From: an uncultured Clostridia bacterium
Lineage (GTDB): Bacteria > Bacillota > Clostridia > Christensenellales > Borkfalkiaceae
Reading direction: 5' to 3'
DNA: 50,868 nucleotides
Assembly (NCBI GenBank): GCA_947629665.1
Contig: CANREJ010000008.1
Coordinates: forward strand, 1 to 50,868
The notes below the pieces were generated by a model. It was given only the letters and a program-made list of their open reading frames with translations. It ran no database searches and was not told the DNA's origin. Below, piece by piece: positions 1 through 50,868 of this stretch. Every line of letters starts with the position of its first letter. Within the stretch, counting starts at the first letter, position 1. The position numbers and the translations under genes were made by a program.

Positions 1-103
1 CAAGACAAGGAGCGTGCGTAAGCGACGACGGGCGCGTACATAAACGTACGTAACCGAGGAGTGCGCAAACGCAACACCGTATTGCGCCGTTTATCACCCG
101 TTG
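1..103. repeat. Divergent copy of gene-end repeat family 1
   Basis: This copy carries the block AAGGAGCGTGCG, then two GTAC tetranucleotides six bases apart (about 37-50), then a GCAA/TTGCG-rich tail. The same order occurs near 6440-6550, 12332-12440 (inverted) and 32930-33055. It directly follows the 3' end of the RND gene on the minus strand. The element may continue left of the window. Function is unknown. It is the most divergent of the four copies. Confidence 0.55.
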
Positions 104-111
104 GTGGCAGC

Positions 112-3100
112 TCAAAGTTTTTTGCCGTTGGGACGGGCGGCCGACAGCCTGTGCACAGCACAATACACCGCCGGAACAAGCACAAGCGTTACCAACGTGC
201 CTATCAAAAGCCCGCCTATAACCACTATCCCAAGCGGTTGCATAAGTTCGGAACCCTGCCCTATGCCTATCGCCAGAGGTATGAGCGCCAGAATCGTTGT
301 GAGCGTCGTCATAAATATCGGTCTTAAACGCACCTTGCAGGCTTCCTGCACGGCGTCGAAATGAGTCATTCCGCCGTCGTGGAGCTGTTTTATTTTTTCA
401 AGCATGACTATGGCGTTGTTCACTATTACGCCCATCAACATTATCAGTCCTATAAACGACACTACGTTCAGTGTTGTGCGCGTTATCACAAGCAACAGGA
501 ATCCGCCCGTAAACGAGAAGGGTATGCTCGCCATTATTATAAGCGGCTTTATTGCCGAGCCGAACTGCACCGCCATCACAGCGTACAGCAAGAAGAATGA
601 TATGACCAGCGCAACGGCAAGCCCGCCGAACGCGTCGTTCAAATAGCTCGATATGCCGCTCTGTTTAAAAGAGTAACCCGCGTTGTTTTCGCGGTTTAAA
701 ACTTCACGGGCAATCTCCTTCATTCTGTTGCCCGCCGCGCCCGTGTCAACGCCCGGCAAAACCGCAGAAACAGAAACCATGCGCTTGCCGTCCGAACGCC
801 TTATGCAGGCGTCCACCGCCCTCGGTTCGCCTATTTGCGCCACCTGTGAGAGCGTTATTGCCGCGCCGTTCGCACCGTAGCCCACAACAAAGTTTTTGAG
901 CGATTCCGTATCCGTTACCGAAGTTTTGTCAAAACTTACGTTCACACTGCACTCCTCGCCGTCAACGGTTGCGGTGCACGCCGTGTAGGAAGCTATGCCT
1001 ATGCGCAACGTCAAAACCAAAGTCTGATAGTCCAGCCCGTATTCTGCGAGGGCGTGCCTGTCAAACTCTATATCCGTTTGCCATTCCTTTTCGGCGGCAG
1101 AGGACTTTACGTCGGTGAAACCCTCTTTTTTGAGTTCTTCGCCTATCTCTTCGGCAATTCTTGTAAGCTCTTCGTTGCTCTCCCCCAAAACGGTAACGGA
1201 CAAATCGTCCGAGCCCGACATCAGCGAAGCCACAACGCCGTCAATCTCCTTTACGCTCAGCCCCGCGCGCGCCGCCGAAGCCTCCGCGTCGTTCTGGGAC
1301 ATCTCGCGTATCTTTTGAACGTATTTATCGGTGCCGCGGTTGGTTTTAAGCTGTACGGTTATAAGCCCCGTGTCCGTCAGCGCCAGAAGCCCGTGCTTGC
1401 CCACGCTTACGGATATATATTCAAGATTATCCTTGAACTCCGCCTCCAACTTTCCGGCAAATACGGCAACGTCCTCCTTTATTTCGCCGAGCGGCGTGCC
1501 CGCCTCGTAGGAAGCGGTTATCTCTATCTGCCCCTTGTCTATGGAGGGTAAAAATTCCGTGCCCGTCAAAAACAACATTCCCACGCTTGCGCCGAATATT
1601 ATTACCGCCGATAAAATGGGCACCCACTTGCGCTTTAAAACTTTGGGCAGAATTTTGCCGTAGAAGTTTGTTATTGCGTTCATTATTTTGGGCTCTTTCA
1701 GGGCGGCAAGTCTGCTCTTTTTGCCCGTATTCTGCAATACAGGTTGCTCTTTTTGCCCGTCCTGCTCCGTTTGGGTTTGCAATACGGGCTGCTCTTTTTG
1801 AGCGCTTTGTTCCGTTTGGGGAAGTTCGCAAACACTGCTTTGCTCCGCGCTTTCAATGGCAACGGGCGAGTCCGCCCTGGGCTCTGCGGGCAGTTCTTTG
1901 CCGAGCCTTCCGCCCTTCAACATTCTCTTACCCCCGCACAGCATGGCGTAGAGCGCGGGTATGACCGTTACCGCCACAATGAGGGAGAACGCCAGCGAGA
2001 ATATTACCGCAAAGGACAGGTCGGTGAAAATTTCGCCCGTCAGCCCGCCCGAAAAGATTATGGGGATAAACACGCACACCGTTGTTATGGTGGAGCCGAA
2101 GAGCGCGCCGCCCACTTCCGTTGTGCCGTCCACAGCCGCCTCGAACGCCGTTTTATCCATGTCGCGGTGCTTTGAAATGCTCTCTATAACCACTATGCTG
2201 TTGTCCACAAGCATGCCTATGCCCACGGCAATCCCGCCCAGCGATACCATGTTCAGCGTTATGCCCATCAAGTACAGGCATATCATCGCCGCCAGCACCG
2301 AAAGGGGCATGGTTACGGCAATTATTAAGGACGTCTTTACTTTTTTGAGGAATACGAATATTACCAGCACCGCCAGAAGCCCGCCTATGAGCATGCTTAT
2401 AAGCACGTTGGAGATACTGTCCGAAATAAACTGCGACTGGTCGTCCAAAAGCTCCACGCGTATGCCAAGCTCTTCGGCCTCGCTCCCGCCGAGATATTCG
2501 GCGTAGGCCGACTTTACGCTCTTAACCACCGCCGAGGAGTTTGCGCCGTTGGCCTTGTATATCTCTATTGTTGCGCCCTCTATTATTTCGGGCATCGCGC
2601 CGTCGCCGAAATATACGTAGGAGGAATAGTTGTACTCTTCCTCCACCGAGGCTATGTCCGCAACGGAGACAACTATGTTTTCATCGCCGCTCTTTAAAAT
2701 TATCTGCTTTAAAAGGACGTCGGGAATATCCACGCCCTGTGCGCTTATCTGGCTCTTTATCAGGCTGAAATATAGGGGCGTATCCACAAAAAGCTGCGCC
2801 GTTTCGGGGTCGTCTATGTCGTAAGTGCTGAAAAATCCCAAAATTCCTTCGCGGATTTGGTCGCGCACCGCCTTGAACGTCTTTGCGGGGATTTGGAGAG
2901 GCATATTTTTTATGTCGTCCGCAGTCTTTATTTTGGAGTTATTCTTTATCTGCACGTCCCTGCCGTCGGCGGCAACGTCCCCAAGCGGGATATCCAGCGC
3001 GCCGTAGGAAAAGGCCTCCACTATGAGCGGGGAGAGCCGTTCCAGACCCTTATTGGTGCGGATTGCCCAAATTTTTTCCGCACCGCCCTTTATTTCCACG

Positions 3101-3615
3101 CTCTCAACGCCGTCTATTGCGGCGAGTTTTTGCGAGAGCGTCTGCGCTCCCTTGTAGGCGTTTTCAAGGCCGTTGCCGCTCTCCGGCGAAGTTACCGAAA
3201 GTACCGCCAGCGCCTCGGCGTTTAAATCTATGTCGTAAACGTCGCAGGTTAAGCCCTCCGGCAGTTCCATCTGCGAGAGCTTGCCCTGTATTTCGTTCTC
3301 TTTTTCGCCCGTGTCGGTGCCGTAGTCAAAGGAGAGCACCACCGCCGAGAGGTTGTCGTAGGAATAGCTGTCCACGGCGTTCACCCCGCCTATTGCGGAG
3401 AGCCCCTCCTCCAACTTGCCCGTTACGTCCTCCTCCACCGTCTGCGCGTTTGCGCCCGCATAGATAACCTGCACGCACACCATCGGTACGTTTATGTCGG
3501 GAAGAAGGTTTATGGGCATCTGCAAGGTGGCATACACGCCGAACCCTAACACAAACGCCACTATCAGCACTATGGCAACGCGTTGCCTGATTATAAAGGA
3601 AAAAAATTTTTTCAA
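112..3615 (-). CDS. RND-superfamily (HAE1/AcrB-SwrC type) exporter
   Basis: This 1167-residue protein has the duplicated RND layout: an N-terminal membrane helix (about 12-32), a large extracytoplasmic domain, a membrane bundle with the signature GMLVDNSIVVIE, a cytoplasmic linker, and a second half repeating the plan. Such pumps use the proton gradient to export amphiphilic compounds. The start is a TTG two bases after the stop of the upstream small gene, with GGAG before it, so translation is probably coupled. It is about 100 residues longer than typical AcrB homologues, mostly because of a Gln/Glu-rich linker (about 575-660) containing a repeated QKEQPVLQ unit. No membrane-fusion or outer-membrane partner is nearby, as for SwrC-like pumps of Gram-positives. 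The substrate cannot be inferred. Confidence 0.93.
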   Translation of the reverse strand: MKKFFSFIIRQRVAIVLIVAFVLGFGVYATLQMPINLLPDINVPMVCVQVIYAGANAQTVEEDVTGKLEEGLSAIGGVNAVDSYSYDNLSAVVLSFDYGTDTGEKENEIQGKLSQMELPEGLTCDVYDIDLNAEALAVLSVTSPESGNGLENAYKGAQTLSQKLAAIDGVESVEIKGGAEKIWAIRTNKGLERLSPLIVEAFSYGALDIPLGDVAADGRDVQIKNNSKIKTADDIKNMPLQIPAKTFKAVRDQIREGILGFFSTYDIDDPETAQLFVDTPLYFSLIKSQISAQGVDIPDVLLKQIILKSGDENIVVSVADIASVEEEYNYSSYVYFGDGAMPEIIEGATIEIYKANGANSSAVVKSVKSAYAEYLGGSEAEELGIRVELLDDQSQFISDSISNVLISMLIGGLLAVLVIFVFLKKVKTSLIIAVTMPLSVLAAMICLYLMGITLNMVSLGGIAVGIGMLVDNSIVVIESISKHRDMDKTAFEAAVDGTTEVGGALFGSTITTVCVFIPIIFSGGLTGEIFTDLSFAVIFSLAFSLIVAVTVIPALYAMLCGGKRMLKGGRLGKELPAEPRADSPVAIESAEQSSVCELPQTEQSAQKEQPVLQTQTEQDGQKEQPVLQNTGKKSRLAALKEPKIMNAITNFYGKILPKVLKRKWVPILSAVIIFGASVGMLFLTGTEFLPSIDKGQIEITASYEAGTPLGEIKEDVAVFAGKLEAEFKDNLEYISVSVGKHGLLALTDTGLITVQLKTNRGTDKYVQKIREMSQNDAEASAARAGLSVKEIDGVVASLMSGSDDLSVTVLGESNEELTRIAEEIGEELKKEGFTDVKSSAAEKEWQTDIEFDRHALAEYGLDYQTLVLTLRIGIASYTACTATVDGEECSVNVSFDKTSVTDTESLKNFVVGYGANGAAITLSQVAQIGEPRAVDACIRRSDGKRMVSVSAVLPGVDTGAAGNRMKEIAREVLNRENNAGYSFKQSGISSYLNDAFGGLAVALVISFFLLYAVMAVQFGSAIKPLIIMASIPFSFTGGFLLLVITRTTLNVVSFIGLIMLMGVIVNNAIVMLEKIKQLHDGGMTHFDAVQEACKVRLRPIFMTTLTTILALIPLAIGIGQGSELMQPLGIVVIGGLLIGTLVTLVLVPAVYCAVHRLSAARPNGKKL

Positions 3616-3617
3616 AG

Positions 3618-3899
3618 TCAGTCTGCTCCGAGTTTAGTAAGTTTCTTTAAAGTTACCGCCGCAATTATAATCCCCGTAAAGGCGCCCATCACCGCCAAAA
3701 CGGCGGGCACGCCCGCCGCAATAACGCCCGTAAGCACCCCCGCGGGATTGGCGCTCTGCATATCCGTTGCCGCCGCAACGCATATAAAGACCAAAAGCGC
3801 GGCTATGCCAGCAACGGCTATGCCTATACATATTTTTACAGCCAAAAAACATCTCTTTATGCGTGCGGTGTACCGCTCCGCAAGTTCACGTTTATCCAT
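3618..3899 (-). CDS. Small two-helix membrane protein
   Basis: This 93-residue protein has a short charged N-terminus (MDKRELAERYTARIKRC) followed by two long hydrophobic segments (about 20-45 and 55-82). The family is not recognised. The start was chosen at an ATG with AGGAG at good spacing; that binding site overlaps the stop codon of the upstream ROK gene, and its own stop is 2 bases before the RND start. The tight packing suggests it is made together with the exporter, possibly as an accessory subunit, but that is inference. A longer upstream reading frame exists but lies inside the ROK gene. Confidence 0.75.
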   Translation of the reverse strand: MDKRELAERYTARIKRCFLAVKICIGIAVAGIAALLVFICVAAATDMQSANPAGVLTGVIAAGVPAVLAVMGAFTGIIIAAVTLKKLTKLGAD

Positions 3900-3906
3900 A
3901 TAACTC

Positions 3907-4827
3907 CTAATCCATAAACAGAGCCGCCGCACCGTATGCGCCCGCGCGGTTGCCCAAAGACGCGCAGCGTATTTCCACGGGAGCGTAGTCCGCGGCAAAA
4001 ATTTCGGCGTCCACAAGCGATTGCAGAGGCTTTGTGAGCCGGGTGCCCTGCGCCGCAACTCCGCCGCCTATCAAAATAACTTCGGGGCGGAAAATATTTG
4101 CGAGGTTGGCAAGCCCGCAGGCGAGATATTTTAGATATTTATCCACAACCCGCCGCGCGGAATCGTCCGTATCCATATACTCAAACGCCGTCTTTCCGTC
4201 GGCGGTGTCGTAGGTGTAGTTCTTCCACATTTCGGAAGCGGTGTCGTACTTCATTGCCTCCTTTGTGCTTAAAGTGAGGGCGCGCGCCGAGCAATAGGCC
4301 TCAAAACAGCCGTATCTGCCGCAGGTGCAACGCACGCCGCCGCGCTCTATTACCATGTGCCCCAATTCCGCGCCCGCTTTTTTATTGCCCTCGAACAGCT
4401 TGCCGTCTATAACTACTCCGCCGCCCACGCCCGTGCCCAGCGTTACCAAAATACTGTTGTCCGCGCCCGCGCCGAAACGCGCCTCGCCCAAAGCCGCCGC
4501 GTTGGCGTCGTTGCAGACTTTGACGGGAAGCCCCAGCATATCCTGCAACAATTGTTTTAAGGGATAATGTTCAAGACCGAGATTTGCCGCCTTTACAACT
4601 TCTCCCGCATCGCTTATAACTCCCGGACAGCACACTCCAACCCCGTCTATCATAGAGAAGGTTATCCCGCTGCCCGAAGCGAGAATTTCCACAAGCCCGT
4701 CTATGCAGCCGGCCAGCTCTTCGCCGCCGCGCGTGGGCACGTTATGCTCGAATATCGCCTTGCCGTCCTTTAAAACCAAACCTTTTATAAACGTTCCGCC
4801 CACGTCCAAACCTATAATGCAGCCCAT
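3907..4827 (-). CDS. glcK: ROK-family sugar kinase, probable glucokinase
   Basis: This 306-residue protein phosphorylates a hexose, most likely glucose, with ATP in the cytosol. Visible motifs are the N-terminal phosphate loop DVGGTFIKG (about 7-15), the sugar-binding region CNDANAAALGEARFG, the adenosine-site loop LGTGVGGG, and the ROK zinc motif CTCGRYGCFEAYC (about 168-180) preceded by the conserved ELGHM. Length is normal for the family. The ATG has AAGGAGG seven bases upstream. It is the first gene of a three-gene unit with the small membrane protein and RND exporter, and its promoter carries a palindromic operator. Substrate could also be another hexose such as N-acetylmannosamine or allose, since ROK sequence alone does not decide this. 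Confidence 0.9.
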   Translation of the reverse strand: MGCIIGLDVGGTFIKGLVLKDGKAIFEHNVPTRGGEELAGCIDGLVEILASGSGITFSMIDGVGVCCPGVISDAGEVVKAANLGLEHYPLKQLLQDMLGLPVKVCNDANAAALGEARFGAGADNSILVTLGTGVGGGVVIDGKLFEGNKKAGAELGHMVIERGGVRCTCGRYGCFEAYCSARALTLSTKEAMKYDTASEMWKNYTYDTADGKTAFEYMDTDDSARRVVDKYLKYLACGLANLANIFRPEVILIGGGVAAQGTRLTKPLQSLVDAEIFAADYAPVEIRCASLGNRAGAYGAAALFMD

Positions 4828-4839
4828 AAACGCCTCCTT

Positions 4840-4883
4840 AAACTGTATAATTACAGTTTATGTGTTTTTTGATTAACTGTCAA
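4840..4883 (-). promoter_or_regulatory. glcK operon promoter with palindromic operator
   Basis: On the minus strand there is TTGACA (4878-4883), a 17-base spacer and TAAACT (4855-4860). A 20-base inverted repeat with arms AAACTGTA and TACAGTTT and a 4-base centre (4840-4859) overlaps the -10 box and the predicted transcription start. This placement fits a repressor site. The binding protein is not identifiable here. Confidence 0.7.
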
Positions 4884-4906
4884 GGCTTTCCGCCCCAATT
4901 TAACGC

Positions 4907-4929
4907 AAAAAGGGCGCTTATGCGCGCCC
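4907..4929 (-). terminator. Intrinsic terminator after dut
   Basis: Minus-strand hairpin GGGCGC / GCGCCC with a six-base loop is followed by five T residues. It lies about 50 bases after the dut stop and insulates the nrdG-dut operon from the glcK promoter. Confidence 0.75.
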
Positions 4930-4979
4930 ACGGTGCCCTGCGTAAGGGTGTTTTTGTTTTTAAAAGAAGATTTATGCGC

Positions 4980-5417
4980 TCACTTTGAGCCCGTTGAACC
5001 GAAGCCGCCCGCCCCGCGCACCGTTTGGGAAAGCTCCTCCGCCACCGCAAATTCGGCAGTTACGTAGGGGGTTATTATAAGCTGGGCAATCCGCTCGCCC
5101 GCCGACACGGTCTGTGGGATATCGGAGTGGTTGTGAAGGGATACTTTGACCTCGCCGCGGTAGTCGCAGTCCACAACGCCCACCTTGTTTGCGGGGGCGA
5201 GCCCTTTTTTTGTGGCAAGCCCGCTTCTTGCGTATATCAGCCCCGCGTAGCCCACGGGAAGTTCCAGCGCAATGCCCGTGGGAATTACAACCGTTTGGTG
5301 GGGGGCAACTGTTACTTCGCCCTCCGTGCAGGCATACAAATCCGCGCCCGCGGCATACTCGCTCCCGTATGAGGGCACAATGGCCCTATCGTTCAGTTTT
5401 TTGATATTGACCTTCAT
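4980..5417 (-). CDS. dut: dUTP diphosphatase (dUTPase)
   Basis: This 145-residue trimeric-type dUTPase hydrolyses dUTP to dUMP and pyrophosphate, keeping uracil out of DNA and supplying dUMP for dTMP synthesis. All five family motifs are visible: AGADLYA, ARSGLA, GVVDCDYRGEVKV, GERIAQL and the C-terminal P-loop-like RGAGGFGSTG. The chosen ATG has GGGAG six bases upstream; a TTG 12 bases earlier is less likely because it overlaps that site. It follows nrdG by 33 bases in the same direction, so the two form a nucleotide-metabolism operon that ends at the terminator near 4907. Confidence 0.95.
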   Translation of the reverse strand: MKVNIKKLNDRAIVPSYGSEYAAGADLYACTEGEVTVAPHQTVVIPTGIALELPVGYAGLIYARSGLATKKGLAPANKVGVVDCDYRGEVKVSLHNHSDIPQTVSAGERIAQLIITPYVTAEFAVAEELSQTVRGAGGFGSTGSK

Positions 5418-5450
5418 AAAAACTCCCAAAAACCCAATACGTGTTGAGTT

Positions 5451-5984
5451 TTATACAAAATCTTTTTCGTTCCAAAGGATAACGTCGTCCGTTTGGAGGG
5501 TGGGCTTAACAAGAATTATCCGCTGGTTTGAGGAGCCGCGGAAGAGTAAATTCAAATCTTTGAGTTCCTCCACGAACCTGCCGTCGACCAGCACGTCGAG
5601 GGTGTTTAAAATGCGCATGTTCGTATCGATATTGCCCAACTTGCCCGTCAAAATATCGCGCTCCAAGTCGTAGCCCGTAAACGACCACAGCGATTTTTGG
5701 GGATACGCCCTGCGCAATCTCTCCATAAAGGGGGCAAGCCGCGCCGCGTTTTCGGGCTCGAACGGGTCGCCGCCGAGCAGGGTGAAGCCCTTTATGTAGT
5801 CGGGCTCCATGGATTTGATTATTTTATCCTCCACCTCTTCGGTGAAGGGTTCGCCGTAGCCGAAGTCCCACGTTTCGGGGTTGAAGCAATTTTTGCAGTG
5901 GTTGCGGCAGCCGCTGACGTACAGCGACGTGCGCACCCCCGGACCGTTGGATATATCGAAATATTTTATCTTTGCATAGTTCAT
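5451..5984 (-). CDS. nrdG: Anaerobic ribonucleotide reductase activating enzyme
   Basis: This 177-residue radical SAM protein installs the glycyl radical on NrdD under anoxic conditions. It has the iron-sulfur motif CRNHCKNC (CxxxCxxC, about 27-34) and the following FNPETWDF typical of NrdG, plus the GGDPFEPEN segment of the SAM-binding barrel. The ATG at MNYAKIKYFD was chosen because GGGAGA precedes it; an in-frame extension upstream is unlike the family. It lies downstream of nrdD in the same direction but separated by about 570 bases of repeats, so it may need its own promoter or read-through. dut follows. Confidence 0.94.
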   Translation of the reverse strand: MNYAKIKYFDISNGPGVRTSLYVSGCRNHCKNCFNPETWDFGYGEPFTEEVEDKIIKSMEPDYIKGFTLLGGDPFEPENAARLAPFMERLRRAYPQKSLWSFTGYDLERDILTGKLGNIDTNMRILNTLDVLVDGRFVEELKDLNLLFRGSSNQRIILVKPTLQTDDVILWNEKDFV

Positions 5985-6042
5985 AAAAATCTCCCGTAAA
6001 TGCAGGGACGTGTTGAGTTTTCCGCCCCCGAACGGTTTATTT

Positions 6043-6068
6043 AAGCCGCTTTGTGCACAAAGCGGCTT
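6043..6068. repeat. Perfect 26-bp palindrome
   Basis: AAGCCGCTTTGTG is followed directly by its reverse complement CACAAAGCGGCTT, with no loop. It lies between the nrdD-side repeats and nrdG. Next to it (about 6092-6142) is a GGGAGCTTCCCCCCAAAGGG-type block resembling interspersed repeats seen in other gut Clostridia. It may act as a hairpin in nrdG leader RNA or a protein site. Confidence 0.6.
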
Positions 6069-6207
6069 ACGTTGAATATGGATTACAATCCCTCCCATCA
6101 CCCGCTACGCGGGAGCTTCCCCCCAAAGGGAAGAAGCCACGGAAAGTTGCCATTAGTTAAAAATACTTATGTTGCAAGCAAGGCTCCCCCTGCCCTTACG
6201 AAGTTAG

Positions 6208-6420
6208 CAACGGGTTAGAAACAAGCAAGACAAGGAGCGTGCTTTTTAAATAATTCACGTTGCAAGCAAAACCCGTTGTAATTACGGAGTTAGCGGTGCG
6301 CAGATACGAGTAAAACTTTGCAATTACGAAGTTACAACGGGTTAGAAACAAGCAAGACAAGGAGCGTGCTTTTTAAATAATTCACGTTGCAAGCAAAACC
6401 CGTTGAAATTACGGAGTTAG
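6208..6420. repeat. Two near-identical 86-base repeats, period 127
   Basis: Blocks 6208-6293 and 6335-6420 are almost identical. Each starts with CAACGGGTT and contains its inverse AACCCGTTG about 60 bases later, with GCAAGACAAGGAGCGTGC and an AT-rich stretch between. Each ends with AATTACGGAGTTAGC. They are a short form of repeat family 1, lacking the GTAC palindrome section. No coding potential is seen. Confidence 0.75.
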
Positions 6421-6439
6421 CAAGTGCGCAGATACGAGC

Positions 6440-6550
6440 AGAACGAGGCGCCTGCGGATTTTGCGACAGGAGTGTACACAGAAGTACATGACTGAGCAAA
6501 AACGCAAAGGCAACAATGTTATGCGACGTATATCCGCGCTTGCCGCGGGA
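6440..6550. repeat. Gene-end repeat family 1, copy at nrdD 3' end
   Basis: This copy has GAACGAGGCGCCTGCGG, then GGAGTGTACACAGAAGTACA (a near-palindrome), then GCAAAAACGC and CAACAATGTTATGCGACG. It closely matches the copy at 32930-33055 and the inverse of 12332-12440. It begins right after the nrdD stop on the minus strand. Confidence 0.7.
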
Positions 6551-6552
6551 GC

Positions 6553-8679
6553 TTATAGATGCAAGACGCGCGCCTTGATTTCCTTAGTCTTCCCCACATT
6601 CCAAAAGTTCTCGCCGAGGTAACCGCAGGTTCTCCTCGTAACGTTCATCTTGCGCTGGTCCTTGTTGTGGCAGACGGGGCACTCCCATTCGTTGTCGTCG
6701 TTAATTATAATTTCGCCGTCAAACCCGCACACATGGCAGTAATCCGACTTGGTGTTGAATTCTGCGTATTGGATATTGTCGTAAATGAACTTGACAACGT
6801 CCTCCAAGGCCTGCAAATTATGGCGCATGTTGGGTATTTCAACATAGGATATCGCGCCGCCCGATGAAATTTTCTGGAACTGGCTCTCGAACGTGAACTT
6901 GGAGAACGCGTCTATATGCTCGCGCACGTCAACGTGGTAGCTGTTGGTATAATAACCCTTGTCCGTTACGTCCTCTATCGTGCCGAAGCGTTCCTTGTCT
7001 ATTCTTGCAAAGCGGTAGCAGAGCGATTCCGCGGGCGTGCCGTAGAGCGCAAAACCCAGCCCCGTTTCCTTCTTCCACTTGTCGCAGTGGTCCCTTAAAC
7101 ACCGCATAACCTTTACGGCAAACTCCTGGCCTTCGGGGGTGGTGTGCGATACGCCCTTTACGAGCTTTGTAACTTCGTACAGACCTATATATCCCAAAGA
7201 TATGGAGGAATATCCGCCGTGGAGGTATTTATCTATCTTTTCGCCCGGCTGTAACCTTGCTATTGCGCCGTATTGCCAATGTACGGGGGAAACGTCGCTT
7301 GTAACTCCCTCCAAAGCCTCGTGGCGGCACATGAGCGCCTCAAAGCAGAGCTGTAACCTCTCCTCCAAGAGCTCCCAAAACTTCTTTTCGTCGCCCTTGG
7401 CGAGAATACCGCATTGGGGAAGGTTGATGGACACAACGCCCTGGTTGAACCTGCCCTCGAACTTATAGTTGCCGTTTTCGTCCTTCCAGGGTGCGAGGAA
7501 AGAGCGGCAGCCCATGGGCGAGAACACGTTGCCCTCGTAATTTTCGCGCATTTTCTTCGCCGAAATATAGTCGGGATAGAGCCTCTTTGCGGAGCACTTT
7601 ACGGCGAGCTTTGTAAGGTAGTCGTACTTGCCGCCTTTGAGGCAGTTGTTTTCGTCCAAAACATATACGAGCTTGGGGAAAGCGGGGGTGATATACACGC
7701 CCTTTTCGTTCTTTATGCCCTGATAACGCTGGTTTAAAATCTCCTCGATTATCATGGCGTTTTCTTCTATGTACTCGTCCTTGTCGTCCAGATACATAAA
7801 TATGGTAACAAAGGGCGACTGACCGTTTGTGGTCATGAGGGTGTTTATCTGGTACTGTATTGTCTGTACGCCCGCCTTCAAGGCCTCCCTTATGCGCATA
7901 TCCACAAACTGCTTTTTGGTCTCTTCGTCAATCTTGTCGCCGAACTTCTCCTCGCACTGCTGCATATACTTATCGCGCGTGCGCCTTAAATATTTGCCGA
8001 GGTGGGCGATATTTACAGACTGTCCGCCGTATTGCGAAGAGGCAACCGACGCGATTATCTGCGTGGTTATTGTGCAGGCCGTCTGGAAGGACTTGGGGCT
8101 TTCTATCATTTTTCCGTTCATAACGGTGCCGTTTTCCAGCATGTCCTTCAAGTTTATAAGACAGCAGTTGAAAATGGGCTGCAAAAAGTAGTCGGCGTCG
8201 TGGAAGTGGATTGCGCCCTCGTCGTGAGCCTTGGAAATTTTTTCGGGCAGAAGTATACGGCGGGTGAGGTCCTTTGAAACTTCGCCTGCAATAAGGTCGC
8301 GCTGGGTTGCCGCCGTGCGCGCGTTTTTGTTGGAGTTCTCCTCCATAACGTCCTTATTTTTGTTGCGTATGAGGGAAAGTATGCTCTCGTCGGTGGTGTT
8401 GGCCTTTCTAATCAGGGCGCGCTCATAACGGTAGAGGATGTAAGCCTTCATAAGCTGGAACTTTTGCAGTTCCATAAGCTGTTCCTCAACCATATCCTGA
8501 ATGTCCTCAACGAGCAAACGCGACCTGTGGCGGCTTGCGATATTTTCCACTATGGACTCTATCTGGGAATCGGTAATCCTGTCCTCAAAATCCACCGCCT
8601 CATTTGCCTTTTTTATGGCCTTTACAATCTTGCTCCTGTCAAAATCACACGTACTGCCGTCGCGTTTAATAACTTTCAT
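6553..8679 (-). CDS. nrdD: Anaerobic ribonucleoside-triphosphate reductase
   Basis: This 708-residue class III reductase makes deoxyribonucleotides without oxygen. The N-terminus (about 1-95, MKVIKRDGSTCDFDRSKI) is an ATP-cone regulatory domain. The catalytic barrel contains MGCRSFL and NLPQCGI. Near the end are four zinc cysteines (CHVCGFDGE and CPVCHNKD) and the glycyl-radical motif RTCGYLG, followed by the usual short tail. The ATG has GGTGAG upstream. Two NrdR boxes sit above its promoter, so it is probably repressed when dNTPs are plentiful. NrdG, encoded downstream, is its activase. Together they imply strictly or mainly anaerobic growth. Confidence 0.97.
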   Translation of the reverse strand: MKVIKRDGSTCDFDRSKIVKAIKKANEAVDFEDRITDSQIESIVENIASRHRSRLLVEDIQDMVEEQLMELQKFQLMKAYILYRYERALIRKANTTDESILSLIRNKNKDVMEENSNKNARTAATQRDLIAGEVSKDLTRRILLPEKISKAHDEGAIHFHDADYFLQPIFNCCLINLKDMLENGTVMNGKMIESPKSFQTACTITTQIIASVASSQYGGQSVNIAHLGKYLRRTRDKYMQQCEEKFGDKIDEETKKQFVDMRIREALKAGVQTIQYQINTLMTTNGQSPFVTIFMYLDDKDEYIEENAMIIEEILNQRYQGIKNEKGVYITPAFPKLVYVLDENNCLKGGKYDYLTKLAVKCSAKRLYPDYISAKKMRENYEGNVFSPMGCRSFLAPWKDENGNYKFEGRFNQGVVSINLPQCGILAKGDEKKFWELLEERLQLCFEALMCRHEALEGVTSDVSPVHWQYGAIARLQPGEKIDKYLHGGYSSISLGYIGLYEVTKLVKGVSHTTPEGQEFAVKVMRCLRDHCDKWKKETGLGFALYGTPAESLCYRFARIDKERFGTIEDVTDKGYYTNSYHVDVREHIDAFSKFTFESQFQKISSGGAISYVEIPNMRHNLQALEDVVKFIYDNIQYAEFNTKSDYCHVCGFDGEIIINDDNEWECPVCHNKDQRKMNVTRRTCGYLGENFWNVGKTKEIKARVLHL

Positions 8680-8804
8680 CTTCTCACCTGTATTTTCTTA
8701 TTTGCGCCAAGCTTTTTTAAGGCCGTGCGCGGGTTTGGTTTATATTTTTAATCAAAAGAAACCGTGCGCTTTTCGCCGTGCCCCTTTTGAATGTGAACGC
8801 AGTT

Positions 8805-8891
8805 ATTTTAACACATCGATTTTGGGTTGTCAATATCCCGCACACAATATATTGTATGAAAATTTTTAACTATCTACCAATATATTGTGAT
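8805..8891 (-). promoter_or_regulatory. nrdD promoter with two NrdR boxes
   Basis: Minus-strand promoter: TTGACA (8828-8833), 17-base spacer, TAAAAT (8805-8810). Just upstream are ACACAATATATTGTAT (8842-8857) and ACCAATATATTGTGAT (8876-8891). Both match the NrdR box consensus ACACWATATWTTG, and their starts are 34 bases apart, about three helical turns. This is the usual paired arrangement for NrdR. The nrdR gene itself is not in this window. The remaining bases to 9026 hold AT-rich DNA and a short inverted repeat at 8974-8993. Confidence 0.85.
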
Positions 8892-9026
8892 TGAAAATTT
8901 TTAACAATAATTAAAAAAACGGCGGAAAAAGGGCGAAAAAAACCTGATTTCTGCCGTGGAACATAACACTTTATAAAACATTCCAATGTTTTACACATTG
9001 TGAAACAAAAAAGCCCGCAAAAATGC

Positions 9027-9455
9027 CTACAAAAATTTTTTTAAATAGCCCAAATCGAGTTTCCATTCGGGCACGAGGTTGCGCCGCCTGTGGTCCGCGT
9101 TGGCCTTGCCCAGCGCCTTGCGGTATTCCGCATAGTTACAGCCGTTCACCTTCATAAAGTGTTCCGCCGCCCTCTCCTCTCCGCCCAAAAGCGAAGTTCT
9201 GCCTATATGTATAACCTCGTGGCAGCTGTGGCACACGGCTACAACGTCAACAAGTTTTTGCACGGCGTTCCCTTCGTCGTACTCCCACCTCTCGTGCGCT
9301 TCCAGCCTTTTTGACGGCGCGCCGCATATCATGCACTTTCCGCCCGCGCGCGCATACGCGTCCTTTCTTACAATATCCCACTGCGCGGGAGACAAAATAC
9401 TTCTTAAATTGGAGTACCAGCAACTGTCGGGCACAAGCTCGAAATTAAGTTTCAT
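9027..9455 (-). CDS. HNH-type nuclease-like protein
   Basis: This 142-residue protein has the zinc and HNH layout: CMICG (about 41-45), a histidine in RLEAHERWEY (about 50-60), and CHSCHEVIH (about 75-83), the second CxxC plus HNH helix. The conserved N-terminus FELVPDSCWYSNLR recurs in chromosomal HNH proteins of many anaerobes. It may cut nucleic acid, but no partner methylase or phage gene is beside it, so a defence role is unsupported. No Shine-Dalgarno at proper spacing is seen; a promoter ends 6 bases before the ATG, so the mRNA is probably leaderless. It is divergent from the SPFH gene. Confidence 0.75.
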   Translation of the reverse strand: MKLNFELVPDSCWYSNLRSILSPAQWDIVRKDAYARAGGKCMICGAPSKRLEAHERWEYDEGNAVQKLVDVVAVCHSCHEVIHIGRTSLLGGEERAAEHFMKVNGCNYAEYRKALGKANADHRRRNLVPEWKLDLGYLKKFL

Positions 9456-9461
9456 ACCCCT

Positions 9462-9490
9462 ATTTTATCATTTTTTAAAAGATATTTCAA
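9462..9490 (-). promoter_or_regulatory. Promoter of HNH gene, leaderless start
   Basis: Minus strand TTGAAA (9485-9490), 17-base spacer, TAAAAT (9462-9467). The start codon begins six bases after the -10 box, so transcription should begin at or beside the ATG. Confidence 0.65.
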
Positions 9491-9494
9491 CCCG

Positions 9495-9547
9495 TTGACA
9501 AAATTTTACGGCCGTGATACAATGTAGGTGATATCAAAATGATATCA
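9495..9547 (+). promoter_or_regulatory. SPFH cluster promoter with repeated operator-like palindrome
   Basis: TTGACA (9495-9500), 17-base spacer, TACAAT (9518-9523). At the expected transcription start are two copies of the palindrome TGATATCA separated by AAA (9529-9547). Their position suggests a repressor site. No regulator is assigned. Confidence 0.7.
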
Positions 9548-9567
9548 ATAACGCTTGGAGGGAATTT

Positions 9568-10524
9568 ATGCAAAACATTGAAGAAAGGGAATTGAGGGGT
9601 CTGAACGGCTGGGTTATGCTGTTTGTGTGCATATTAGGCATACTTTTGGGCGTGGCGCTCACTATAATCGGACCCATGGCGGCAATGGGGTTTGACTCAA
9701 ACAACTTCGAAACGGACACGGTAACCGCGCCCGGCTGGTTTACCTTGCTTGCGTTGGGCATACTGATGTGCGTCGGCTTTGGGATATGCTTCGGCGGCTT
9801 TAAGGTGCTTGCGCCCAACGAGGCGTTGGTTTTGACGCTGTTCGGCAAGTATCACGGCACGTTAAAAAGGGACGGGTTCTTTTTTGTAAACCCCTTCTGC
9901 GCGGCGCAAAATCCCGCGGCGGCAGGCGCTTTGAGCAAAAAAATAAGCCTTAAAGCCATGACATTGAACAACGACAAGCAAAAGGTGAACGACGAGGACG
10001 GCAATCCCATTGAAATTTCGGTTGTGGTTATATGGAAGATAGACGACGCGGCAAAGGCGGTGTTCGCCGTGCAGAACTATATGACCTTTATATCGACGCA
10101 GTGCGATTCGGCAATAAGGCAGGTTGCGCGGCAGTACCCCTACGACGTGAGCGACAGCGGCGACGAAAAGTCCCTGCGCGGCTCCTCGGTGGAAGTTGCC
10201 GACGAGCTAAAAAGAGAATTGCAGACCCGTTGCGACATGGCGGGCGTGGACATTATGGACGTGAGAATAAACAACCTTGCCTACGCGCCCGAAATTGCGG
10301 CGGCCATGCTCCAACGCCAGCAAGCGGGGGCTATTATTGCGGCAAGGCAAAAGATTGTGGACGGCGCCGTTTCGATGGTGGACATGGCCCTCAAAAAGCT
10401 CTCCTCCGACGGGATTGTAGACTTGGACGAGGAGCGCAAGGCGCAGATGGTTTCAAACCTGCTTGTTATTCTGTGCGGCAACCGCGACGCCCAGCCCGTG
10501 GTGAACAGCGGCTCGATATATTGA
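9568..10524 (+). CDS. SPFH (band 7/prohibitin-like) membrane protein
   Basis: This 318-residue protein has two N-terminal membrane helices (about 14-38 and 58-80), then an SPFH domain starting at [20 protein letters not shown] (about 81-100) and ending around the alpha-helical stretch [21 protein letters not shown] typical of flotillin/stomatin relatives. Such proteins form membrane scaffolds. GGAGGG lies five bases before the ATG. The next genes encode a ribbon-helix-helix protein and a membrane protein. In my knowledge of the family, SPFH plus Arc-like small protein is a recurrent pair in Clostridia, but the function of the pair is not established. Confidence 0.88.
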
Positions 10525-10638
10525 TGACATGAGCGGCAAAAACGCAGCACGTATTGGGAAAAGCGCATAAAAACACAACATATATAATGAAAAACGCACC
10601 GGTATTTAAACACGCATTTGGCATAGGGTTGCAATCAT

Positions 10639-10830
10639 ATGGAAAAGAACGGAAAGAAACAGATACCTTTGAGGATATCCGAACAACTTTATACCGAACT
10701 CGAACGCTGGGCGGACGACGAGTTCCGCTCGGTGAACGGGCAGATTGAGTATCTTTTGACCGAGTGCGTAAAATACCGCAAAAAGGGCAAAAAGGGCTTG
10801 ACGGACGGCGGCGGCGGCGATAAAATATAG
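10639..10830 (+). CDS. Arc-like ribbon-helix-helix protein
   Basis: This 63-residue protein has the strand-helix-helix pattern [20 protein letters not shown] / [19 protein letters not shown] typical of Arc/MetJ DNA-binding dimers, with a Gly- and Lys-rich tail. Only a weak AGGG lies before the ATG. It sits 114 bases after the SPFH gene and 14 bases before the next membrane-protein gene, all in one direction. It could autoregulate the cluster through the TGATATCA repeats upstream of the SPFH gene, though nothing here proves that. No toxin partner is recognised. Confidence 0.75.
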
Positions 10831-10844
10831 TTGAGGTGAAAGTT

Positions 10845-11453
10845 ATGACCCGGCTTGACGCACAGCAGGTAAAAAAACTGAAAACGGGCGAAAGAATAGG
10901 CGTTGCCGCCACGTTTTTTTGCGGCGCGGTGTTTATTTATGCCGTGATAATGTTTGCCTTCGGCTGGACAAACCCCCTCTTGCAAACCGTTCTATGGGCA
11001 ACCGCCCCCGCACTGCTCGTCATAGGCATTGCCGTTGCCGCCTACTGCAACCTTAAATTCGGCGGCGCGCTCGACGGCGTTATAAAGGATTACGTTACGC
11101 AGACTTTTGTGGAAAACGCCGCGCTTATGCACCCCGAAAGAAATTCGCTGTCATTTTTTATAGAAATTAAAAGTAACTCGGCGGAAATTTCGGTGAACGG
11201 TTACAAAGAGAAGATAATTTTTGATTTTTCGTGCTTCGGCAAGCTCTCGCCCTTCCGCAAAGTTGCAATATCCAGGGCCATAACCGACAGGCTGAACGCC
11301 ACGTTCTGCCGCCTCTACGAGCGCGGGGCGTACTATAAATCGGTGGACTACCGCGAAATACGCCCCAAAAAAGGGGAGTACAAGCCCGTGCCCATTATAA
11401 TCGAAGGCACACCCGATAAAAGAGCCTATAAATATTATCTCAAAAACAAATGA
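10845..11453 (+). CDS. Membrane protein with cytosolic domain, unknown family
   Basis: This 202-residue protein has two hydrophobic segments (about 23-45 and 52-72) followed by a soluble mixed alpha/beta domain of about 125 residues. I do not recognise the family. The ATG at MTRLDAQQ was chosen because AGGTG precedes it by nine bases; an in-frame GTG three codons earlier overlaps that site. Its TGA overlaps the ATG of the ATP-grasp gene (ATGA), so the two products are probably made in step. Confidence 0.7.
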   Translation: MTRLDAQQVKKLKTGERIGVAATFFCGAVFIYAVIMFAFGWTNPLLQTVLWATAPALLVIGIAVAAYCNLKFGGALDGVIKDYVTQTFVENAALMHPERNSLSFFIEIKSNSAEISVNGYKEKIIFDFSCFGKLSPFRKVAISRAITDRLNATFCRLYERGAYYKSVDYREIRPKKGEYKPVPIIIEGTPDKRAYKYYLKNK

Positions 11454-12328
11454 AAGGTTTGATTTTACAAAACGCATACTATCACACCCCCTCCACCGAC
11501 TACCAGGGAGAGCGGCTTGCCGCCGAGCTTAACAAGCTCGGCGTTTATTGCGATATTAAAAACAACGATTTTTTCGGCGCAAAAATAGAGGGCGGCAACC
11601 TTAAAAACGCCGCAGCGGGGTATGATTTTTGCATATATCTCGACAAGGACAAGTATTTAAGTTACGCCCTTGAAAAGTGCGGCGTGCGCCTTTTCAACCG
11701 CCATGAGGCCATACAGCTCTGCGACGACAAGGCGCTCACATTTTTATATCTTGCGGGCAAGGGCATACCCATGCCCAAAACTCTGCCGGGGCTGCTGTGC
11801 TACGACCCTTCCGCCGAAATTTTAAAGGATACGTGTGAAGTTTTGGAGAAGGAACTCGGCTTCCCCATGGTCGCAAAGCAGTGCTACGGTTCGCTGGGCA
11901 AGTTCGTTTACAAAATAGACAACCGCGCGGAACTGCAAAAAAAGTGCGGGGAGCTTAAATGCACCCCTCACCTGTTCCAGAAATTTATTGCGGAGAGCGC
12001 GGGCAGGGATATCCGCGTGATAGTCATAGGCGGCAAAGCCGTTGCGGCAATGGAGAGGACTTCCCAAACGGATTTCCGCTCCAACATTGAACTCGGCGGC
12101 AAGGGCACGCCCAAAGAAATCGATGAAAAACTGAAAACACTCTGCGAAAAATCGGCAAATCTGTTGGGTTTGGACTACTGCGGGATAGATATTTTGTACG
12201 GAAAAGAGGGCTACCTTTTGTGCGAGGTAAACTCCAACGCCTTTTTCGGGGGAATGGAGAGAGTTACGGGCATAAACGTTGCACGCCTCTACGCCGAACA
12301 CATTATAGCTAACGCCAAGCGGTTATAA
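11450..12328 (+). CDS. ATP-grasp ligase, RimK-like
   Basis: This 292-residue protein has an ATP-grasp fold: an N-terminal pre-ATP domain, the lysine segment PMVAKQCYGSLGKFVYKI (about 138-155), the ADP-binding stretch HLFQKFIAESAGRDIRV, and the metal-binding end YLLCEVNSNAFFGGMERV. This is the RimK/LysX group that joins an amino acid or peptide carboxylate to an amine. The substrate is unknown. Its start overlaps the stop of the preceding membrane-protein gene by four bases. No biosynthetic precursor peptide is visible nearby. A repeat follows the stop. Confidence 0.82.
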   Translation: MKGLILQNAYYHTPSTDYQGERLAAELNKLGVYCDIKNNDFFGAKIEGGNLKNAAAGYDFCIYLDKDKYLSYALEKCGVRLFNRHEAIQLCDDKALTFLYLAGKGIPMPKTLPGLLCYDPSAEILKDTCEVLEKELGFPMVAKQCYGSLGKFVYKIDNRAELQKKCGELKCTPHLFQKFIAESAGRDIRVIVIGGKAVAAMERTSQTDFRSNIELGGKGTPKEIDEKLKTLCEKSANLLGLDYCGIDILYGKEGYLLCEVNSNAFFGGMERVTGINVARLYAEHIIANAKRL

Positions 12329-12331
12329 ACA

Positions 12332-12540
12332 TCGTATAACATTGTCGCTCTTGCGTTTTGCTAGGGTCATGTACTTCAATGTACACTCCCCGTCGCAAAT
12401 CCGCGCGCTCCTCGTTCTACTCGCTTCTAACCGCTTGTAGACTCCGTAATTACGAAAAACTCCGTAATTGCAAACAACTCCGTAATTGCAAACAACTCCG
12501 TAATTACAGAAAAACTCCGTAATTGCAAAAACCCAACATA
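12332..12540. repeat. Inverted family 1 repeat plus short CCGTAATTGC array
   Basis: Bases 12332-12440 are the reverse complement of the family 1 unit, with TGTACTTCAATGTACA as the near-palindrome. Bases 12446-12535 hold five imperfect tandem copies of ACTCCGTAATTGCAAAC about 18 bases long; this matches the ATTACGAAGT edge of the unit, expanded. The element follows the ATP-grasp stop, in the same orientation relative to its gene as the other copies. Confidence 0.7.
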
Positions 12541-12541
12541 T

Positions 12542-14023
12542 TTAATTCAATCTCGAACGCTCAACCGCCTTTGCCCAGCCCGACAAAAGGGAGAGCCTCT
12601 CCCCTTCCTCCATTTTGGGCACAAACAGACGGTGCGCGCCGCCTTTTAACATCTTCAAAACGTCCGTTTCGCTCCATAGTTCCGCCTGTATTCCCGCCAA
12701 AAACGCTGCGCCGAGCACGGTGGATTCCCCCCAGCGCGAACGCACCACTTCCGCGCGGAGAATATCCGCCTGGAACTGCATTAAAAATTTATTTGCGCTC
12801 GCCCCGCCGTCCACAGACAGGCGGGCTATTTTTATGCCCGCGTCCTTTTCCATGGCCTTTACAACGTCGTACACCTGGTAGGCTATGCCCTCCAACGAGG
12901 CGCGTATAATCTGCTCCCTTGTTGTGCCGCGGGTTATGCCCGTTATTGTTCCGCGGGCGTTTGCGTCCCAATAGGGTGCGCCCAGACCCGTGAACGCAGG
13001 CACCACGTACACCCCGCCGCTGTCCTTTGCGCGGAACGCCGCCCTCTCGCTTGCGGACGCCGACTTTATAAGCCCTACGCCGTCCCTGAGCCACTGCACA
13101 ACCGCCCCGCCCACAAATACGGAGCCTTCCAAAACATAGCACGGCCTGCCGCTTGCCGTTGCGCCGAGGGTGGTAACAAGCCCGTTCTGGCTCTTTACGG
13201 GCTCCCCGCCCGTGTTCATCAACAAAAAGCACCCCGTGCCGTAGGTATTTTTTATGTCGCCCGCTTTAAAACAGCCCTGGCCGAACAGCGAGCCCTGCTG
13301 GTCGCCCACAACCGAACGCACGCGCACGCCTTTTAGCGGCCCCTCTTCAATTTCGCCGAAATCGTGAGAGGAGGGATAGACCTGCGGCAACATGCCCGCG
13401 GGGATATCAAACAGCCGCAACAGCTCGCTGTCCCACTCCAACGTGTGAATGTTGAACAGCATTGTGCGCGCGGCGTTTGTGTAGTCCGTGGCAAAGACCT
13501 TACCGCCCGTGAGCTTAAAAAGTAAATACGTATCCACCGTTCCAAAGCAAAGCTCGCCCCGCTCGGCGCGCTCCCTGGCGCCGTCTGCGTTGTCCAGAAT
13601 CCACTTTATTTTCGTGGCGGAAAAATATGCGTCGGGCACCAGACCCGTCTTGTTGTATATCCGCTCGGAAAAGCCGTCGTGCACCAACTTTTTGCAGTAG
13701 TCTGCCGTGCGGCGGCACTGCCACACTATGGCGTTGTACACGGGTTCGCCCGTGCGCCTGTCCCACACGAGAGTTGTTTCCCGCTGGTTGGTAATTCCCA
13801 CGGCCGCAAAATCCTCCGCCGAAAGCCCCGCCCCGCTCACGGCAAGCGCTATAACCGAGCGAACGGAGTTCCAGATATCGGCGGGAGAGTGTTCCACCCA
13901 GCCGGGTTTGGGGTAAATTTGGGGAAATTCCTGCTGGTAGCCGCACACGCAGTCCCCGTTTTGGTTGTAAACATGGGCGCGGGTTGAAGTCGTGCCCTGG
14001 TCTATTGCAAGTATGTATTTCAT
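12542..14023 (-). CDS. glpK: Glycerol kinase
   Basis: This 493-residue FGGY kinase phosphorylates glycerol to sn-glycerol 3-phosphate with ATP. It begins with the phosphate loop ILAIDQGTTSTRAHVY and has NQRETTLVW, FTGLGAPYWDANARG and the C-terminal ATP motif SVDGGASANKFLMQFQADIL. Length matches GlpK. The start was set at the ATG opening MKYILAIDQG. No Shine-Dalgarno precedes it; the -10 box ends nine bases before the ATG, so the message is probably leaderless or nearly so. It is a single-gene unit between repeats and a terminator. glpF and glpD are not in the window. Confidence 0.96.
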   Translation of the reverse strand: MKYILAIDQGTTSTRAHVYNQNGDCVCGYQQEFPQIYPKPGWVEHSPADIWNSVRSVIALAVSGAGLSAEDFAAVGITNQRETTLVWDRRTGEPVYNAIVWQCRRTADYCKKLVHDGFSERIYNKTGLVPDAYFSATKIKWILDNADGARERAERGELCFGTVDTYLLFKLTGGKVFATDYTNAARTMLFNIHTLEWDSELLRLFDIPAGMLPQVYPSSHDFGEIEEGPLKGVRVRSVVGDQQGSLFGQGCFKAGDIKNTYGTGCFLLMNTGGEPVKSQNGLVTTLGATASGRPCYVLEGSVFVGGAVVQWLRDGVGLIKSASASERAAFRAKDSGGVYVVPAFTGLGAPYWDANARGTITGITRGTTREQIIRASLEGIAYQVYDVVKAMEKDAGIKIARLSVDGGASANKFLMQFQADILRAEVVRSRWGESTVLGAAFLAGIQAELWSETDVLKMLKGGAHRLFVPKMEEGERLSLLSGWAKAVERSRLN

Positions 14024-14032
14024 AACGTGATT

Positions 14033-14061
14033 ATTATAGCATACCCGCCGCATTTTTTCAA
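14033..14061 (-). promoter_or_regulatory. glpK promoter, near-leaderless
   Basis: Minus strand TTGAAA (14056-14061), 17-base spacer, TATAAT (14033-14038). With a usual start 6-7 bases after the -10, the untranslated leader would be about 3 bases. Confidence 0.75.
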
Positions 14062-14086
14062 TACCGCATTTCAATTAAATGTAAAC

Positions 14087-14118
14087 GCGGCGGGAGCGCA
14101 ACTTCGCGCTCCCGCCGC
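14087..14118 (-). terminator. Hairpin terminator ending the rtcB-GH4 operon
   Basis: A 13-base-pair perfect stem (GCGGCGGGAGCGC and its complement) with a six-base loop follows the small gene at 14126. The T-rich tail is weak in this direction (GTTTACATTT), so termination may be partial. Confidence 0.6.
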
Positions 14119-14125
14119 TTGCCTT

Positions 14126-14290
14126 TTATTCAGTTGAACCGTGCCCGTCAATATCGTTATACATTTTGTGGAATTTTGCCACTTCTTTTGGGTCGAGGGA
14201 AACTTTTTGGAACAGCCCCGTACATTCGTTTGCCGAAACACAGCCGTCCATGAGTTCCTCTATCTGCTTTTTGGATTTACGCTTGCTCAT
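14126..14290 (-). CDS. Small hypothetical protein
   Basis: This 54-residue, charged, probably helical protein (MSKRKSKKQIEELMDG...) ends the GH4 operon. The family is not recognised. The gene starts about 45 bases after the GH4 stop. No Shine-Dalgarno is visible; an in-frame TTG at 14329 would add 13 residues. Terminator-like hairpin 14087-14118 follows the stop, which supports a real gene end. Codon pattern looks like its neighbours. Function unknown. Confidence 0.45.
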   Translation of the reverse strand: MSKRKSKKQIEELMDGCVSANECTGLFQKVSLDPKEVAKFHKMYNDIDGHGSTE

Positions 14291-14334
14291 AGCATAAGTT
14301 TGCGCAAAATCCCAAGCGTATATCCGCAAATGAT

Positions 14335-15732
14335 TTAAATTTTACTCAAATCGTAAAAATCCTTTAAATAGGGAGCCGTTGCCCCAACCATCTCCTTAAA
14401 CAGCGAGCGCGCCCCGTCCACCGATAATTTTGAACACAGCGGCTGGTTTACAAACGACGCAAAAATCTCCTCCAAATCCCTGTGCTTTATGCCCGAATAA
14501 CACGTTTCTATATTCATTCCGTTGCGGTAGACAAGGTTGGTTACGGCGGGCGGAAGTTTATTTGCAACCACGGGCTTCACCGAGTCGGCGTCAAACACGC
14601 AGTTGGTTTCCACCACCATTCCCAGGGGCATATCGGGCATTTGCCCGCGGTTGGGCATGTTCACGTTGGAAACGAGCTTGCCTTCCCCCAAAACCGCCTG
14701 CATGAGGTAGGTGGCCTCCTCGTCGGAGTGCACTACGTTCACGGGCTTTTTGCCGCTTGCCAAAAGCTCGCTCTCCTCTATCTTCCTCTTTTGGTCGGCT
14801 TTGCGGTAGTCCACGCTTGTGAGGTGGTACAGCCACTCTTTAACCTGTGCGGGGTCGCGGATATACCAATCGTTGTTCATAAACTCCACAAGGTGCCTGT
14901 CGCCCGCCGCGGCAAGCACGCCGTAACGGCGGTATAAGTCCAGCTTCACCTTGTTGCCGTACAGGAACGGATTGCTCCCCAAGTGGTCGTATTTGTCCTG
15001 CCCCAGCTGTTCGCAATAGCCCTTTTCGTAATACATATCCATAAAACGGGGCAAGAGGGCGAGTAAATCCACGTCCTTATAGCGGGCTTCGGTTATCCAG
15101 GTGAAGTGGTTTACGCCGCTTGCGTCAATAGTTATCTCGTGCCTGTCGGGACGGGGTATATTTAAAATCTCCGCCGCAACGCACGCCAAAAGTTCCTGCG
15201 CGTGGAAAACTTCGTGGCAGCACCCGAACGCCTTGATTTGCGGGAACACATCGTACAGCGTTTTTGTGCAGATTGACATGGGGTTTGTAAAGTTTATGAC
15301 CCACGCCTTGGGGCAGACTTCGGCAATCGCCTGCGTAAAGCCCTCATAGAGGGGCACCGTGCGCATTGCGCGCAAAACGCCGCCCGGCCCGACCGTGTCG
15401 CCCACCGATTGATATATGCCGTACTTTTCGGGCAGGTGCACGTCCGCCGCCATCTCGTCGAAAGTCCCCGGCAGAATGGAGCAAACAACAAAGTCCGCGC
15501 CCTTTAACGCCTCCTTTAAGCTGTCGCACACCGTGTACTTCCACTTGGAGACGGTGCGCCCGTCGGCGTTTATCCTCTCCCCTATCTTTTGGTTGCGCAC
15601 AGCCGCGGGTTTGTCTATGTCGTACAGCGCAATCTCGCCGCACAATCCCTTTGTGAGCGCAAGGTCGTACATAAACACCCTCGCCCACATCTTTGAACCG
15701 CCACCTATGTAGGCGATTTTAATGTCCTTCAT
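14335..15732 (-). CDS. GH4 glycosidase, probable alpha-galacturonidase
   Basis: This 465-residue enzyme belongs to glycoside hydrolase family 4, which uses NAD and a divalent metal. The N-terminal Rossmann start is IKIAYIGGGSKMWAR; NPMSICTKTLY and GCCHEVFHAQ form the substrate and metal site. The tetrapeptide CHEV marks the alpha-galacturonidase branch (B. subtilis LplD type), in contrast to CHSV/CHGV alpha-galactosidases and glucosidases or CN/CDMP phospho-glycosidases. It would release galacturonate from pectic oligosaccharides in the cytosol. AGGG precedes the ATG. It lies downstream of rtcB and bcp. A KDPG aldolase and a pectinesterase-like lipoprotein elsewhere in the window fit uronate use. 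The subfamily call rests on the CHEV motif. Confidence 0.85.
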   Translation of the reverse strand: MKDIKIAYIGGGSKMWARVFMYDLALTKGLCGEIALYDIDKPAAVRNQKIGERINADGRTVSKWKYTVCDSLKEALKGADFVVCSILPGTFDEMAADVHLPEKYGIYQSVGDTVGPGGVLRAMRTVPLYEGFTQAIAEVCPKAWVINFTNPMSICTKTLYDVFPQIKAFGCCHEVFHAQELLACVAAEILNIPRPDRHEITIDASGVNHFTWITEARYKDVDLLALLPRFMDMYYEKGYCEQLGQDKYDHLGSNPFLYGNKVKLDLYRRYGVLAAAGDRHLVEFMNNDWYIRDPAQVKEWLYHLTSVDYRKADQKRKIEESELLASGKKPVNVVHSDEEATYLMQAVLGEGKLVSNVNMPNRGQMPDMPLGMVVETNCVFDADSVKPVVANKLPPAVTNLVYRNGMNIETCYSGIKHRDLEEIFASFVNQPLCSKLSVDGARSLFKEMVGATAPYLKDFYDLSKI

Positions 15733-15772
15733 TTTATTTTCCCTCTATATTTTAAGCGCCGCGTTAAAAAAC

Positions 15773-15943
15773 TCAACACGTTCCGCTATTTTTACCGTTT
15801 TTGTCCTCTTTTTCGCCGTCTTCGGGCGGTTGCTCTCCGCCGCTTTTCAACTCAGCAATCATCTTTAAAATCTTCTCGTCCGTAAGCTCTTCGCTCGTCT
15901 TTTGGAGCTTGCCGTAGGCGAGTTTATCGTGGTGGATGGTCAT
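15773..15943 (-). CDS. Small 56-residue charged protein
   Basis: This short gene reads MTIHHDKLAYGKLQKTSEEL, then DEKILKMIAELKSGG, then an acidic and lysine-rich tail ending NSGTC. Its ATG is one base after the bcp stop (TAGTATG), with GGGG in the end of bcp as a possible binding site, so it is probably co-translated with bcp. The first half should form helices; the tail looks disordered. I do not recognise the family. It occupies most of what would otherwise be a 210-base gap between bcp and the GH4 gene. Confidence 0.65.
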   Translation of the reverse strand: MTIHHDKLAYGKLQKTSEELTDEKILKMIAELKSGGEQPPEDGEKEDKNGKNSGTC

Positions 15944-15944
15944 A

Positions 15945-16403
15945 CTATATCCCCAAAAGCTCTATGATTTCGGCGGCGTTGGTGTCGGGCTTGACCTTGG
16001 GCATTATATGCGCGATTTTGCCCTCCCCGTCTATTATAAACGTGGTGCGCACAACGCCCATCGAGGGCTTGCCGTACAGCTTTTTCTCCTGCCATACGCC
16101 GTAGTCCTTTATGGCTTTAAGCTCCGGGTCGGCGAGCAAAATAAATGGCAGGCCGTATTTTTCGGCAAATTTTTTGTGAGATTCAACGCCGTCCTTTGAT
16201 ATGCCTATAACAGCCACGTCCGCCGCCTTAAATCGGGAGTATGCGCCCGCGAACGCGCACGCCTGCCGCGTACAGCCGGGGGTGTTGTCCTTGGGATAGA
16301 AGTACAGCACAACCTTTTTGCCGCGGAACGCGGACAGCTTAACTTCCTCTCCCGCGCCGTTCAAAAGGCAGATTTCGGGAGCTGTATCACCTACATTCAA
16401 CAT
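15945..16403 (-). CDS. bcp: Thioredoxin-dependent peroxiredoxin (BCP/PrxQ type)
   Basis: This 152-residue peroxiredoxin reduces hydrogen and organic peroxides, using thioredoxin. The peroxidatic cysteine lies in DNTPGCTRQAC; the second cysteine five residues later is the resolving cysteine of atypical two-Cys BCP enzymes. GEEVKLSAFRGKKVVLYFYP is the typical lead-in. GAGGAGG is seven bases before the ATG. It sits between rtcB (10 bases upstream) and the 56-residue gene, suggesting one operon that links peroxide handling and RNA repair, though the grouping could be incidental. Confidence 0.93.
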   Translation of the reverse strand: MLNVGDTAPEICLLNGAGEEVKLSAFRGKKVVLYFYPKDNTPGCTRQACAFAGAYSRFKAADVAVIGISKDGVESHKKFAEKYGLPFILLADPELKAIKDYGVWQEKKLYGKPSMGVVRTTFIIDGEGKIAHIMPKVKPDTNAAEIIELLGI

Positions 16404-16413
16404 AAAAACCTCC

Positions 16414-17589
16414 TCACTCGCCCGCCTTGAAGTTGTATACGGGCTTGATTATATCTATTATATCCACCGTGGGCGAAATGAGCCCCATTATCTCCTTTGC
16501 AGGCTTGTAGGCAAAGGGGCTTTCGTCCAGCGTGCCCTCGCCAACCGTCGAGGAATATACGCCCTTCATGGTCTCGCGGAATTCCTCCACGCCAACCAGC
16601 TCCTTAACCTCGCTCCTCTTTAAAATTCTGCCTGCGCCGTGCGGGGCGGAGAAGTTCCATTCGGGGTTGCCCTTGCCCACGGCTATAATACAGCCGTCCC
16701 GCATGTTCATGGGTATAAGCACCCGCTTGCCTTCGTGCGCAGGGATTGCGCCCTTCCTTATTATGTTGTCCCCGTCGATAAAGTTATGCACCGTTTCAAA
16801 CGTGGAGTACTTATGTACCCGTAAAAAGCCCGCTATCTGTTCGCACATGATTTTGCGGTTCATGGCGGCGTATTGTTGGCAGATTTTTAAATCGTGCATG
16901 TAGTTTTCCATGTCCGCGCCGTCTAAATAGCACAGTTCCGCGGGGATTTTTGTGCGGAAGGCATGCTTTGCGTTTACCGCGGCAATGGCTTCGGGGATTT
17001 TTTCGGGACTGCCCTTCAATGAGGCAATCACCCTGTCCCGCTCCTCCGCCGCGGCGTTTTTACAGCGCTCCACGGCAATTTTTTGGTAGATTTTTGCAAC
17101 TTGCAGTCCCAGATTTCTTGAACCGCTGTGGATTATAAGATATTTATTGTCTCTTTCGTCCCTATCCACTTCAATAAAGTGGTTGCCGCCGCCCAAAGTG
17201 CCCAGGGAGCCGAACACCCTGTCCAAATCCCTGAGTTGCTTAAAAACATACAGCTCTTTAACAAGGCTTTCGGCGCGGTATTCCTTGGAATACGCACTGC
17301 CGCAGGGAATGTTGGCCTTTATAAACCCGTCCAGCGCGGCGTAGTCAATATCTGTTTTGCCCAGCTCGGCGCAGAGCATGCCGCAACCCAAATCCACGCC
17401 CAAAACGTTGGGAATGATTTTATCGCCCAAAGTGGAAGTAAACCCCACCACACAGCCCGTGCCGTAGTGAACGTCGGGCATAATGCGCACCTTTGCGCCC
17501 TCAAACGGCGGCTGGGATATCAGTTTATATATTTGGTTCACCGCTTCGGGTTCAATGTTTTGGGTGAAAATCTGTAAATCGCAATTCAT
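16414..17589 (-). CDS. rtcB: RNA-splicing ligase RtcB
   Basis: This 391-residue protein seals RNA ends with 2',3'-cyclic phosphate or 3'-phosphate to 5'-OH ends using GTP and manganese. Visible motifs include VRIMPDVHYGTGCVVGF, GVDLGCGM (metal cysteine), GGGNHFIEVD, HSGSRNLG and the guanylation region SAPHGAGRILKRSE with its histidine. It is in the shorter bacterial size class. No archease or RtcA is nearby. The ATG has no Shine-Dalgarno; a promoter ends eight bases upstream, so it is probably leaderless. It leads the operon rtcB, bcp, 56-aa gene, GH4. Confidence 0.95.
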   Translation of the reverse strand: MNCDLQIFTQNIEPEAVNQIYKLISQPPFEGAKVRIMPDVHYGTGCVVGFTSTLGDKIIPNVLGVDLGCGMLCAELGKTDIDYAALDGFIKANIPCGSAYSKEYRAESLVKELYVFKQLRDLDRVFGSLGTLGGGNHFIEVDRDERDNKYLIIHSGSRNLGLQVAKIYQKIAVERCKNAAAEERDRVIASLKGSPEKIPEAIAAVNAKHAFRTKIPAELCYLDGADMENYMHDLKICQQYAAMNRKIMCEQIAGFLRVHKYSTFETVHNFIDGDNIIRKGAIPAHEGKRVLIPMNMRDGCIIAVGKGNPEWNFSAPHGAGRILKRSEVKELVGVEEFRETMKGVYSSTVGEGTLDESPFAYKPAKEIMGLISPTVDIIDIIKPVYNFKAGE

Positions 17590-17597
17590 TGTTTTTG

Positions 17598-17626
17598 ATT
17601 ATATCATATGCGCCCCTCAAAGTCAA
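17598..17626 (-). promoter_or_regulatory. rtcB operon promoter, leaderless
   Basis: Minus strand TTGACT (17621-17626), 17-base spacer, TATAAT (17598-17603), then eight bases to the ATG. The -35 box lies at the edge of the adjacent hairpin repeat array, so the repeat contributes part of the promoter. Confidence 0.7.
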
Positions 17627-17912
17627 GCAGCGTGTCGCTGCACCCAAGTTTCTTTATTACGTTGGTGCTTGATATACTCTATCACAGGTCAAGCGGCAAC
17701 GTTACGTTGCATCCGGGTATCTTGCAGCGTGTCGCTGCACCCAAGTTTCTTTATTACGTTGGTGCTTGACATACTCTATCACAGGTCAAACGGGAAGCGT
17801 AACGCTTGACGGCGTGTCGCCGCGGCCGGGTTTCTTTATTGCGGGAACGTTACGTTGCACCCAAGTTTCTTAATTGCGTTGGCGCTTGACATACTTTACC
17901 GCAAATCAAGCG
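17621..17912. repeat. Double-hairpin repeat array, family 2
   Basis: A mosaic of small perfect hairpins with 3-base loops: GCAGCG-TGT-CGCTGC (17627-17641, 17724-17738), GCAACG-TTA-CGTTGC (17696-17710), AAGCG-TAA-CGCTT (17795-17807), CGGCG-TGT-CGCCG (17810-17822) and AACG-TTA-CGTT (17846-17856). Each is followed by a CCNRGTTTCTTTATTRCG-like linker and often by CTTGA(N16)TCAAG. About 66 bases recur with a 97-base period. The same family is at 32449-32650. No gene is seen here. Confidence 0.75.
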
Positions 17913-17955
17913 AGAATTTTTTTGCCTTATAAATTGTAGCCGTGCAATTTAAGGC

Positions 17956-18005
17956 GTGTCATTTCGCGCGAGGGCTTTGCCAAACGCCCTCGCGCGAAAT
18001 GACAC
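17956..18005. repeat. Perfect 20-bp inverted repeat
   Basis: Arms GTGTCATTTCGCGCGAGGGC (17956-17975) and its exact complement (17986-18005) flank a 10-base loop. It resembles the TGTCATTTCG-type palindromes scattered in many bacterial genomes. It lies downstream of the FN3 lipoprotein terminator and may add transcript protection or a second stop. Confidence 0.75.
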
Positions 18006-18063
18006 AGAGTAATTAGCCGCGTACATGTTTTACAAATTGCGGAGCTTGCGGCGGAAGCAAAAA

Positions 18064-18085
18064 ACTGCGGAGTTTCCTCCGCAGT
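18064..18085 (-). terminator. Bidirectional intrinsic terminator
   Basis: ACTGCGGAG and CTCCGCAGT pair around TTTC, with A-rich and T-rich tracts on the two sides. It lies 45 bases after the FN3 lipoprotein stop on the minus strand. Confidence 0.85.
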
Positions 18086-18129
18086 TTTTTATGTTGTTTT
18101 TTTACTTTTGCATGCTGTTATGCGTACTT

Positions 18130-21100
18130 TCAACGGTGAACCAAGTTTTCCCAAGTTTTTGAGATGGTCTGCGAATTTACAACCGTCTTATTGCCGCTGA
18201 CATACGTGTCTGCGGTTTGATAATTGCCTATTGCCTGCAATTCCACAGTCATAGACTTCAACTCATTGTAAACAAGAGTCTTTGTTTCACCGGTGCCATC
18301 TTTTTTACCTGTTTGCCCTTCTATGTTGAAGTTGGTCTGGTTGCCCGCCGATGTATATTCTATAATATATGTATCACCGACATTATCCGTTACAGTGATT
18401 TTAAGTTTGTAGTTAACCGTGTCGGTAACATTGGCCCAGGTTATCGTACCATCCTTGTTTACACTAAAAGATGAGTCTTCATTAGGTTTAGGAAGCAGAA
18501 CAATTGTTTTAGAGTATGCAGGGTCGGAATCTGTGTAGTAAACCTTATTATCGTCAATGCCGCCGCCCTTTGCAACTACAAACATATCCATTGAACCGGG
18601 AGACTGGGGATTAAACGAGCAGGTATCCTTCGCAGTTGTCTGTACTGACGCCGAACCGAAGTTATATACATATTCAGTGGGGCATGTGGTGGGCTTGGTG
18701 ATGTGTATGGTGATTTCGCCATTTGTCGCGTCGTAGTGATCCGCAGAATACTTGTATTCGAATTCCGGAGAGCTGTTTTGGGAAACTTGCTGGTCAAATT
18801 CAGCGGGCTTGGAACTTACGATTTTTCTGCCGCTACCGCCGCTGTTGTTGCCGCCGTTGTTACCTATTGCCTGCAAAGTAACCTTATAGGTTTTGTTTGC
18901 ATCATTATATTCAGGCTTATAGGAATAAGTACCCATGCCGGTATTGTCTTGATTATCCTTAGCTACACCGTCGATTTTAACAACATAGCCTGTTGCGTCT
19001 GCCACTCCTTTCCATTCGTACCGGTCGGTCTCGGTGTTTATTTCAAAGTTGGGAGTTTCAAGTTTGGTTATTTCATCGCTCACTGCCTCATCTGAGCTGA
19101 TGCAAGTTGTTCCATTGCCCAAGGCAACGATTCTAAACGAGTATGTACCGGGGTTACAATCTACAATAGAATATGACGTGCCGCTAAAACCTTCCTCCCA
19201 TGTTGTATTGTCCCTGTTATCGAGAATACGGTATGTCGGGGTGGTTAAGTGAGCGTCTCCTATGTTTGAGGGTGCGTTCCAGCTCATATAGTCGTTAGTG
19301 AAACTGATACCGGTAGGAGCCGCCAACCTGTAAAATCTTTGCGTCTCGCTTGCCTTCGACGTCATGTAATATGTGCCATCGGTATAGTAATCGTTATACA
19401 CGCTGTACATTACTATCGGGGCTCCCTGAGTGGTTATGTATTGCCGGACATTATCCGTTTTAGTTACAGTAATGTACCCGTCGATGCCGGTAACAGTCAT
19501 TCGATATTCAAGGGCACGATTGTCTCCATCGAAATCAAACATGCACTCGCCGACATTTTCCCTAACTCTTATATTGCGGGGAGCCGTAAGCCTTACCACA
19601 TGTGTAGCGGTTGTGAACTTGGAAGCCAATATGGCATGGCCATCGCCCGCGGCGCAAACTTTAACATCACTTTCGCCCTGGTCGATAAGGCCGCTAAGAT
19701 CGACCTCGCCATTGGAATAATGATTATTGCCGGAGTTTACCTGTACATTGTATCCCTGTGCCGAGTCGACAGCGGTAAACGAATAAGTGTATCCCTCTAT
19801 TTTCGCATCTTTGGGAGTGGCAAGCACTTTTACTTTGATTGAGCCGGTATTGCTATCGGTAAGCATGGAATTGAGCCTGACCTCATTGCTGCTCACTTTT
19901 GTTCCCATACTTTGGACGGTAAAAGAAACTTCAATTTCATCTGTGTTGTCAGTTTCAACTATTTGGTCCATAGGAACTTGAATTTGTCCCGTTTTACCCT
20001 GACTCGTAATATTTGTTTTGGTAGCTCCTTTATAGAGCGTGTATCCGGTAGCGCCGGTTACTTGTGAGAATGTTACGGAAAAACCCTTTTCCAGCAATTC
20101 GGAATTGCTGGTTATGTTTCTGGAATCAATGGAGGGAGCCTTTAATCTTATTACGGTAAAGACACCGGAATATGCGCTGTCGTAAAGGCCGTCCACATCG
20201 CCTGCATTGGACTTAACCTGGATTTTGTACTCGCCTTCCTGGTTAAAGCTGCTGGTATAGAAGGTATTTCCCGCGGGAATATTGCTGTTTTCTTCAACGA
20301 GACCGTTAGGGCCGGTAACTTTGGAAGTATAGCCCGCCGCTTCATCTTTTGTGTCCCACAATATAGCGTTTACCGGTTCTGTACCGTCCACGTCAACATC
20401 TGCCCATCTAAGCGTAGGTGCAGCAAGTATTTTTATTCTCTTTTCCTGGCTCCAATTTGAGAAATATTCGGCATTTGAACTAGACGCTGTGGGCATAACC
20501 GATACTACATATTGCGTGCCGGCAGAAAGTTGTTTGTCATATTTGTTGGAATCGCAATTAATAGGAGAACCGCTCTGTGTTAATTTGAGCTGGTAGTGCT
20601 GTGCGCCTTTAACTTCGTCCCAGCTTAAAACGCCGTCGTCAACCCAAATATTTTCAACAATGTCAAGCCATACAAATTGCTTGGTTTCGGATACGGCGCC
20701 GTTGTAAACCTTTTCGCCGTCGCCAAGCGCTTGAACTGTAATTTCAAACGTTTCGTCGCCTGCGTCATGGAAATACTCGTTAGTCTCCACTACTTCCTCT
20801 GCGCCGTTTATGGTAACTTTATAGGAGGTTGCGCCCGTAACTTTGTCCCAGGTGATTTTGCCGTTGCTATTATTATATTTTATGGAACTGGATTTAACGG
20901 CGCCCAAAACTCTAAACGTAAGGGGCTCGGACCAACTGGAAAAATAGAACATAGTGTCGGAGCCTTCCCTTATGGGCTTAACCTTTATTGTGTTGCTGGA
21001 ACCGGCGTTAAACTTGTCGTATTCCGTATTCAACACGTTTTCTACCTTGTTGTTCACCGATACGGAATAGCTTGTTGCATCGGGCACGGGATCCCAATGC

Positions 21101-21480
21101 ACAACGCCGTCCTCGGTAACGGTAAGCTGAATATTGGAATCCAATTTTACAAAACTTGCCTGAGCCGCCGGGGAACTCTGGTAAATCGAATCGCTTTCAG
21201 CTACTATTGATACGCTGAATTGCTCATCGTTGGTTTTAAAACTTGCGCTGTTTGTTCGTACTGTTGAGGTGTGGTCGCCATTGCCGTCGGTAAACGTAAC
21301 AGTATAACTGCTGGCATTTTCAACCACGCCCCATGTAAGCCGCGTTGTGTCGGGATCGTACTCCTTTATAACGGGCTGGTCAAGCGTGATAAGCTGTTCG
21401 GCTTTGCTGCACGCCGTAACAAGTCCCACGGTCATTGCAAGCGCAAATATTGTCAACAGCCCTATCAAAAACTTTTTCAT
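18130..21480 (-). CDS. Large lipoprotein with fibronectin III-like repeats
   Basis: This 1116-residue protein has a lipoprotein signal (MKKFLIGLLTIFALAMTVGL then VTAC, cysteine 24). The rest is a chain of about ten beta-sandwich modules of 85-100 residues with recurring phrases such as ITWDKVTGATSYKVTINGAE, VLSWDEVKGAQHYQLKL and YEWKGVADATGYVVKIDG, typical of FN3-like domains. No catalytic or anchor domain is seen, so it probably works as an extended adhesive or carbohydrate-contacting surface protein. AAGGAG precedes the ATG. It starts 57 bases after the GLUG-repeat gene in the same direction, so the two may be co-transcribed. Confidence 0.85.
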   Translation of the reverse strand: MKKFLIGLLTIFALAMTVGLVTACSKAEQLITLDQPVIKEYDPDTTRLTWGVVENASSYTVTFTDGNGDHTSTVRTNSASFKTNDEQFSVSIVAESDSIYQSSPAAQASFVKLDSNIQLTVTEDGVVHWDPVPDATSYSVSVNNKVENVLNTEYDKFNAGSSNTIKVKPIREGSDTMFYFSSWSEPLTFRVLGAVKSSSIKYNNSNGKITWDKVTGATSYKVTINGAEEVVETNEYFHDAGDETFEITVQALGDGEKVYNGAVSETKQFVWLDIVENIWVDDGVLSWDEVKGAQHYQLKLTQSGSPINCDSNKYDKQLSAGTQYVVSVMPTASSSNAEYFSNWSQEKRIKILAAPTLRWADVDVDGTEPVNAILWDTKDEAAGYTSKVTGPNGLVEENSNIPAGNTFYTSSFNQEGEYKIQVKSNAGDVDGLYDSAYSGVFTVIRLKAPSIDSRNITSNSELLEKGFSVTFSQVTGATGYTLYKGATKTNITSQGKTGQIQVPMDQIVETDNTDEIEVSFTVQSMGTKVSSNEVRLNSMLTDSNTGSIKVKVLATPKDAKIEGYTYSFTAVDSAQGYNVQVNSGNNHYSNGEVDLSGLIDQGESDVKVCAAGDGHAILASKFTTATHVVRLTAPRNIRVRENVGECMFDFDGDNRALEYRMTVTGIDGYITVTKTDNVRQYITTQGAPIVMYSVYNDYYTDGTYYMTSKASETQRFYRLAAPTGISFTNDYMSWNAPSNIGDAHLTTPTYRILDNRDNTTWEEGFSGTSYSIVDCNPGTYSFRIVALGNGTTCISSDEAVSDEITKLETPNFEINTETDRYEWKGVADATGYVVKIDGVAKDNQDNTGMGTYSYKPEYNDANKTYKVTLQAIGNNGGNNSGGSGRKIVSSKPAEFDQQVSQNSSPEFEYKYSADHYDATNGEITIHITKPTTCPTEYVYNFGSASVQTTAKDTCSFNPQSPGSMDMFVVAKGGGIDDNKVYYTDSDPAYSKTIVLLPKPNEDSSFSVNKDGTITWANVTDTVNYKLKITVTDNVGDTYIIEYTSAGNQTNFNIEGQTGKKDGTGETKTLVYNELKSMTVELQAIGNYQTADTYVSGNKTVVNSQTISKTWENLVHR

Positions 21481-21537
21481 ACTTACTCCTTTTTAATTTT
21501 ATTTTAAACTCCGCCTTTATGGCAGGATTTAAGCCTT

Positions 21538-24500
21538 TTAATTCTTTGATAATACTAAATCGTCCGGTTGCGAACCGATGAGATTCTTGCAGGTATCGTT
21601 GTTAGTGGGAGTTACAGTGCCTGTTTGCTCATAGCCTGTAATTTTGGATGAGCCATCACTCTCTAACTTACCTATAAGTCCGCCTATAAATTGCAAAGGC
21701 AATGTTTGTGTAGCGCCCCTGCCGCTAACGTTTGCGGCGTTCTTCATATTGGTAGCAGCAATTACGTAGTTTGCCCTTTCGCTATAAACATGTAAGTAAC
21801 CTATTAAACCGCCCACATAGTTGTTGCCTTGAACCGTTCCACCTCTTGAATTTTCAAAATCCTGCAAGCTAATGCTACTGTCGCCGTAAGCGTTTGTATG
21901 GGCATAGATTTCACCCGCAATGCCGCCGACGCGCCCTCTGCCGGTAACAGCGCCTGTGTTTTTCAATCCGCCAAGTATAAACGTTGTGCCTTCAAGCTGA
22001 ATGTAGCCCGCAATGCCGCCAACATAATCGCCGTTACTTGCCGCTATGGCTCCGTTGTTTGTACTGCGAAGGATAGCACCCGTTGCAAAACCGACGATAC
22101 CGCCTATATATTTGCCGTCAAGCGTATAGTTTATGGTACTGTTGTTAGTGCAATCCTCAAAAGCATAACCCTTGCCTGCATAGCCGCCTACATAACTTTC
22201 ATATTCGCCATTGTTGTTGGTATGATGGCCTGTGATTTTTATGGTTGTGCCGGCGTTTGAACAATTGCTCAGTTTAATATTGTCAACCTGGCCTGCAATG
22301 CCGCCGATTACCCACTCCGTTGCCGTTATGGTACCGGAAGAACTTGCCGTTAAAATCGAGGCTGTGTCGTTGGCGTCGGCATAGCCGAATATACCGCCGA
22401 CATGGCTTGCGCCGCTTATATCGGCCTGGTTGTTGACAATCTTGTCGGTTGCCGTAATCTTAAAGCCGCTGTTGGAATTCACGTGCAAACGCCCGATAAT
22501 GCCGCCGACATAACTTCCGGTAGCCGTAACGGCGCCGCTGTTTTCAAGGTCTGCCAACACCATTGCCAATTGTCCGGATTGCACAACATTTTGGAAATAT
22601 CCGCAAATACCGCCTACGTTGCCGTTGCCGACAACTACGCCTGTGTTGTTCAACCCGCTGACTGTTATTCCGCCTGCGGCGAGTCCAACGTCTCCCACAA
22701 TGCCGCCGACATAGTCGCATAGCTTTGCGTCTATTTTTGCACTGTTGGTGCACTCTGTAATTACGCCGTTGGCAAAACCGGCAATGCCGCCTATATAAGC
22801 GCCCCTTTGCGTGTAGGTTATGGCACTGTTGTTAATACAATTTTCGAACGCATAACCTCTGCCAACATAGCCGCCTACATAACTTTCGTATGTGCCACTG
22901 TTGGAATGATTGCCTGTTGCGTTTATTTTTGTGCTTTCGTTTGAACAATTGCTCAATTTAATATTCTCAACCTGGCCCGCAATGCCGCCGATTACCCATT
23001 CCGTTGCCGTTATGGTGCCCGAAGAGCTTGCCGTTAAAATCGAGTTCACGTTGTTGGTGTCGGCATAACCGAATATGCCGCCAACATAACTTGCACCCTT
23101 AATATCGGCCTGGTTTTTAATATCTTCACTTGCGGTAAGTTTAACAGTTGCGTGCAAATACCCGATGATGCCGCCAATATAACTTCCGGTAGCCGTAACT
23201 TTGCCGTTGTTTGTAAGGCCGCCAAACACCATTGTCAATTGCCCGTTTACAACATTTTGGAATTTGCCGCATATACCGGCGACATTGGACTTGCCGGTAA
23301 CTTCGGCCTGGTTTTTCAAACCGCTGACTGTTATTCCGCCTGTGGTGAGTTCGATATCTCCCGCAATGCCGCCTACGCAGTCGCTTGAAGGCGCGTCTAT
23401 TCTTGCGCTGTTGGTGCAATCTGTAATTACGCCGTTGGCACGGCCTGCAATGCCGCCAACATATGCGCCCCTTTGGGTGTAGTTTATTGCCACTGTATTG
23501 GTACAGCCGCTAACGGAGTAACCTTCGCCGACATAACCGCCCACATAGCCTTCGCGCTGTCCGTCTTGACCGGACATAGAGCCGTTGGCGACTATAGTTG
23601 TTCCGTTGTTGCTACAACCTCTAAGTTGTACCTTTACGAGCCTACCCGCAATGCCGCCGATATAGTAGCCTGACGTTATCGTGCCCGACGAGTTACCCGT
23701 GATAGCAGAATCGGTAGACGCCGACTCACCTTCGCCCACAAGGCCGCCCACTTTTGATGTGCCCGTTATATCAACGGAGTTGACAAGATCGGTAGCGACG
23801 AGCTTGTTGTATATTATGTTAAAGTAACCTATAATGCCGCCTACGCGATTGGCGCCATTAACCGCACCTTTGCTGTTTTTAAGATTGCCGAGTGTAAGAT
23901 CGGCGCGAATGTTATTCTTTAATTCACCGAAAATACCGCCGACGTGATCCTTGCCCGCTATAACGCCTTCGTTTATAAGGCCTGTCAGGCTGCCTGCAAC
24001 ATTAGTAAACTCTACATAACCCGCAATGCCGCCCACGCAATTGGTGCCGCTGATGTTGCCGTAGTTTGTGCAATCGGTTATGTTCGCAGAGCTACTCCAT
24101 GCCACAATGCCGCCTGCACCTTTGTCGCTACGGCTTATAACTTCGGCATGGTTTTCACAACTCTCTATTTTGCAACCCGATTCCATTACGCCCACGAGTC
24201 CGCCCACGCAATATCTTGCATTGACGCCGTCTATCTTGCCGCTTTCGATTGTAACGCCCGTCAGGGTTCCTTTGTTCGAAAGTTTGCCGCAAACGCCGCC
24301 GACTTCGTAGTAGTTTAACGAATAATCGTTATAGTTGGAAGTTACGTTAAGGTCTGTAAATTTAACATTCTTTATCGTGCCCGTAACCACGGTAAACATA
24401 CCGACAGTTAACCACTTTTTGGTGTTGTTGTTCTCAATCGTGAGACCCGAAATGGTGTGATTGCCGCCGTCCAGCGTACCGCTGAACGCAAAAGGTTCCC

Positions 24501-26721
24501 ACTTTTCGCCTTCCATTTCTATATCGCACTTTATGACATACGTCTTGGAAGGGTCTTTGCTCATGTTTTGAAGAGTCTCGACGCTGTAAACGCTTATAGT
24601 ACTGCCGTCCGGGCTCTCTTCAATAACCAACGCTTCAACGGTAATGTTGTCCTCGTCAATGTTCCAGGCGCTCCTGCCCTTGCCTTTATCGTCGGTGATA
24701 AGTTTGCCGTTATAGCTCCAACCCTTAAACGAATTGTTCTCCTCTTTCACCGTAGGAACAGGGAATTCAAATTCTTGCCCGTAAGTAACGGTTTTTTGGG
24801 TTGTGTCAAGCTGGATGTCCGCATCTTCTTTAAATTTTACATTATATGTCTTTGCGGTGAACCGTATCTCTATGTGTACGTCTTCATCACCCATTGTAAA
24901 GGTGTATTTAGTACCCGTTGACTGTTTGTTGACCCCATCCACAAACCAGCCGTTAAATGTGTAACCGACAGGCATTTCAAATGACAGTTCAACCTGGTCG
25001 CCATCAAGGTAATAAGGCTGTACTCCTTCCACCTTGCAAATGTCGGGGGAGGGCGTAACGGAATAGTTTACAGTGTGTTGCGTTGCCCAGTGCGCCCATA
25101 ACGCTTTATCTTCGGTAAAGTCAAGCGGCTCCAAGCTCTCGCCTTCTGCGTTGGTTATCTGGTTACCGCCCGTGCGGCTGTCAAACCAGCCGAGGAACAC
25201 GTGTCCGGCATATACGGGAACCGGTAAACTGTAATTTTGTATTCCGTATTCTCGCTCTATGGTATATTCGGTTTTTCCGTTTTGTTCGTTGAGCGTGAAC
25301 GTTATGGCCTTACCCTTGAACTTGGGATAAAGCGTTAAATCGCCCGTCAGATCCTCCGGTACGGAGAGCCAAGGCTCATTGGTACACCCCTCATCCGTAC
25401 ACCAGCCCACAAACTCATAGTTGGTTTTTGAAGCCACAGGCAACGTTCTTTGCTCGGCGGGAGTTTCAACGGTATAGTCAAAATAGGTGTTTGGACACAT
25501 TACTCCGGCAGGCCTTGACAACGTCAGTCTGTATTGTATCGGCCGTAAAAGTACATAAAGCGTTTTGCACTCGTCATCGTAATTAACTTGCGCAATTCCA
25601 TTATAATGGTCCGCATCCATATACCAATTACTTATTTCGTAACCCGCACTCAAAGTAAAATCTTCCGAGTGTTCGCTTAGATACGTACTTAAATTTACCG
25701 GAGCGTCATTGGATACGCGTACAAAGCCTATTTCATGCCCTTCAAATATTACGGTAATATCCCTATACTTCGTATATATTGCGTAGAGCTCAATATCTTC
25801 CGTAATGGGCTCGTTGTTATAAAATTGGGGATTTTCAACACTGTTTGTGCGGCTCCACCCTTTAAACTCCATGTTCGCTAATTTGTCGGGAGTGGGCAAC
25901 CTATCCGCAAGCGTGTCGCCGTGTTCAACTTCAAATGTATCCGTATAGCCGTCTTCATAGTGAAGGGTAACGGTGTAAGATATTTTGCCGAAACGGGCAT
26001 AAATCCTTATTGTTTCGCTGTTACCGGGATTGTATGCACTACTTAACGTTTCGTAGCCTTCACGTACCTTGCCGTGTTTATCGGTAACTAACGTGAAACC
26101 TGTTGATGTGCGAATCTCCCAGCCTTTAAATTCCTGACCTGCGGGCGCGTCAAAGAATTCTACCATATATTGAATATCGGAGAAAATTCTTTCCATGTCA
26201 TTGCCGTAGTTCAATTGTTCTGTGCTAATCTTTTCGCTTTCCAAGTACAACTCAACGGTATAGGTTACTTCAGACCAGCACATATACAACTTGTCGTTTT
26301 CACCCAAAACTATTCCTTCCATGAGCCTGCCGTTCGCATCAAAATACTGCGTACCGGTGCCATCGGGAGTGTTGAATACGCCCAGGAACCTATGCCCCCC
26401 GTAGGTCATCATGCTGGTACTGAGAGAGCTGTATCCAATATCAAAACTATACGACTCGTTATCGTTTGCATCGTAATTACGCATAATCGTGCAGTAGTAA
26501 TGAGGTGTAGGCGTGTAACCACCGCCACCGCCGCCACTGCTGCCGCCGTCGTCGCAACATGAACTGCATGAGCTACACGAACTGCAAGAACTGCATGAAC
26601 TGCATGAACTGCATGAGCTACATGAAGCGCATGAAGCACAGCTTGAGCAAATTGCGCAGGAGATAGAAGATACAACTAATATTCCAATCGCAACCAAAAT
26701 GCCTAAAATTATTTTTCCCAT
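21538..26721 (-). CDS. Giant InlB/GLUG-repeat surface protein with CSS-repeat N-terminus
   Basis: This 1727-residue protein opens with a hydrophobic helix (GKIILGILVAIGILVVSSI), then about ten Cys-Ser/Ala-Ser units (about 22-55), a GGSSGGGGGG linker, several InlB B-type repeats (about 90-730, phrases like FKGWSRTNSVENPQFYNNEP and ELYAIYTK), and then a long GLUG-motif beta-solenoid (about 740-1700, repeated YVGGIAG and NITDCTNYGNISG patterns). Near-identical modules of about 225 residues recur. There is no clear lipobox or C-terminal anchor, so the helix probably tethers it. Such proteins are thought to be adhesins. Its own promoter and a leader of about 240 bases lie upstream. It precedes the FN3 lipoprotein gene. 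Confidence 0.85.
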   Translation of the reverse strand: MGKIILGILVAIGILVVSSISCAICSSCASCASCSSCSSCSSCSSCSSCSSCSSCCDDGGSSGGGGGGYTPTPHYYCTIMRNYDANDNESYSFDIGYSSLSTSMMTYGGHRFLGVFNTPDGTGTQYFDANGRLMEGIVLGENDKLYMCWSEVTYTVELYLESEKISTEQLNYGNDMERIFSDIQYMVEFFDAPAGQEFKGWEIRTSTGFTLVTDKHGKVREGYETLSSAYNPGNSETIRIYARFGKISYTVTLHYEDGYTDTFEVEHGDTLADRLPTPDKLANMEFKGWSRTNSVENPQFYNNEPITEDIELYAIYTKYRDITVIFEGHEIGFVRVSNDAPVNLSTYLSEHSEDFTLSAGYEISNWYMDADHYNGIAQVNYDDECKTLYVLLRPIQYRLTLSRPAGVMCPNTYFDYTVETPAEQRTLPVASKTNYEFVGWCTDEGCTNEPWLSVPEDLTGDLTLYPKFKGKAITFTLNEQNGKTEYTIEREYGIQNYSLPVPVYAGHVFLGWFDSRTGGNQITNAEGESLEPLDFTEDKALWAHWATQHTVNYSVTPSPDICKVEGVQPYYLDGDQVELSFEMPVGYTFNGWFVDGVNKQSTGTKYTFTMGDEDVHIEIRFTAKTYNVKFKEDADIQLDTTQKTVTYGQEFEFPVPTVKEENNSFKGWSYNGKLITDDKGKGRSAWNIDEDNITVEALVIEESPDGSTISVYSVETLQNMSKDPSKTYVIKCDIEMEGEKWEPFAFSGTLDGGNHTISGLTIENNNTKKWLTVGMFTVVTGTIKNVKFTDLNVTSNYNDYSLNYYEVGGVCGKLSNKGTLTGVTIESGKIDGVNARYCVGGLVGVMESGCKIESCENHAEVISRSDKGAGGIVAWSSSANITDCTNYGNISGTNCVGGIAGYVEFTNVAGSLTGLINEGVIAGKDHVGGIFGELKNNIRADLTLGNLKNSKGAVNGANRVGGIIGYFNIIYNKLVATDLVNSVDITGTSKVGGLVGEGESASTDSAITGNSSGTITSGYYIGGIAGRLVKVQLRGCSNNGTTIVANGSMSGQDGQREGYVGGYVGEGYSVSGCTNTVAINYTQRGAYVGGIAGRANGVITDCTNSARIDAPSSDCVGGIAGDIELTTGGITVSGLKNQAEVTGKSNVAGICGKFQNVVNGQLTMVFGGLTNNGKVTATGSYIGGIIGYLHATVKLTASEDIKNQADIKGASYVGGIFGYADTNNVNSILTASSSGTITATEWVIGGIAGQVENIKLSNCSNESTKINATGNHSNSGTYESYVGGYVGRGYAFENCINNSAITYTQRGAYIGGIAGFANGVITECTNSAKIDAKLCDYVGGIVGDVGLAAGGITVSGLNNTGVVVGNGNVGGICGYFQNVVQSGQLAMVLADLENSGAVTATGSYVGGIIGRLHVNSNSGFKITATDKIVNNQADISGASHVGGIFGYADANDTASILTASSSGTITATEWVIGGIAGQVDNIKLSNCSNAGTTIKITGHHTNNNGEYESYVGGYAGKGYAFEDCTNNSTINYTLDGKYIGGIVGFATGAILRSTNNGAIAASNGDYVGGIAGYIQLEGTTFILGGLKNTGAVTGRGRVGGIAGEIYAHTNAYGDSSISLQDFENSRGGTVQGNNYVGGLIGYLHVYSERANYVIAATNMKNAANVSGRGATQTLPLQFIGGLIGKLESDGSSKITGYEQTGTVTPTNNDTCKNLIGSQPDDLVLSKN
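22191..23545. repeat. Near-tandem internal duplications in the GLUG gene
   Basis: Segments beginning CATAACTTTC/CATAGCCTTC recur at 22191, 22878 and 23543, and CTGCAATGCCGCCGAT-type blocks recur at matching offsets. The period is about 665-687 bases (222-229 codons). The duplications keep the reading frame and could recombine to change the number of solenoid modules. Confidence 0.7.
26557..26655. repeat. 9-bp tandem repeat encoding Cys-Ser-Ser units
   Basis: The plus strand shows repeated CTGCATGAA-like units (about ten), read on the minus strand as TGCAGTTCA, that is Cys-Ser-Ser. Because the unit is a multiple of three, slippage would change the number of cysteines without shifting frame. 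Confidence 0.75.
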
Positions 26722-26996
26722 AGCTTTCCTTTTAAATTATTTTCCGACCGATCGCGCTTTTTGTTGCGCTCTTCCAATGACGCTTATAAGCCGTATCGCA
26801 GATACGGCTTAGGGGTACCCCTAAAAAATTACACTATTCAATTTACATCATTATAAAGGAAGAAGTGCTAAAAAAGTGCTAAAATCGGCGGGTTTTAAAA
26901 AAATTTTTTTGTTTTTTTTAAATTTTTTTTACCGCAACAAAATTCGGCACATCTTGTTCCGTGCTCTTATTATAACACATTATTTTATAATGTCAA
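26722..26996 (-). promoter_or_regulatory. Promoter and long structured leader of GLUG gene
   Basis: Minus strand TTGACA (26991-26996), 16-base spacer, TATAAT (26969-26974). The roughly 240-base leader has long A/T runs, a repeated AGTGCTAAAA, the palindrome AGGGGTACCCCT (26811-26822) and a 10-bp hairpin AAGCCGTATC/GATACGGCTT (26788-26810). AAGGAAAGC precedes the ATG. The adjoining palindrome and hairpin could control expression, but no known riboswitch is recognised. Confidence 0.6.
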
Positions 26997-27014
26997 TATT
27001 TTTTAACCCGATAT

Positions 27015-27833
27015 TCAACGCCTGAACTTGCCTACTATTTCCATTATGCCACGTATAACCAGCCCGAACAGCAGGCAAATGGCGGCAAAAATCACCGAAA
27101 GCAACAGCATGCCAGTGAGATATCCGCCCGCCAGACCCATAAAGTTTGTAAACGGTCCGTAGACGGGGGCTATAAATCCCAGCGCGAAATTTATTATGAC
27201 TATGAACAGAATAACTATGGGCAGTCCGCGCAGGGAACCCTTTATGTCCGCTCCGCTCAAATTCATGTGCAGGGCTATAAAAAATACTATCAGGATAAAA
27301 ATCCACCACATGTAGCCCGTGGTTATTGCCGTAAACACGTCGACAACCATTAACCCCATGGTTTGGAACAGCCCCTGTACGGCCGCCCACACGTCCGCTG
27401 TTCCCAACTGTGCCAGCGCCGTCATGCGCTCCGAAATTTGCCCGCACGTTTCGGGCAGTAAAAACCGCATGGCAAAATACAGTATCACGGCTCCCATTAT
27501 AATGGGGGCAACGCCTATAAAGTAGTTGCCGGCAAGCTGGTACAGGTTGCGGGGGTTATAGGAGTGGCGCACATAGCCGAGCGTGCCCGATTCCTCGTCT
27601 ATCTGGAACAGTTTTATTTCGGTGATGCGGTTCATAAACACAACGCACATAAGCGCGTGGCTGAGTTCATGCACGGGCGTGCCTATAAAGCCAGTGGCGT
27701 AGCACACCGCCCTGTTGCCCTTTACGATTTTATAGAATAGTTTATTCAGCAGGTAAATAACAAATCCCACAACATAAACTATACCTATAAATTGTACGAC
27801 CTGTGTTAAGATATTGATTAAAATGGCTATCAT
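27015..27833 (-). CDS. Membrane-embedded metalloprotease (M50-like)
   Basis: This 272-residue protein has about six hydrophobic segments and the zinc motif HELSH (HExxH) in GTPVHELSHALMC near residue 55, on the second or third helix, as in site-2-protease-like families. Polar NLYQLAGNYF follows. The second zinc ligand is not obvious; an aspartate or asparagine late in the sequence may serve. It likely cleaves a membrane or secreted substrate, or is a non-classical M50 relative. GGGAGG precedes the ATG. It has its own promoter and lies directly upstream of the GLUG promoter in the same direction. Confidence 0.72.
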   Translation of the reverse strand: MIAILINILTQVVQFIGIVYVVGFVIYLLNKLFYKIVKGNRAVCYATGFIGTPVHELSHALMCVVFMNRITEIKLFQIDEESGTLGYVRHSYNPRNLYQLAGNYFIGVAPIIMGAVILYFAMRFLLPETCGQISERMTALAQLGTADVWAAVQGLFQTMGLMVVDVFTAITTGYMWWIFILIVFFIALHMNLSGADIKGSLRGLPIVILFIVIINFALGFIAPVYGPFTNFMGLAGGYLTGMLLLSVIFAAICLLFGLVIRGIMEIVGKFRR

Positions 27834-27884
27834 AAAATCCTCCCGGCGTATTTTGCCGCGCTTTGCGTTGGCGGGTTTAACGTA

Positions 27885-27913
27885 AGTATATCACCGTTGT
27901 TTTAAAATTTCAA
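27885..27913 (-). promoter_or_regulatory. Promoter of M50-like gene
   Basis: Minus strand TTGAAA (27908-27913), 17-base spacer, TATACT (27885-27890), about 45 bases upstream of the ATG. Confidence 0.6.
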
Positions 27914-27950
27914 CGGTATAATTTTATAATTTCAGGTGGAGATTTGTGTC

Positions 27951-29303
27951 CTACTCCCCGCGTTCAAGGCAAACGAGGGTTTCGACATGGCGGGTTTGGG
28001 GAAACATGTCGAAGGGGGTTACCGAGGTTATTTTATATTCCCCGCCCTCCAAAATTATTTTAAGGTCGCGGGCGAGGGTTGCGGGATTGCAGGATATCAA
28101 AATGAGTTTGTCCGCGCCGCAGTCCTTCAATTTCCGGCACACGGCGGCGTCCATGCCCTTGCGGGGAGGGTCGCATACAACAACCTTTTTGCCCTGCGCC
28201 GCCTGCAAGACGGCGGAAAGATTATCCTCCACCCTGCCGCAGATATTTGTCATTTTGTCCTGTAAACCGTTGTTTTTTGCAAGGACGTCGGCACAGCGCA
28301 CGGCCTCCGGCACCGCCTCCACGCCGAACGCCCTGCCGCACTGCTTTGCGAGCATGGCCGTCAAAAGCCCGCCGCCCGAATACAGGTCCACGGCGGTAAC
28401 GCCTTGCCCCGCCTCAGCCAAAACGCGGCTATACAGTTTTGTGCGCATGCCGTCATTCACCTGCACAAAAGTTTCCGCGCCCGCCCGGTAGACTATGCCG
28501 CACTCCTCGGCCTCCAAATAGCCGTCGCCGTAGCACAGCCGCCACTCTTTGGAAAAAATCACGTTGGAGCGGGAGTTGTTCAGGTTGATTAGCAGGGTAA
28601 AATCCTTAAAATATTTGCCCAGCTCGCGGAGCAAAACTTTTACGTCCACTGCCCTCGTTACAACCAGGGCGATTATAAATTTGCCGCCTATTTCCCGCAC
28701 GGCTATCTGCCTCAATTCGCCCGTTCCGGCAACCTCGTCGTAGCCCCGTAAACCGCACTCCTTTGCGTAGGTTTTAACGGAATGTATTAAGTTTTTTATC
28801 CATTCGCACTGTATAAAACAGTCCTCTGCGGGCACTATTCTGTGGCTTCTTCTGGCATAGAATCCCAAGACGGTTTCGCCCGCGGAGTTTACGCCTATGG
28901 GCAGGGCGAGTTTATTGCGGTAGCGCAGTTGCATGTCGCTGGGCACAACGCTTTCCGCACGGACATATATGCCGCCCAACTTCTTTAAGGCGTTTTCGAC
29001 GAGCGTCCTTTTAAAGTCGAGCTGGGCGCCGTAATCCATGTGCTGTAAGTCGCACCCGCCGCACGTTTTAAACAGCGGGCAAACGGGCTCCACCCTGTTA
29101 AGGGAGGGCGTTAAAATCTCCTCAACCTTACCGTAGGCGATTTTGCCGTTTTCCGCCGTCTTTAAAACCTTGAAGCGCACCCTTTCGCCCGTGATACAAA
29201 AGGGCACAAACGCCGTTGTGCCCCCGTATTTGATTATTCCTTCGCCGTTGCTGCCCAAGGCCTCCGCCTCGCCCTCATACAGCCCGTTTTTTTCCACGTT
29301 CAT
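27951..29303 (-). CDS. rlmD: 23S rRNA (uracil-5-)-methyltransferase, RlmD/RlmCD type
   Basis: This 450-residue protein methylates uridine C5 in 23S rRNA using SAM. It has an N-terminal TRAM domain (about 3-60), the iron-sulfur cysteines CPLFKTCGGC (CxxxxxCxxC) with a further Cys downstream, the SAM loop AVDLYSGGGLLTAMLA, the DPPRKG motif and the catalytic ISCNPATLARD. The ATG at MNVEKNG was chosen because AGGAT precedes it and it overlaps the stop of the upstream membrane-protein gene as ATGA. A much longer in-frame extension lies inside that gene. It ends the trpS operon. Confidence 0.93.
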   Translation of the reverse strand: MNVEKNGLYEGEAEALGSNGEGIIKYGGTTAFVPFCITGERVRFKVLKTAENGKIAYGKVEEILTPSLNRVEPVCPLFKTCGGCDLQHMDYGAQLDFKRTLVENALKKLGGIYVRAESVVPSDMQLRYRNKLALPIGVNSAGETVLGFYARRSHRIVPAEDCFIQCEWIKNLIHSVKTYAKECGLRGYDEVAGTGELRQIAVREIGGKFIIALVVTRAVDVKVLLRELGKYFKDFTLLINLNNSRSNVIFSKEWRLCYGDGYLEAEECGIVYRAGAETFVQVNDGMRTKLYSRVLAEAGQGVTAVDLYSGGGLLTAMLAKQCGRAFGVEAVPEAVRCADVLAKNNGLQDKMTNICGRVEDNLSAVLQAAQGKKVVVCDPPRKGMDAAVCRKLKDCGADKLILISCNPATLARDLKIILEGGEYKITSVTPFDMFPQTRHVETLVCLERGE

Positions 29304-29860
29304 TTTCTTATCCTGTAAATTAGGTAGTTCACCATTATCTGGCACTTGAATATCAAATAGTCGTAAACCAAAAACGCAACCGCGCCCGCCGCGGGAATTA
29401 TGATATATATGTAGTTTTTTATGTTTTGATAGAGCGCGGAGGAGGTAACGCCGCCGCCTATAAACCCGTACAAAATCATAAAATATCCCGCAAACAGCGT
29501 GCCTATAAACCACACCGCCTTTATTGCGTAAGCCAGCCAGCGGTTTATTTTAAAGCGGATTTGCAGCGCGTTTGCAAGCGGGTGCAGCCCGAAAAACATT
29601 ATAAAGGGCAACAGATCCCAGAACCTTGCCGCCGCGCCCAAAACGACGGTGAGTATGCACGTGCCGAGATACGCCAAAAAGCCGCCCCAATAGAACTGCT
29701 TTGCAAGGGGCACCATCAGCGCCAGCACGGCAATCAAATACCACAGCCCCAAAAAATAACCGCCCGCGAACACGCCCATGGACAGCGAAAGCACCGCCAC
29801 GGCGCAGGATATGGCGGAGAGGGCTATTTCAAACGATTTGGAGTACTTTTGTTTGCCCAT
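29300..29860 (-). CDS. Multi-pass membrane protein, ECF S-component-like
   Basis: This 186-residue protein has five or six membrane helices. The opening ALSAISCAVAVLSLSMGVFAGGYFLGLWY and the FWDLLPFIMFFGLHPLANALQ segment resemble small substrate-binding S components of ECF transporters, but no ATPase or transmembrane partner is present, so this is only a resemblance. Its ATG directly follows the TAA of the J-like gene, and its TGA overlaps the rlmD ATG. That strict packing suggests an operon product with a constant stoichiometry. Confidence 0.6.
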   Translation of the reverse strand: MGKQKYSKSFEIALSAISCAVAVLSLSMGVFAGGYFLGLWYLIAVLALMVPLAKQFYWGGFLAYLGTCILTVVLGAAARFWDLLPFIMFFGLHPLANALQIRFKINRWLAYAIKAVWFIGTLFAGYFMILYGFIGGGVTSSALYQNIKNYIYIIIPAAGAVAFLVYDYLIFKCQIMVNYLIYRIRK

Positions 29861-30496
29861 TTAACGGCAACAGGAGTCGCACAAACAGCTCAGGCAGAGA
29901 TAAGTGTAGCAACAATCTATGCAGTTTGCACAAAAACCACCGCCCATCTGGTCCTGCGGCCCGGTGGTGTTCATATCCTGCCCGCGGTATTGGCTCTGGT
30001 AATTTTGCCCGTCCGGGCCTGCGGCGTTCTGGCCGTTGCCCGAATTTATGCGCTCGTTGAGTTTACGGTATGTTTCCTTGTATTTATCGTTGGAAGGGTC
30101 GAGCTGTATTGCTATTTCAAGCTGTTTTTTGCTCTCGTTTATCCAATTTTTGCGGTAGAAAACGACGCTCTGCAAGTAGTGCCACTGCGCGGGACGCTCG
30201 TTAAAGCTGTCCAACACGTGTTGCGCGCCCGAAATATCGCCCGATTTAAGCAAGTCCTCCACCTTTTTGAAGGTGGCGCCGCCGTCCTCCGAGCAGGCGC
30301 TCTCGTTGAGTTCCTCGGTAAGTTCGTTGTACGCCGTTTCTATTTTTGTGAGCATTTTCGCGGCGTTGTTGCCCTTTTCGCCGTCCGAAAAACGCTCTTC
30401 GAGATATTTTGCGCGGAGCGACTCGTAGGCGGTTTTTATCTGTTCCGCCGTCGCTCCCTCTTCGAGCCCCAAAATTTCAAGATTTTTTTTGTTCAT
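29861..30496 (-). CDS. Degenerate J-domain/TPR-like protein with Cys-rich tail
   Basis: This 211-residue protein begins NLEILGLEEGATAEQIKTAY, the helix I-II pattern of a J domain, but the HPD tripeptide needed to stimulate DnaK is absent (EERFSDGEKGNN occupies the loop). Residues about 75-145 form helical TPR-like repeats (ISGAQHVLDSFNERPAQWHYL). The tail after a Gly/Gln/Asn-rich linker is cysteine-rich: CANCIDCCYTYLCLSCLCDSCC. The start overlaps the DUF5685 gene end by 20 bases. From family knowledge, DUF5685 followed by a J/TPR protein is a recurring pair in Clostridia; the pair's role is unknown. Confidence 0.75.
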   Translation of the reverse strand: MNKKNLEILGLEEGATAEQIKTAYESLRAKYLEERFSDGEKGNNAAKMLTKIETAYNELTEELNESACSEDGGATFKKVEDLLKSGDISGAQHVLDSFNERPAQWHYLQSVVFYRKNWINESKKQLEIAIQLDPSNDKYKETYRKLNERINSGNGQNAAGPDGQNYQSQYRGQDMNTTGPQDQMGGGFCANCIDCCYTYLCLSCLCDSCCR

Positions 30497-31352
30497 CGTG
30501 AACTCCTTTCCCTTCGCTTCCGCTGAAAACCTGTCTGGATTTAAGGGGAATTCCGCGGAGAATTATATTGTCCGTCAAATCGCGGTTGAAGTTGAATTTT
30601 ATTCCGCACAGCGCCTCGCGCATGTCGGCAAACAGGTTATTCAGCACAAATTTAAGCTCTTCACCATGTTCGGCAAGCATCGTTTTTCTGTCATTTTGCC
30701 CGAACGTGTTGAGTATTACGTTGTACCTGCCCTTTTTTACGTCCTTTTCAAAGTCGTCTATGGCGTCAATTATATATACCCACTTGCCAAGCGCGTAAAA
30801 CAGCTCGTCGGTTGAGGGCGACGCGTATCCTTCCAGCGCATAGCGCGAAAGTTCCCTCATCATCACGGCGGTGGGCTCGCACGCCTCGTCTATGACCGCA
30901 CAGCCGCGCTCTTCCAGGGCGGCCTGCAAATTGGTTTGCTCTTCTATTATCTCCACAACGCGCGGGTGCAGTTTTTTTGCCTTTTTAAAGCCGCGCCTGT
31001 AAAAATGCCTTAAAAACGCACGCTTTTCGCCGTCGCGCTTGTCGTCGCACAGCTTAAAGTATGCCAGCGCGGTGTTGGCGCAACCCAAAGTTATTGTCAA
31101 ACCGTCGGGCGCGGCCACGGGACGGCGGCGTATGGGGTGTATTATGCACCTCTTCTTCTCTATTTTTACGTCCTCGCCGCGGATATTATGAACGAGCGCC
31201 GACACGAACGCCATATCGTAGGTGAGCGCCGTGCGCGCGCACTGCCCGCAACCCTTGCCTATGCTTTTGCAAAGCCCGCAATACACCGCCTTATACAGCG
31301 TTTCGTCCTTTTTGAACAAGTAGGGCGTATCGGGGGAAATATAGCCGAACAT
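30477..31352 (-). CDS. DUF5685-family protein
   Basis: This 291-residue cytosolic protein has the family's opening MFGYISPDTPYLFKKDETLYKAVYCGLCKSIG, cysteines in CGLC and CGQC, and an all-helical body with VYIIDAIDDFEKDVKKGRYN, which resembles an aspartate-rich metal site. The C-terminus ends in a basic tail. Function is not established. AGGGAGAG precedes the ATG. It starts nine bases after the trpS stop and overlaps the J-like gene, so it is the second gene of the trpS operon. Confidence 0.82.
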   Translation of the reverse strand: MFGYISPDTPYLFKKDETLYKAVYCGLCKSIGKGCGQCARTALTYDMAFVSALVHNIRGEDVKIEKKRCIIHPIRRRPVAAPDGLTITLGCANTALAYFKLCDDKRDGEKRAFLRHFYRRGFKKAKKLHPRVVEIIEEQTNLQAALEERGCAVIDEACEPTAVMMRELSRYALEGYASPSTDELFYALGKWVYIIDAIDDFEKDVKKGRYNVILNTFGQNDRKTMLAEHGEELKFVLNNLFADMREALCGIKFNFNRDLTDNIILRGIPLKSRQVFSGSEGKGVHDEQKKS

Positions 31353-31361
31353 AACTCTCCC

Positions 31362-32360
31362 TTATATTTGGTAAAAGCCTATTTTTTTATGCACTTTGTA
31401 AAGCGTTTTGGCCGCCGTGCGCGCGGCTGTTTCCGCGCCGTTTTTAAGGACTGTATTGAGATATTGGACGTCGGCAAGCAATTTTGCCTGCTCCGCCTGT
31501 ATGGGCGCAAGGCTGTCGGCAACCGTTTCGCCCACGGCAAGTTTAAACTCGCCGTAGCCCATTCCCGCAAACTCCGCCTCGGCTTCCTCTATGCTCTTTT
31601 TGGCAAAAATCGAATATATACTCAGCAAATTGGACACACCGGGCTTGTTCACGGGGTCGTATTTCACCTCCGCCCCGCTGTCGGTTACGGCGCGCTTGAA
31701 TTTGCGTATAACCGCGTCCTTGCCGTCGTTTAAAAATATGGAACCGTTGGGATTTTCCGCAGATTTCGACATCTTTTTTGCGGGGTCCTGCAAGTCGTTT
31801 ATCTTTGCGCCCACCTTTAAAAACAGCCCCTCCGGCACGGTGAACGTGGGGGAATAGATATTGTTGAAACGCTGGGCTATATCCCGCGCTATTTCAAGGT
31901 GCTGGCGCTGGTCCTCGCCCACGGGCACATACTGCGCCCTGTACAAAAGTATATCCGCCGCCATTAAAACGGGATAGTCCATCAGCCCCATATTCACGTT
32001 TTCGGCGTGGCGGGCGGACTTGTCCTTAAATTGAGTCATGCGCTCCATCTCGCCAACGTAGGTAAAGGTGTTCAAAACCCAGCAGAGTTCGGCGTGCGCG
32101 GGCACGTGCGACTGGATATACAGGCAACACTTTTGGGGGTCCACGCCGCATGCGATATACAGCGCGAGCGTTGCAAGAGTTTTTTGCCTCAGCTCGGCGG
32201 GGGTCTGGCGCACGGTTATGGCGTGCATGTCGGCAATGGCAAAGTAACAGTTATAGTCGTCTTGTAGTTTCAGCCAATTGCTTATGGCGCCAGCATAGTT
32301 GCCTATGGTGAGATTATTTGTGGGCTGGATAGCCGAATAGAGCGTCTTTTTTTCGTCCAT
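31362..32360 (-). CDS. trpS: Tryptophanyl-tRNA synthetase
   Basis: This 332-residue class I synthetase charges tRNA-Trp. The HIGH-like motif appears as TIGNY in PTNNLTIGNYAGAI, and the KMSKS loop is present in PAKKMSKSAENPNG. ADMHAITV and GEDQRQHLEIARDIA are typical of TrpRS. Length is normal. The ATG at MDEKKTLYSA was chosen; a TTG five codons upstream is possible. No strong Shine-Dalgarno is visible. No T-box is present upstream; instead the region holds hairpin repeats. It heads an operon with DUF5685, J-like, membrane and rlmD genes. Confidence 0.95.
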   Translation of the reverse strand: MDEKKTLYSAIQPTNNLTIGNYAGAISNWLKLQDDYNCYFAIADMHAITVRQTPAELRQKTLATLALYIACGVDPQKCCLYIQSHVPAHAELCWVLNTFTYVGEMERMTQFKDKSARHAENVNMGLMDYPVLMAADILLYRAQYVPVGEDQRQHLEIARDIAQRFNNIYSPTFTVPEGLFLKVGAKINDLQDPAKKMSKSAENPNGSIFLNDGKDAVIRKFKRAVTDSGAEVKYDPVNKPGVSNLLSIYSIFAKKSIEEAEAEFAGMGYGEFKLAVGETVADSLAPIQAEQAKLLADVQYLNTVLKNGAETAARTAAKTLYKVHKKIGFYQI

Positions 32361-32448
32361 TTTATTACAATCCAAAATTACTTCAATTTAATAATAACAT
32401 ACTGCTTTAAAAAAAGCAAAGATTTTTTAAGCACTTCCAAGTTTCTTG

Positions 32449-32650
32449 CAAGCGTAACGCTTGACCTGGGTTTCTTAATTGCGGTAGTTCTTGATTTGCT
32501 TTACCACAATTCAAGCAGAGAGGCTCTGCGGCCGGGTTTCTTAATTGCGGCAACGTTACGTTGCATCCGGGTATCTTAATTGCGTTAGTTCTTGACTTGC
32601 TTTTCCGCAATTCAAGCAGAGAGGCTCTGCATCCGGGTTTCTTTATTGCG
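32449..32650. repeat. Double-hairpin repeat array, family 2
   Basis: Second array of the family at 17621-17912. Hairpins: CAAGCG-TAA-CGCTTG (32449-32463), GCAGAG-AGG-CTCTGC (32515-32529 and 32616-32630) and GCAACG-TTA-CGTTGC (32550-32564). They alternate with CCGGGTTTCTTAATTGCG linkers and CTTGA(N16)TCAAG stems. It lies about 90 bases upstream of trpS, as the other array lies upstream of rtcB. Confidence 0.75.
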
Positions 32651-32659
32651 GGAGCCGTA

Positions 32660-33055
32660 ATTACAAAGTATCTTGCTATTACGAAGTCTACAAGCGGTTA
32701 GAAGCGAGTTATGCAAGGCGCGTTAATTTTTTAAAATAATAAACGTTGCAAGCAGGGTTTCCCTGCGCCGCAAGCCCCAATTTGCGCATACCTGCGCCTC
32801 GGCGGGGTGAATGCCCGCGATTATATTATATGTGCGCCTTTATAAATCGCGGGCAGAGGGACGAGTAGCCCTCAAACTCACGAAAAATCGCAGGCACGGC
32901 TTGCCGAGATTTTTGTGAACTTTGCTATTACGAAGTCTGCAAGCGGTTAGAAGCGAGCAGAACGAGGAGCGTGCGGCTTTGCGACGGGGAGTGTACACAG
33001 AAGTACATGACCCTAGCAAAACGTAAGCGCGACAATGTTATGCGACGCTTATAAT
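32660..33055. repeat. Family 1 repeats (short and long forms) and inverted repeat
   Basis: Bases 32660-32760 are a short-form copy (ATTACGAAGTCTACAAGCGG ... AACGTTGCAAGCA). Bases 32813-32854 are an inverted repeat with arms GCCCGCGATT and AATCGCGGGC. Bases 32930-33055 are the best long-form copy: ATTACGAAGTCTGCAAGCGG, GAGGAGCGTGCGG, GTGTACACAGAAGTACATGA, CGACAATGTTATGCGACG. The long form follows the thrC terminator. No gene is seen in 32376-33126. Confidence 0.7.
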
Positions 33056-33071
33056 CCGCTTGGCGGAAGCC

Positions 33072-33112
33072 GAAAAAAGGTGTGGGGCTAACACGCGCAC
33101 AACCCCACACCT
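33072..33112 (-). terminator. Intrinsic terminator of thrC
   Basis: Minus strand AGGTGTGGGG pairs with CCCCACACCT around a 15-base loop, followed by six T residues. It lies just after the thrC stop. Confidence 0.85.
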
Positions 33113-33126
33113 ATTTATTTTACAAA

Positions 33127-34605
33127 TTATTTTACAAATTCAATAATTTCATCAAACACCTTTTTCTTCTCCACAACTTTGGAAAACCTTACGGGCTTGT
33201 CCCGTAGAGCAATAAGGTTTTTGGGTACAGCCATCGCCGTGGCGGCGTGCAGGCGTTTTATGCCCTTGAAGCTGTCCTTTACGTCGTTGCCCGTAACGGC
33301 GTACAGTACGTCCTGCGGGAATTTATAGGGATTTGCCGTGGACACTATTACCATGTCGGTCTTGTCCTTTTTATTCTTTTCAAACCAATCCAGCGCCACC
33401 TTCATTGCGCAGCCCGTGTGCGTGTCCATGGTGTAGCCCACGTCCTCGAACACTTCGTACATGGCCTCCACCGACGTTTCCTCGCTTGCAAAGCCGCCGT
33501 CGAAAACGGACTGTATTTGGGCAAGTTCGGCAGGAGTTATAGTGTAGTGTTGCTCCTTTTTAAGGCTCTCCATTCTCTGCGCGGTCAGCGCGGCGTTCCT
33601 GCCGCTCACTTCAAACAGCAACCGCTCCAAATTGGAGGAGACTAAAATGTCCATCGAGGGGGACGTGGTTTTATAAAATTCGCGGCGGATATCGTAGACG
33701 CCCGTGTTTAAAAAATCGGTCAGCACGTTGTTTAAATTGCTGGCGCAGTGCAGTCTGCGCACGGGCAGACCCATGCGCTTTGCGTAGTATCCCGCAAGGA
33801 TATTGCCGAAGTTGCCCGTGGGCACGGTGAAATCTATCTCCTGCCCCATCTCTATCTGCCCGCCCGAAACCAGGTCGAGATACGCCGAAAAATAATAGGC
33901 TATCTGCGGCACGAGCCTGCCGAAGTTTATGGAGTTTGCCGAAGAGAGCACCGTGTTGTATTTTTTGAGTTCCGCGGCACACTCCGCGCTTGAAAAAATT
34001 TCCTTTACCGCCGATTGGCAGTCGTCGAAGTTACCGCGCACGGCAACCACGCCTACATTGTCCCCCTCCTGCGTGCACATCTGCAATTTTTGCATTTTGG
34101 ATACGCCTTCGTTGGGGTAAAATACCATTATTTTTATGCCTTCGGCGTCCTTGAAGCCTTCCAGCGCCGCCTTGCCCGTGTCGCCCGAAGTGGCTACGAG
34201 TATTAAAATTTGCTCCTTTATGCCGCAGAGGTCGCAACCCTTGCGCAAAAGATATGGCAAAACGGTGAGCGCCATGTCCTTGAAGGCGCAGGTGGGTCCG
34301 TGCCAAAGTTCCAGCATATACACGCCGTCGTCCAGCCGCACAAGCGGCGCGGGGTCGCCCTCGAACTTGGCATACGCCTTTTCGCATGCGGACAGAAGTT
34401 CCGCGCCGTCGTACTCATCCAGATATTTACGGATTACGGCGGCCGCCCTTTCGGGATAGCTCATGGAGAGCATGCCTGAAAGCTCCTCCGCGGAGACCTT
34501 GGGGAACTTTTCGGGCACGTACAGCCCGCCGTTTTCGGCAAGTCCCTTTACTATTGCGAGTGCGCCCGAAACCTTTTCGCCGCCGCGCGTGCTAACAAAT
34601 TTCAT
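33127..34605 (-). CDS. thrC: Threonine synthase
   Basis: This 492-residue PLP enzyme converts O-phosphohomoserine to threonine. Features: the N-terminal FVSTRGG, the PLP lysine in GPTCAFKDMALT (about 101-112), the phosphate loop VATSGDTGKAA, and NSINFGRLVPQIAYYF. The long C-terminal region marks the enteric/yeast-type subclass rather than the short plant-type. AGAGG precedes the ATG. It is a single gene bounded by terminators. No T-box or obvious attenuator lies in the short upstream region. Confidence 0.96.
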   Translation of the reverse strand: MKFVSTRGGEKVSGALAIVKGLAENGGLYVPEKFPKVSAEELSGMLSMSYPERAAAVIRKYLDEYDGAELLSACEKAYAKFEGDPAPLVRLDDGVYMLELWHGPTCAFKDMALTVLPYLLRKGCDLCGIKEQILILVATSGDTGKAALEGFKDAEGIKIMVFYPNEGVSKMQKLQMCTQEGDNVGVVAVRGNFDDCQSAVKEIFSSAECAAELKKYNTVLSSANSINFGRLVPQIAYYFSAYLDLVSGGQIEMGQEIDFTVPTGNFGNILAGYYAKRMGLPVRRLHCASNLNNVLTDFLNTGVYDIRREFYKTTSPSMDILVSSNLERLLFEVSGRNAALTAQRMESLKKEQHYTITPAELAQIQSVFDGGFASEETSVEAMYEVFEDVGYTMDTHTGCAMKVALDWFEKNKKDKTDMVIVSTANPYKFPQDVLYAVTGNDVKDSFKGIKRLHAATAMAVPKNLIALRDKPVRFSKVVEKKKVFDEIIEFVK

Positions 34606-34652
34606 TTATATACCTCTTAAAAATTATGCAAAAAATGGGTACATGTGGGTTG

Positions 34653-34681
34653 AAAAAGGCGGCACGGTAAACCGTGCCGCC
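34653..34681 (-). terminator. Intrinsic terminator of P-loop gene
   Basis: GGCGGCACGGT and its exact complement pair around two bases (34658-34681), followed on the minus strand by five T residues. It ends the upstream gene and precedes thrC. Confidence 0.85.
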
Positions 34682-34694
34682 GTAAAATTGTTGT

Positions 34695-35102
34695 TTACAG
34701 ATACTTTTTAACGAAATCGGGAAGTTCCGCCTCTTCGCAACTGCACGTAATATAAATGGTTATATCGTTTTCGCCCGCAACTTTATCCAGCATGTAAAAT
34801 ATGCCCGCGAGTTCCCCTACGGGCTTGCCTGTGATGCGCGAAACGCCGTCCACGTAAATATATTCGTGGTCGCTGTTGCAGGCCGCAACGCCCTTAACAA
34901 AGCCGCAAAGCGCTTCCTCGCCGGCAACCTGGTAGTCGGCAACGTCTATAAAGCGCACGCTGCGGTGCAAATCGTACATACATCTCTTGTTATCGGTGAT
35001 AAATACGCTGAGCCCCTTTGCGTCGAGAGCGTTGCTGTTGGCAACGTCTATGAGTTGCTTCGTTTTGCCGGTGCCTTTGGGTCCGTAGATAATTTTAATC
35101 AT
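34695..35102 (-). CDS. Small P-loop ATP-binding protein
   Basis: This 135-residue protein starts MIKIIYGPKGTGKTKQLIDV, a clear Walker A, and has HEYIYVDGVSRI as a probable Walker B strand and ITIYITCSCEEAELP near the end. It lacks further AAA or kinase domains, so it is a minimal P-loop NTPase of unknown role; similar small proteins occur in Clostridia. GGAGG precedes the ATG. A promoter with TTGAAA, 17 bases and TAAAAT lies upstream. It forms a single-gene unit. Confidence 0.75.
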   Translation of the reverse strand: MIKIIYGPKGTGKTKQLIDVANSNALDAKGLSVFITDNKRCMYDLHRSVRFIDVADYQVAGEEALCGFVKGVAACNSDHEYIYVDGVSRITGKPVGELAGIFYMLDKVAGENDITIYITCSCEEAELPDFVKKYL

Positions 35103-35216
35103 TGAAATCCTCCATATAAGTATTATACTTACCGTCTGCCTATATTTTAACAGTTATCGCCGGGAATTTCAAGGCTTTATTATAAAATTTTATAAAAATT
35201 AATATTTTAACGCTGC

Positions 35217-36419
35217 CTATTTTACTTCTGCGGCAAATTCGGCTATTTTTTGCAGCCCCGCCTCTATGTCCTCAAACGCCAGCGCATACGAAAGGCGTAT
35301 CGCCTCGTCGTCCCCGAAGCATACGCCGGGGGTTACCGCAACCTGCTTTTCGGTCAAAAGAAGGTCTGCCACGTCCATACTGCCCGTTATTTTTTTGCCG
35401 TTGTAGCTCTTGCCGAACAGCTTGTCCACAACCAGCATAACGTAAAACGCGCCGTCGGGCTTTACGTAGTCCAGACCGAGCGGTTTAAAGCCGTCGAGTA
35501 TTTTAAGCATCTTTTTGCGGCGGTCGCCGAAGGCCGCTATCATCTCTTCCGTGGGCTTGGGGTCGCCTTCCAGCGCGGCTATCGCCGCGTATTGGGTCAT
35601 CGTGTTCACGTTTGAGGTGGAATGGCTCTGGAAGGAAGCTATCGCCTTTGCAATCACGGGGGAACATGCCAGATACCCCAGCCTCCAACCGGTCATGGCG
35701 TAGGACTTGGAAACGCCGTTCACCACAATGGTAAGCTCCTTCATTTCGGGGGAAACGGCGGCTATTGAATAGTGCTTTTCGCCCCCGTAGATAAGTTTTT
35801 CGTAGACCTCGTCCGAAAGTACCAGAATATTGTGTTTAACGCATACGCGCGCTATTTTTTCTATCTCTTCCTGCACATATACGGAGCCCGTGGGATTTGC
35901 GGGGGTGTTTAAAATGAGCATCTTTGTATTGGGGGTTACGGCCGCCTCCAACTGCTCCGCCGTCATTTTATAACCGCCTTCGCGGGTGGTCTTTATGTAC
36001 ACGGGCACGCCGCCGCAGCTTTTAACCACTTCGGGATAGGTAAGCCAATAGGGCGAGGGAATTATAACTTCGTCGCCCTCGTCTATCGTTGCGAACAACG
36101 CGTTGAAAATGGAGTGTTTTGCGCCGTTTGAAACTATTATCTGCGAGGGCTCGTAGGTCAAACCGTTTTCCTCTTTGAGCTTTTTGCAGATGGATTTTTT
36201 GAGGGCGGGCAGCCCAGCGGCGGCAACGTATTTGGTGTAGCCCTTGTCCATTGCGTCCTTTGCGGCGGCTATTATGTGCGCGGGGGTGTTGAAATCGGGT
36301 TCGCCCACGCCGAAGTTTATAACCCGCACGCCCGCGGCTTTAAGCTCGTTGGCCTTTGCGGATATGGCAAGCGTCATGCTGGGGGCAATGGAAGCAACTC
36401 TATGGGATACTTTTATCAT
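35217..36419 (-). CDS. Aspartate/aromatic aminotransferase, class I
   Basis: This 400-residue fold-type I PLP enzyme transfers amino groups between aspartate (or a similar amino acid) and 2-oxoglutarate. Motifs include INFGVGEPDFNTPAHI, the substrate region NTPANPTGSVY, DEVYEKLIY, the PLP lysine in VNGVSKSYAMTGWRLGY and the C-terminal arginine in DDEAIRLSYA. This pattern fits the Iγ aspartate aminotransferase group. AGGAG is 10 bases before the ATG. It is preceded by its own promoter. Aromatic or prephenate specificity cannot be excluded. Confidence 0.93.
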   Translation of the reverse strand: MIKVSHRVASIAPSMTLAISAKANELKAAGVRVINFGVGEPDFNTPAHIIAAAKDAMDKGYTKYVAAAGLPALKKSICKKLKEENGLTYEPSQIIVSNGAKHSIFNALFATIDEGDEVIIPSPYWLTYPEVVKSCGGVPVYIKTTREGGYKMTAEQLEAAVTPNTKMLILNTPANPTGSVYVQEEIEKIARVCVKHNILVLSDEVYEKLIYGGEKHYSIAAVSPEMKELTIVVNGVSKSYAMTGWRLGYLACSPVIAKAIASFQSHSTSNVNTMTQYAAIAALEGDPKPTEEMIAAFGDRRKKMLKILDGFKPLGLDYVKPDGAFYVMLVVDKLFGKSYNGKKITGSMDVADLLLTEKQVAVTPGVCFGDDEAIRLSYALAFEDIEAGLQKIAEFAAEVK

Positions 36420-36464
36420 ACGGCAACGCTCCTGAAATTTTTGCAGATGTATTTTTATACGCCA

Positions 36465-36494
36465 AGTATATCACATAACGCCCGCATATTGCAA
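36465..36494 (-). promoter_or_regulatory. Promoter of aminotransferase gene
   Basis: Minus strand TTGCAA (36489-36494), 18-base spacer, TATACT (36465-36470). Confidence 0.6.
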
Positions 36495-36519
36495 CTTTTT
36501 ATTATTATATTATTATATC

Positions 36520-36550
36520 GCCGCGTTTTGTAATAAATATAACTTTTTAT
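36520..36550. repeat. Direct repeat flanking the BspA gene, copy 1
   Basis: CCGCGTTTTGTAATAAATAT followed by AACTTTTTAT is repeated at 39120-39148 with only a two-base deletion. The pair brackets the BspA-like gene and its leader. Each copy sits just upstream of a minus-strand promoter with a TTGCAA -35 box. Confidence 0.65.
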
Positions 36551-36557
36551 GAAAATA

Positions 36558-36589
36558 CGTTACCCGCGGCAAAAACGCCGCGGGTAACG
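36558..36589 (-). terminator. Hairpin after BspA-like gene
   Basis: CGTTACCCGCGGC and its exact complement form a 13-bp stem with a six-base loop. It follows the BspA stop by about 20 bases. The following minus-strand bases are moderately T-rich, so it is a probable terminator. Confidence 0.65.
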
Positions 36590-36610
36590 CACGGTTAAAG
36601 GTTTTTTAAA

Positions 36611-38803
36611 TTATCTGGTCCACTCCCACTGGCAGTTGTTTGTGCCGTTGTAGGTGGCCTTTAAATATTTTGCGGCTATGCTCTTGTCCGCCAGATCGCC
36701 CGCGTTAAGCGTTTTGTTGTTGGCTTTCCAGCCCGTGAGACCGTTGAAGTCCACACTCGTGAGGGCGGAAACGCCCGAAAACGCCAGCCTGCCTATCGTG
36801 CGGCATTGGCTTCCCGAAGCAAACGCAACGCTCACAAGATTCGGCTTGTAACTATCGTACACCGTAGAGAAGTTAAACATAAAGGCGGGTAACCTGGTTG
36901 CGCTTGCGCCCACGGTCATTTTAACTCCCGTGCCGTTGGTTCCCATTCCCTCAAACACATAGTCCGACGACCCGAAATTTGCGCAGGACTCGGCGTTGAA
37001 GTTCAACGTTTCCACCTCGCGCATAAAGGCAAACGCCTCCTTGCCAATCTTTGTTACTCCCTTGCCGATATTCAGCGTTTTTGCGGAGCGCAGGTTCACA
37101 AAGGCAAAGTCGTGTATGGTCTGCACGCTGTCCGGAATTGTGAGGGTGGTTGCCTCATTTCCGTTTATATACAGCTTTTTGGCGTAATAAATTGGATTGG
37201 ATTCCTCCTCCGCAAAGGATATTTTGCACCAGCTTTCAATGTCGCTTATATTCACGCGCGTGAGCGAGGTGATGTAGTTGAACGCAAACCTTCCCACGCT
37301 TGTGAGGTTGCCCTCCGGCTCAAAAGTTACGGTAGTCATATTTACGGTATAGTCATCGTCTATCATGGCGTGCGGCACAAACAGGTAGGAGGGAATTGAC
37401 TTTACTTCCTTGCCTATAACGCAGTCTATGCCGCTTCCGTTTGTGCCCGCATATGCAAAAATATAGTTGTAGTCCGGATTCTGTATGCTCACTTCACGCG
37501 CGCGGTACTCCAATCTTTCCAAATTCCTCATGTACGCAAAGGCGTATTGCCCCATATAGCTCACGCCCTCGCCTATAACAAGTTCGGTTACGCGCGAACA
37601 GTTCATCATCGCCCCGTATAAAACGGCTCCGCCGCGGATTGTTACCGAAGTAAGCCCCGACGGGATATAGAAAGTCCTCTCCCCCGAAGATTGCTGCTTG
37701 AATTTCTGGGTTATGCTAACGCCGCCCGAATACGCGGCCGAACCGAAGATATACCCGAAGAGCGATTGTTCCGATGGCGTTGTGGACGAGGAATAGCCCT
37801 TGTTGCCCACAAACGGCAGGTTTATGCTTTTGAGCGACCCGCAATCCGTGAATGCGCCGTTTTCAATCTCCGTTACGCTGTCGGGCACTTTTACGCCCGT
37901 AACGGAAGAATTTGCAAAGGCGTGAGCCGCTATTTTTGTAACGGGCTTGCCCAAATGGGTCTTGGGGATATTGATTTCTTTTTCCGTTGCACTGCCTATG
38001 CCCGTGAGCGTATATGCCGAACCGTTTTCGGCAAATTGCAAATTTTCGGTAAACTTTTCTTCGCCGCAACGTGCGCACACGCCGTTTTTGTAGTCGTGGC
38101 CGAGAGCTTTTATTTCCGTCTGCTGTTCAAAAACAGTGTTACAGCGGCTGCAATAGCTCCCCTTTGTTTTGCCCGGCGACGTGCATGTGGCCTCCACGGC
38201 AGGCTGGGTAACGGTGCTGTGCCCCAATGCGGGAATCACCTGTTCTGTGCGCTCACGGCAGACCGTACAAACGGCATAGCGCATTCCCGCAGACGTGCAT
38301 GTGGCCTCCGTTTGGGTTACCCACGTTTGGTAGCTGTGCCCCGTTGCGGGCACCGTCTCCGTCTTGGTGTGCGCGCTGTTCCTGTTGCAGGTAAACAGCT
38401 TTTCGCCCGCATGTTCGCAGTCGGGTGGGGAAGTGATAACCCCGTTATCCCAATCGTGCCCCAGGGCGTCAACCTTTTTTGTTTCGGTCTTTGTGCATTT
38501 AAGGCATTTGCGCCTGTTTAGACCGTCCGTCTCGCAGGTGGCGGCCTCGACCGTCTCCCATTCGTCCCAATCGTGCCCCAGGGCGGCCACAACCCGCGTT
38601 TCCATTTGTCCGCATTCGCAACTGCGCTGTTCACTGCCCTCGTTTTCGCAGTCGGGCGCCTCAACCAATTCCCATTCGCCGAACGAGTGGGTGTGTTCGC
38701 CGGAATTGCCGCCGCCGAAACTTCCGCCGAAAATTTCGCAAGCGGACAGGGCGGTCAAGGCCAGCATGCCTAAAAGCAACAGAGCCAAAATTTTCTTTTT
38801 CAT
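36611..38803 (-). CDS. BspA-type leucine-rich repeat lipoprotein with Cys repeats
   Basis: This 730-residue protein has a lipoprotein signal (MKKKILALLLLGMLALTALSAC, cysteine 22). Residues about 35-270 are six repeats of roughly 40 residues, each with a Cys-rich pair and ending in ALGHDWD/ALGHST-like text. Then come BspA-type leucine-rich repeats (phrases such as VTKIAAHAFANSSVTGVKVP and LTRVNISDIESW). It probably sits on the cell surface and binds host or matrix material. AGGAGG is ideally spaced before the ATG. Its message begins with a structured leader that ends in a strong terminator just before this gene (38831-38861). Confidence 0.88.
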   Translation of the reverse strand: MKKKILALLLLGMLALTALSACEIFGGSFGGGNSGEHTHSFGEWELVEAPDCENEGSEQRSCECGQMETRVVAALGHDWDEWETVEAATCETDGLNRRKCLKCTKTETKKVDALGHDWDNGVITSPPDCEHAGEKLFTCNRNSAHTKTETVPATGHSYQTWVTQTEATCTSAGMRYAVCTVCRERTEQVIPALGHSTVTQPAVEATCTSPGKTKGSYCSRCNTVFEQQTEIKALGHDYKNGVCARCGEEKFTENLQFAENGSAYTLTGIGSATEKEINIPKTHLGKPVTKIAAHAFANSSVTGVKVPDSVTEIENGAFTDCGSLKSINLPFVGNKGYSSSTTPSEQSLFGYIFGSAAYSGGVSITQKFKQQSSGERTFYIPSGLTSVTIRGGAVLYGAMMNCSRVTELVIGEGVSYMGQYAFAYMRNLERLEYRAREVSIQNPDYNYIFAYAGTNGSGIDCVIGKEVKSIPSYLFVPHAMIDDDYTVNMTTVTFEPEGNLTSVGRFAFNYITSLTRVNISDIESWCKISFAEEESNPIYYAKKLYINGNEATTLTIPDSVQTIHDFAFVNLRSAKTLNIGKGVTKIGKEAFAFMREVETLNFNAESCANFGSSDYVFEGMGTNGTGVKMTVGASATRLPAFMFNFSTVYDSYKPNLVSVAFASGSQCRTIGRLAFSGVSALTSVDFNGLTGWKANNKTLNAGDLADKSIAAKYLKATYNGTNNCQWEWTR

Positions 38804-38830
38804 TATCTGCCTCCTTTTTTTGCGGCAAAT

Positions 38831-38861
38831 AAAAAAGTGCCGCATCCGTAAGGAGCGGCAC
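38831..38861 (-). terminator. Leader terminator upstream of BspA gene
   Basis: Minus strand GTGCCGC pairs with GCGGCAC (38837-38861), followed by TTTTTT (38831-38836). It lies between the promoter and the gene, so full-length mRNA requires read-through or antitermination. Confidence 0.85.
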
Positions 38862-39112
38862 CTGTAAAAGCCCCCCTTACAGTTGCTACACATCGAATAC
38901 AATATACACCCGACAGCGTGGCACGGTTGAAAAAGTGTGCGGCACGGTTGAAAGAATCGGAAATATCGTACAGAAATAAGGGAACGCCGTTACCGATGTT
39001 TCCTTTTCCGATTCTTCCCGTTTAAAGCCGAAATTATGTATAGTTGCGGTTTTTGGGGGTGTATTTAGATGTGTAGCATTAACATTATAGCACACCGTCC
39101 CCCAAATTGCAA
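38837..39112 (-). promoter_or_regulatory. BspA promoter and structured leader (element copy 3)
   Basis: Minus strand TTGCAA (39107-39112), 17-base spacer, TATAAT (39084-39089). From about +1, TGCTACACATC (39068-39078) pairs exactly with GATGTGTAGCA (38884-38894). Inside, TACACCC pairs with GGGTGTA, and AAGAATCGGAAA (39005-39016) pairs perfectly with 38952-38963. After the closing stem, CTGTAA pairs with TTACAG, and GTAAGG (38875-38880) can instead pair with CCTTAC (38848-38853) in the terminator loop. This is the layout of an RNA switch. Ligand unknown; not a T-box. Confidence 0.65.
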
Positions 39113-39119
39113 CACCCTT

Positions 39120-39148
39120 GCCGCGTTTTGTAATAAATAACTTTTTAT
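39120..39148. repeat. Direct repeat flanking the BspA gene, copy 2
   Basis: Partner of 36520-36550, same orientation, differing by a TA deletion. It ends just upstream of the BspA leader promoter. Confidence 0.65.
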
Positions 39149-39197
39149 TATAGATTTTGAAATCCCGCCCAAACTGTTGCAAATCCTACATATAAAC

Positions 39198-39231
39198 CAC
39201 AGCGGCGCAGATATAAACCTGCACCGCTGTG
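39198..39231 (-). terminator. Hairpin after SLOG-type gene
   Basis: CACAGCGGCGCAG and CTGCACCGCTGTG pair with one mismatch around a short loop, about 30 bases after the stop. It probably ends the transcript, although the T tract is weak. Confidence 0.6.
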
Positions 39232-39259
39232 TACACTTTGCGGAAAGTAATCCAAAATC

Positions 39260-39784
39260 TTAAAAACGTTCCGGGAAGGAACGTGCCGACAGAGGTTTAT
39301 GGTTTTTTTTAACTCCGCCGGGTGCAAAATTAATAAAGTTTTTATGCGATTTTACGGCATATTCGTAGGCTTTGTACGCCCCGCTGTTCTCACTCTCCTT
39401 CACATAAAACAACACCAAATCGCTTTGGGCTATCATGGCGCAGTTGCGGTAATATATGGAAGTGTACCACCAATCAAATTCTTTCATGGGGCACTCAATG
39501 CTTTCATATTCCTTTTTCTCGAACCAGACGGGCGGTTTTCGCAGATGTTTTTCAAGCGGAAAACAAAATACCCTCTTTATTCCAAGTTCCGGCAATTCCG
39601 CCCGCTTTTTTGATACCAGGTCATACACAAGCGAGTCAAAATCGCTTCTGCCGCCAAACAGAAAGGTACGGAAACCGTCCGCAATCGCCCTGTCTATTTC
39701 CTCACTTGTCCGCTCTTCCAGCTCGCGGGTTATTTCAACGTCGAAGTGCCCGAAGCAAGAACATACTTTTTCATTTTCGCACAT
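39260..39784 (-). CDS. SLOG-superfamily (DUF1273-like) protein
   Basis: This 174-residue protein resembles YpsA/DUF1273 members of the SLOG (Rossmann-like nucleotide-binding) superfamily: CSCFGHFDVEITRELEERT, IADGFRTFLFGGRSDFD, and MIAQSDLVLFYVKESENSGAY near the C-terminus, the segment where SLOG proteins bind ligand. The role of such single-domain proteins is uncertain; in other contexts SLOG domains bind NAD- or ADP-ribose-type signals. The ATG at MCENEKV was chosen because longer frames run into the leader RNA. Its AAGGGGG binding site lies inside a hairpin that the leader can form or open. Confidence 0.75.
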   Translation of the reverse strand: MCENEKVCSCFGHFDVEITRELEERTSEEIDRAIADGFRTFLFGGRSDFDSLVYDLVSKKRAELPELGIKRVFCFPLEKHLRKPPVWFEKKEYESIECPMKEFDWWYTSIYYRNCAMIAQSDLVLFYVKESENSGAYKAYEYAVKSHKNFINFAPGGVKKNHKPLSARSFPERF

Positions 39785-40042
39785 AAGAAGCGCCGCCCCC
39801 TTTATTTTAAGGAACGGCGTCCGTAGAATACCGTTCCCCGGTTGCGACCCCATTAAAACCTCTTTATTTCCGTGAAAACAAATCAGCCCGGAACAGGTAT
39901 TTCTACCAATATTCTGTGATTTGTATTACGGAAATATAATCAATCAATGCAAAAAACAGACTCCCCCGCCGGGGAAGAAAACAGAGGTTGATTTTTAATA
40001 AGGTCGCATTAGTATTATACCACGGTTATTTTAAAATATCAA
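39785..40042 (-). promoter_or_regulatory. SLOG-gene promoter and structured leader (element copy 1)
   Basis: Minus strand TTGATA (40037-40042), 17-base spacer, TATAAT (40014-40019). TGCGACC (40002-40008) at about +1 pairs with GGTCGCA (39843-39849); AACCTCT (39983-39989) pairs with AGAGGTT (39857-39863); a two-part stem pairs 39917-39935 with 39866-39885. After the closing stem, GGAACGG can pair with CCGTTCC, or CGCCGTTCC can pair with GGGGCGGCG, which contains the gene's ribosome binding site. The choices are mutually exclusive, so translation could be switched. Confidence 0.65.
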
Positions 40043-40063
40043 CAATAAAACCGCACGCGGCGC

Positions 40064-40282
40064 AAAATTAAGGGCGCCGCCCATTGGGAACGGCGCCCGT
40101 AGTATACCGTTCCTTGGTTGCGACGCCAACAAACTCTTTCATGTAGAGAAAACAGTTCGAAACAAGTATGACTACCATTATCTTTATGTTTTCTCTACAC
40201 ATGAAATATGCACTTTTGGCAAAAAATTTATATTAAATTGGCGTCGCATAAGTATTATAGCATGCCCAACCGAAAATATCAA
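40064..40282 (-). ncRNA. Promoter plus about 180-nt terminated RNA (element copy 2)
   Basis: Minus strand TTGATA (40277-40282), 17-base spacer, TATAAT (40254-40259). TGCGACGCCAA (40238-40248) pairs with TTGGCGTCGCA (40119-40129). Inside, an almost perfect 18-bp hairpin pairs 40187-40206 with 40137-40154. After the closing stem, GGAACGG (40107-40113) can pair with 40087-40093, competing with a strong terminator (40072-40098, GGGCGCCG/CGGCGCCC, tail TTAATTTT). It lies in tandem upstream of copy 1, 240 bases apart at the -35 boxes. It may be a small RNA or the first gate of a double leader for the SLOG gene. Confidence 0.65.
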
Positions 40283-40348
40283 CAATAAAATTAAAAACGG
40301 CAAAAAAATTAATGCGGACAAATATTAGAATACTTTTATTTTTTGCTA

Positions 40349-40377
40349 TTGCAAACGCTTGCAGGCTGTGATATAAT
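40349..40377 (+). promoter_or_regulatory. KDPG aldolase promoter with cre/LacI-type operator
   Basis: TTGCAA (40349-40354), 17-base spacer, TATAAT (40372-40377). TGCAAACGCTTGCA (40350-40363) is a 14-base near-perfect palindrome matching the CcpA cre consensus TGNAANCGNTNNCA. It overlaps the -35 box, so binding by CcpA or another LacI-family regulator should repress. Confidence 0.8.
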
Positions 40378-40419
40378 ATTTAAGGTCAAATAAATAAACC
40401 CTTTTAAGGAGGAAAAATT

Positions 40420-41034
40420 ATGGCTCACGAACAGCTTATAGAACAAATCAAAAAGACCAAAATAGTACCCGTTGTGGTGTTGAACTCCATTGAAGAGACC
40501 CTGCCCAAGATGCAGGCGCTGGTTGAGGGCGGTCTGCCCTGCGCGGAAATAACCTTCCGTACGCCCTGCGCCGCGGACGCAATCAAGCTCACCGTTGAAA
40601 AATATCCCGATATGCTTGTGGGCGCGGGCACGGTTATCAACCGCGAACAGTGCGAAAAGGCTATTGCCGCAGGCTCCAAATTCATTGTGTCCCCCGGCTT
40701 TTCGGAGGAAGTTGCCGACTGCTGTGCCGAACATAACATGCTCTATCTCCCCGGCATAGTAACGCCCACCGAGGCAATGGCGGCGATTGCAAAGGGGCTT
40801 ACCACACTTAAATTCTTCCCCGCTTCCAACTACGGCGGACTTAAAACCATAAAGGCCATCTGCGCCGCCTTTCCCTACCTTAAAATTATGCCCACGGGCG
40901 GCATAAACGAGAGCAATATTCTCGAATACCTCGCATACGATAAAATTATCGCCTGCGGCGGAAGCTGGATGATGAGCGGCACTCCCGAAGAAATCAAAGC
41001 CAAAACAAAGGCCGCAGTTGAACTTGTAAAGTAA
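40420..41034 (+). CDS. eda: KDPG/KHG aldolase
   Basis: This 204-residue class I aldolase splits 2-keto-3-deoxy-6-phosphogluconate into pyruvate and glyceraldehyde 3-phosphate, the last step of Entner-Doudoroff and hexuronate catabolism. The catalytic glutamate lies in CAEITFRTPCA, the glycine loop is VGAGTVIN, the Schiff-base lysine is in TLKFFPASNYGG, and MPTGGINESN closes the phosphate site. AAGGAGG precedes the ATG. It is a single gene with a cre-like operator and a terminator, so it probably responds to sugar supply. With the GH4 alpha-galacturonidase it supports galacturonate use. 4-hydroxy-2-oxoglutarate activity is possible. Confidence 0.94.
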   Translation: MAHEQLIEQIKKTKIVPVVVLNSIEETLPKMQALVEGGLPCAEITFRTPCAADAIKLTVEKYPDMLVGAGTVINREQCEKAIAAGSKFIVSPGFSEEVADCCAEHNMLYLPGIVTPTEAMAAIAKGLTTLKFFPASNYGGLKTIKAICAAFPYLKIMPTGGINESNILEYLAYDKIIACGGSWMMSGTPEEIKAKTKAAVELVK

Positions 41035-41046
41035 AAAAATATTATG

Positions 41047-41072
41047 AGAGCCGCGCAACTTTGCGCGGCTCT
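41047..41072. terminator. Bidirectional terminator between eda and yitT
   Basis: AGAGCCGCGCAA and its exact complement form a tight hairpin. T-rich tracts lie on both sides (A7 near 41034-41040 and TTTTTT near 41079-41084), so it can end both convergent genes. Confidence 0.85.
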
Positions 41073-41093
41073 TTGCTGTTTTTTATGTTTTGT

Positions 41094-42107
41094 TTATTCT
41101 TCCGTTGGGGTAACGCCGGGCGCCTCCGCTTCCTTATCCGCAGGCAAATTTTCCGCGGCGGGCGAAGATTCGTCGGGCTGTTTGCGCCCGCCCTTCCTTT
41201 TGGTTTTGCGCACCGATTCCTCCAAAGGCACCGAAAAGCCCTTGCCCAATATCTCGTTGGCGTCCGTTATGATTGTGAACGCCGTGGGGTCTACTTCGTG
41301 CAGTTTTGTCTTTAAAAATACGGCCTGCGCGCGGCGGCAAACGGTTATTATAACGGTGCGCTCCTTGCCCGTGTAGCCGCCCTCCGCCTTGTATTTTGTA
41401 AAGCCGCGGTTTATATCCTCTATAATAATTTTGGAAACGACGTCGGGATTGTCGGTTATTATGGTTACGTATTTGGTTTTTGCAATGTTTTCGATGATTC
41501 CGTCAACCACGAACGCCCTCAAAAGCAAGCCCAAAATGGACAAGAGCCCCGACTCCGCGCCAAAGAAAAACGCCAGGCAGGAAACAGCCAGGTCGCTTAT
41601 TATAACGGCGTTGCCTATGTTCAGGTTGGTGTATTTTTTGACTATAAGCGCAATTATATCGCTTCCGCCGGACGACGCCCCGCAGTGGAACATAATGGCG
41701 CAGCCCAGGCCTATCAACAGCACGGAATACACCGCTTCCAGAAGCCGCTGGTCGGTGAGTGGAGCTTTTATGGGGAACAGATAGCTTAAAATCCACACCT
41801 CGAAGGAGTATACAAGCGAGCAGAATATGGTTTTGAAGGTTACGCCCCTGCCCAAAAATATAAAGCCTATCAACAGCAGGAATACGTTAAAAATGGCGAG
41901 AATGACGGGTTGCGTCAAAAAGGGCACATGCGGGGTGATGTAGTGCGAAAGCAAAATGGACACGCCGCTTATCCCGCCCATAACGAACTCGTTGGGCGCC
42001 TCGAACAGATATACCCCCAGCGACATACTGAAAATGCCCGCGTTCAGCACCGCCCAATAAAGTACCTGCTTCATTATTTTGCTGCGTTTTTCCTGTTTTG
42101 TTGTCAT
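41094..42107 (-). CDS. YitT-family membrane protein, paralogue 1
   Basis: This 337-residue protein has five or six membrane helices and then a soluble DUF2179 domain (about 215-300) with AKTKYVTIITDNPDVVSKIII and the ending TAFTIITDANEILGKGFS. The motif HCGASSGGSDIIALIVKKY is characteristic of YitT. A Pro/Glu/Lys-rich tail of about 40 residues follows, absent in the adjacent paralogue. YitT proteins are thought to transport a small solute, substrate unknown. The ATG at MTTKQEK was chosen because AGGTGGG precedes it. It follows paralogue 2 by 68 bases in the same direction. Confidence 0.88.
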   Translation of the reverse strand: MTTKQEKRSKIMKQVLYWAVLNAGIFSMSLGVYLFEAPNEFVMGGISGVSILLSHYITPHVPFLTQPVILAIFNVFLLLIGFIFLGRGVTFKTIFCSLVYSFEVWILSYLFPIKAPLTDQRLLEAVYSVLLIGLGCAIMFHCGASSGGSDIIALIVKKYTNLNIGNAVIISDLAVSCLAFFFGAESGLLSILGLLLRAFVVDGIIENIAKTKYVTIITDNPDVVSKIIIEDINRGFTKYKAEGGYTGKERTVIITVCRRAQAVFLKTKLHEVDPTAFTIITDANEILGKGFSVPLEESVRKTKRKGGRKQPDESSPAAENLPADKEAEAPGVTPTEE

Positions 42108-42175
42108 TACACCCACCTTATAAATATATTTTACGGCCGTGCGGCCCATGATTTTGGCTATGTATGTTGTTTAGG

Positions 42176-43069
42176 CTACATTCTCTCCGAAAAGCCCTTG
42201 CCGAGTATCTCGTTGGCGTCGGTTATAATAGTGAACGCCGTGGGGTCAACCTCGTGCAGTTTGGCCTTTAAGCGGGCTGCCTGAGCGCGGCGGCAAACGG
42301 TTATGATTATGGTGCGCTCCTCGCCCGTGTAGCCGCCTTCCGCCTTGTATTTGGTGTAGCCGCGGTGGATATAATCTATTATCACTTCCGAAACTATCTG
42401 CGGGTTAACAGTTATTATGGTAACGTATTTTGTTTTTGCAAGATTTTCTATAACGCCGTCTATAACGAAGGATTTGGCGAATATGCCCAGCACCGAAAAA
42501 AGCCCCGTGCGCACGTCAAAGGTGAAAAACGCCAGGCAGGCTATCAAGAAGTCTGCGGCAAGCAATGCGGGCGCAATGTTCATTTTGGAAAACTTCTTGA
42601 TAATGAGTGCAATTATATCGGTGCCGCCCGTGGAGGCGTGGCAGTTGAACACTATCGCGTGAGCCGCGCCCGATAACATAACCGCGTACACAAGCTCCAA
42701 AAAGGGCTGGTCTGTGAGCGGCAGTTTTACGGGGATAAGGCTGAACAGCCACACTTCCAGAGAATATGCAATGGAACAGTAAATTGTTAAAATTGTAAGC
42801 CCCTTGCCCAAAAATATGAGTCCCAAAACCAGCAAAAAGCCGTTCAGTATGGCAAGCAACACGGGCTGGGTAAGCCAGGACACCTGCGGGGTTATATATT
42901 TTGCGAGGACGATGGAAAGGCCGCCCATTCCGCCGAGCGTAAAGTGGTTTGGCTCGTTGAACAAAAACATGCTTATGGAAAGCAATAACACGCCAAGGTT
43001 GAGCATGCCCCAATACTTGATTCCGGATACTACTTTGTTGGGTTTTTTATCGGGTATAGTGTTTAACAT
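42176..43069 (-). CDS. YitT-family membrane protein, paralogue 2
   Basis: This 297-residue protein shares the YitT plan with its neighbour: helices in the first 190 residues, the motif NCHASTGGTDIIALIIKKF and a C-terminal DUF2179 domain with an almost identical ending (HEVDPTAFTIITDANEILGK). It stops at GFSERM, without the tail of paralogue 1. GGAGG precedes the ATG and a promoter lies upstream. The pair arose by tandem duplication and may form a heterodimer or have distinct substrates. Confidence 0.88.
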   Translation of the reverse strand: MLNTIPDKKPNKVVSGIKYWGMLNLGVLLLSISMFLFNEPNHFTLGGMGGLSIVLAKYITPQVSWLTQPVLLAILNGFLLVLGLIFLGKGLTILTIYCSIAYSLEVWLFSLIPVKLPLTDQPFLELVYAVMLSGAAHAIVFNCHASTGGTDIIALIIKKFSKMNIAPALLAADFLIACLAFFTFDVRTGLFSVLGIFAKSFVIDGVIENLAKTKYVTIITVNPQIVSEVIIDYIHRGYTKYKAEGGYTGEERTIIITVCRRAQAARLKAKLHEVDPTAFTIITDANEILGKGFSERM

Positions 43070-43095
43070 AAGGGCCTCCTGTAAAGCCGCCTAAT

Positions 43096-43124
43096 ATCAT
43101 ATCACTAACTTTTTTTGCTGTCAA
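43096..43124 (-). promoter_or_regulatory. Promoter of the yitT pair
   Basis: Minus strand TTGACA (43119-43124), 17-base spacer, TATGAT (43096-43101). The divergent region up to 43277 is very A/T-rich with no gene. Confidence 0.7.
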
Positions 43125-43277
43125 TATTTTTATGCGCATAGTGAATAATATATTTTTTGAGCGTGAAAAATTTTCACGGCCCGAAATTACGGTTTTTCTC
43201 ATTCTTTTTCCATTTTTATAAAATTTTGTTAATATTTATAATTTTTTGGTAATTATTATAAATTTTTTGGCAAGTTC

Positions 43278-43304
43278 TTGACAAACGCCCCCCCCCGCTA
43301 TAAT
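43278..43304 (+). promoter_or_regulatory. Lipoprotein promoter with C9 tract in the spacer
   Basis: TTGACA (43278-43283) and TATAAT (43299-43304) are both consensus, but the spacer is only 15 bases and contains nine consecutive C residues (43288-43296). Gain of two C would restore the optimal 17 bases. This is the arrangement of slip-strand phase-variable promoters. Confidence 0.75.
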
Positions 43305-43394
43305 GTAAATAACTTGCATGCGGGCGGGAATTGCGGATTTGTCGGTTTGCGCTTTTTCCTCCGTCTGCGGGAAATAACGATAAGGAAGAAAAGT

Positions 43395-46300
43395 ATGAGA
43401 AAATTGAAATGGTTAGGCGTTGTTGTGGCAGCCCTGATGAGTTTTTCGGTGTTTGCGGCGGCATGTAACCCGCAAACCACACCCGAAGAACCGCCGGAGT
43501 ACACCGTTACTTATTACGACGGTTCACAGACGCTTAAAACCGAAACTGTAACCGCGGGAGAAAAGGCAGTCCGCTGGACCCCGCAAAAAACCAACTTTGA
43601 ATTTGACGATTGGTATAAGGACGGGGCGTTCGGCGTAAAGTTCGATTTCAATACGCCCATCAATGAAAATACCAACGTTTTTGCAAAATTCAATCCCATA
43701 GCAAAACAATTCACCGTTACTTATTACGACGGTTCGGAAACGCTTAAAACAGAAAAAGTAACGGAAGGAGGACAGGCAGTGAGCTGGCAACCCGAAAAGA
43801 AAGGGTACGTATTTGACGGCTGGTATAAGGATTCCGCCCTGCAAACGGAATTTTCATTCAGCGAAGCCATAAATGCAGATACGCCCGTATACGCCAAATT
43901 CACGCACGAGGCCGTTGCGGGACAATATCCCGTTACGCTGGCGGCAGACGGCTCCTCCTTTACCTACGGTTTTGAGGGCAAAGAGACCACCGTTACGATA
44001 GACAGCAAAAACTTCTACGTTGACGGCAGGCTCTCCGACGAAAAGGTAAGCGCGCTCGAAAACGTGTTCAATACCTTTAACGCCGCGCTGGAAGCCGCAA
44101 CGGACGGCACGGAAAGCGACCCGATGAACATTTGGCTCGCACCCTACACCTATTGGATTCACGACCCCGCGTCCGAGTCCACCTCTACCGCCTTCGGTAT
44201 AACAAAATCCTGCGCAAACCTGCACATTACGGGACTTACGGACTACGCGCAAAACGTTGTTATAGCGGGCAACTACGGCCATAACTACGGTTACGACGGC
44301 GGCAACTGGACAATGTTCAACATGTCGGGCAACGGGCTGACGCTCAAAAACGTAACTTTCGGCGAATACTGCAACATAGACCTCGTTTATCCCCTCGACC
44401 CCACCCTCAACGTGCAAAAGAGGACGGACAGCATAACACAGGCGCAGGTGGCAATGTGGAACGGCGACAAGCTCTATGCCGAAAATTGCAATTTTATAAG
44501 CAGGCTCAATCTTTCGCCCTTTATAGGCGGCAGACGCGCCGTTTACAATAACTGCCACTTTGAAAGCACGGGCGACTCCCTGAACGGCAACGCGGTATAC
44601 TATAAGTGCGATTTGGAATTTTACAGCCACAAGCCGTTCGGCTCCGTAAGCGGAGTTGCGCTGCTTGACTGCGACGTTAAAATAACGCCCATAAGCTATA
44701 ACGAAGGCACACGCGTAAGGCAGGACCTTTGCAACCTCACGGGAGACGGATATTTTGCGCTCGTCGACGTGCGCTTTACCCACAATCTCACAGTTCCCGT
44801 TGACCTTGCCTGGGCGGAAAATTTATCCCCGACTTACAGGGCGTATAAGTCCAACGTAACAATAAACGGCGAGCCCACCCAAATAACCAACTACGGCAGA
44901 CAGCCCGACGTTTCGGTAGATATAACGGGCACGGAAGTTTTAAAGGCATATAAACTTTCCACGGCAGACGGTAAAACCGTATACAATGTTTATAATCTTG
45001 TCAGAGGAACCGACGACTGGGACCCCCTTGGGCAGAAAGCCGAAATAGAAGGGCTTGAAGCGGCCGATATTCCCACTAAACTCTTTGCATACACCTCAAA
45101 AGAAACCATACAGGGCTGGTGGGGACCGCAAGTTTCCTACTCAACCGAGGCCGTACTCGAAGCGGGAACGGCACAGGACACCATAACCCCCGGCGTGGAA
45201 CTCACGGGTTCGCATCTGGGCACATCCGACGAATACGCCAGAAATATCACCTGGTCGGTTAAAGAGGGCGACGAAAAGTATGTAAGCATAGTGAAGAACG
45301 CCGATAACACCGTATCATTGAAGTGCATAAACGACACCGACGAAACGCCCACCGTGATAGTAACGGGCAAGGACGCTTCGGGATTGGTTGCGTGCATATC
45401 CGTAGTGGCCAAGCCGAGCATGCTCGCCGCGCCCACTATCAGCGGCACGCCCACAATCACGCAGAACGCCGACGGCACCGCCACGCTTGCATACGATATC
45501 AATATAGAGGGCAACAGGGCGGATAACTCCAAAATAGTTTGGTCGCTGTGCGAAGATTCAAGCGGCGCCAACCCCATAGAGGTGTTTGTAGGCAGAAGCG
45601 ACACTCCTTTAAAAACCATAACCTTAAACAAAGGTTTTGCGGGCATGTACTTAAAGGCAACCATATATCCCAAGCATATCCGCTGTGAATACGGCGAGCC
45701 TGTAACGGTTATTTCCCCCACTCCCGTTTCGGCAGAGGGTATAGAGGATTTAAAGGTTATCCATCCCGACCTTTCCACAATGTCGGTAGCCAACCAGCTG
45801 CAAGTTAAAAAAGGCTTCTGGACGCTGGACAGCCACAAACCCGCAGACACGGCGGCGGAGGGCTATATCCCTCTCGACAGCACCGAAGTATGCATGGATT
45901 ACGCGTGCGTAGGCAACGCAAACTGGTCGGCCAACAATAATACCACCGTTTGGGACTACGGCACGGGCACATACGGAGGTTTTTCGGGCTACACGGGCAT
46001 AGCGCAACTTGTAAGAGGCGCAAGAATAGCGTACAGCACCCTTAACTCCTCGACGGGAGATATGGACCTCACCGTAAAAGCCGCACCCGGCAAAGAGGGC
46101 CAGGGCTTCGGTTCGGCTCCCCAATATATGGATTTTATGATTAAATACGATATAGAATCCGAAACGGGTTACGGTTTGAGAATAGTGAGGGCTTCGGGAA
46201 ATTCCTGCTACGCTCTGCTCCTGCAATACAAGGACCACAACAATAAACCCATAAGCCAAAAAATAGAAAATATCGCCTTCCTTTCGGAATCCACCATTCA

Positions 46301-46529
46301 CATCTGGACTACGGACGGCGGCACCAAACTGCACGCAACCGTAACCACGAACAACAGCGGCGCGCCCCTTAAAGAGGAAACATTGCACCTGCCCGCATCC
46401 GTTTCGCTCGAAGCCGATATCACCGCAAACACTTTCGGCGACATCTGCATACAGCATACAGGCACAACCAGCATCATCACGGGCAACTCGTGCTATATAG
46501 GCGATATAAAAATAGAGTACAAGGATTGA
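43395..46529 (+). CDS. Lipoprotein with InlB repeats and pectinesterase-like beta-helix
   Basis: This 1044-residue protein has a lipoprotein signal (MRKLKWLGVVVAALMSFSVF then AAAC, cysteine 24). Two InlB-type repeats follow (about 36-100 and 107-170, both with TVTYYDGSxTLKTE and FDDWYKDG/FDGWYKDS). Residues about 180-600 read like a right-handed beta-helix of the pectinesterase (CE8) type: FNAALEAATDG, NIWLAPYTYWIHDP, NVTFGEYCNIDLVYPLD, GDSLNGNAVYYKCDLEFYS. An Ig-like region and a beta-rich C-terminal domain come next. It could de-esterify pectin at the cell surface; catalytic aspartates were not individually assigned. GGAAG precedes the ATG. A terminator follows. Confidence 0.8.
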   Translation: MRKLKWLGVVVAALMSFSVFAAACNPQTTPEEPPEYTVTYYDGSQTLKTETVTAGEKAVRWTPQKTNFEFDDWYKDGAFGVKFDFNTPINENTNVFAKFNPIAKQFTVTYYDGSETLKTEKVTEGGQAVSWQPEKKGYVFDGWYKDSALQTEFSFSEAINADTPVYAKFTHEAVAGQYPVTLAADGSSFTYGFEGKETTVTIDSKNFYVDGRLSDEKVSALENVFNTFNAALEAATDGTESDPMNIWLAPYTYWIHDPASESTSTAFGITKSCANLHITGLTDYAQNVVIAGNYGHNYGYDGGNWTMFNMSGNGLTLKNVTFGEYCNIDLVYPLDPTLNVQKRTDSITQAQVAMWNGDKLYAENCNFISRLNLSPFIGGRRAVYNNCHFESTGDSLNGNAVYYKCDLEFYSHKPFGSVSGVALLDCDVKITPISYNEGTRVRQDLCNLTGDGYFALVDVRFTHNLTVPVDLAWAENLSPTYRAYKSNVTINGEPTQITNYGRQPDVSVDITGTEVLKAYKLSTADGKTVYNVYNLVRGTDDWDPLGQKAEIEGLEAADIPTKLFAYTSKETIQGWWGPQVSYSTEAVLEAGTAQDTITPGVELTGSHLGTSDEYARNITWSVKEGDEKYVSIVKNADNTVSLKCINDTDETPTVIVTGKDASGLVACISVVAKPSMLAAPTISGTPTITQNADGTATLAYDINIEGNRADNSKIVWSLCEDSSGANPIEVFVGRSDTPLKTITLNKGFAGMYLKATIYPKHIRCEYGEPVTVISPTPVSAEGIEDLKVIHPDLSTMSVANQLQVKKGFWTLDSHKPADTAAEGYIPLDSTEVCMDYACVGNANWSANNNTTVWDYGTGTYGGFSGYTGIAQLVRGARIAYSTLNSSTGDMDLTVKAAPGKEGQGFGSAPQYMDFMIKYDIESETGYGLRIVRASGNSCYALLLQYKDHNNKPISQKIENIAFLSESTIHIWTTDGGTKLHATVTTNNSGAPLKEETLHLPASVSLEADITANTFGDICIQHTGTTSIITGNSCYIGDIKIEYKD

Positions 46530-46574
46530 GCGCATAAAACATAACAACCGCGCAAAAACCGACGTAAAATCCGT

Positions 46575-46613
46575 GGGCTGCCGCTTTTATAGCGGCAGCC
46601 CTTAAATTTTTTT
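46575..46613 (+). terminator. Intrinsic terminator of lipoprotein gene
   Basis: GGGCTGCCGCT pairs with AGCGGCAGCCC around TTTAT, followed by a T-rich tail with eight T residues (46606-46613). Confidence 0.85.
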
Positions 46614-46667
46614 AAAATATCTTCCCAGCAATTGAAAAGCCAAAAAACGCAACATATATTGCGTTTT

Positions 46668-47633
46668 TTACGGCGTCTGCGCACCACAGGGTTCAAAGCC
46701 GTTCTCCTTTAAAATTTTTTCAAGGCGGCCGGGTAGGTTCGCCGCCCGCACAAACAGCGCCGCCCTGCCCGCCAGCCAGACAAACACAAGTATTTCCGAA
46801 AGGATACAGCACAGCACTTTAAATACAACGTTCATTCTCTTCCAGAGCGAGGGCGTCCGCACTATTTCCCCGTTCAGCCTGCCGTTTGAAAATGCTGCGC
46901 TGTAAACGTAGGAGCCATACACAAAACTCTTGCAAAGCACCAGCTCCAACCCGCCGACGCGCACAAGTTTATTTTTGCCCGCGTCCGCAAGCACAAAGGA
47001 ATTTTTCTCCCTGCCGACAACCGAAAGTTTGGGCGCAACAGATATAAAAACGGCACACAGGGCTATAAAAACGCCTATCCCTATGCCCGTGCAGGCGTTG
47101 TAGGTCGAGGTGTTTTCCGTGCCCATAAAGTCCAGAATGGCCGTCTGCGTGGTCAATATGGCAATGAGCGCCATGCAAAAATTTATAATTTTTATATCGC
47201 GGTAAAAGTGTCCTCTGTTTTTTGTGCGGAATATCCCCGCCAGGGCAAACCCAAGTTCACAGAAGGATATGAACGCCAGCATCAAAACGTAAAACAGTCC
47301 GCGCTCCGCCTTTTCCCGCGGGATAAACAGTGCGGCGCACATAAATCCTATGTACACCGCACTGCTCAAAAGCAAAAACGCCGAAACGAGCGCGTTGCGC
47401 CGTTTGAAGCCCGCGCCGCCCGCCTTTGCGCCCAGCACGCACTGCAATTTTGCCGCAAGAAGGGCAAGCGTGTAAACGGCTATCACGCACAACCCGTAGT
47501 CGGAAAACAGCCCGATTGCGAATTTTCCGCAGGCAAGCGCCGACGAAAAGCACAGCGATATAACCGTTTTTATAATTATCTTTTGCTCAAAGGTCAGTCC
47601 CCTGTATTTAGCAAAAAAAGGGCGGTTAAACAC
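46668..47633 (-). CDS. Multi-pass membrane protein of unknown family
   Basis: This 321-residue protein has about seven hydrophobic segments (for example KFAIGLFSDYGLCVIAVYTLALL and GIGIGVFIALCAVFISVA) with a soluble stretch around SFVLADAGKNKLVRVGG before the last helix. I do not recognise the family. It starts at a GTG (MFNRPFFAKYRG) and is divergent from a TetR-type regulator a few bases away, which makes it the most likely regulated target of that repressor. Confidence 0.7.
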   Translation of the reverse strand: MFNRPFFAKYRGLTFEQKIIIKTVISLCFSSALACGKFAIGLFSDYGLCVIAVYTLALLAAKLQCVLGAKAGGAGFKRRNALVSAFLLLSSAVYIGFMCAALFIPREKAERGLFYVLMLAFISFCELGFALAGIFRTKNRGHFYRDIKIINFCMALIAILTTQTAILDFMGTENTSTYNACTGIGIGVFIALCAVFISVAPKLSVVGREKNSFVLADAGKNKLVRVGGLELVLCKSFVYGSYVYSAAFSNGRLNGEIVRTPSLWKRMNVVFKVLCCILSEILVFVWLAGRAALFVRAANLPGRLEKILKENGFEPCGAQTP

Positions 47634-47656
47634 CTTCGGGCAAAGTGTTGTCCCAA

Positions 47657-48205
47657 ATGATACACAAACGGGGGTTTTGTTTCGTGGAATACACGCAGGA
47701 AGAATATACTCGGTTTTACATAGTGCAGGCGCTGTTTAAACTGATGGGCGAATACGACTACGAAAAAATAAGCGTAACGGATATCACCAACAAGGCGGGC
47801 GTGGGCAGGGCCACTTTTTACCGCTATTTCAAGAGAAAAGAGGACGTTTTGATCTATTACATGAACCGTAGCAAGCAGGATTTTATGTTTGAGCAGAGAT
47901 ACTATCCGCGGTGCCGCGAGGATTACGTTATGCTGGTTAAAAACGTCTTCAAGAGGTTTAAGGAGAACATGGAGCCCTTTAAACTTATGCGGCGGGCGAG
48001 GCTGGAATATATATATCTGGACTTTTTAAACAAAAATTTTGCGGAAATGTTCAGCGAGGAATATCCCGAAAAGAACGTGTACACTCCCTATCTCTATGCG
48101 GGAATGTTGTTCAACGTCTCCATGGCATGGCTTGCGGAGGACTGCGCCGAGAGCGAGGACGCGCTTGCGGAAATCGTTGTGGATTCCATATACGGCATAA
48201 ACTGA
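47657..48205 (+). CDS. TetR/AcrR-family transcriptional regulator
   Basis: This roughly 182-residue regulator has the N-terminal HTH: IVQALFKLMGEYDYEKISVTDITNKAGVGRATFYRYFKRKEDVL, where ATFYRYFKRKEDVL is the TetR recognition helix and following turn. The C-terminal ligand domain resembles the TetR_C group common in Bacillota. Start is uncertain: ATG 47657 is given, but GTG 47684 (VEYTQEE) or GTG 47645 are possible, and none has a strong binding site. It is divergent from the membrane-protein gene with only a short shared region, so it probably represses both. Confidence 0.85.
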   Translation: MIHKRGFCFVEYTQEEYTRFYIVQALFKLMGEYDYEKISVTDITNKAGVGRATFYRYFKRKEDVLIYYMNRSKQDFMFEQRYYPRCREDYVMLVKNVFKRFKENMEPFKLMRRARLEYIYLDFLNKNFAEMFSEEYPEKNVYTPYLYAGMLFNVSMAWLAEDCAESEDALAEIVVDSIYGIN

Positions 48206-48335
48206 CGATCCCCACCCCATATTATAGCGGAGTGCAAATTACGGGCGTGGATTGATGTATATTATATGTAAATGGTTAAAGCCGATTGGGGGCAAGCGGG
48301 TTTTTGCTAATTTTTTAAATAACCGTTAAAATCGC

Positions 48336-48364
48336 TTGTTTTTTTTGTGAAATGACTATATAAT
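48336..48364 (+). promoter_or_regulatory. tRNA-Gln promoter
   Basis: TTGTTT (48336-48341), 17-base spacer, TATAAT (48359-48364), about 20 bases before the tRNA. Confidence 0.7.
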
Positions 48365-48385
48365 GGTTGAGTAATTAAAAATTAT

Positions 48386-48460
48386 TGGGGCGTCGCCAAG
48401 CGGTAAGGCAACGGACTCTGACTCCGTCATTCGGGTGTTCGAATCACTTCGCCCCAGCCA
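48386..48460 (+). tRNA. tRNA-Gln (CUG)
   Basis: The acceptor TGGGGCG pairs fully with CGCCCCA, the discriminator is G and CCA is encoded. The anticodon arm ACGGA-CTCTGAC-TCCGT gives anticodon CUG. The T loop TTCGAAT is standard. The T stem GGGTG/CACTT contains two G-T pairs, slightly weaker than usual; because an integrase gene follows, the 3' half may have been rewritten by element insertion. Confidence 0.93.
48435..48460. other. Probable attachment site of an integrated element
   Basis: The 3' part of tRNA-Gln, from the T loop to CCA, is the usual target of tyrosine integrases, and an integrase gene reading towards it begins about 100 bases away. The matching second copy would lie beyond the right edge of the window, so the exact core cannot be given. 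Confidence 0.5.
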
Positions 48461-48556
48461 AAAGCGCTGTTTTTCGTTCATTTTGGGAAGAATTTGAACG
48501 ATTAACGGCGCTTTTTTCATGCAATTTTGGGGACTTTTTGGGGACTAAACCGCCGC

Positions 48557-49579
48557 TCAAAGGTTATATATAACCTTTTGCGCCTCTTTTAGCATGTACT
48601 CCGGTGAAAAGTGCGTATAAACGTTGCTCGTCTGGGTGTTGTCGGCGGCATGACCCGCCCACACCGAGACCACCTCGCGCGGAACGCCGCACTCCTGGCA
48701 CCGCGTAATAAATGTGTGCCGAAGCTCGTGCAGGTGGTGCACCGGCATAAGCCGTTTCATTGCCTGGGTGAGCGCGTCCGGGCGAACGGCATTAAGTTTG
48801 GCAATGTCCATGCCCGGCAACCACCGCGCCAACATGGGCGTTATGGGTATGAGCCGCCGCCTCTCCCTGAACCCTTTGCGGGTCTTTGCGCATATCACCG
48901 AAATAAAATCGCCCTCGATACGCGCCGCGGCAAGCTCTGAGCGCCGCGCCCCGGTGTACAGCAAAAACAAAAGCGCGTTTTTAATGTTCTCGTCGCATTT
49001 GCTTGCTGTCAGGAGTCCGACAAACTCCCGCTCCTCGGCAATGGTCAAGGCGATTCCCGTTTTCTCCTCGTATTTAGGCGGCTTTATACGCCGCATTGGA
49101 GAACGTTCTATTATCTCCTCTCCCACTGCAAATTCAAACACGGCGGCAAGTGTTTGGTAGATCTTCGTTGCCGTCCTGTACTTGCCTTGCTCCACGTAGG
49201 AATTTATAAGCGCCTGCACATCAGATTGTTTGAGTTCGTCTATATGTCGGCCTATAAAAGCCGGATAAATATTCGCGCCGAATAACTGCACGTAATAACC
49301 GTATGTGTTGGGCTTTATTTCCGGGCGCTTTAATTCAAGCCAGCGCTTGCACACTTCAATAAAAAGCGGACGGATCTCCTTCGTGGGTTCCCGGACAGGT
49401 TGTTGCGTATATTTTGTGAGTTCTGACAAAAATTTAAATTTTAACTTGTTATAGTCCTTGGACGATACACAAATATTGTAGCCATGAGCGCGGAATCGTG
49501 CCTCATAAACGCCGTTGGGCTTTTTCCTTACGTATATTGGTAGCTCAATAGTAATGATTTTCTGAAATTCTTCGGGCAT
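48557..49579 (-). CDS. int: Tyrosine site-specific integrase
   Basis: This 340-residue recombinase has an N-terminal arm-binding domain (YVRKKPNGVYEARFRAHGYN), a SAM-like core-binding domain (WLELKRPEIKPNTYGYYVQLF) and the catalytic domain with LLYTGARRSELAAAR (Arg I), HELRHTFITRCQECGVP (His-xx-Arg), GHAADNTQTSNVYTH (His and nucleophile Tyr). All catalytic residues are present. The ATG at MPEEFQKI was chosen because AAGGAG is well spaced; a GTG 23 codons earlier directly abuts its GAGGAG. It lies next to tRNA-Gln and marks the left end of a prophage or conjugative element. Confidence 0.94.
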   Translation of the reverse strand: MPEEFQKIITIELPIYVRKKPNGVYEARFRAHGYNICVSSKDYNKLKFKFLSELTKYTQQPVREPTKEIRPLFIEVCKRWLELKRPEIKPNTYGYYVQLFGANIYPAFIGRHIDELKQSDVQALINSYVEQGKYRTATKIYQTLAAVFEFAVGEEIIERSPMRRIKPPKYEEKTGIALTIAEEREFVGLLTASKCDENIKNALLFLLYTGARRSELAAARIEGDFISVICAKTRKGFRERRRLIPITPMLARWLPGMDIAKLNAVRPDALTQAMKRLMPVHHLHELRHTFITRCQECGVPREVVSVWAGHAADNTQTSNVYTHFSPEYMLKEAQKVIYNL

Positions 49580-49674
49580 TTTTGAAATCTCCTTTTTAGT
49601 AAAATAAAAAGATGATTTCAGCGCAAATGTATTGTCTTGTTTCTCCACCTCCTCGTTTATGCCCGGAAATTGTA

Positions 49675-49836
49675 TTACGCGATTCCCGGCATTTTTTTTA
49701 GTTCTGAATTAACGCCCATGCGCGTGTTGTCTACAACCACCCGTAAATCGGGCAGCTCGCCGGCAACTTCGGCGTATAGTGCTGTGATTTCAACGGAAAT
49801 CATTTCCAGGCGTTTAAGCAGCTCCTTTGTTTTCAT
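49675..49836 (-). CDS. Small coiled-coil protein of the integrated element
   Basis: This 53-residue protein reads MKTKELLKRLEMISVEITAL then YAEVAGELPDLRVVVDNTRM and ends KKMPGIA. The first half should be an amphipathic helix. A strong AAAGGAG lies before the ATG. It sits between the integrase and the first Xre gene, in the position often taken by an excisionase or small accessory gene, but no family is recognised. Confidence 0.6.
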   Translation of the reverse strand: MKTKELLKRLEMISVEITALYAEVAGELPDLRVVVDNTRMGVNSELKKMPGIA

Positions 49837-49926
49837 ATAAAAATAACTCCTTTGTATTTGATACGGGAGTTATTTTATATTAAAATTAATATTTAATCTT
49901 AATCACTTTTTAGGCGTAAAAAGTGA

Positions 49927-50292
49927 TTAGTTTGCAGATTTCTTTAAAGTACTTTTTGCCGATGAGCCGTCTAACAGCGTTTTAACAGTAGTTTTAACAA
50001 GTTGCTTTCCGGGCGCGGAAAGCTCCCGGTAATCTTCCAATAATTTTCGCTCCTCGGCAGTAAGCTGGGGAACATTTTGCATCGTAGAAATTCCACCAAG
50101 ACCTAACAGTTCATTTAAAGAAATATTATAAAATTCTGCCAACTTAACACAAAAATCAATATTAGGCAAAACCTCACCCCGCTCCCACCTACCAAGGTTC
50201 TGCGAGGAAGTTCCAACTTGTTTACTTAAATCAGTTAAAGATAAACCGGCAATGTCTCTTTGATACCTTAACGCTTCTCCATAATTGTGCAT
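49927..50292 (-). CDS. Xre-family repressor 1
   Basis: This 121-residue regulator has a helix-turn-helix domain (about 5-60: ALRYQRDIAGLSLTDLSKQV, TSSQNLGRWERGEVLPN) and a C-terminal tail TAEERKLLEDYRELSAPGKQ. The tail is nearly identical to that of the adjacent repressor, while the DNA-binding halves differ. GAGGT precedes the ATG. It probably regulates the element together with repressor 2. Confidence 0.88.
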   Translation of the reverse strand: MHNYGEALRYQRDIAGLSLTDLSKQVGTSSQNLGRWERGEVLPNIDFCVKLAEFYNISLNELLGLGGISTMQNVPQLTAEERKLLEDYRELSAPGKQLVKTTVKTLLDGSSAKSTLKKSAN

Positions 50293-50454
50293 AACTGTAC
50301 CTCACAATTATTTTTACACAAATTTCTTTGAAGTACTTTTTGCCGATGAGCCGTCCAACAGCGTTTTAACTGTAGTTTTAACAAGTTGTTTGCCGGGCGC
50401 GGAAAGCTCCCGATAATCTTCCAATAATTCCCGCTCCTCGGCAGTAAACTGGGG
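49939..50454. repeat. 132-bp duplicated segment in the two Xre genes
   Basis: Bases 49939-50070 and 50323-50454 are about 90 percent identical and encode the shared C-terminal tails. The upstream HTH-coding halves show no such similarity, so the duplication or gene conversion is limited to the tails. Confidence 0.85.
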
Positions 50455-50691
50455 AGCTTCTTTTTGGCCAACACTCCCGCCGAAGTCATCTTCAAGCCCA
50501 AGAAGATATTCTATTGATACTTCAAAGTAATTTGCAAGTGTAATTAAAGCGGAAGCTTTGGGTTCTACTGTTCCTTTTTCCCATTCACAAATATTACTTT
50601 GTGTGTAGTGTAATATTTCTGCAAGTTGTGATTGGGTAAAGCCTTTTTCGTTCCTCAAATATTTTAAATTTTGTGCAAAAACACTAACCAT
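50314..50691 (-). CDS. Xre-family repressor 2
   Basis: This 125-residue regulator has a cI/Cro-type helix-turn-helix (about 6-62: NLKYLRNEKGFTQSQLAEIL, YTQSNICEWEKGTVEPK) and the same C-terminal tail as repressor 1. No Shine-Dalgarno is seen; a TAAAAT box ends only a few bases before the ATG, so the mRNA may be leaderless, as for lambda cI expressed from PRM. It faces a divergent gene across an operator-like region, so it is the best candidate for the element's master repressor. Confidence 0.88.
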   Translation of the reverse strand: MVSVFAQNLKYLRNEKGFTQSQLAEILHYTQSNICEWEKGTVEPKASALITLANYFEVSIEYLLGLEDDFGGSVGQKEAPQFTAEERELLEDYRELSAPGKQLVKTTVKTLLDGSSAKSTSKKFV

Positions 50692-50724
50692 AAAAAAATT
50701 TTAGCATAAAAATCGATTTAGCAA

Positions 50725-50776
50725 TTGACAAATTGACAAATCAATTTTATAATATCGATAAGTCGATAATAGGGAT
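50725..50776 (+). promoter_or_regulatory. Divergent promoter/operator of the integrated element
   Basis: TTGACA (50725-50730), 17-base spacer, TATAAT (50748-50753) drives rightward transcription. Around it are a tandem AATTGACAAATTGACAAAT and an inverted ATCGA-TAAG-TCGAT (50754-50767); another ATCGAT lies near 50712. These are candidate repressor sites for the Xre proteins. Confidence 0.6.
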
Positions 50777-50803
50777 TTCAAAGCAAAGGCGAGGGCAATG
50801 AGT

Positions 50804-50868
50804 ATGAAATTTAATTATAAAGTAACTTTTAAAGACGGTTCAATAAAGGATTATAAAATGAGTTTTGT
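50804..50868 (+). CDS. Start of an element gene, truncated by the window
   Basis: The reading frame MKFNYKVTFKDGSIKDYKMS runs to the end of the window without a stop. GAGGG is eight bases upstream of this ATG; an ATG six bases earlier is too close to it. The fragment looks beta-rich. It is the first gene rightward from the repressor region, in the position of an early or Cro-like gene, but the fragment is too short to identify. Confidence 0.5.
   Translation, partial: MKFNYKVTFKDGSIKDYKMSF

Follow-up and report, generated by a model that had tools for sequence, protein, structure and literature searches.

What do three copies of a structured leader, all on the minus strand of one gut Clostridia contig and placed ahead of a SLOG gene and of a surface lipoprotein gene, have in common, and do they act as a regulatory RNA? 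The window examined here, a stretch of 50,868 nucleotides, comes from a draft genome of 1.86 Mb, in which it forms contig C8, and the three copies are referred to as units c1, c2, and c3 (Table 1). A first-pass annotation had ascribed to them a shared plan of promoter, closing stem near +1, inner hairpin, and competing 3' hairpins, and this plan is present in all three. So are the consensus promoters that it described, with a spacer of 17 in 3 of 3 copies, and the terminators that it assigned to two copies, in the form of terminator-like hairpins closing 40248-40064 and 39078-38831. In the remaining copy (40008-39785), which had been said to hide the SLOG ribosome binding site, the 3' arm of the last hairpin does carry that site, AAAGGGGG (39796-39803), 11 nt upstream of the SLOG ATG at 39784. 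The motifs TGGTAG, ATAC, and TGTT, noted earlier in the SLOG-side copies, are common to the loops of c1 and c2. A feature that had been overlooked is the complementarity of the apical loop to the tail (GGAAC-GGTAT-nCTAC), which implies a pseudoknot-type pairing in addition to the local hairpins.

Three leader units in the window

Folded as single strands, the units were more stable than dinucleotide shuffles (z of -7.1 for c1, -5.4 for c2, and -5.3 for c3), with 0 of 200 shuffles folding as well as the real sequence in each case. The closing and inner stems of c1 and c2, each taken alone, were matched by 0 of 500 shuffles. The apical-tail pairing was matched by 13 (c1) and 2 (c2) of 500 shuffles and the tail-terminator pairing by 14 (c1) and 35 (c2) of 500. 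Judged from single copies, the predicted switch pairings are thus only suggestive, and the case for them rests on the whole family. Unit c3 is a marginal match to the covariance model of the family (E 0.45, and 0.095 in another run); its own pairings were matched by 1 of 500 shuffles (apical-tail), 0 of 500 (tail-terminator), 0 of 500 (closing stem), and 35 of 500 (inner stem P3), and it is a divergent yet real member. The genome carries a fourth unit on contig C47 (L196:3389-3524). Orthologues of c1 and c2 are found in genome G014 at L003:1751-1940 and L003:1486-1694, respectively. Unit c3 and the lipoprotein gene (36611-39112) separate the SLOG gene from an aminotransferase gene in the window, and in G014 those two genes adjoin.

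Table 1. Positions of the leader units, their parts, and the adjoining genes in the window.
Feature	Position	Strand	Remarks
Unit c1	40064..40248	-	Stand-alone RNA: P1, P3, apical core, tail, terminator-like hairpin; next unit follows, no gene
c1 promoter, TTGATA-17-TATAAT	40254..40282	-	-35 at 40277-40282, -10 at 40254-40259; promoter type family-wide
c1 closing stem P1, 5' arm	40238..40248	-	3' arm 40119-40129; covariation
c1 apical core: GGTAG and segment A (ATAC-TTGTTTC)	40159..40178	-	
c1 tail T (GGAACGGTATACTAC)	40099..40113	-	Partner is A or T' (40087-40093)
c1 terminator-like hairpin	40072..40098	-	Followed by TTAATTTT
Unit c2	39785..40008	-	Leader of SLOG gene
c2 promoter, TTGATA-17-TATAAT	40014..40042	-	-35 at 40037-40042, -10 at 40014-40019
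c2 closing stem P1, 5' arm	39993..40008	-	3' arm 39843-39858
c2 variable GC hairpin P2	39961..39977	-	
c2 apical core: GGTAG and segment A (AATACC-T-GTTCC)	39890..39909	-	
c2 tail T (GGAACGGTATTCTAC)	39823..39837	-	
c2 expression-platform hairpin	39790..39821	-	Includes T' (39811-39817) and SLOG ribosome binding site (39796-39803)
SLOG (YpsA-clade) gene	39260..39784	-	Putatively controlled by c2
Unit c3	38831..39078	-	Divergent member; leader of surface lipoprotein gene
c3 promoter, TTGCAA-17-TATAAT	39084..39112	-	-35 at 39107-39112, -10 at 39084-39089
c3 closing stem P1	39057-39078 paired with 38884-38911	-	Internal loop present
c3 apical core with segment A (GTTCCCTTA)	38977..38997	-	
c3 tail T (TGTAAGGGGGGCTTTTAC)	38864..38881	-	Partner is A or CCTTAC at 38848-38853
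c3 terminator hairpin	38836..38863	-	Followed by T run
BspA-type LRR surface lipoprotein gene (PF13306)	36611..38803	-	Downstream of c3

Distribution of the RNA family

Across the whole window, the 4227 models of Rfam 15 matched only a tRNA (48386-48457). For copies 1-3, four chance families alone appeared down to E≤10 and the gathering threshold was not reached; the models of the c-di-GMP-I and -II riboswitches and of the T-box were absent among these matches up to E 10. Twenty loci from relatives gave only RNase P and a tRNA, both outside the units, and nothing came near threshold in the units of L140 and L172 (best E 0.00099, for a plant-type microRNA model, 30.5 of 119 bits). These results agree with the first-pass annotation, which had recognised no known riboswitch class. 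In the openly accessible journal literature, no description was found of a leader RNA for SLOG/DUF1273 or BspA LRR genes or of a Christensenellaceae riboswitch candidate, and the terms SLOG, YpsA, DUF1273, and leucine-rich are absent from the main text of two genome-wide RNA surveys (PMC11109978, PMC8632094).

Homologues were clear in a DNA search of 101 genomes, where the hits under about 1e-9, along with several of the weaker hits, were units; among the weakest hits inspected, L009 was a promoter-like stretch only and L020 contained no unit. A covariance model built from ten units (R1) matched 22 of 396 genomes of the order at E≤0.001. A second model, built from 47 R1 matches (R2), matched 68 of 201 genomes of the family at E≤0.05, of which about 10 would be expected by chance from its own E-values, themselves rough. 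At the level of the class, R2 matched 5 of 391 genomes, including one from outside the order, and across the phylum the genome of the window was the sole match among 398. Of 42 weak R2 hits checked by architecture, 29 passed a promoter-plus-P1 check. The tail pattern alone picked out 19 stretches in a set of 84,980 species genomes, every one of them from a metagenome bin titled Clostridia or Clostridiales, and had no match in a viral collection. Several copies per genome are common, up to 9 matches being found in G964. With copies 1 and 2 counted once despite being listed twice, and without a truncated unit (L077:6109) and five rows judged by eye to be chance or antisense, 115 RNAs in 95 clusters were counted, fourteen of these clusters having 2 to 4 units.

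The patchy distribution, the dispersed copies, and contigs that end at units are what a mobile element or DNA repeat with no regulatory role might leave behind. Such an element is scarcely credible here, because pairing is kept despite sequence change, the order of promoter, P1, platform, and gene is fixed, the same neighbours occur in G014, and, for the sequences tested, collections of phages, plasmids, and viruses gave no match. A match to a known unrelated element, such as a mobile repeat, had been named beforehand as grounds for abandoning the regulatory reading, and the Rfam comparison returned none. The units are a real, large, and uncatalogued family of putative cis-acting RNA switches in gut Clostridia. 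Its interest lies in its many copies, strong covariation, missing Rfam entry, and two distinct kinds of target gene, in hosts that are abundant in guts and mostly uncultured.

Covariation and competing pairings

In a typical unit, the promoter is followed by the closing stem P1, in many units by a variable GC hairpin, and then by the inner stem P3, a hairpin (P4) whose loop contains or adjoins GGUAG, segment A, the 3' arms of P3 and P1, the tail T, and a last hairpin that contains T'. Promoter scores of at least 9 of 12 were obtained for 106 of the 115 RNAs, compared with 35 of 345 random places; the spacer is 17 in 102 of these 106, and the end of the -10 box lies 4-6 nt from P1 in 86 of them. 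P1 has a length of 9-33 bp as detected, mostly 10-20. The automatic promoter-plus-P1 check was failed by 14 of the 115 RNAs and by 13 of the 42 weak hits.

Arms pair markedly better with their own partners than with those of other RNAs. Among the 80 dereplicated of the 115 RNAs, the mean P1 duplex was -25.5 kcal/mol with its own partner and -14.6 kcal/mol with the arms of other RNAs, and the corresponding values for P3 were -15.4 and -6.4 kcal/mol (0 of 5000 permutations for each stem). In 63 dereplicated RNAs, the apical-tail duplex averaged -18.8 own and -13.7 swapped, and the tail-T' duplex -17.0 own and -12.0 swapped, again with 0 of 5000 shuffles as good. The left and right arms of P4, and its right arm and the tail, were also coupled (0 of 5000 each; 47 dereplicated of 101 RNAs), whereas the left arm and the tail, a non-helix control in the same set, were uncoupled (4061 of 5000). 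All four main couplings were repeated (0 of 5000 each) in the 42 weak hits, which had been used in no model.

Partner shuffles ignore relatedness, which is controlled in part by swapping partners between nearest relatives. Of 57 such pairs, the swap made P1 worse in 54 and better in 2 (p 4e-14), P3 worse in 49 and better in 8 (p 3e-8), the apical-tail duplex worse in 39 and better in 13 (p 4e-4), and the tail-T' duplex worse in 37 and better in 15 (p 0.003). P4 became worse in 35 and better in 12 of 50 pairs (p 0.001), the effect on P4 right-tail was weak (29 worse, 14 better; p 0.03), and the non-helix control showed none (p 0.16). At pairs 1-12 of P1, both sides had changed in 26 to 49 of 63 to 73 dereplicated RNAs; the percentage paired in P1 is inflated because P1 was located by maximal pairing, and the shuffles and nearest-relative swaps serve as its controls. 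Tail, apical segment, and T' change jointly, as GGAAC/GUUCC/GUUCC in c2, UGCGA/UCGCA/UCGCA in L104, and GUAAGG/CCCUUA/CCUUAC in c3. The own partner ranked first among all partners in only 10 of 63 RNAs for the apical-tail pairing and 17 of 63 for tail-T', as many RNAs share sequence types, and in one exceptional unit (L080:6106) the GUAG-CUAC pairing is broken (GGCAG with CTAC).

The covariation first suspected from three copies thus extends to homologues with compensatory changes: the covariance-model search proposed at the outset recovered them from gut Clostridia, and the 115-RNA partner shuffles gave 0 of 5000. A conserved structured leader with covariation, as expected of a riboswitch, is therefore present, and an expression platform with mutually exclusive pairings, its hairpin bearing a U run or a Shine-Dalgarno sequence, can be read at the sequence level. 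Chance structure was set aside, given that the folds beat shuffles and the pairings covary. Other candidates were also discarded. An initial P4 (GGTA with TACC, used in R1 and R2) was replaced by the hairpin presenting GGUAG, and a pairing between the tail and an AGAATA segment 5' of P4 was abandoned, since P4 left and tail are uncoupled. A leader peptide was considered because copy 2 has a frame (MGSQPGNGILR..) that leads into SLOG, and L058 and others have similar frames; L054 reads ATG GCG TAG at that position, and the conservation was accordingly read as that of RNA, not peptide.

A predicted switch and its target genes

The reading given here a probability of roughly three in four is that each unit is a self-contained leader RNA working like an attenuator or riboswitch, in which the tail T would choose between A and T'. 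Transcription would start 5-9 nt past the -10 box, so that the first nucleotides enter P1, and P1 and P3 would form a scaffold whose sequence is free provided that pairing holds. On P3 would stand the hairpin P4 with its conserved GGUAG loop, followed by segment A, while T, directly after P1, would be able to pair either with A (and the GUAG of the loop) or with T', which lies in the last hairpin, in its 5' arm or loop. On paper these states exclude each other: T cannot pair with A and T' simultaneously, and T' is unavailable to T while in the last hairpin. The two alternatives have similar mean duplex energies (-18.8 and -17.0), as is required of a switch. Because A is transcribed before T', it could capture T first; T' would then be left free, the last hairpin would form, and expression would be off. 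Were A or the GGUAG loop held, presumably by a small effector, T would pair with T', the last hairpin would be blocked, and expression would be on. Capture of T by A is accordingly taken as the default off state and an occupied GGUAG hairpin as the on state; the polarity may also be the reverse. So simple a design, with a tail that selects either an upstream apical loop or the following hairpin, lends itself to reporter tests.

The last hairpin takes two forms. In SLOG leaders, it often contains the ribosome binding site and ends just before the ATG, and in most other leaders it is a terminator upstream of a separate ribosome binding site. A distance of at most 12 nt from hairpin to ATG was found in 30 of 47 SLOG leaders versus 12 of 48 others, and a Shine-Dalgarno-like arm in 28 of 47 versus 14 of 48; in non-SLOG leaders, a U-rich stretch comes first and the median distance to the ATG is 23 nt. 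Combining two kinds of platform with one architecture is typical of riboswitches, with which the units also have in common the leader position, a structured receptor-like 5' part, mutually exclusive pairings, and tandem copies. They differ from riboswitches in a promoter fixed 4-6 nt before the closing stem, in a promoter of its own for every tandem unit, and in a switch strand whose partner, an apical loop, lies 100-180 nt upstream. The units would work in the manner of a riboswitch and are candidate members of that kind; a new riboswitch-like attenuator class is the best reading.

The same attenuator could instead respond to an RNA-binding protein (as with PyrR, ANTAR, or LicT-type proteins), perhaps the SLOG protein itself in feedback. 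Attenuators of the pyr type, which contain the PyrR binding site, follow a three-tier logic of anti-antiterminator, antiterminator, and terminator, and this logic is common to both systems; the GGUAG loop of the units is moreover conserved, including a G that is dispensable for tail pairing. The match of L140 to the PyrR model is weak and insignificant (23.8 bits versus a gathering score of 54), the top tier of the units is a loop-tail pairing, and no pyrimidine genes were seen. A protein effector is rather doubtful, given that no candidate protein was found, that the RNA also leads unrelated genes, and that 4 of the 5 SLOG genes in the genome of the window lack it.

Among riboswitches proper, those for c-di-GMP also control surface proteins in Clostridia and form tandem arrays, tandem c-di-GMP-II riboswitches upstream of a surface anchor gene being described in PMC9481103, but copies 1-3 match no such Rfam model even at E≤10. 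A tentative extension of the attenuator reading, with the odds against it, is that the units are a new orphan riboswitch class, so far confined to one group of gut Clostridia, in which the GGUAG hairpin would bind a signalling nucleotide or NAD-derived compound and so coordinate SLOG nucleotide sensors with surface lipoproteins; the class would have spread as a promoter-to-platform cassette, with stems rewritten between tandem copies and switch parts kept. The nucleotide ligand is a guess, drawn only from the link to NAD or ADP-ribose that PMC6459960 suggests for the YpsA clade. An effector, if found, would show what triggers the response of YpsA-type SLOG proteins, which are poorly understood, and would explain the tie between SLOG expression and surface proteins.

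YpsA-type SLOG genes lie downstream of 47 of the 95 clusters and account for 30 of 102 downstream frames in later sets, counts that are biased because R1 was seeded with ten RNAs mostly upstream of SLOG and R2 descends from these. Of the non-SLOG frames of at least 150 aa, 20 of 45 were lipoprotein-like, compared with 15 of 132 frames elsewhere in those loci (Fisher p 6e-6); a regular expression, rather than a trained predictor, served to recognise lipoproteins, and tandem RNAs may point to one gene in both the downstream-frame and lipoprotein counts. Several of the exported lipoproteins behind relatives' RNAs carry BspA-type leucine-rich repeats, as does the window gene. Both kinds of gene that the first-pass annotation had placed under a candidate new RNA regulator hence recur in other genomes. 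SLOG and lipoprotein genes are dominant; small coiled-coil proteins of 141-156 aa (L137-L144, one genome), Rho-N/SAP-like proteins (named by eye), one GmrSD-type protein, and others are also present. Apart from three of 70 late-set RNA clusters, several RNAs lack a gene within reach or are followed by short frames only. In one locus (L171:2436-4142), the unit is upstream of a GmrSD-type gene that matches the HEC-05 candidate defence family. Units in L072 and L070 adjoin genes that by eye resemble guaA (in L072 also purA and purB).

The window SLOG protein reached no Pfam family, PF06908 included. Its place in the YpsA family is indicated by relatives: PF06908 was matched by 4 of 11 aligned SLOG members with the leader, a joint SLOG profile found YpsA 2nx2 at E 9.9e-6, and the window protein has 62-68% identity to six relatives and 32% identity to the L058 protein, which matches PF06908. 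In four loci (L057, L074, L084, L169), SLOG genes adjoin a gene for an exported protein of about 410 aa with a signal peptide and, by eye, a ..F.Q.IP..GLYC-like motif; it is possibly a functional partner of SLOG, and its L169 copy had no Pfam match. An RNA unit stands at only 1 of the 5 SLOG genes in the genome of the window; others (L199, L200, L201) appear by eye to have a promoter almost at the ATG, an opposite-strand regulator gene, and no RNA unit.

Type III toxin-antitoxin systems likewise have a repeated structured RNA upstream of a small protein gene, and the RNA might by analogy neutralise the SLOG protein, whose overproduction can stop division. The 155-190 aa proteins behind the RNA, the tandem RNA copies, and the filamentation described for Bacillus subtilis overproducing YpsA (PMC6459960) are in line with such a pair. 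It is very improbable all the same, for the RNA is shared by several unrelated downstream families (lipoproteins, Rho-N/SAP-like proteins, and others) rather than reserved for a single family of toxin genes, it includes an expression platform, and SLOG genes occur without it in the same genome.

Tandem and stand-alone units

Upstream units of tandem clusters of 2-4 make up 20 of the 115 RNAs. In 20 neighbouring tandem pairs, identity was 0.76 in the promoter, 0.75 in the apical part, and 0.85 in the tail and terminator, and only 0.55 in the 5' stem region, compared with 0.53 when shuffled, with pairing still kept. The orthologues of c1 and c2 in G014 keep their own stems, so the difference between the c1 and c2 stems is older than that split. 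The suggestion that c1 and c2 doubly gate the SLOG gene is doubtful, because each unit, including the one adjoining the gene, carries its own promoter.

As pure cis switches, stand-alone tandem units make little sense. They might be trans-acting small RNAs, with A and T of different copies pairing and units such as c1 acting as sponges or regulators of the gene-linked copy; units with their own promoter and terminator exist, and the tandem copies resemble each other in promoter and tail and differ in their stems as much as shuffled ones. That the units work in this way is unlikely, since the large majority of units are directly upstream of a same-strand gene, A and T are coupled within each RNA, and some upstream units look like leftovers of duplication. 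In L054:6058-7682, three units are interspersed with fragments of SLOG genes, a pattern that would fit duplication of RNA-gene units and later decay of the genes. In L146:1906-2922, four tandem units have near-identical promoters and tails and different stems; no gene is directly behind them, and a SLOG domain is encoded about 1.7 kb downstream.
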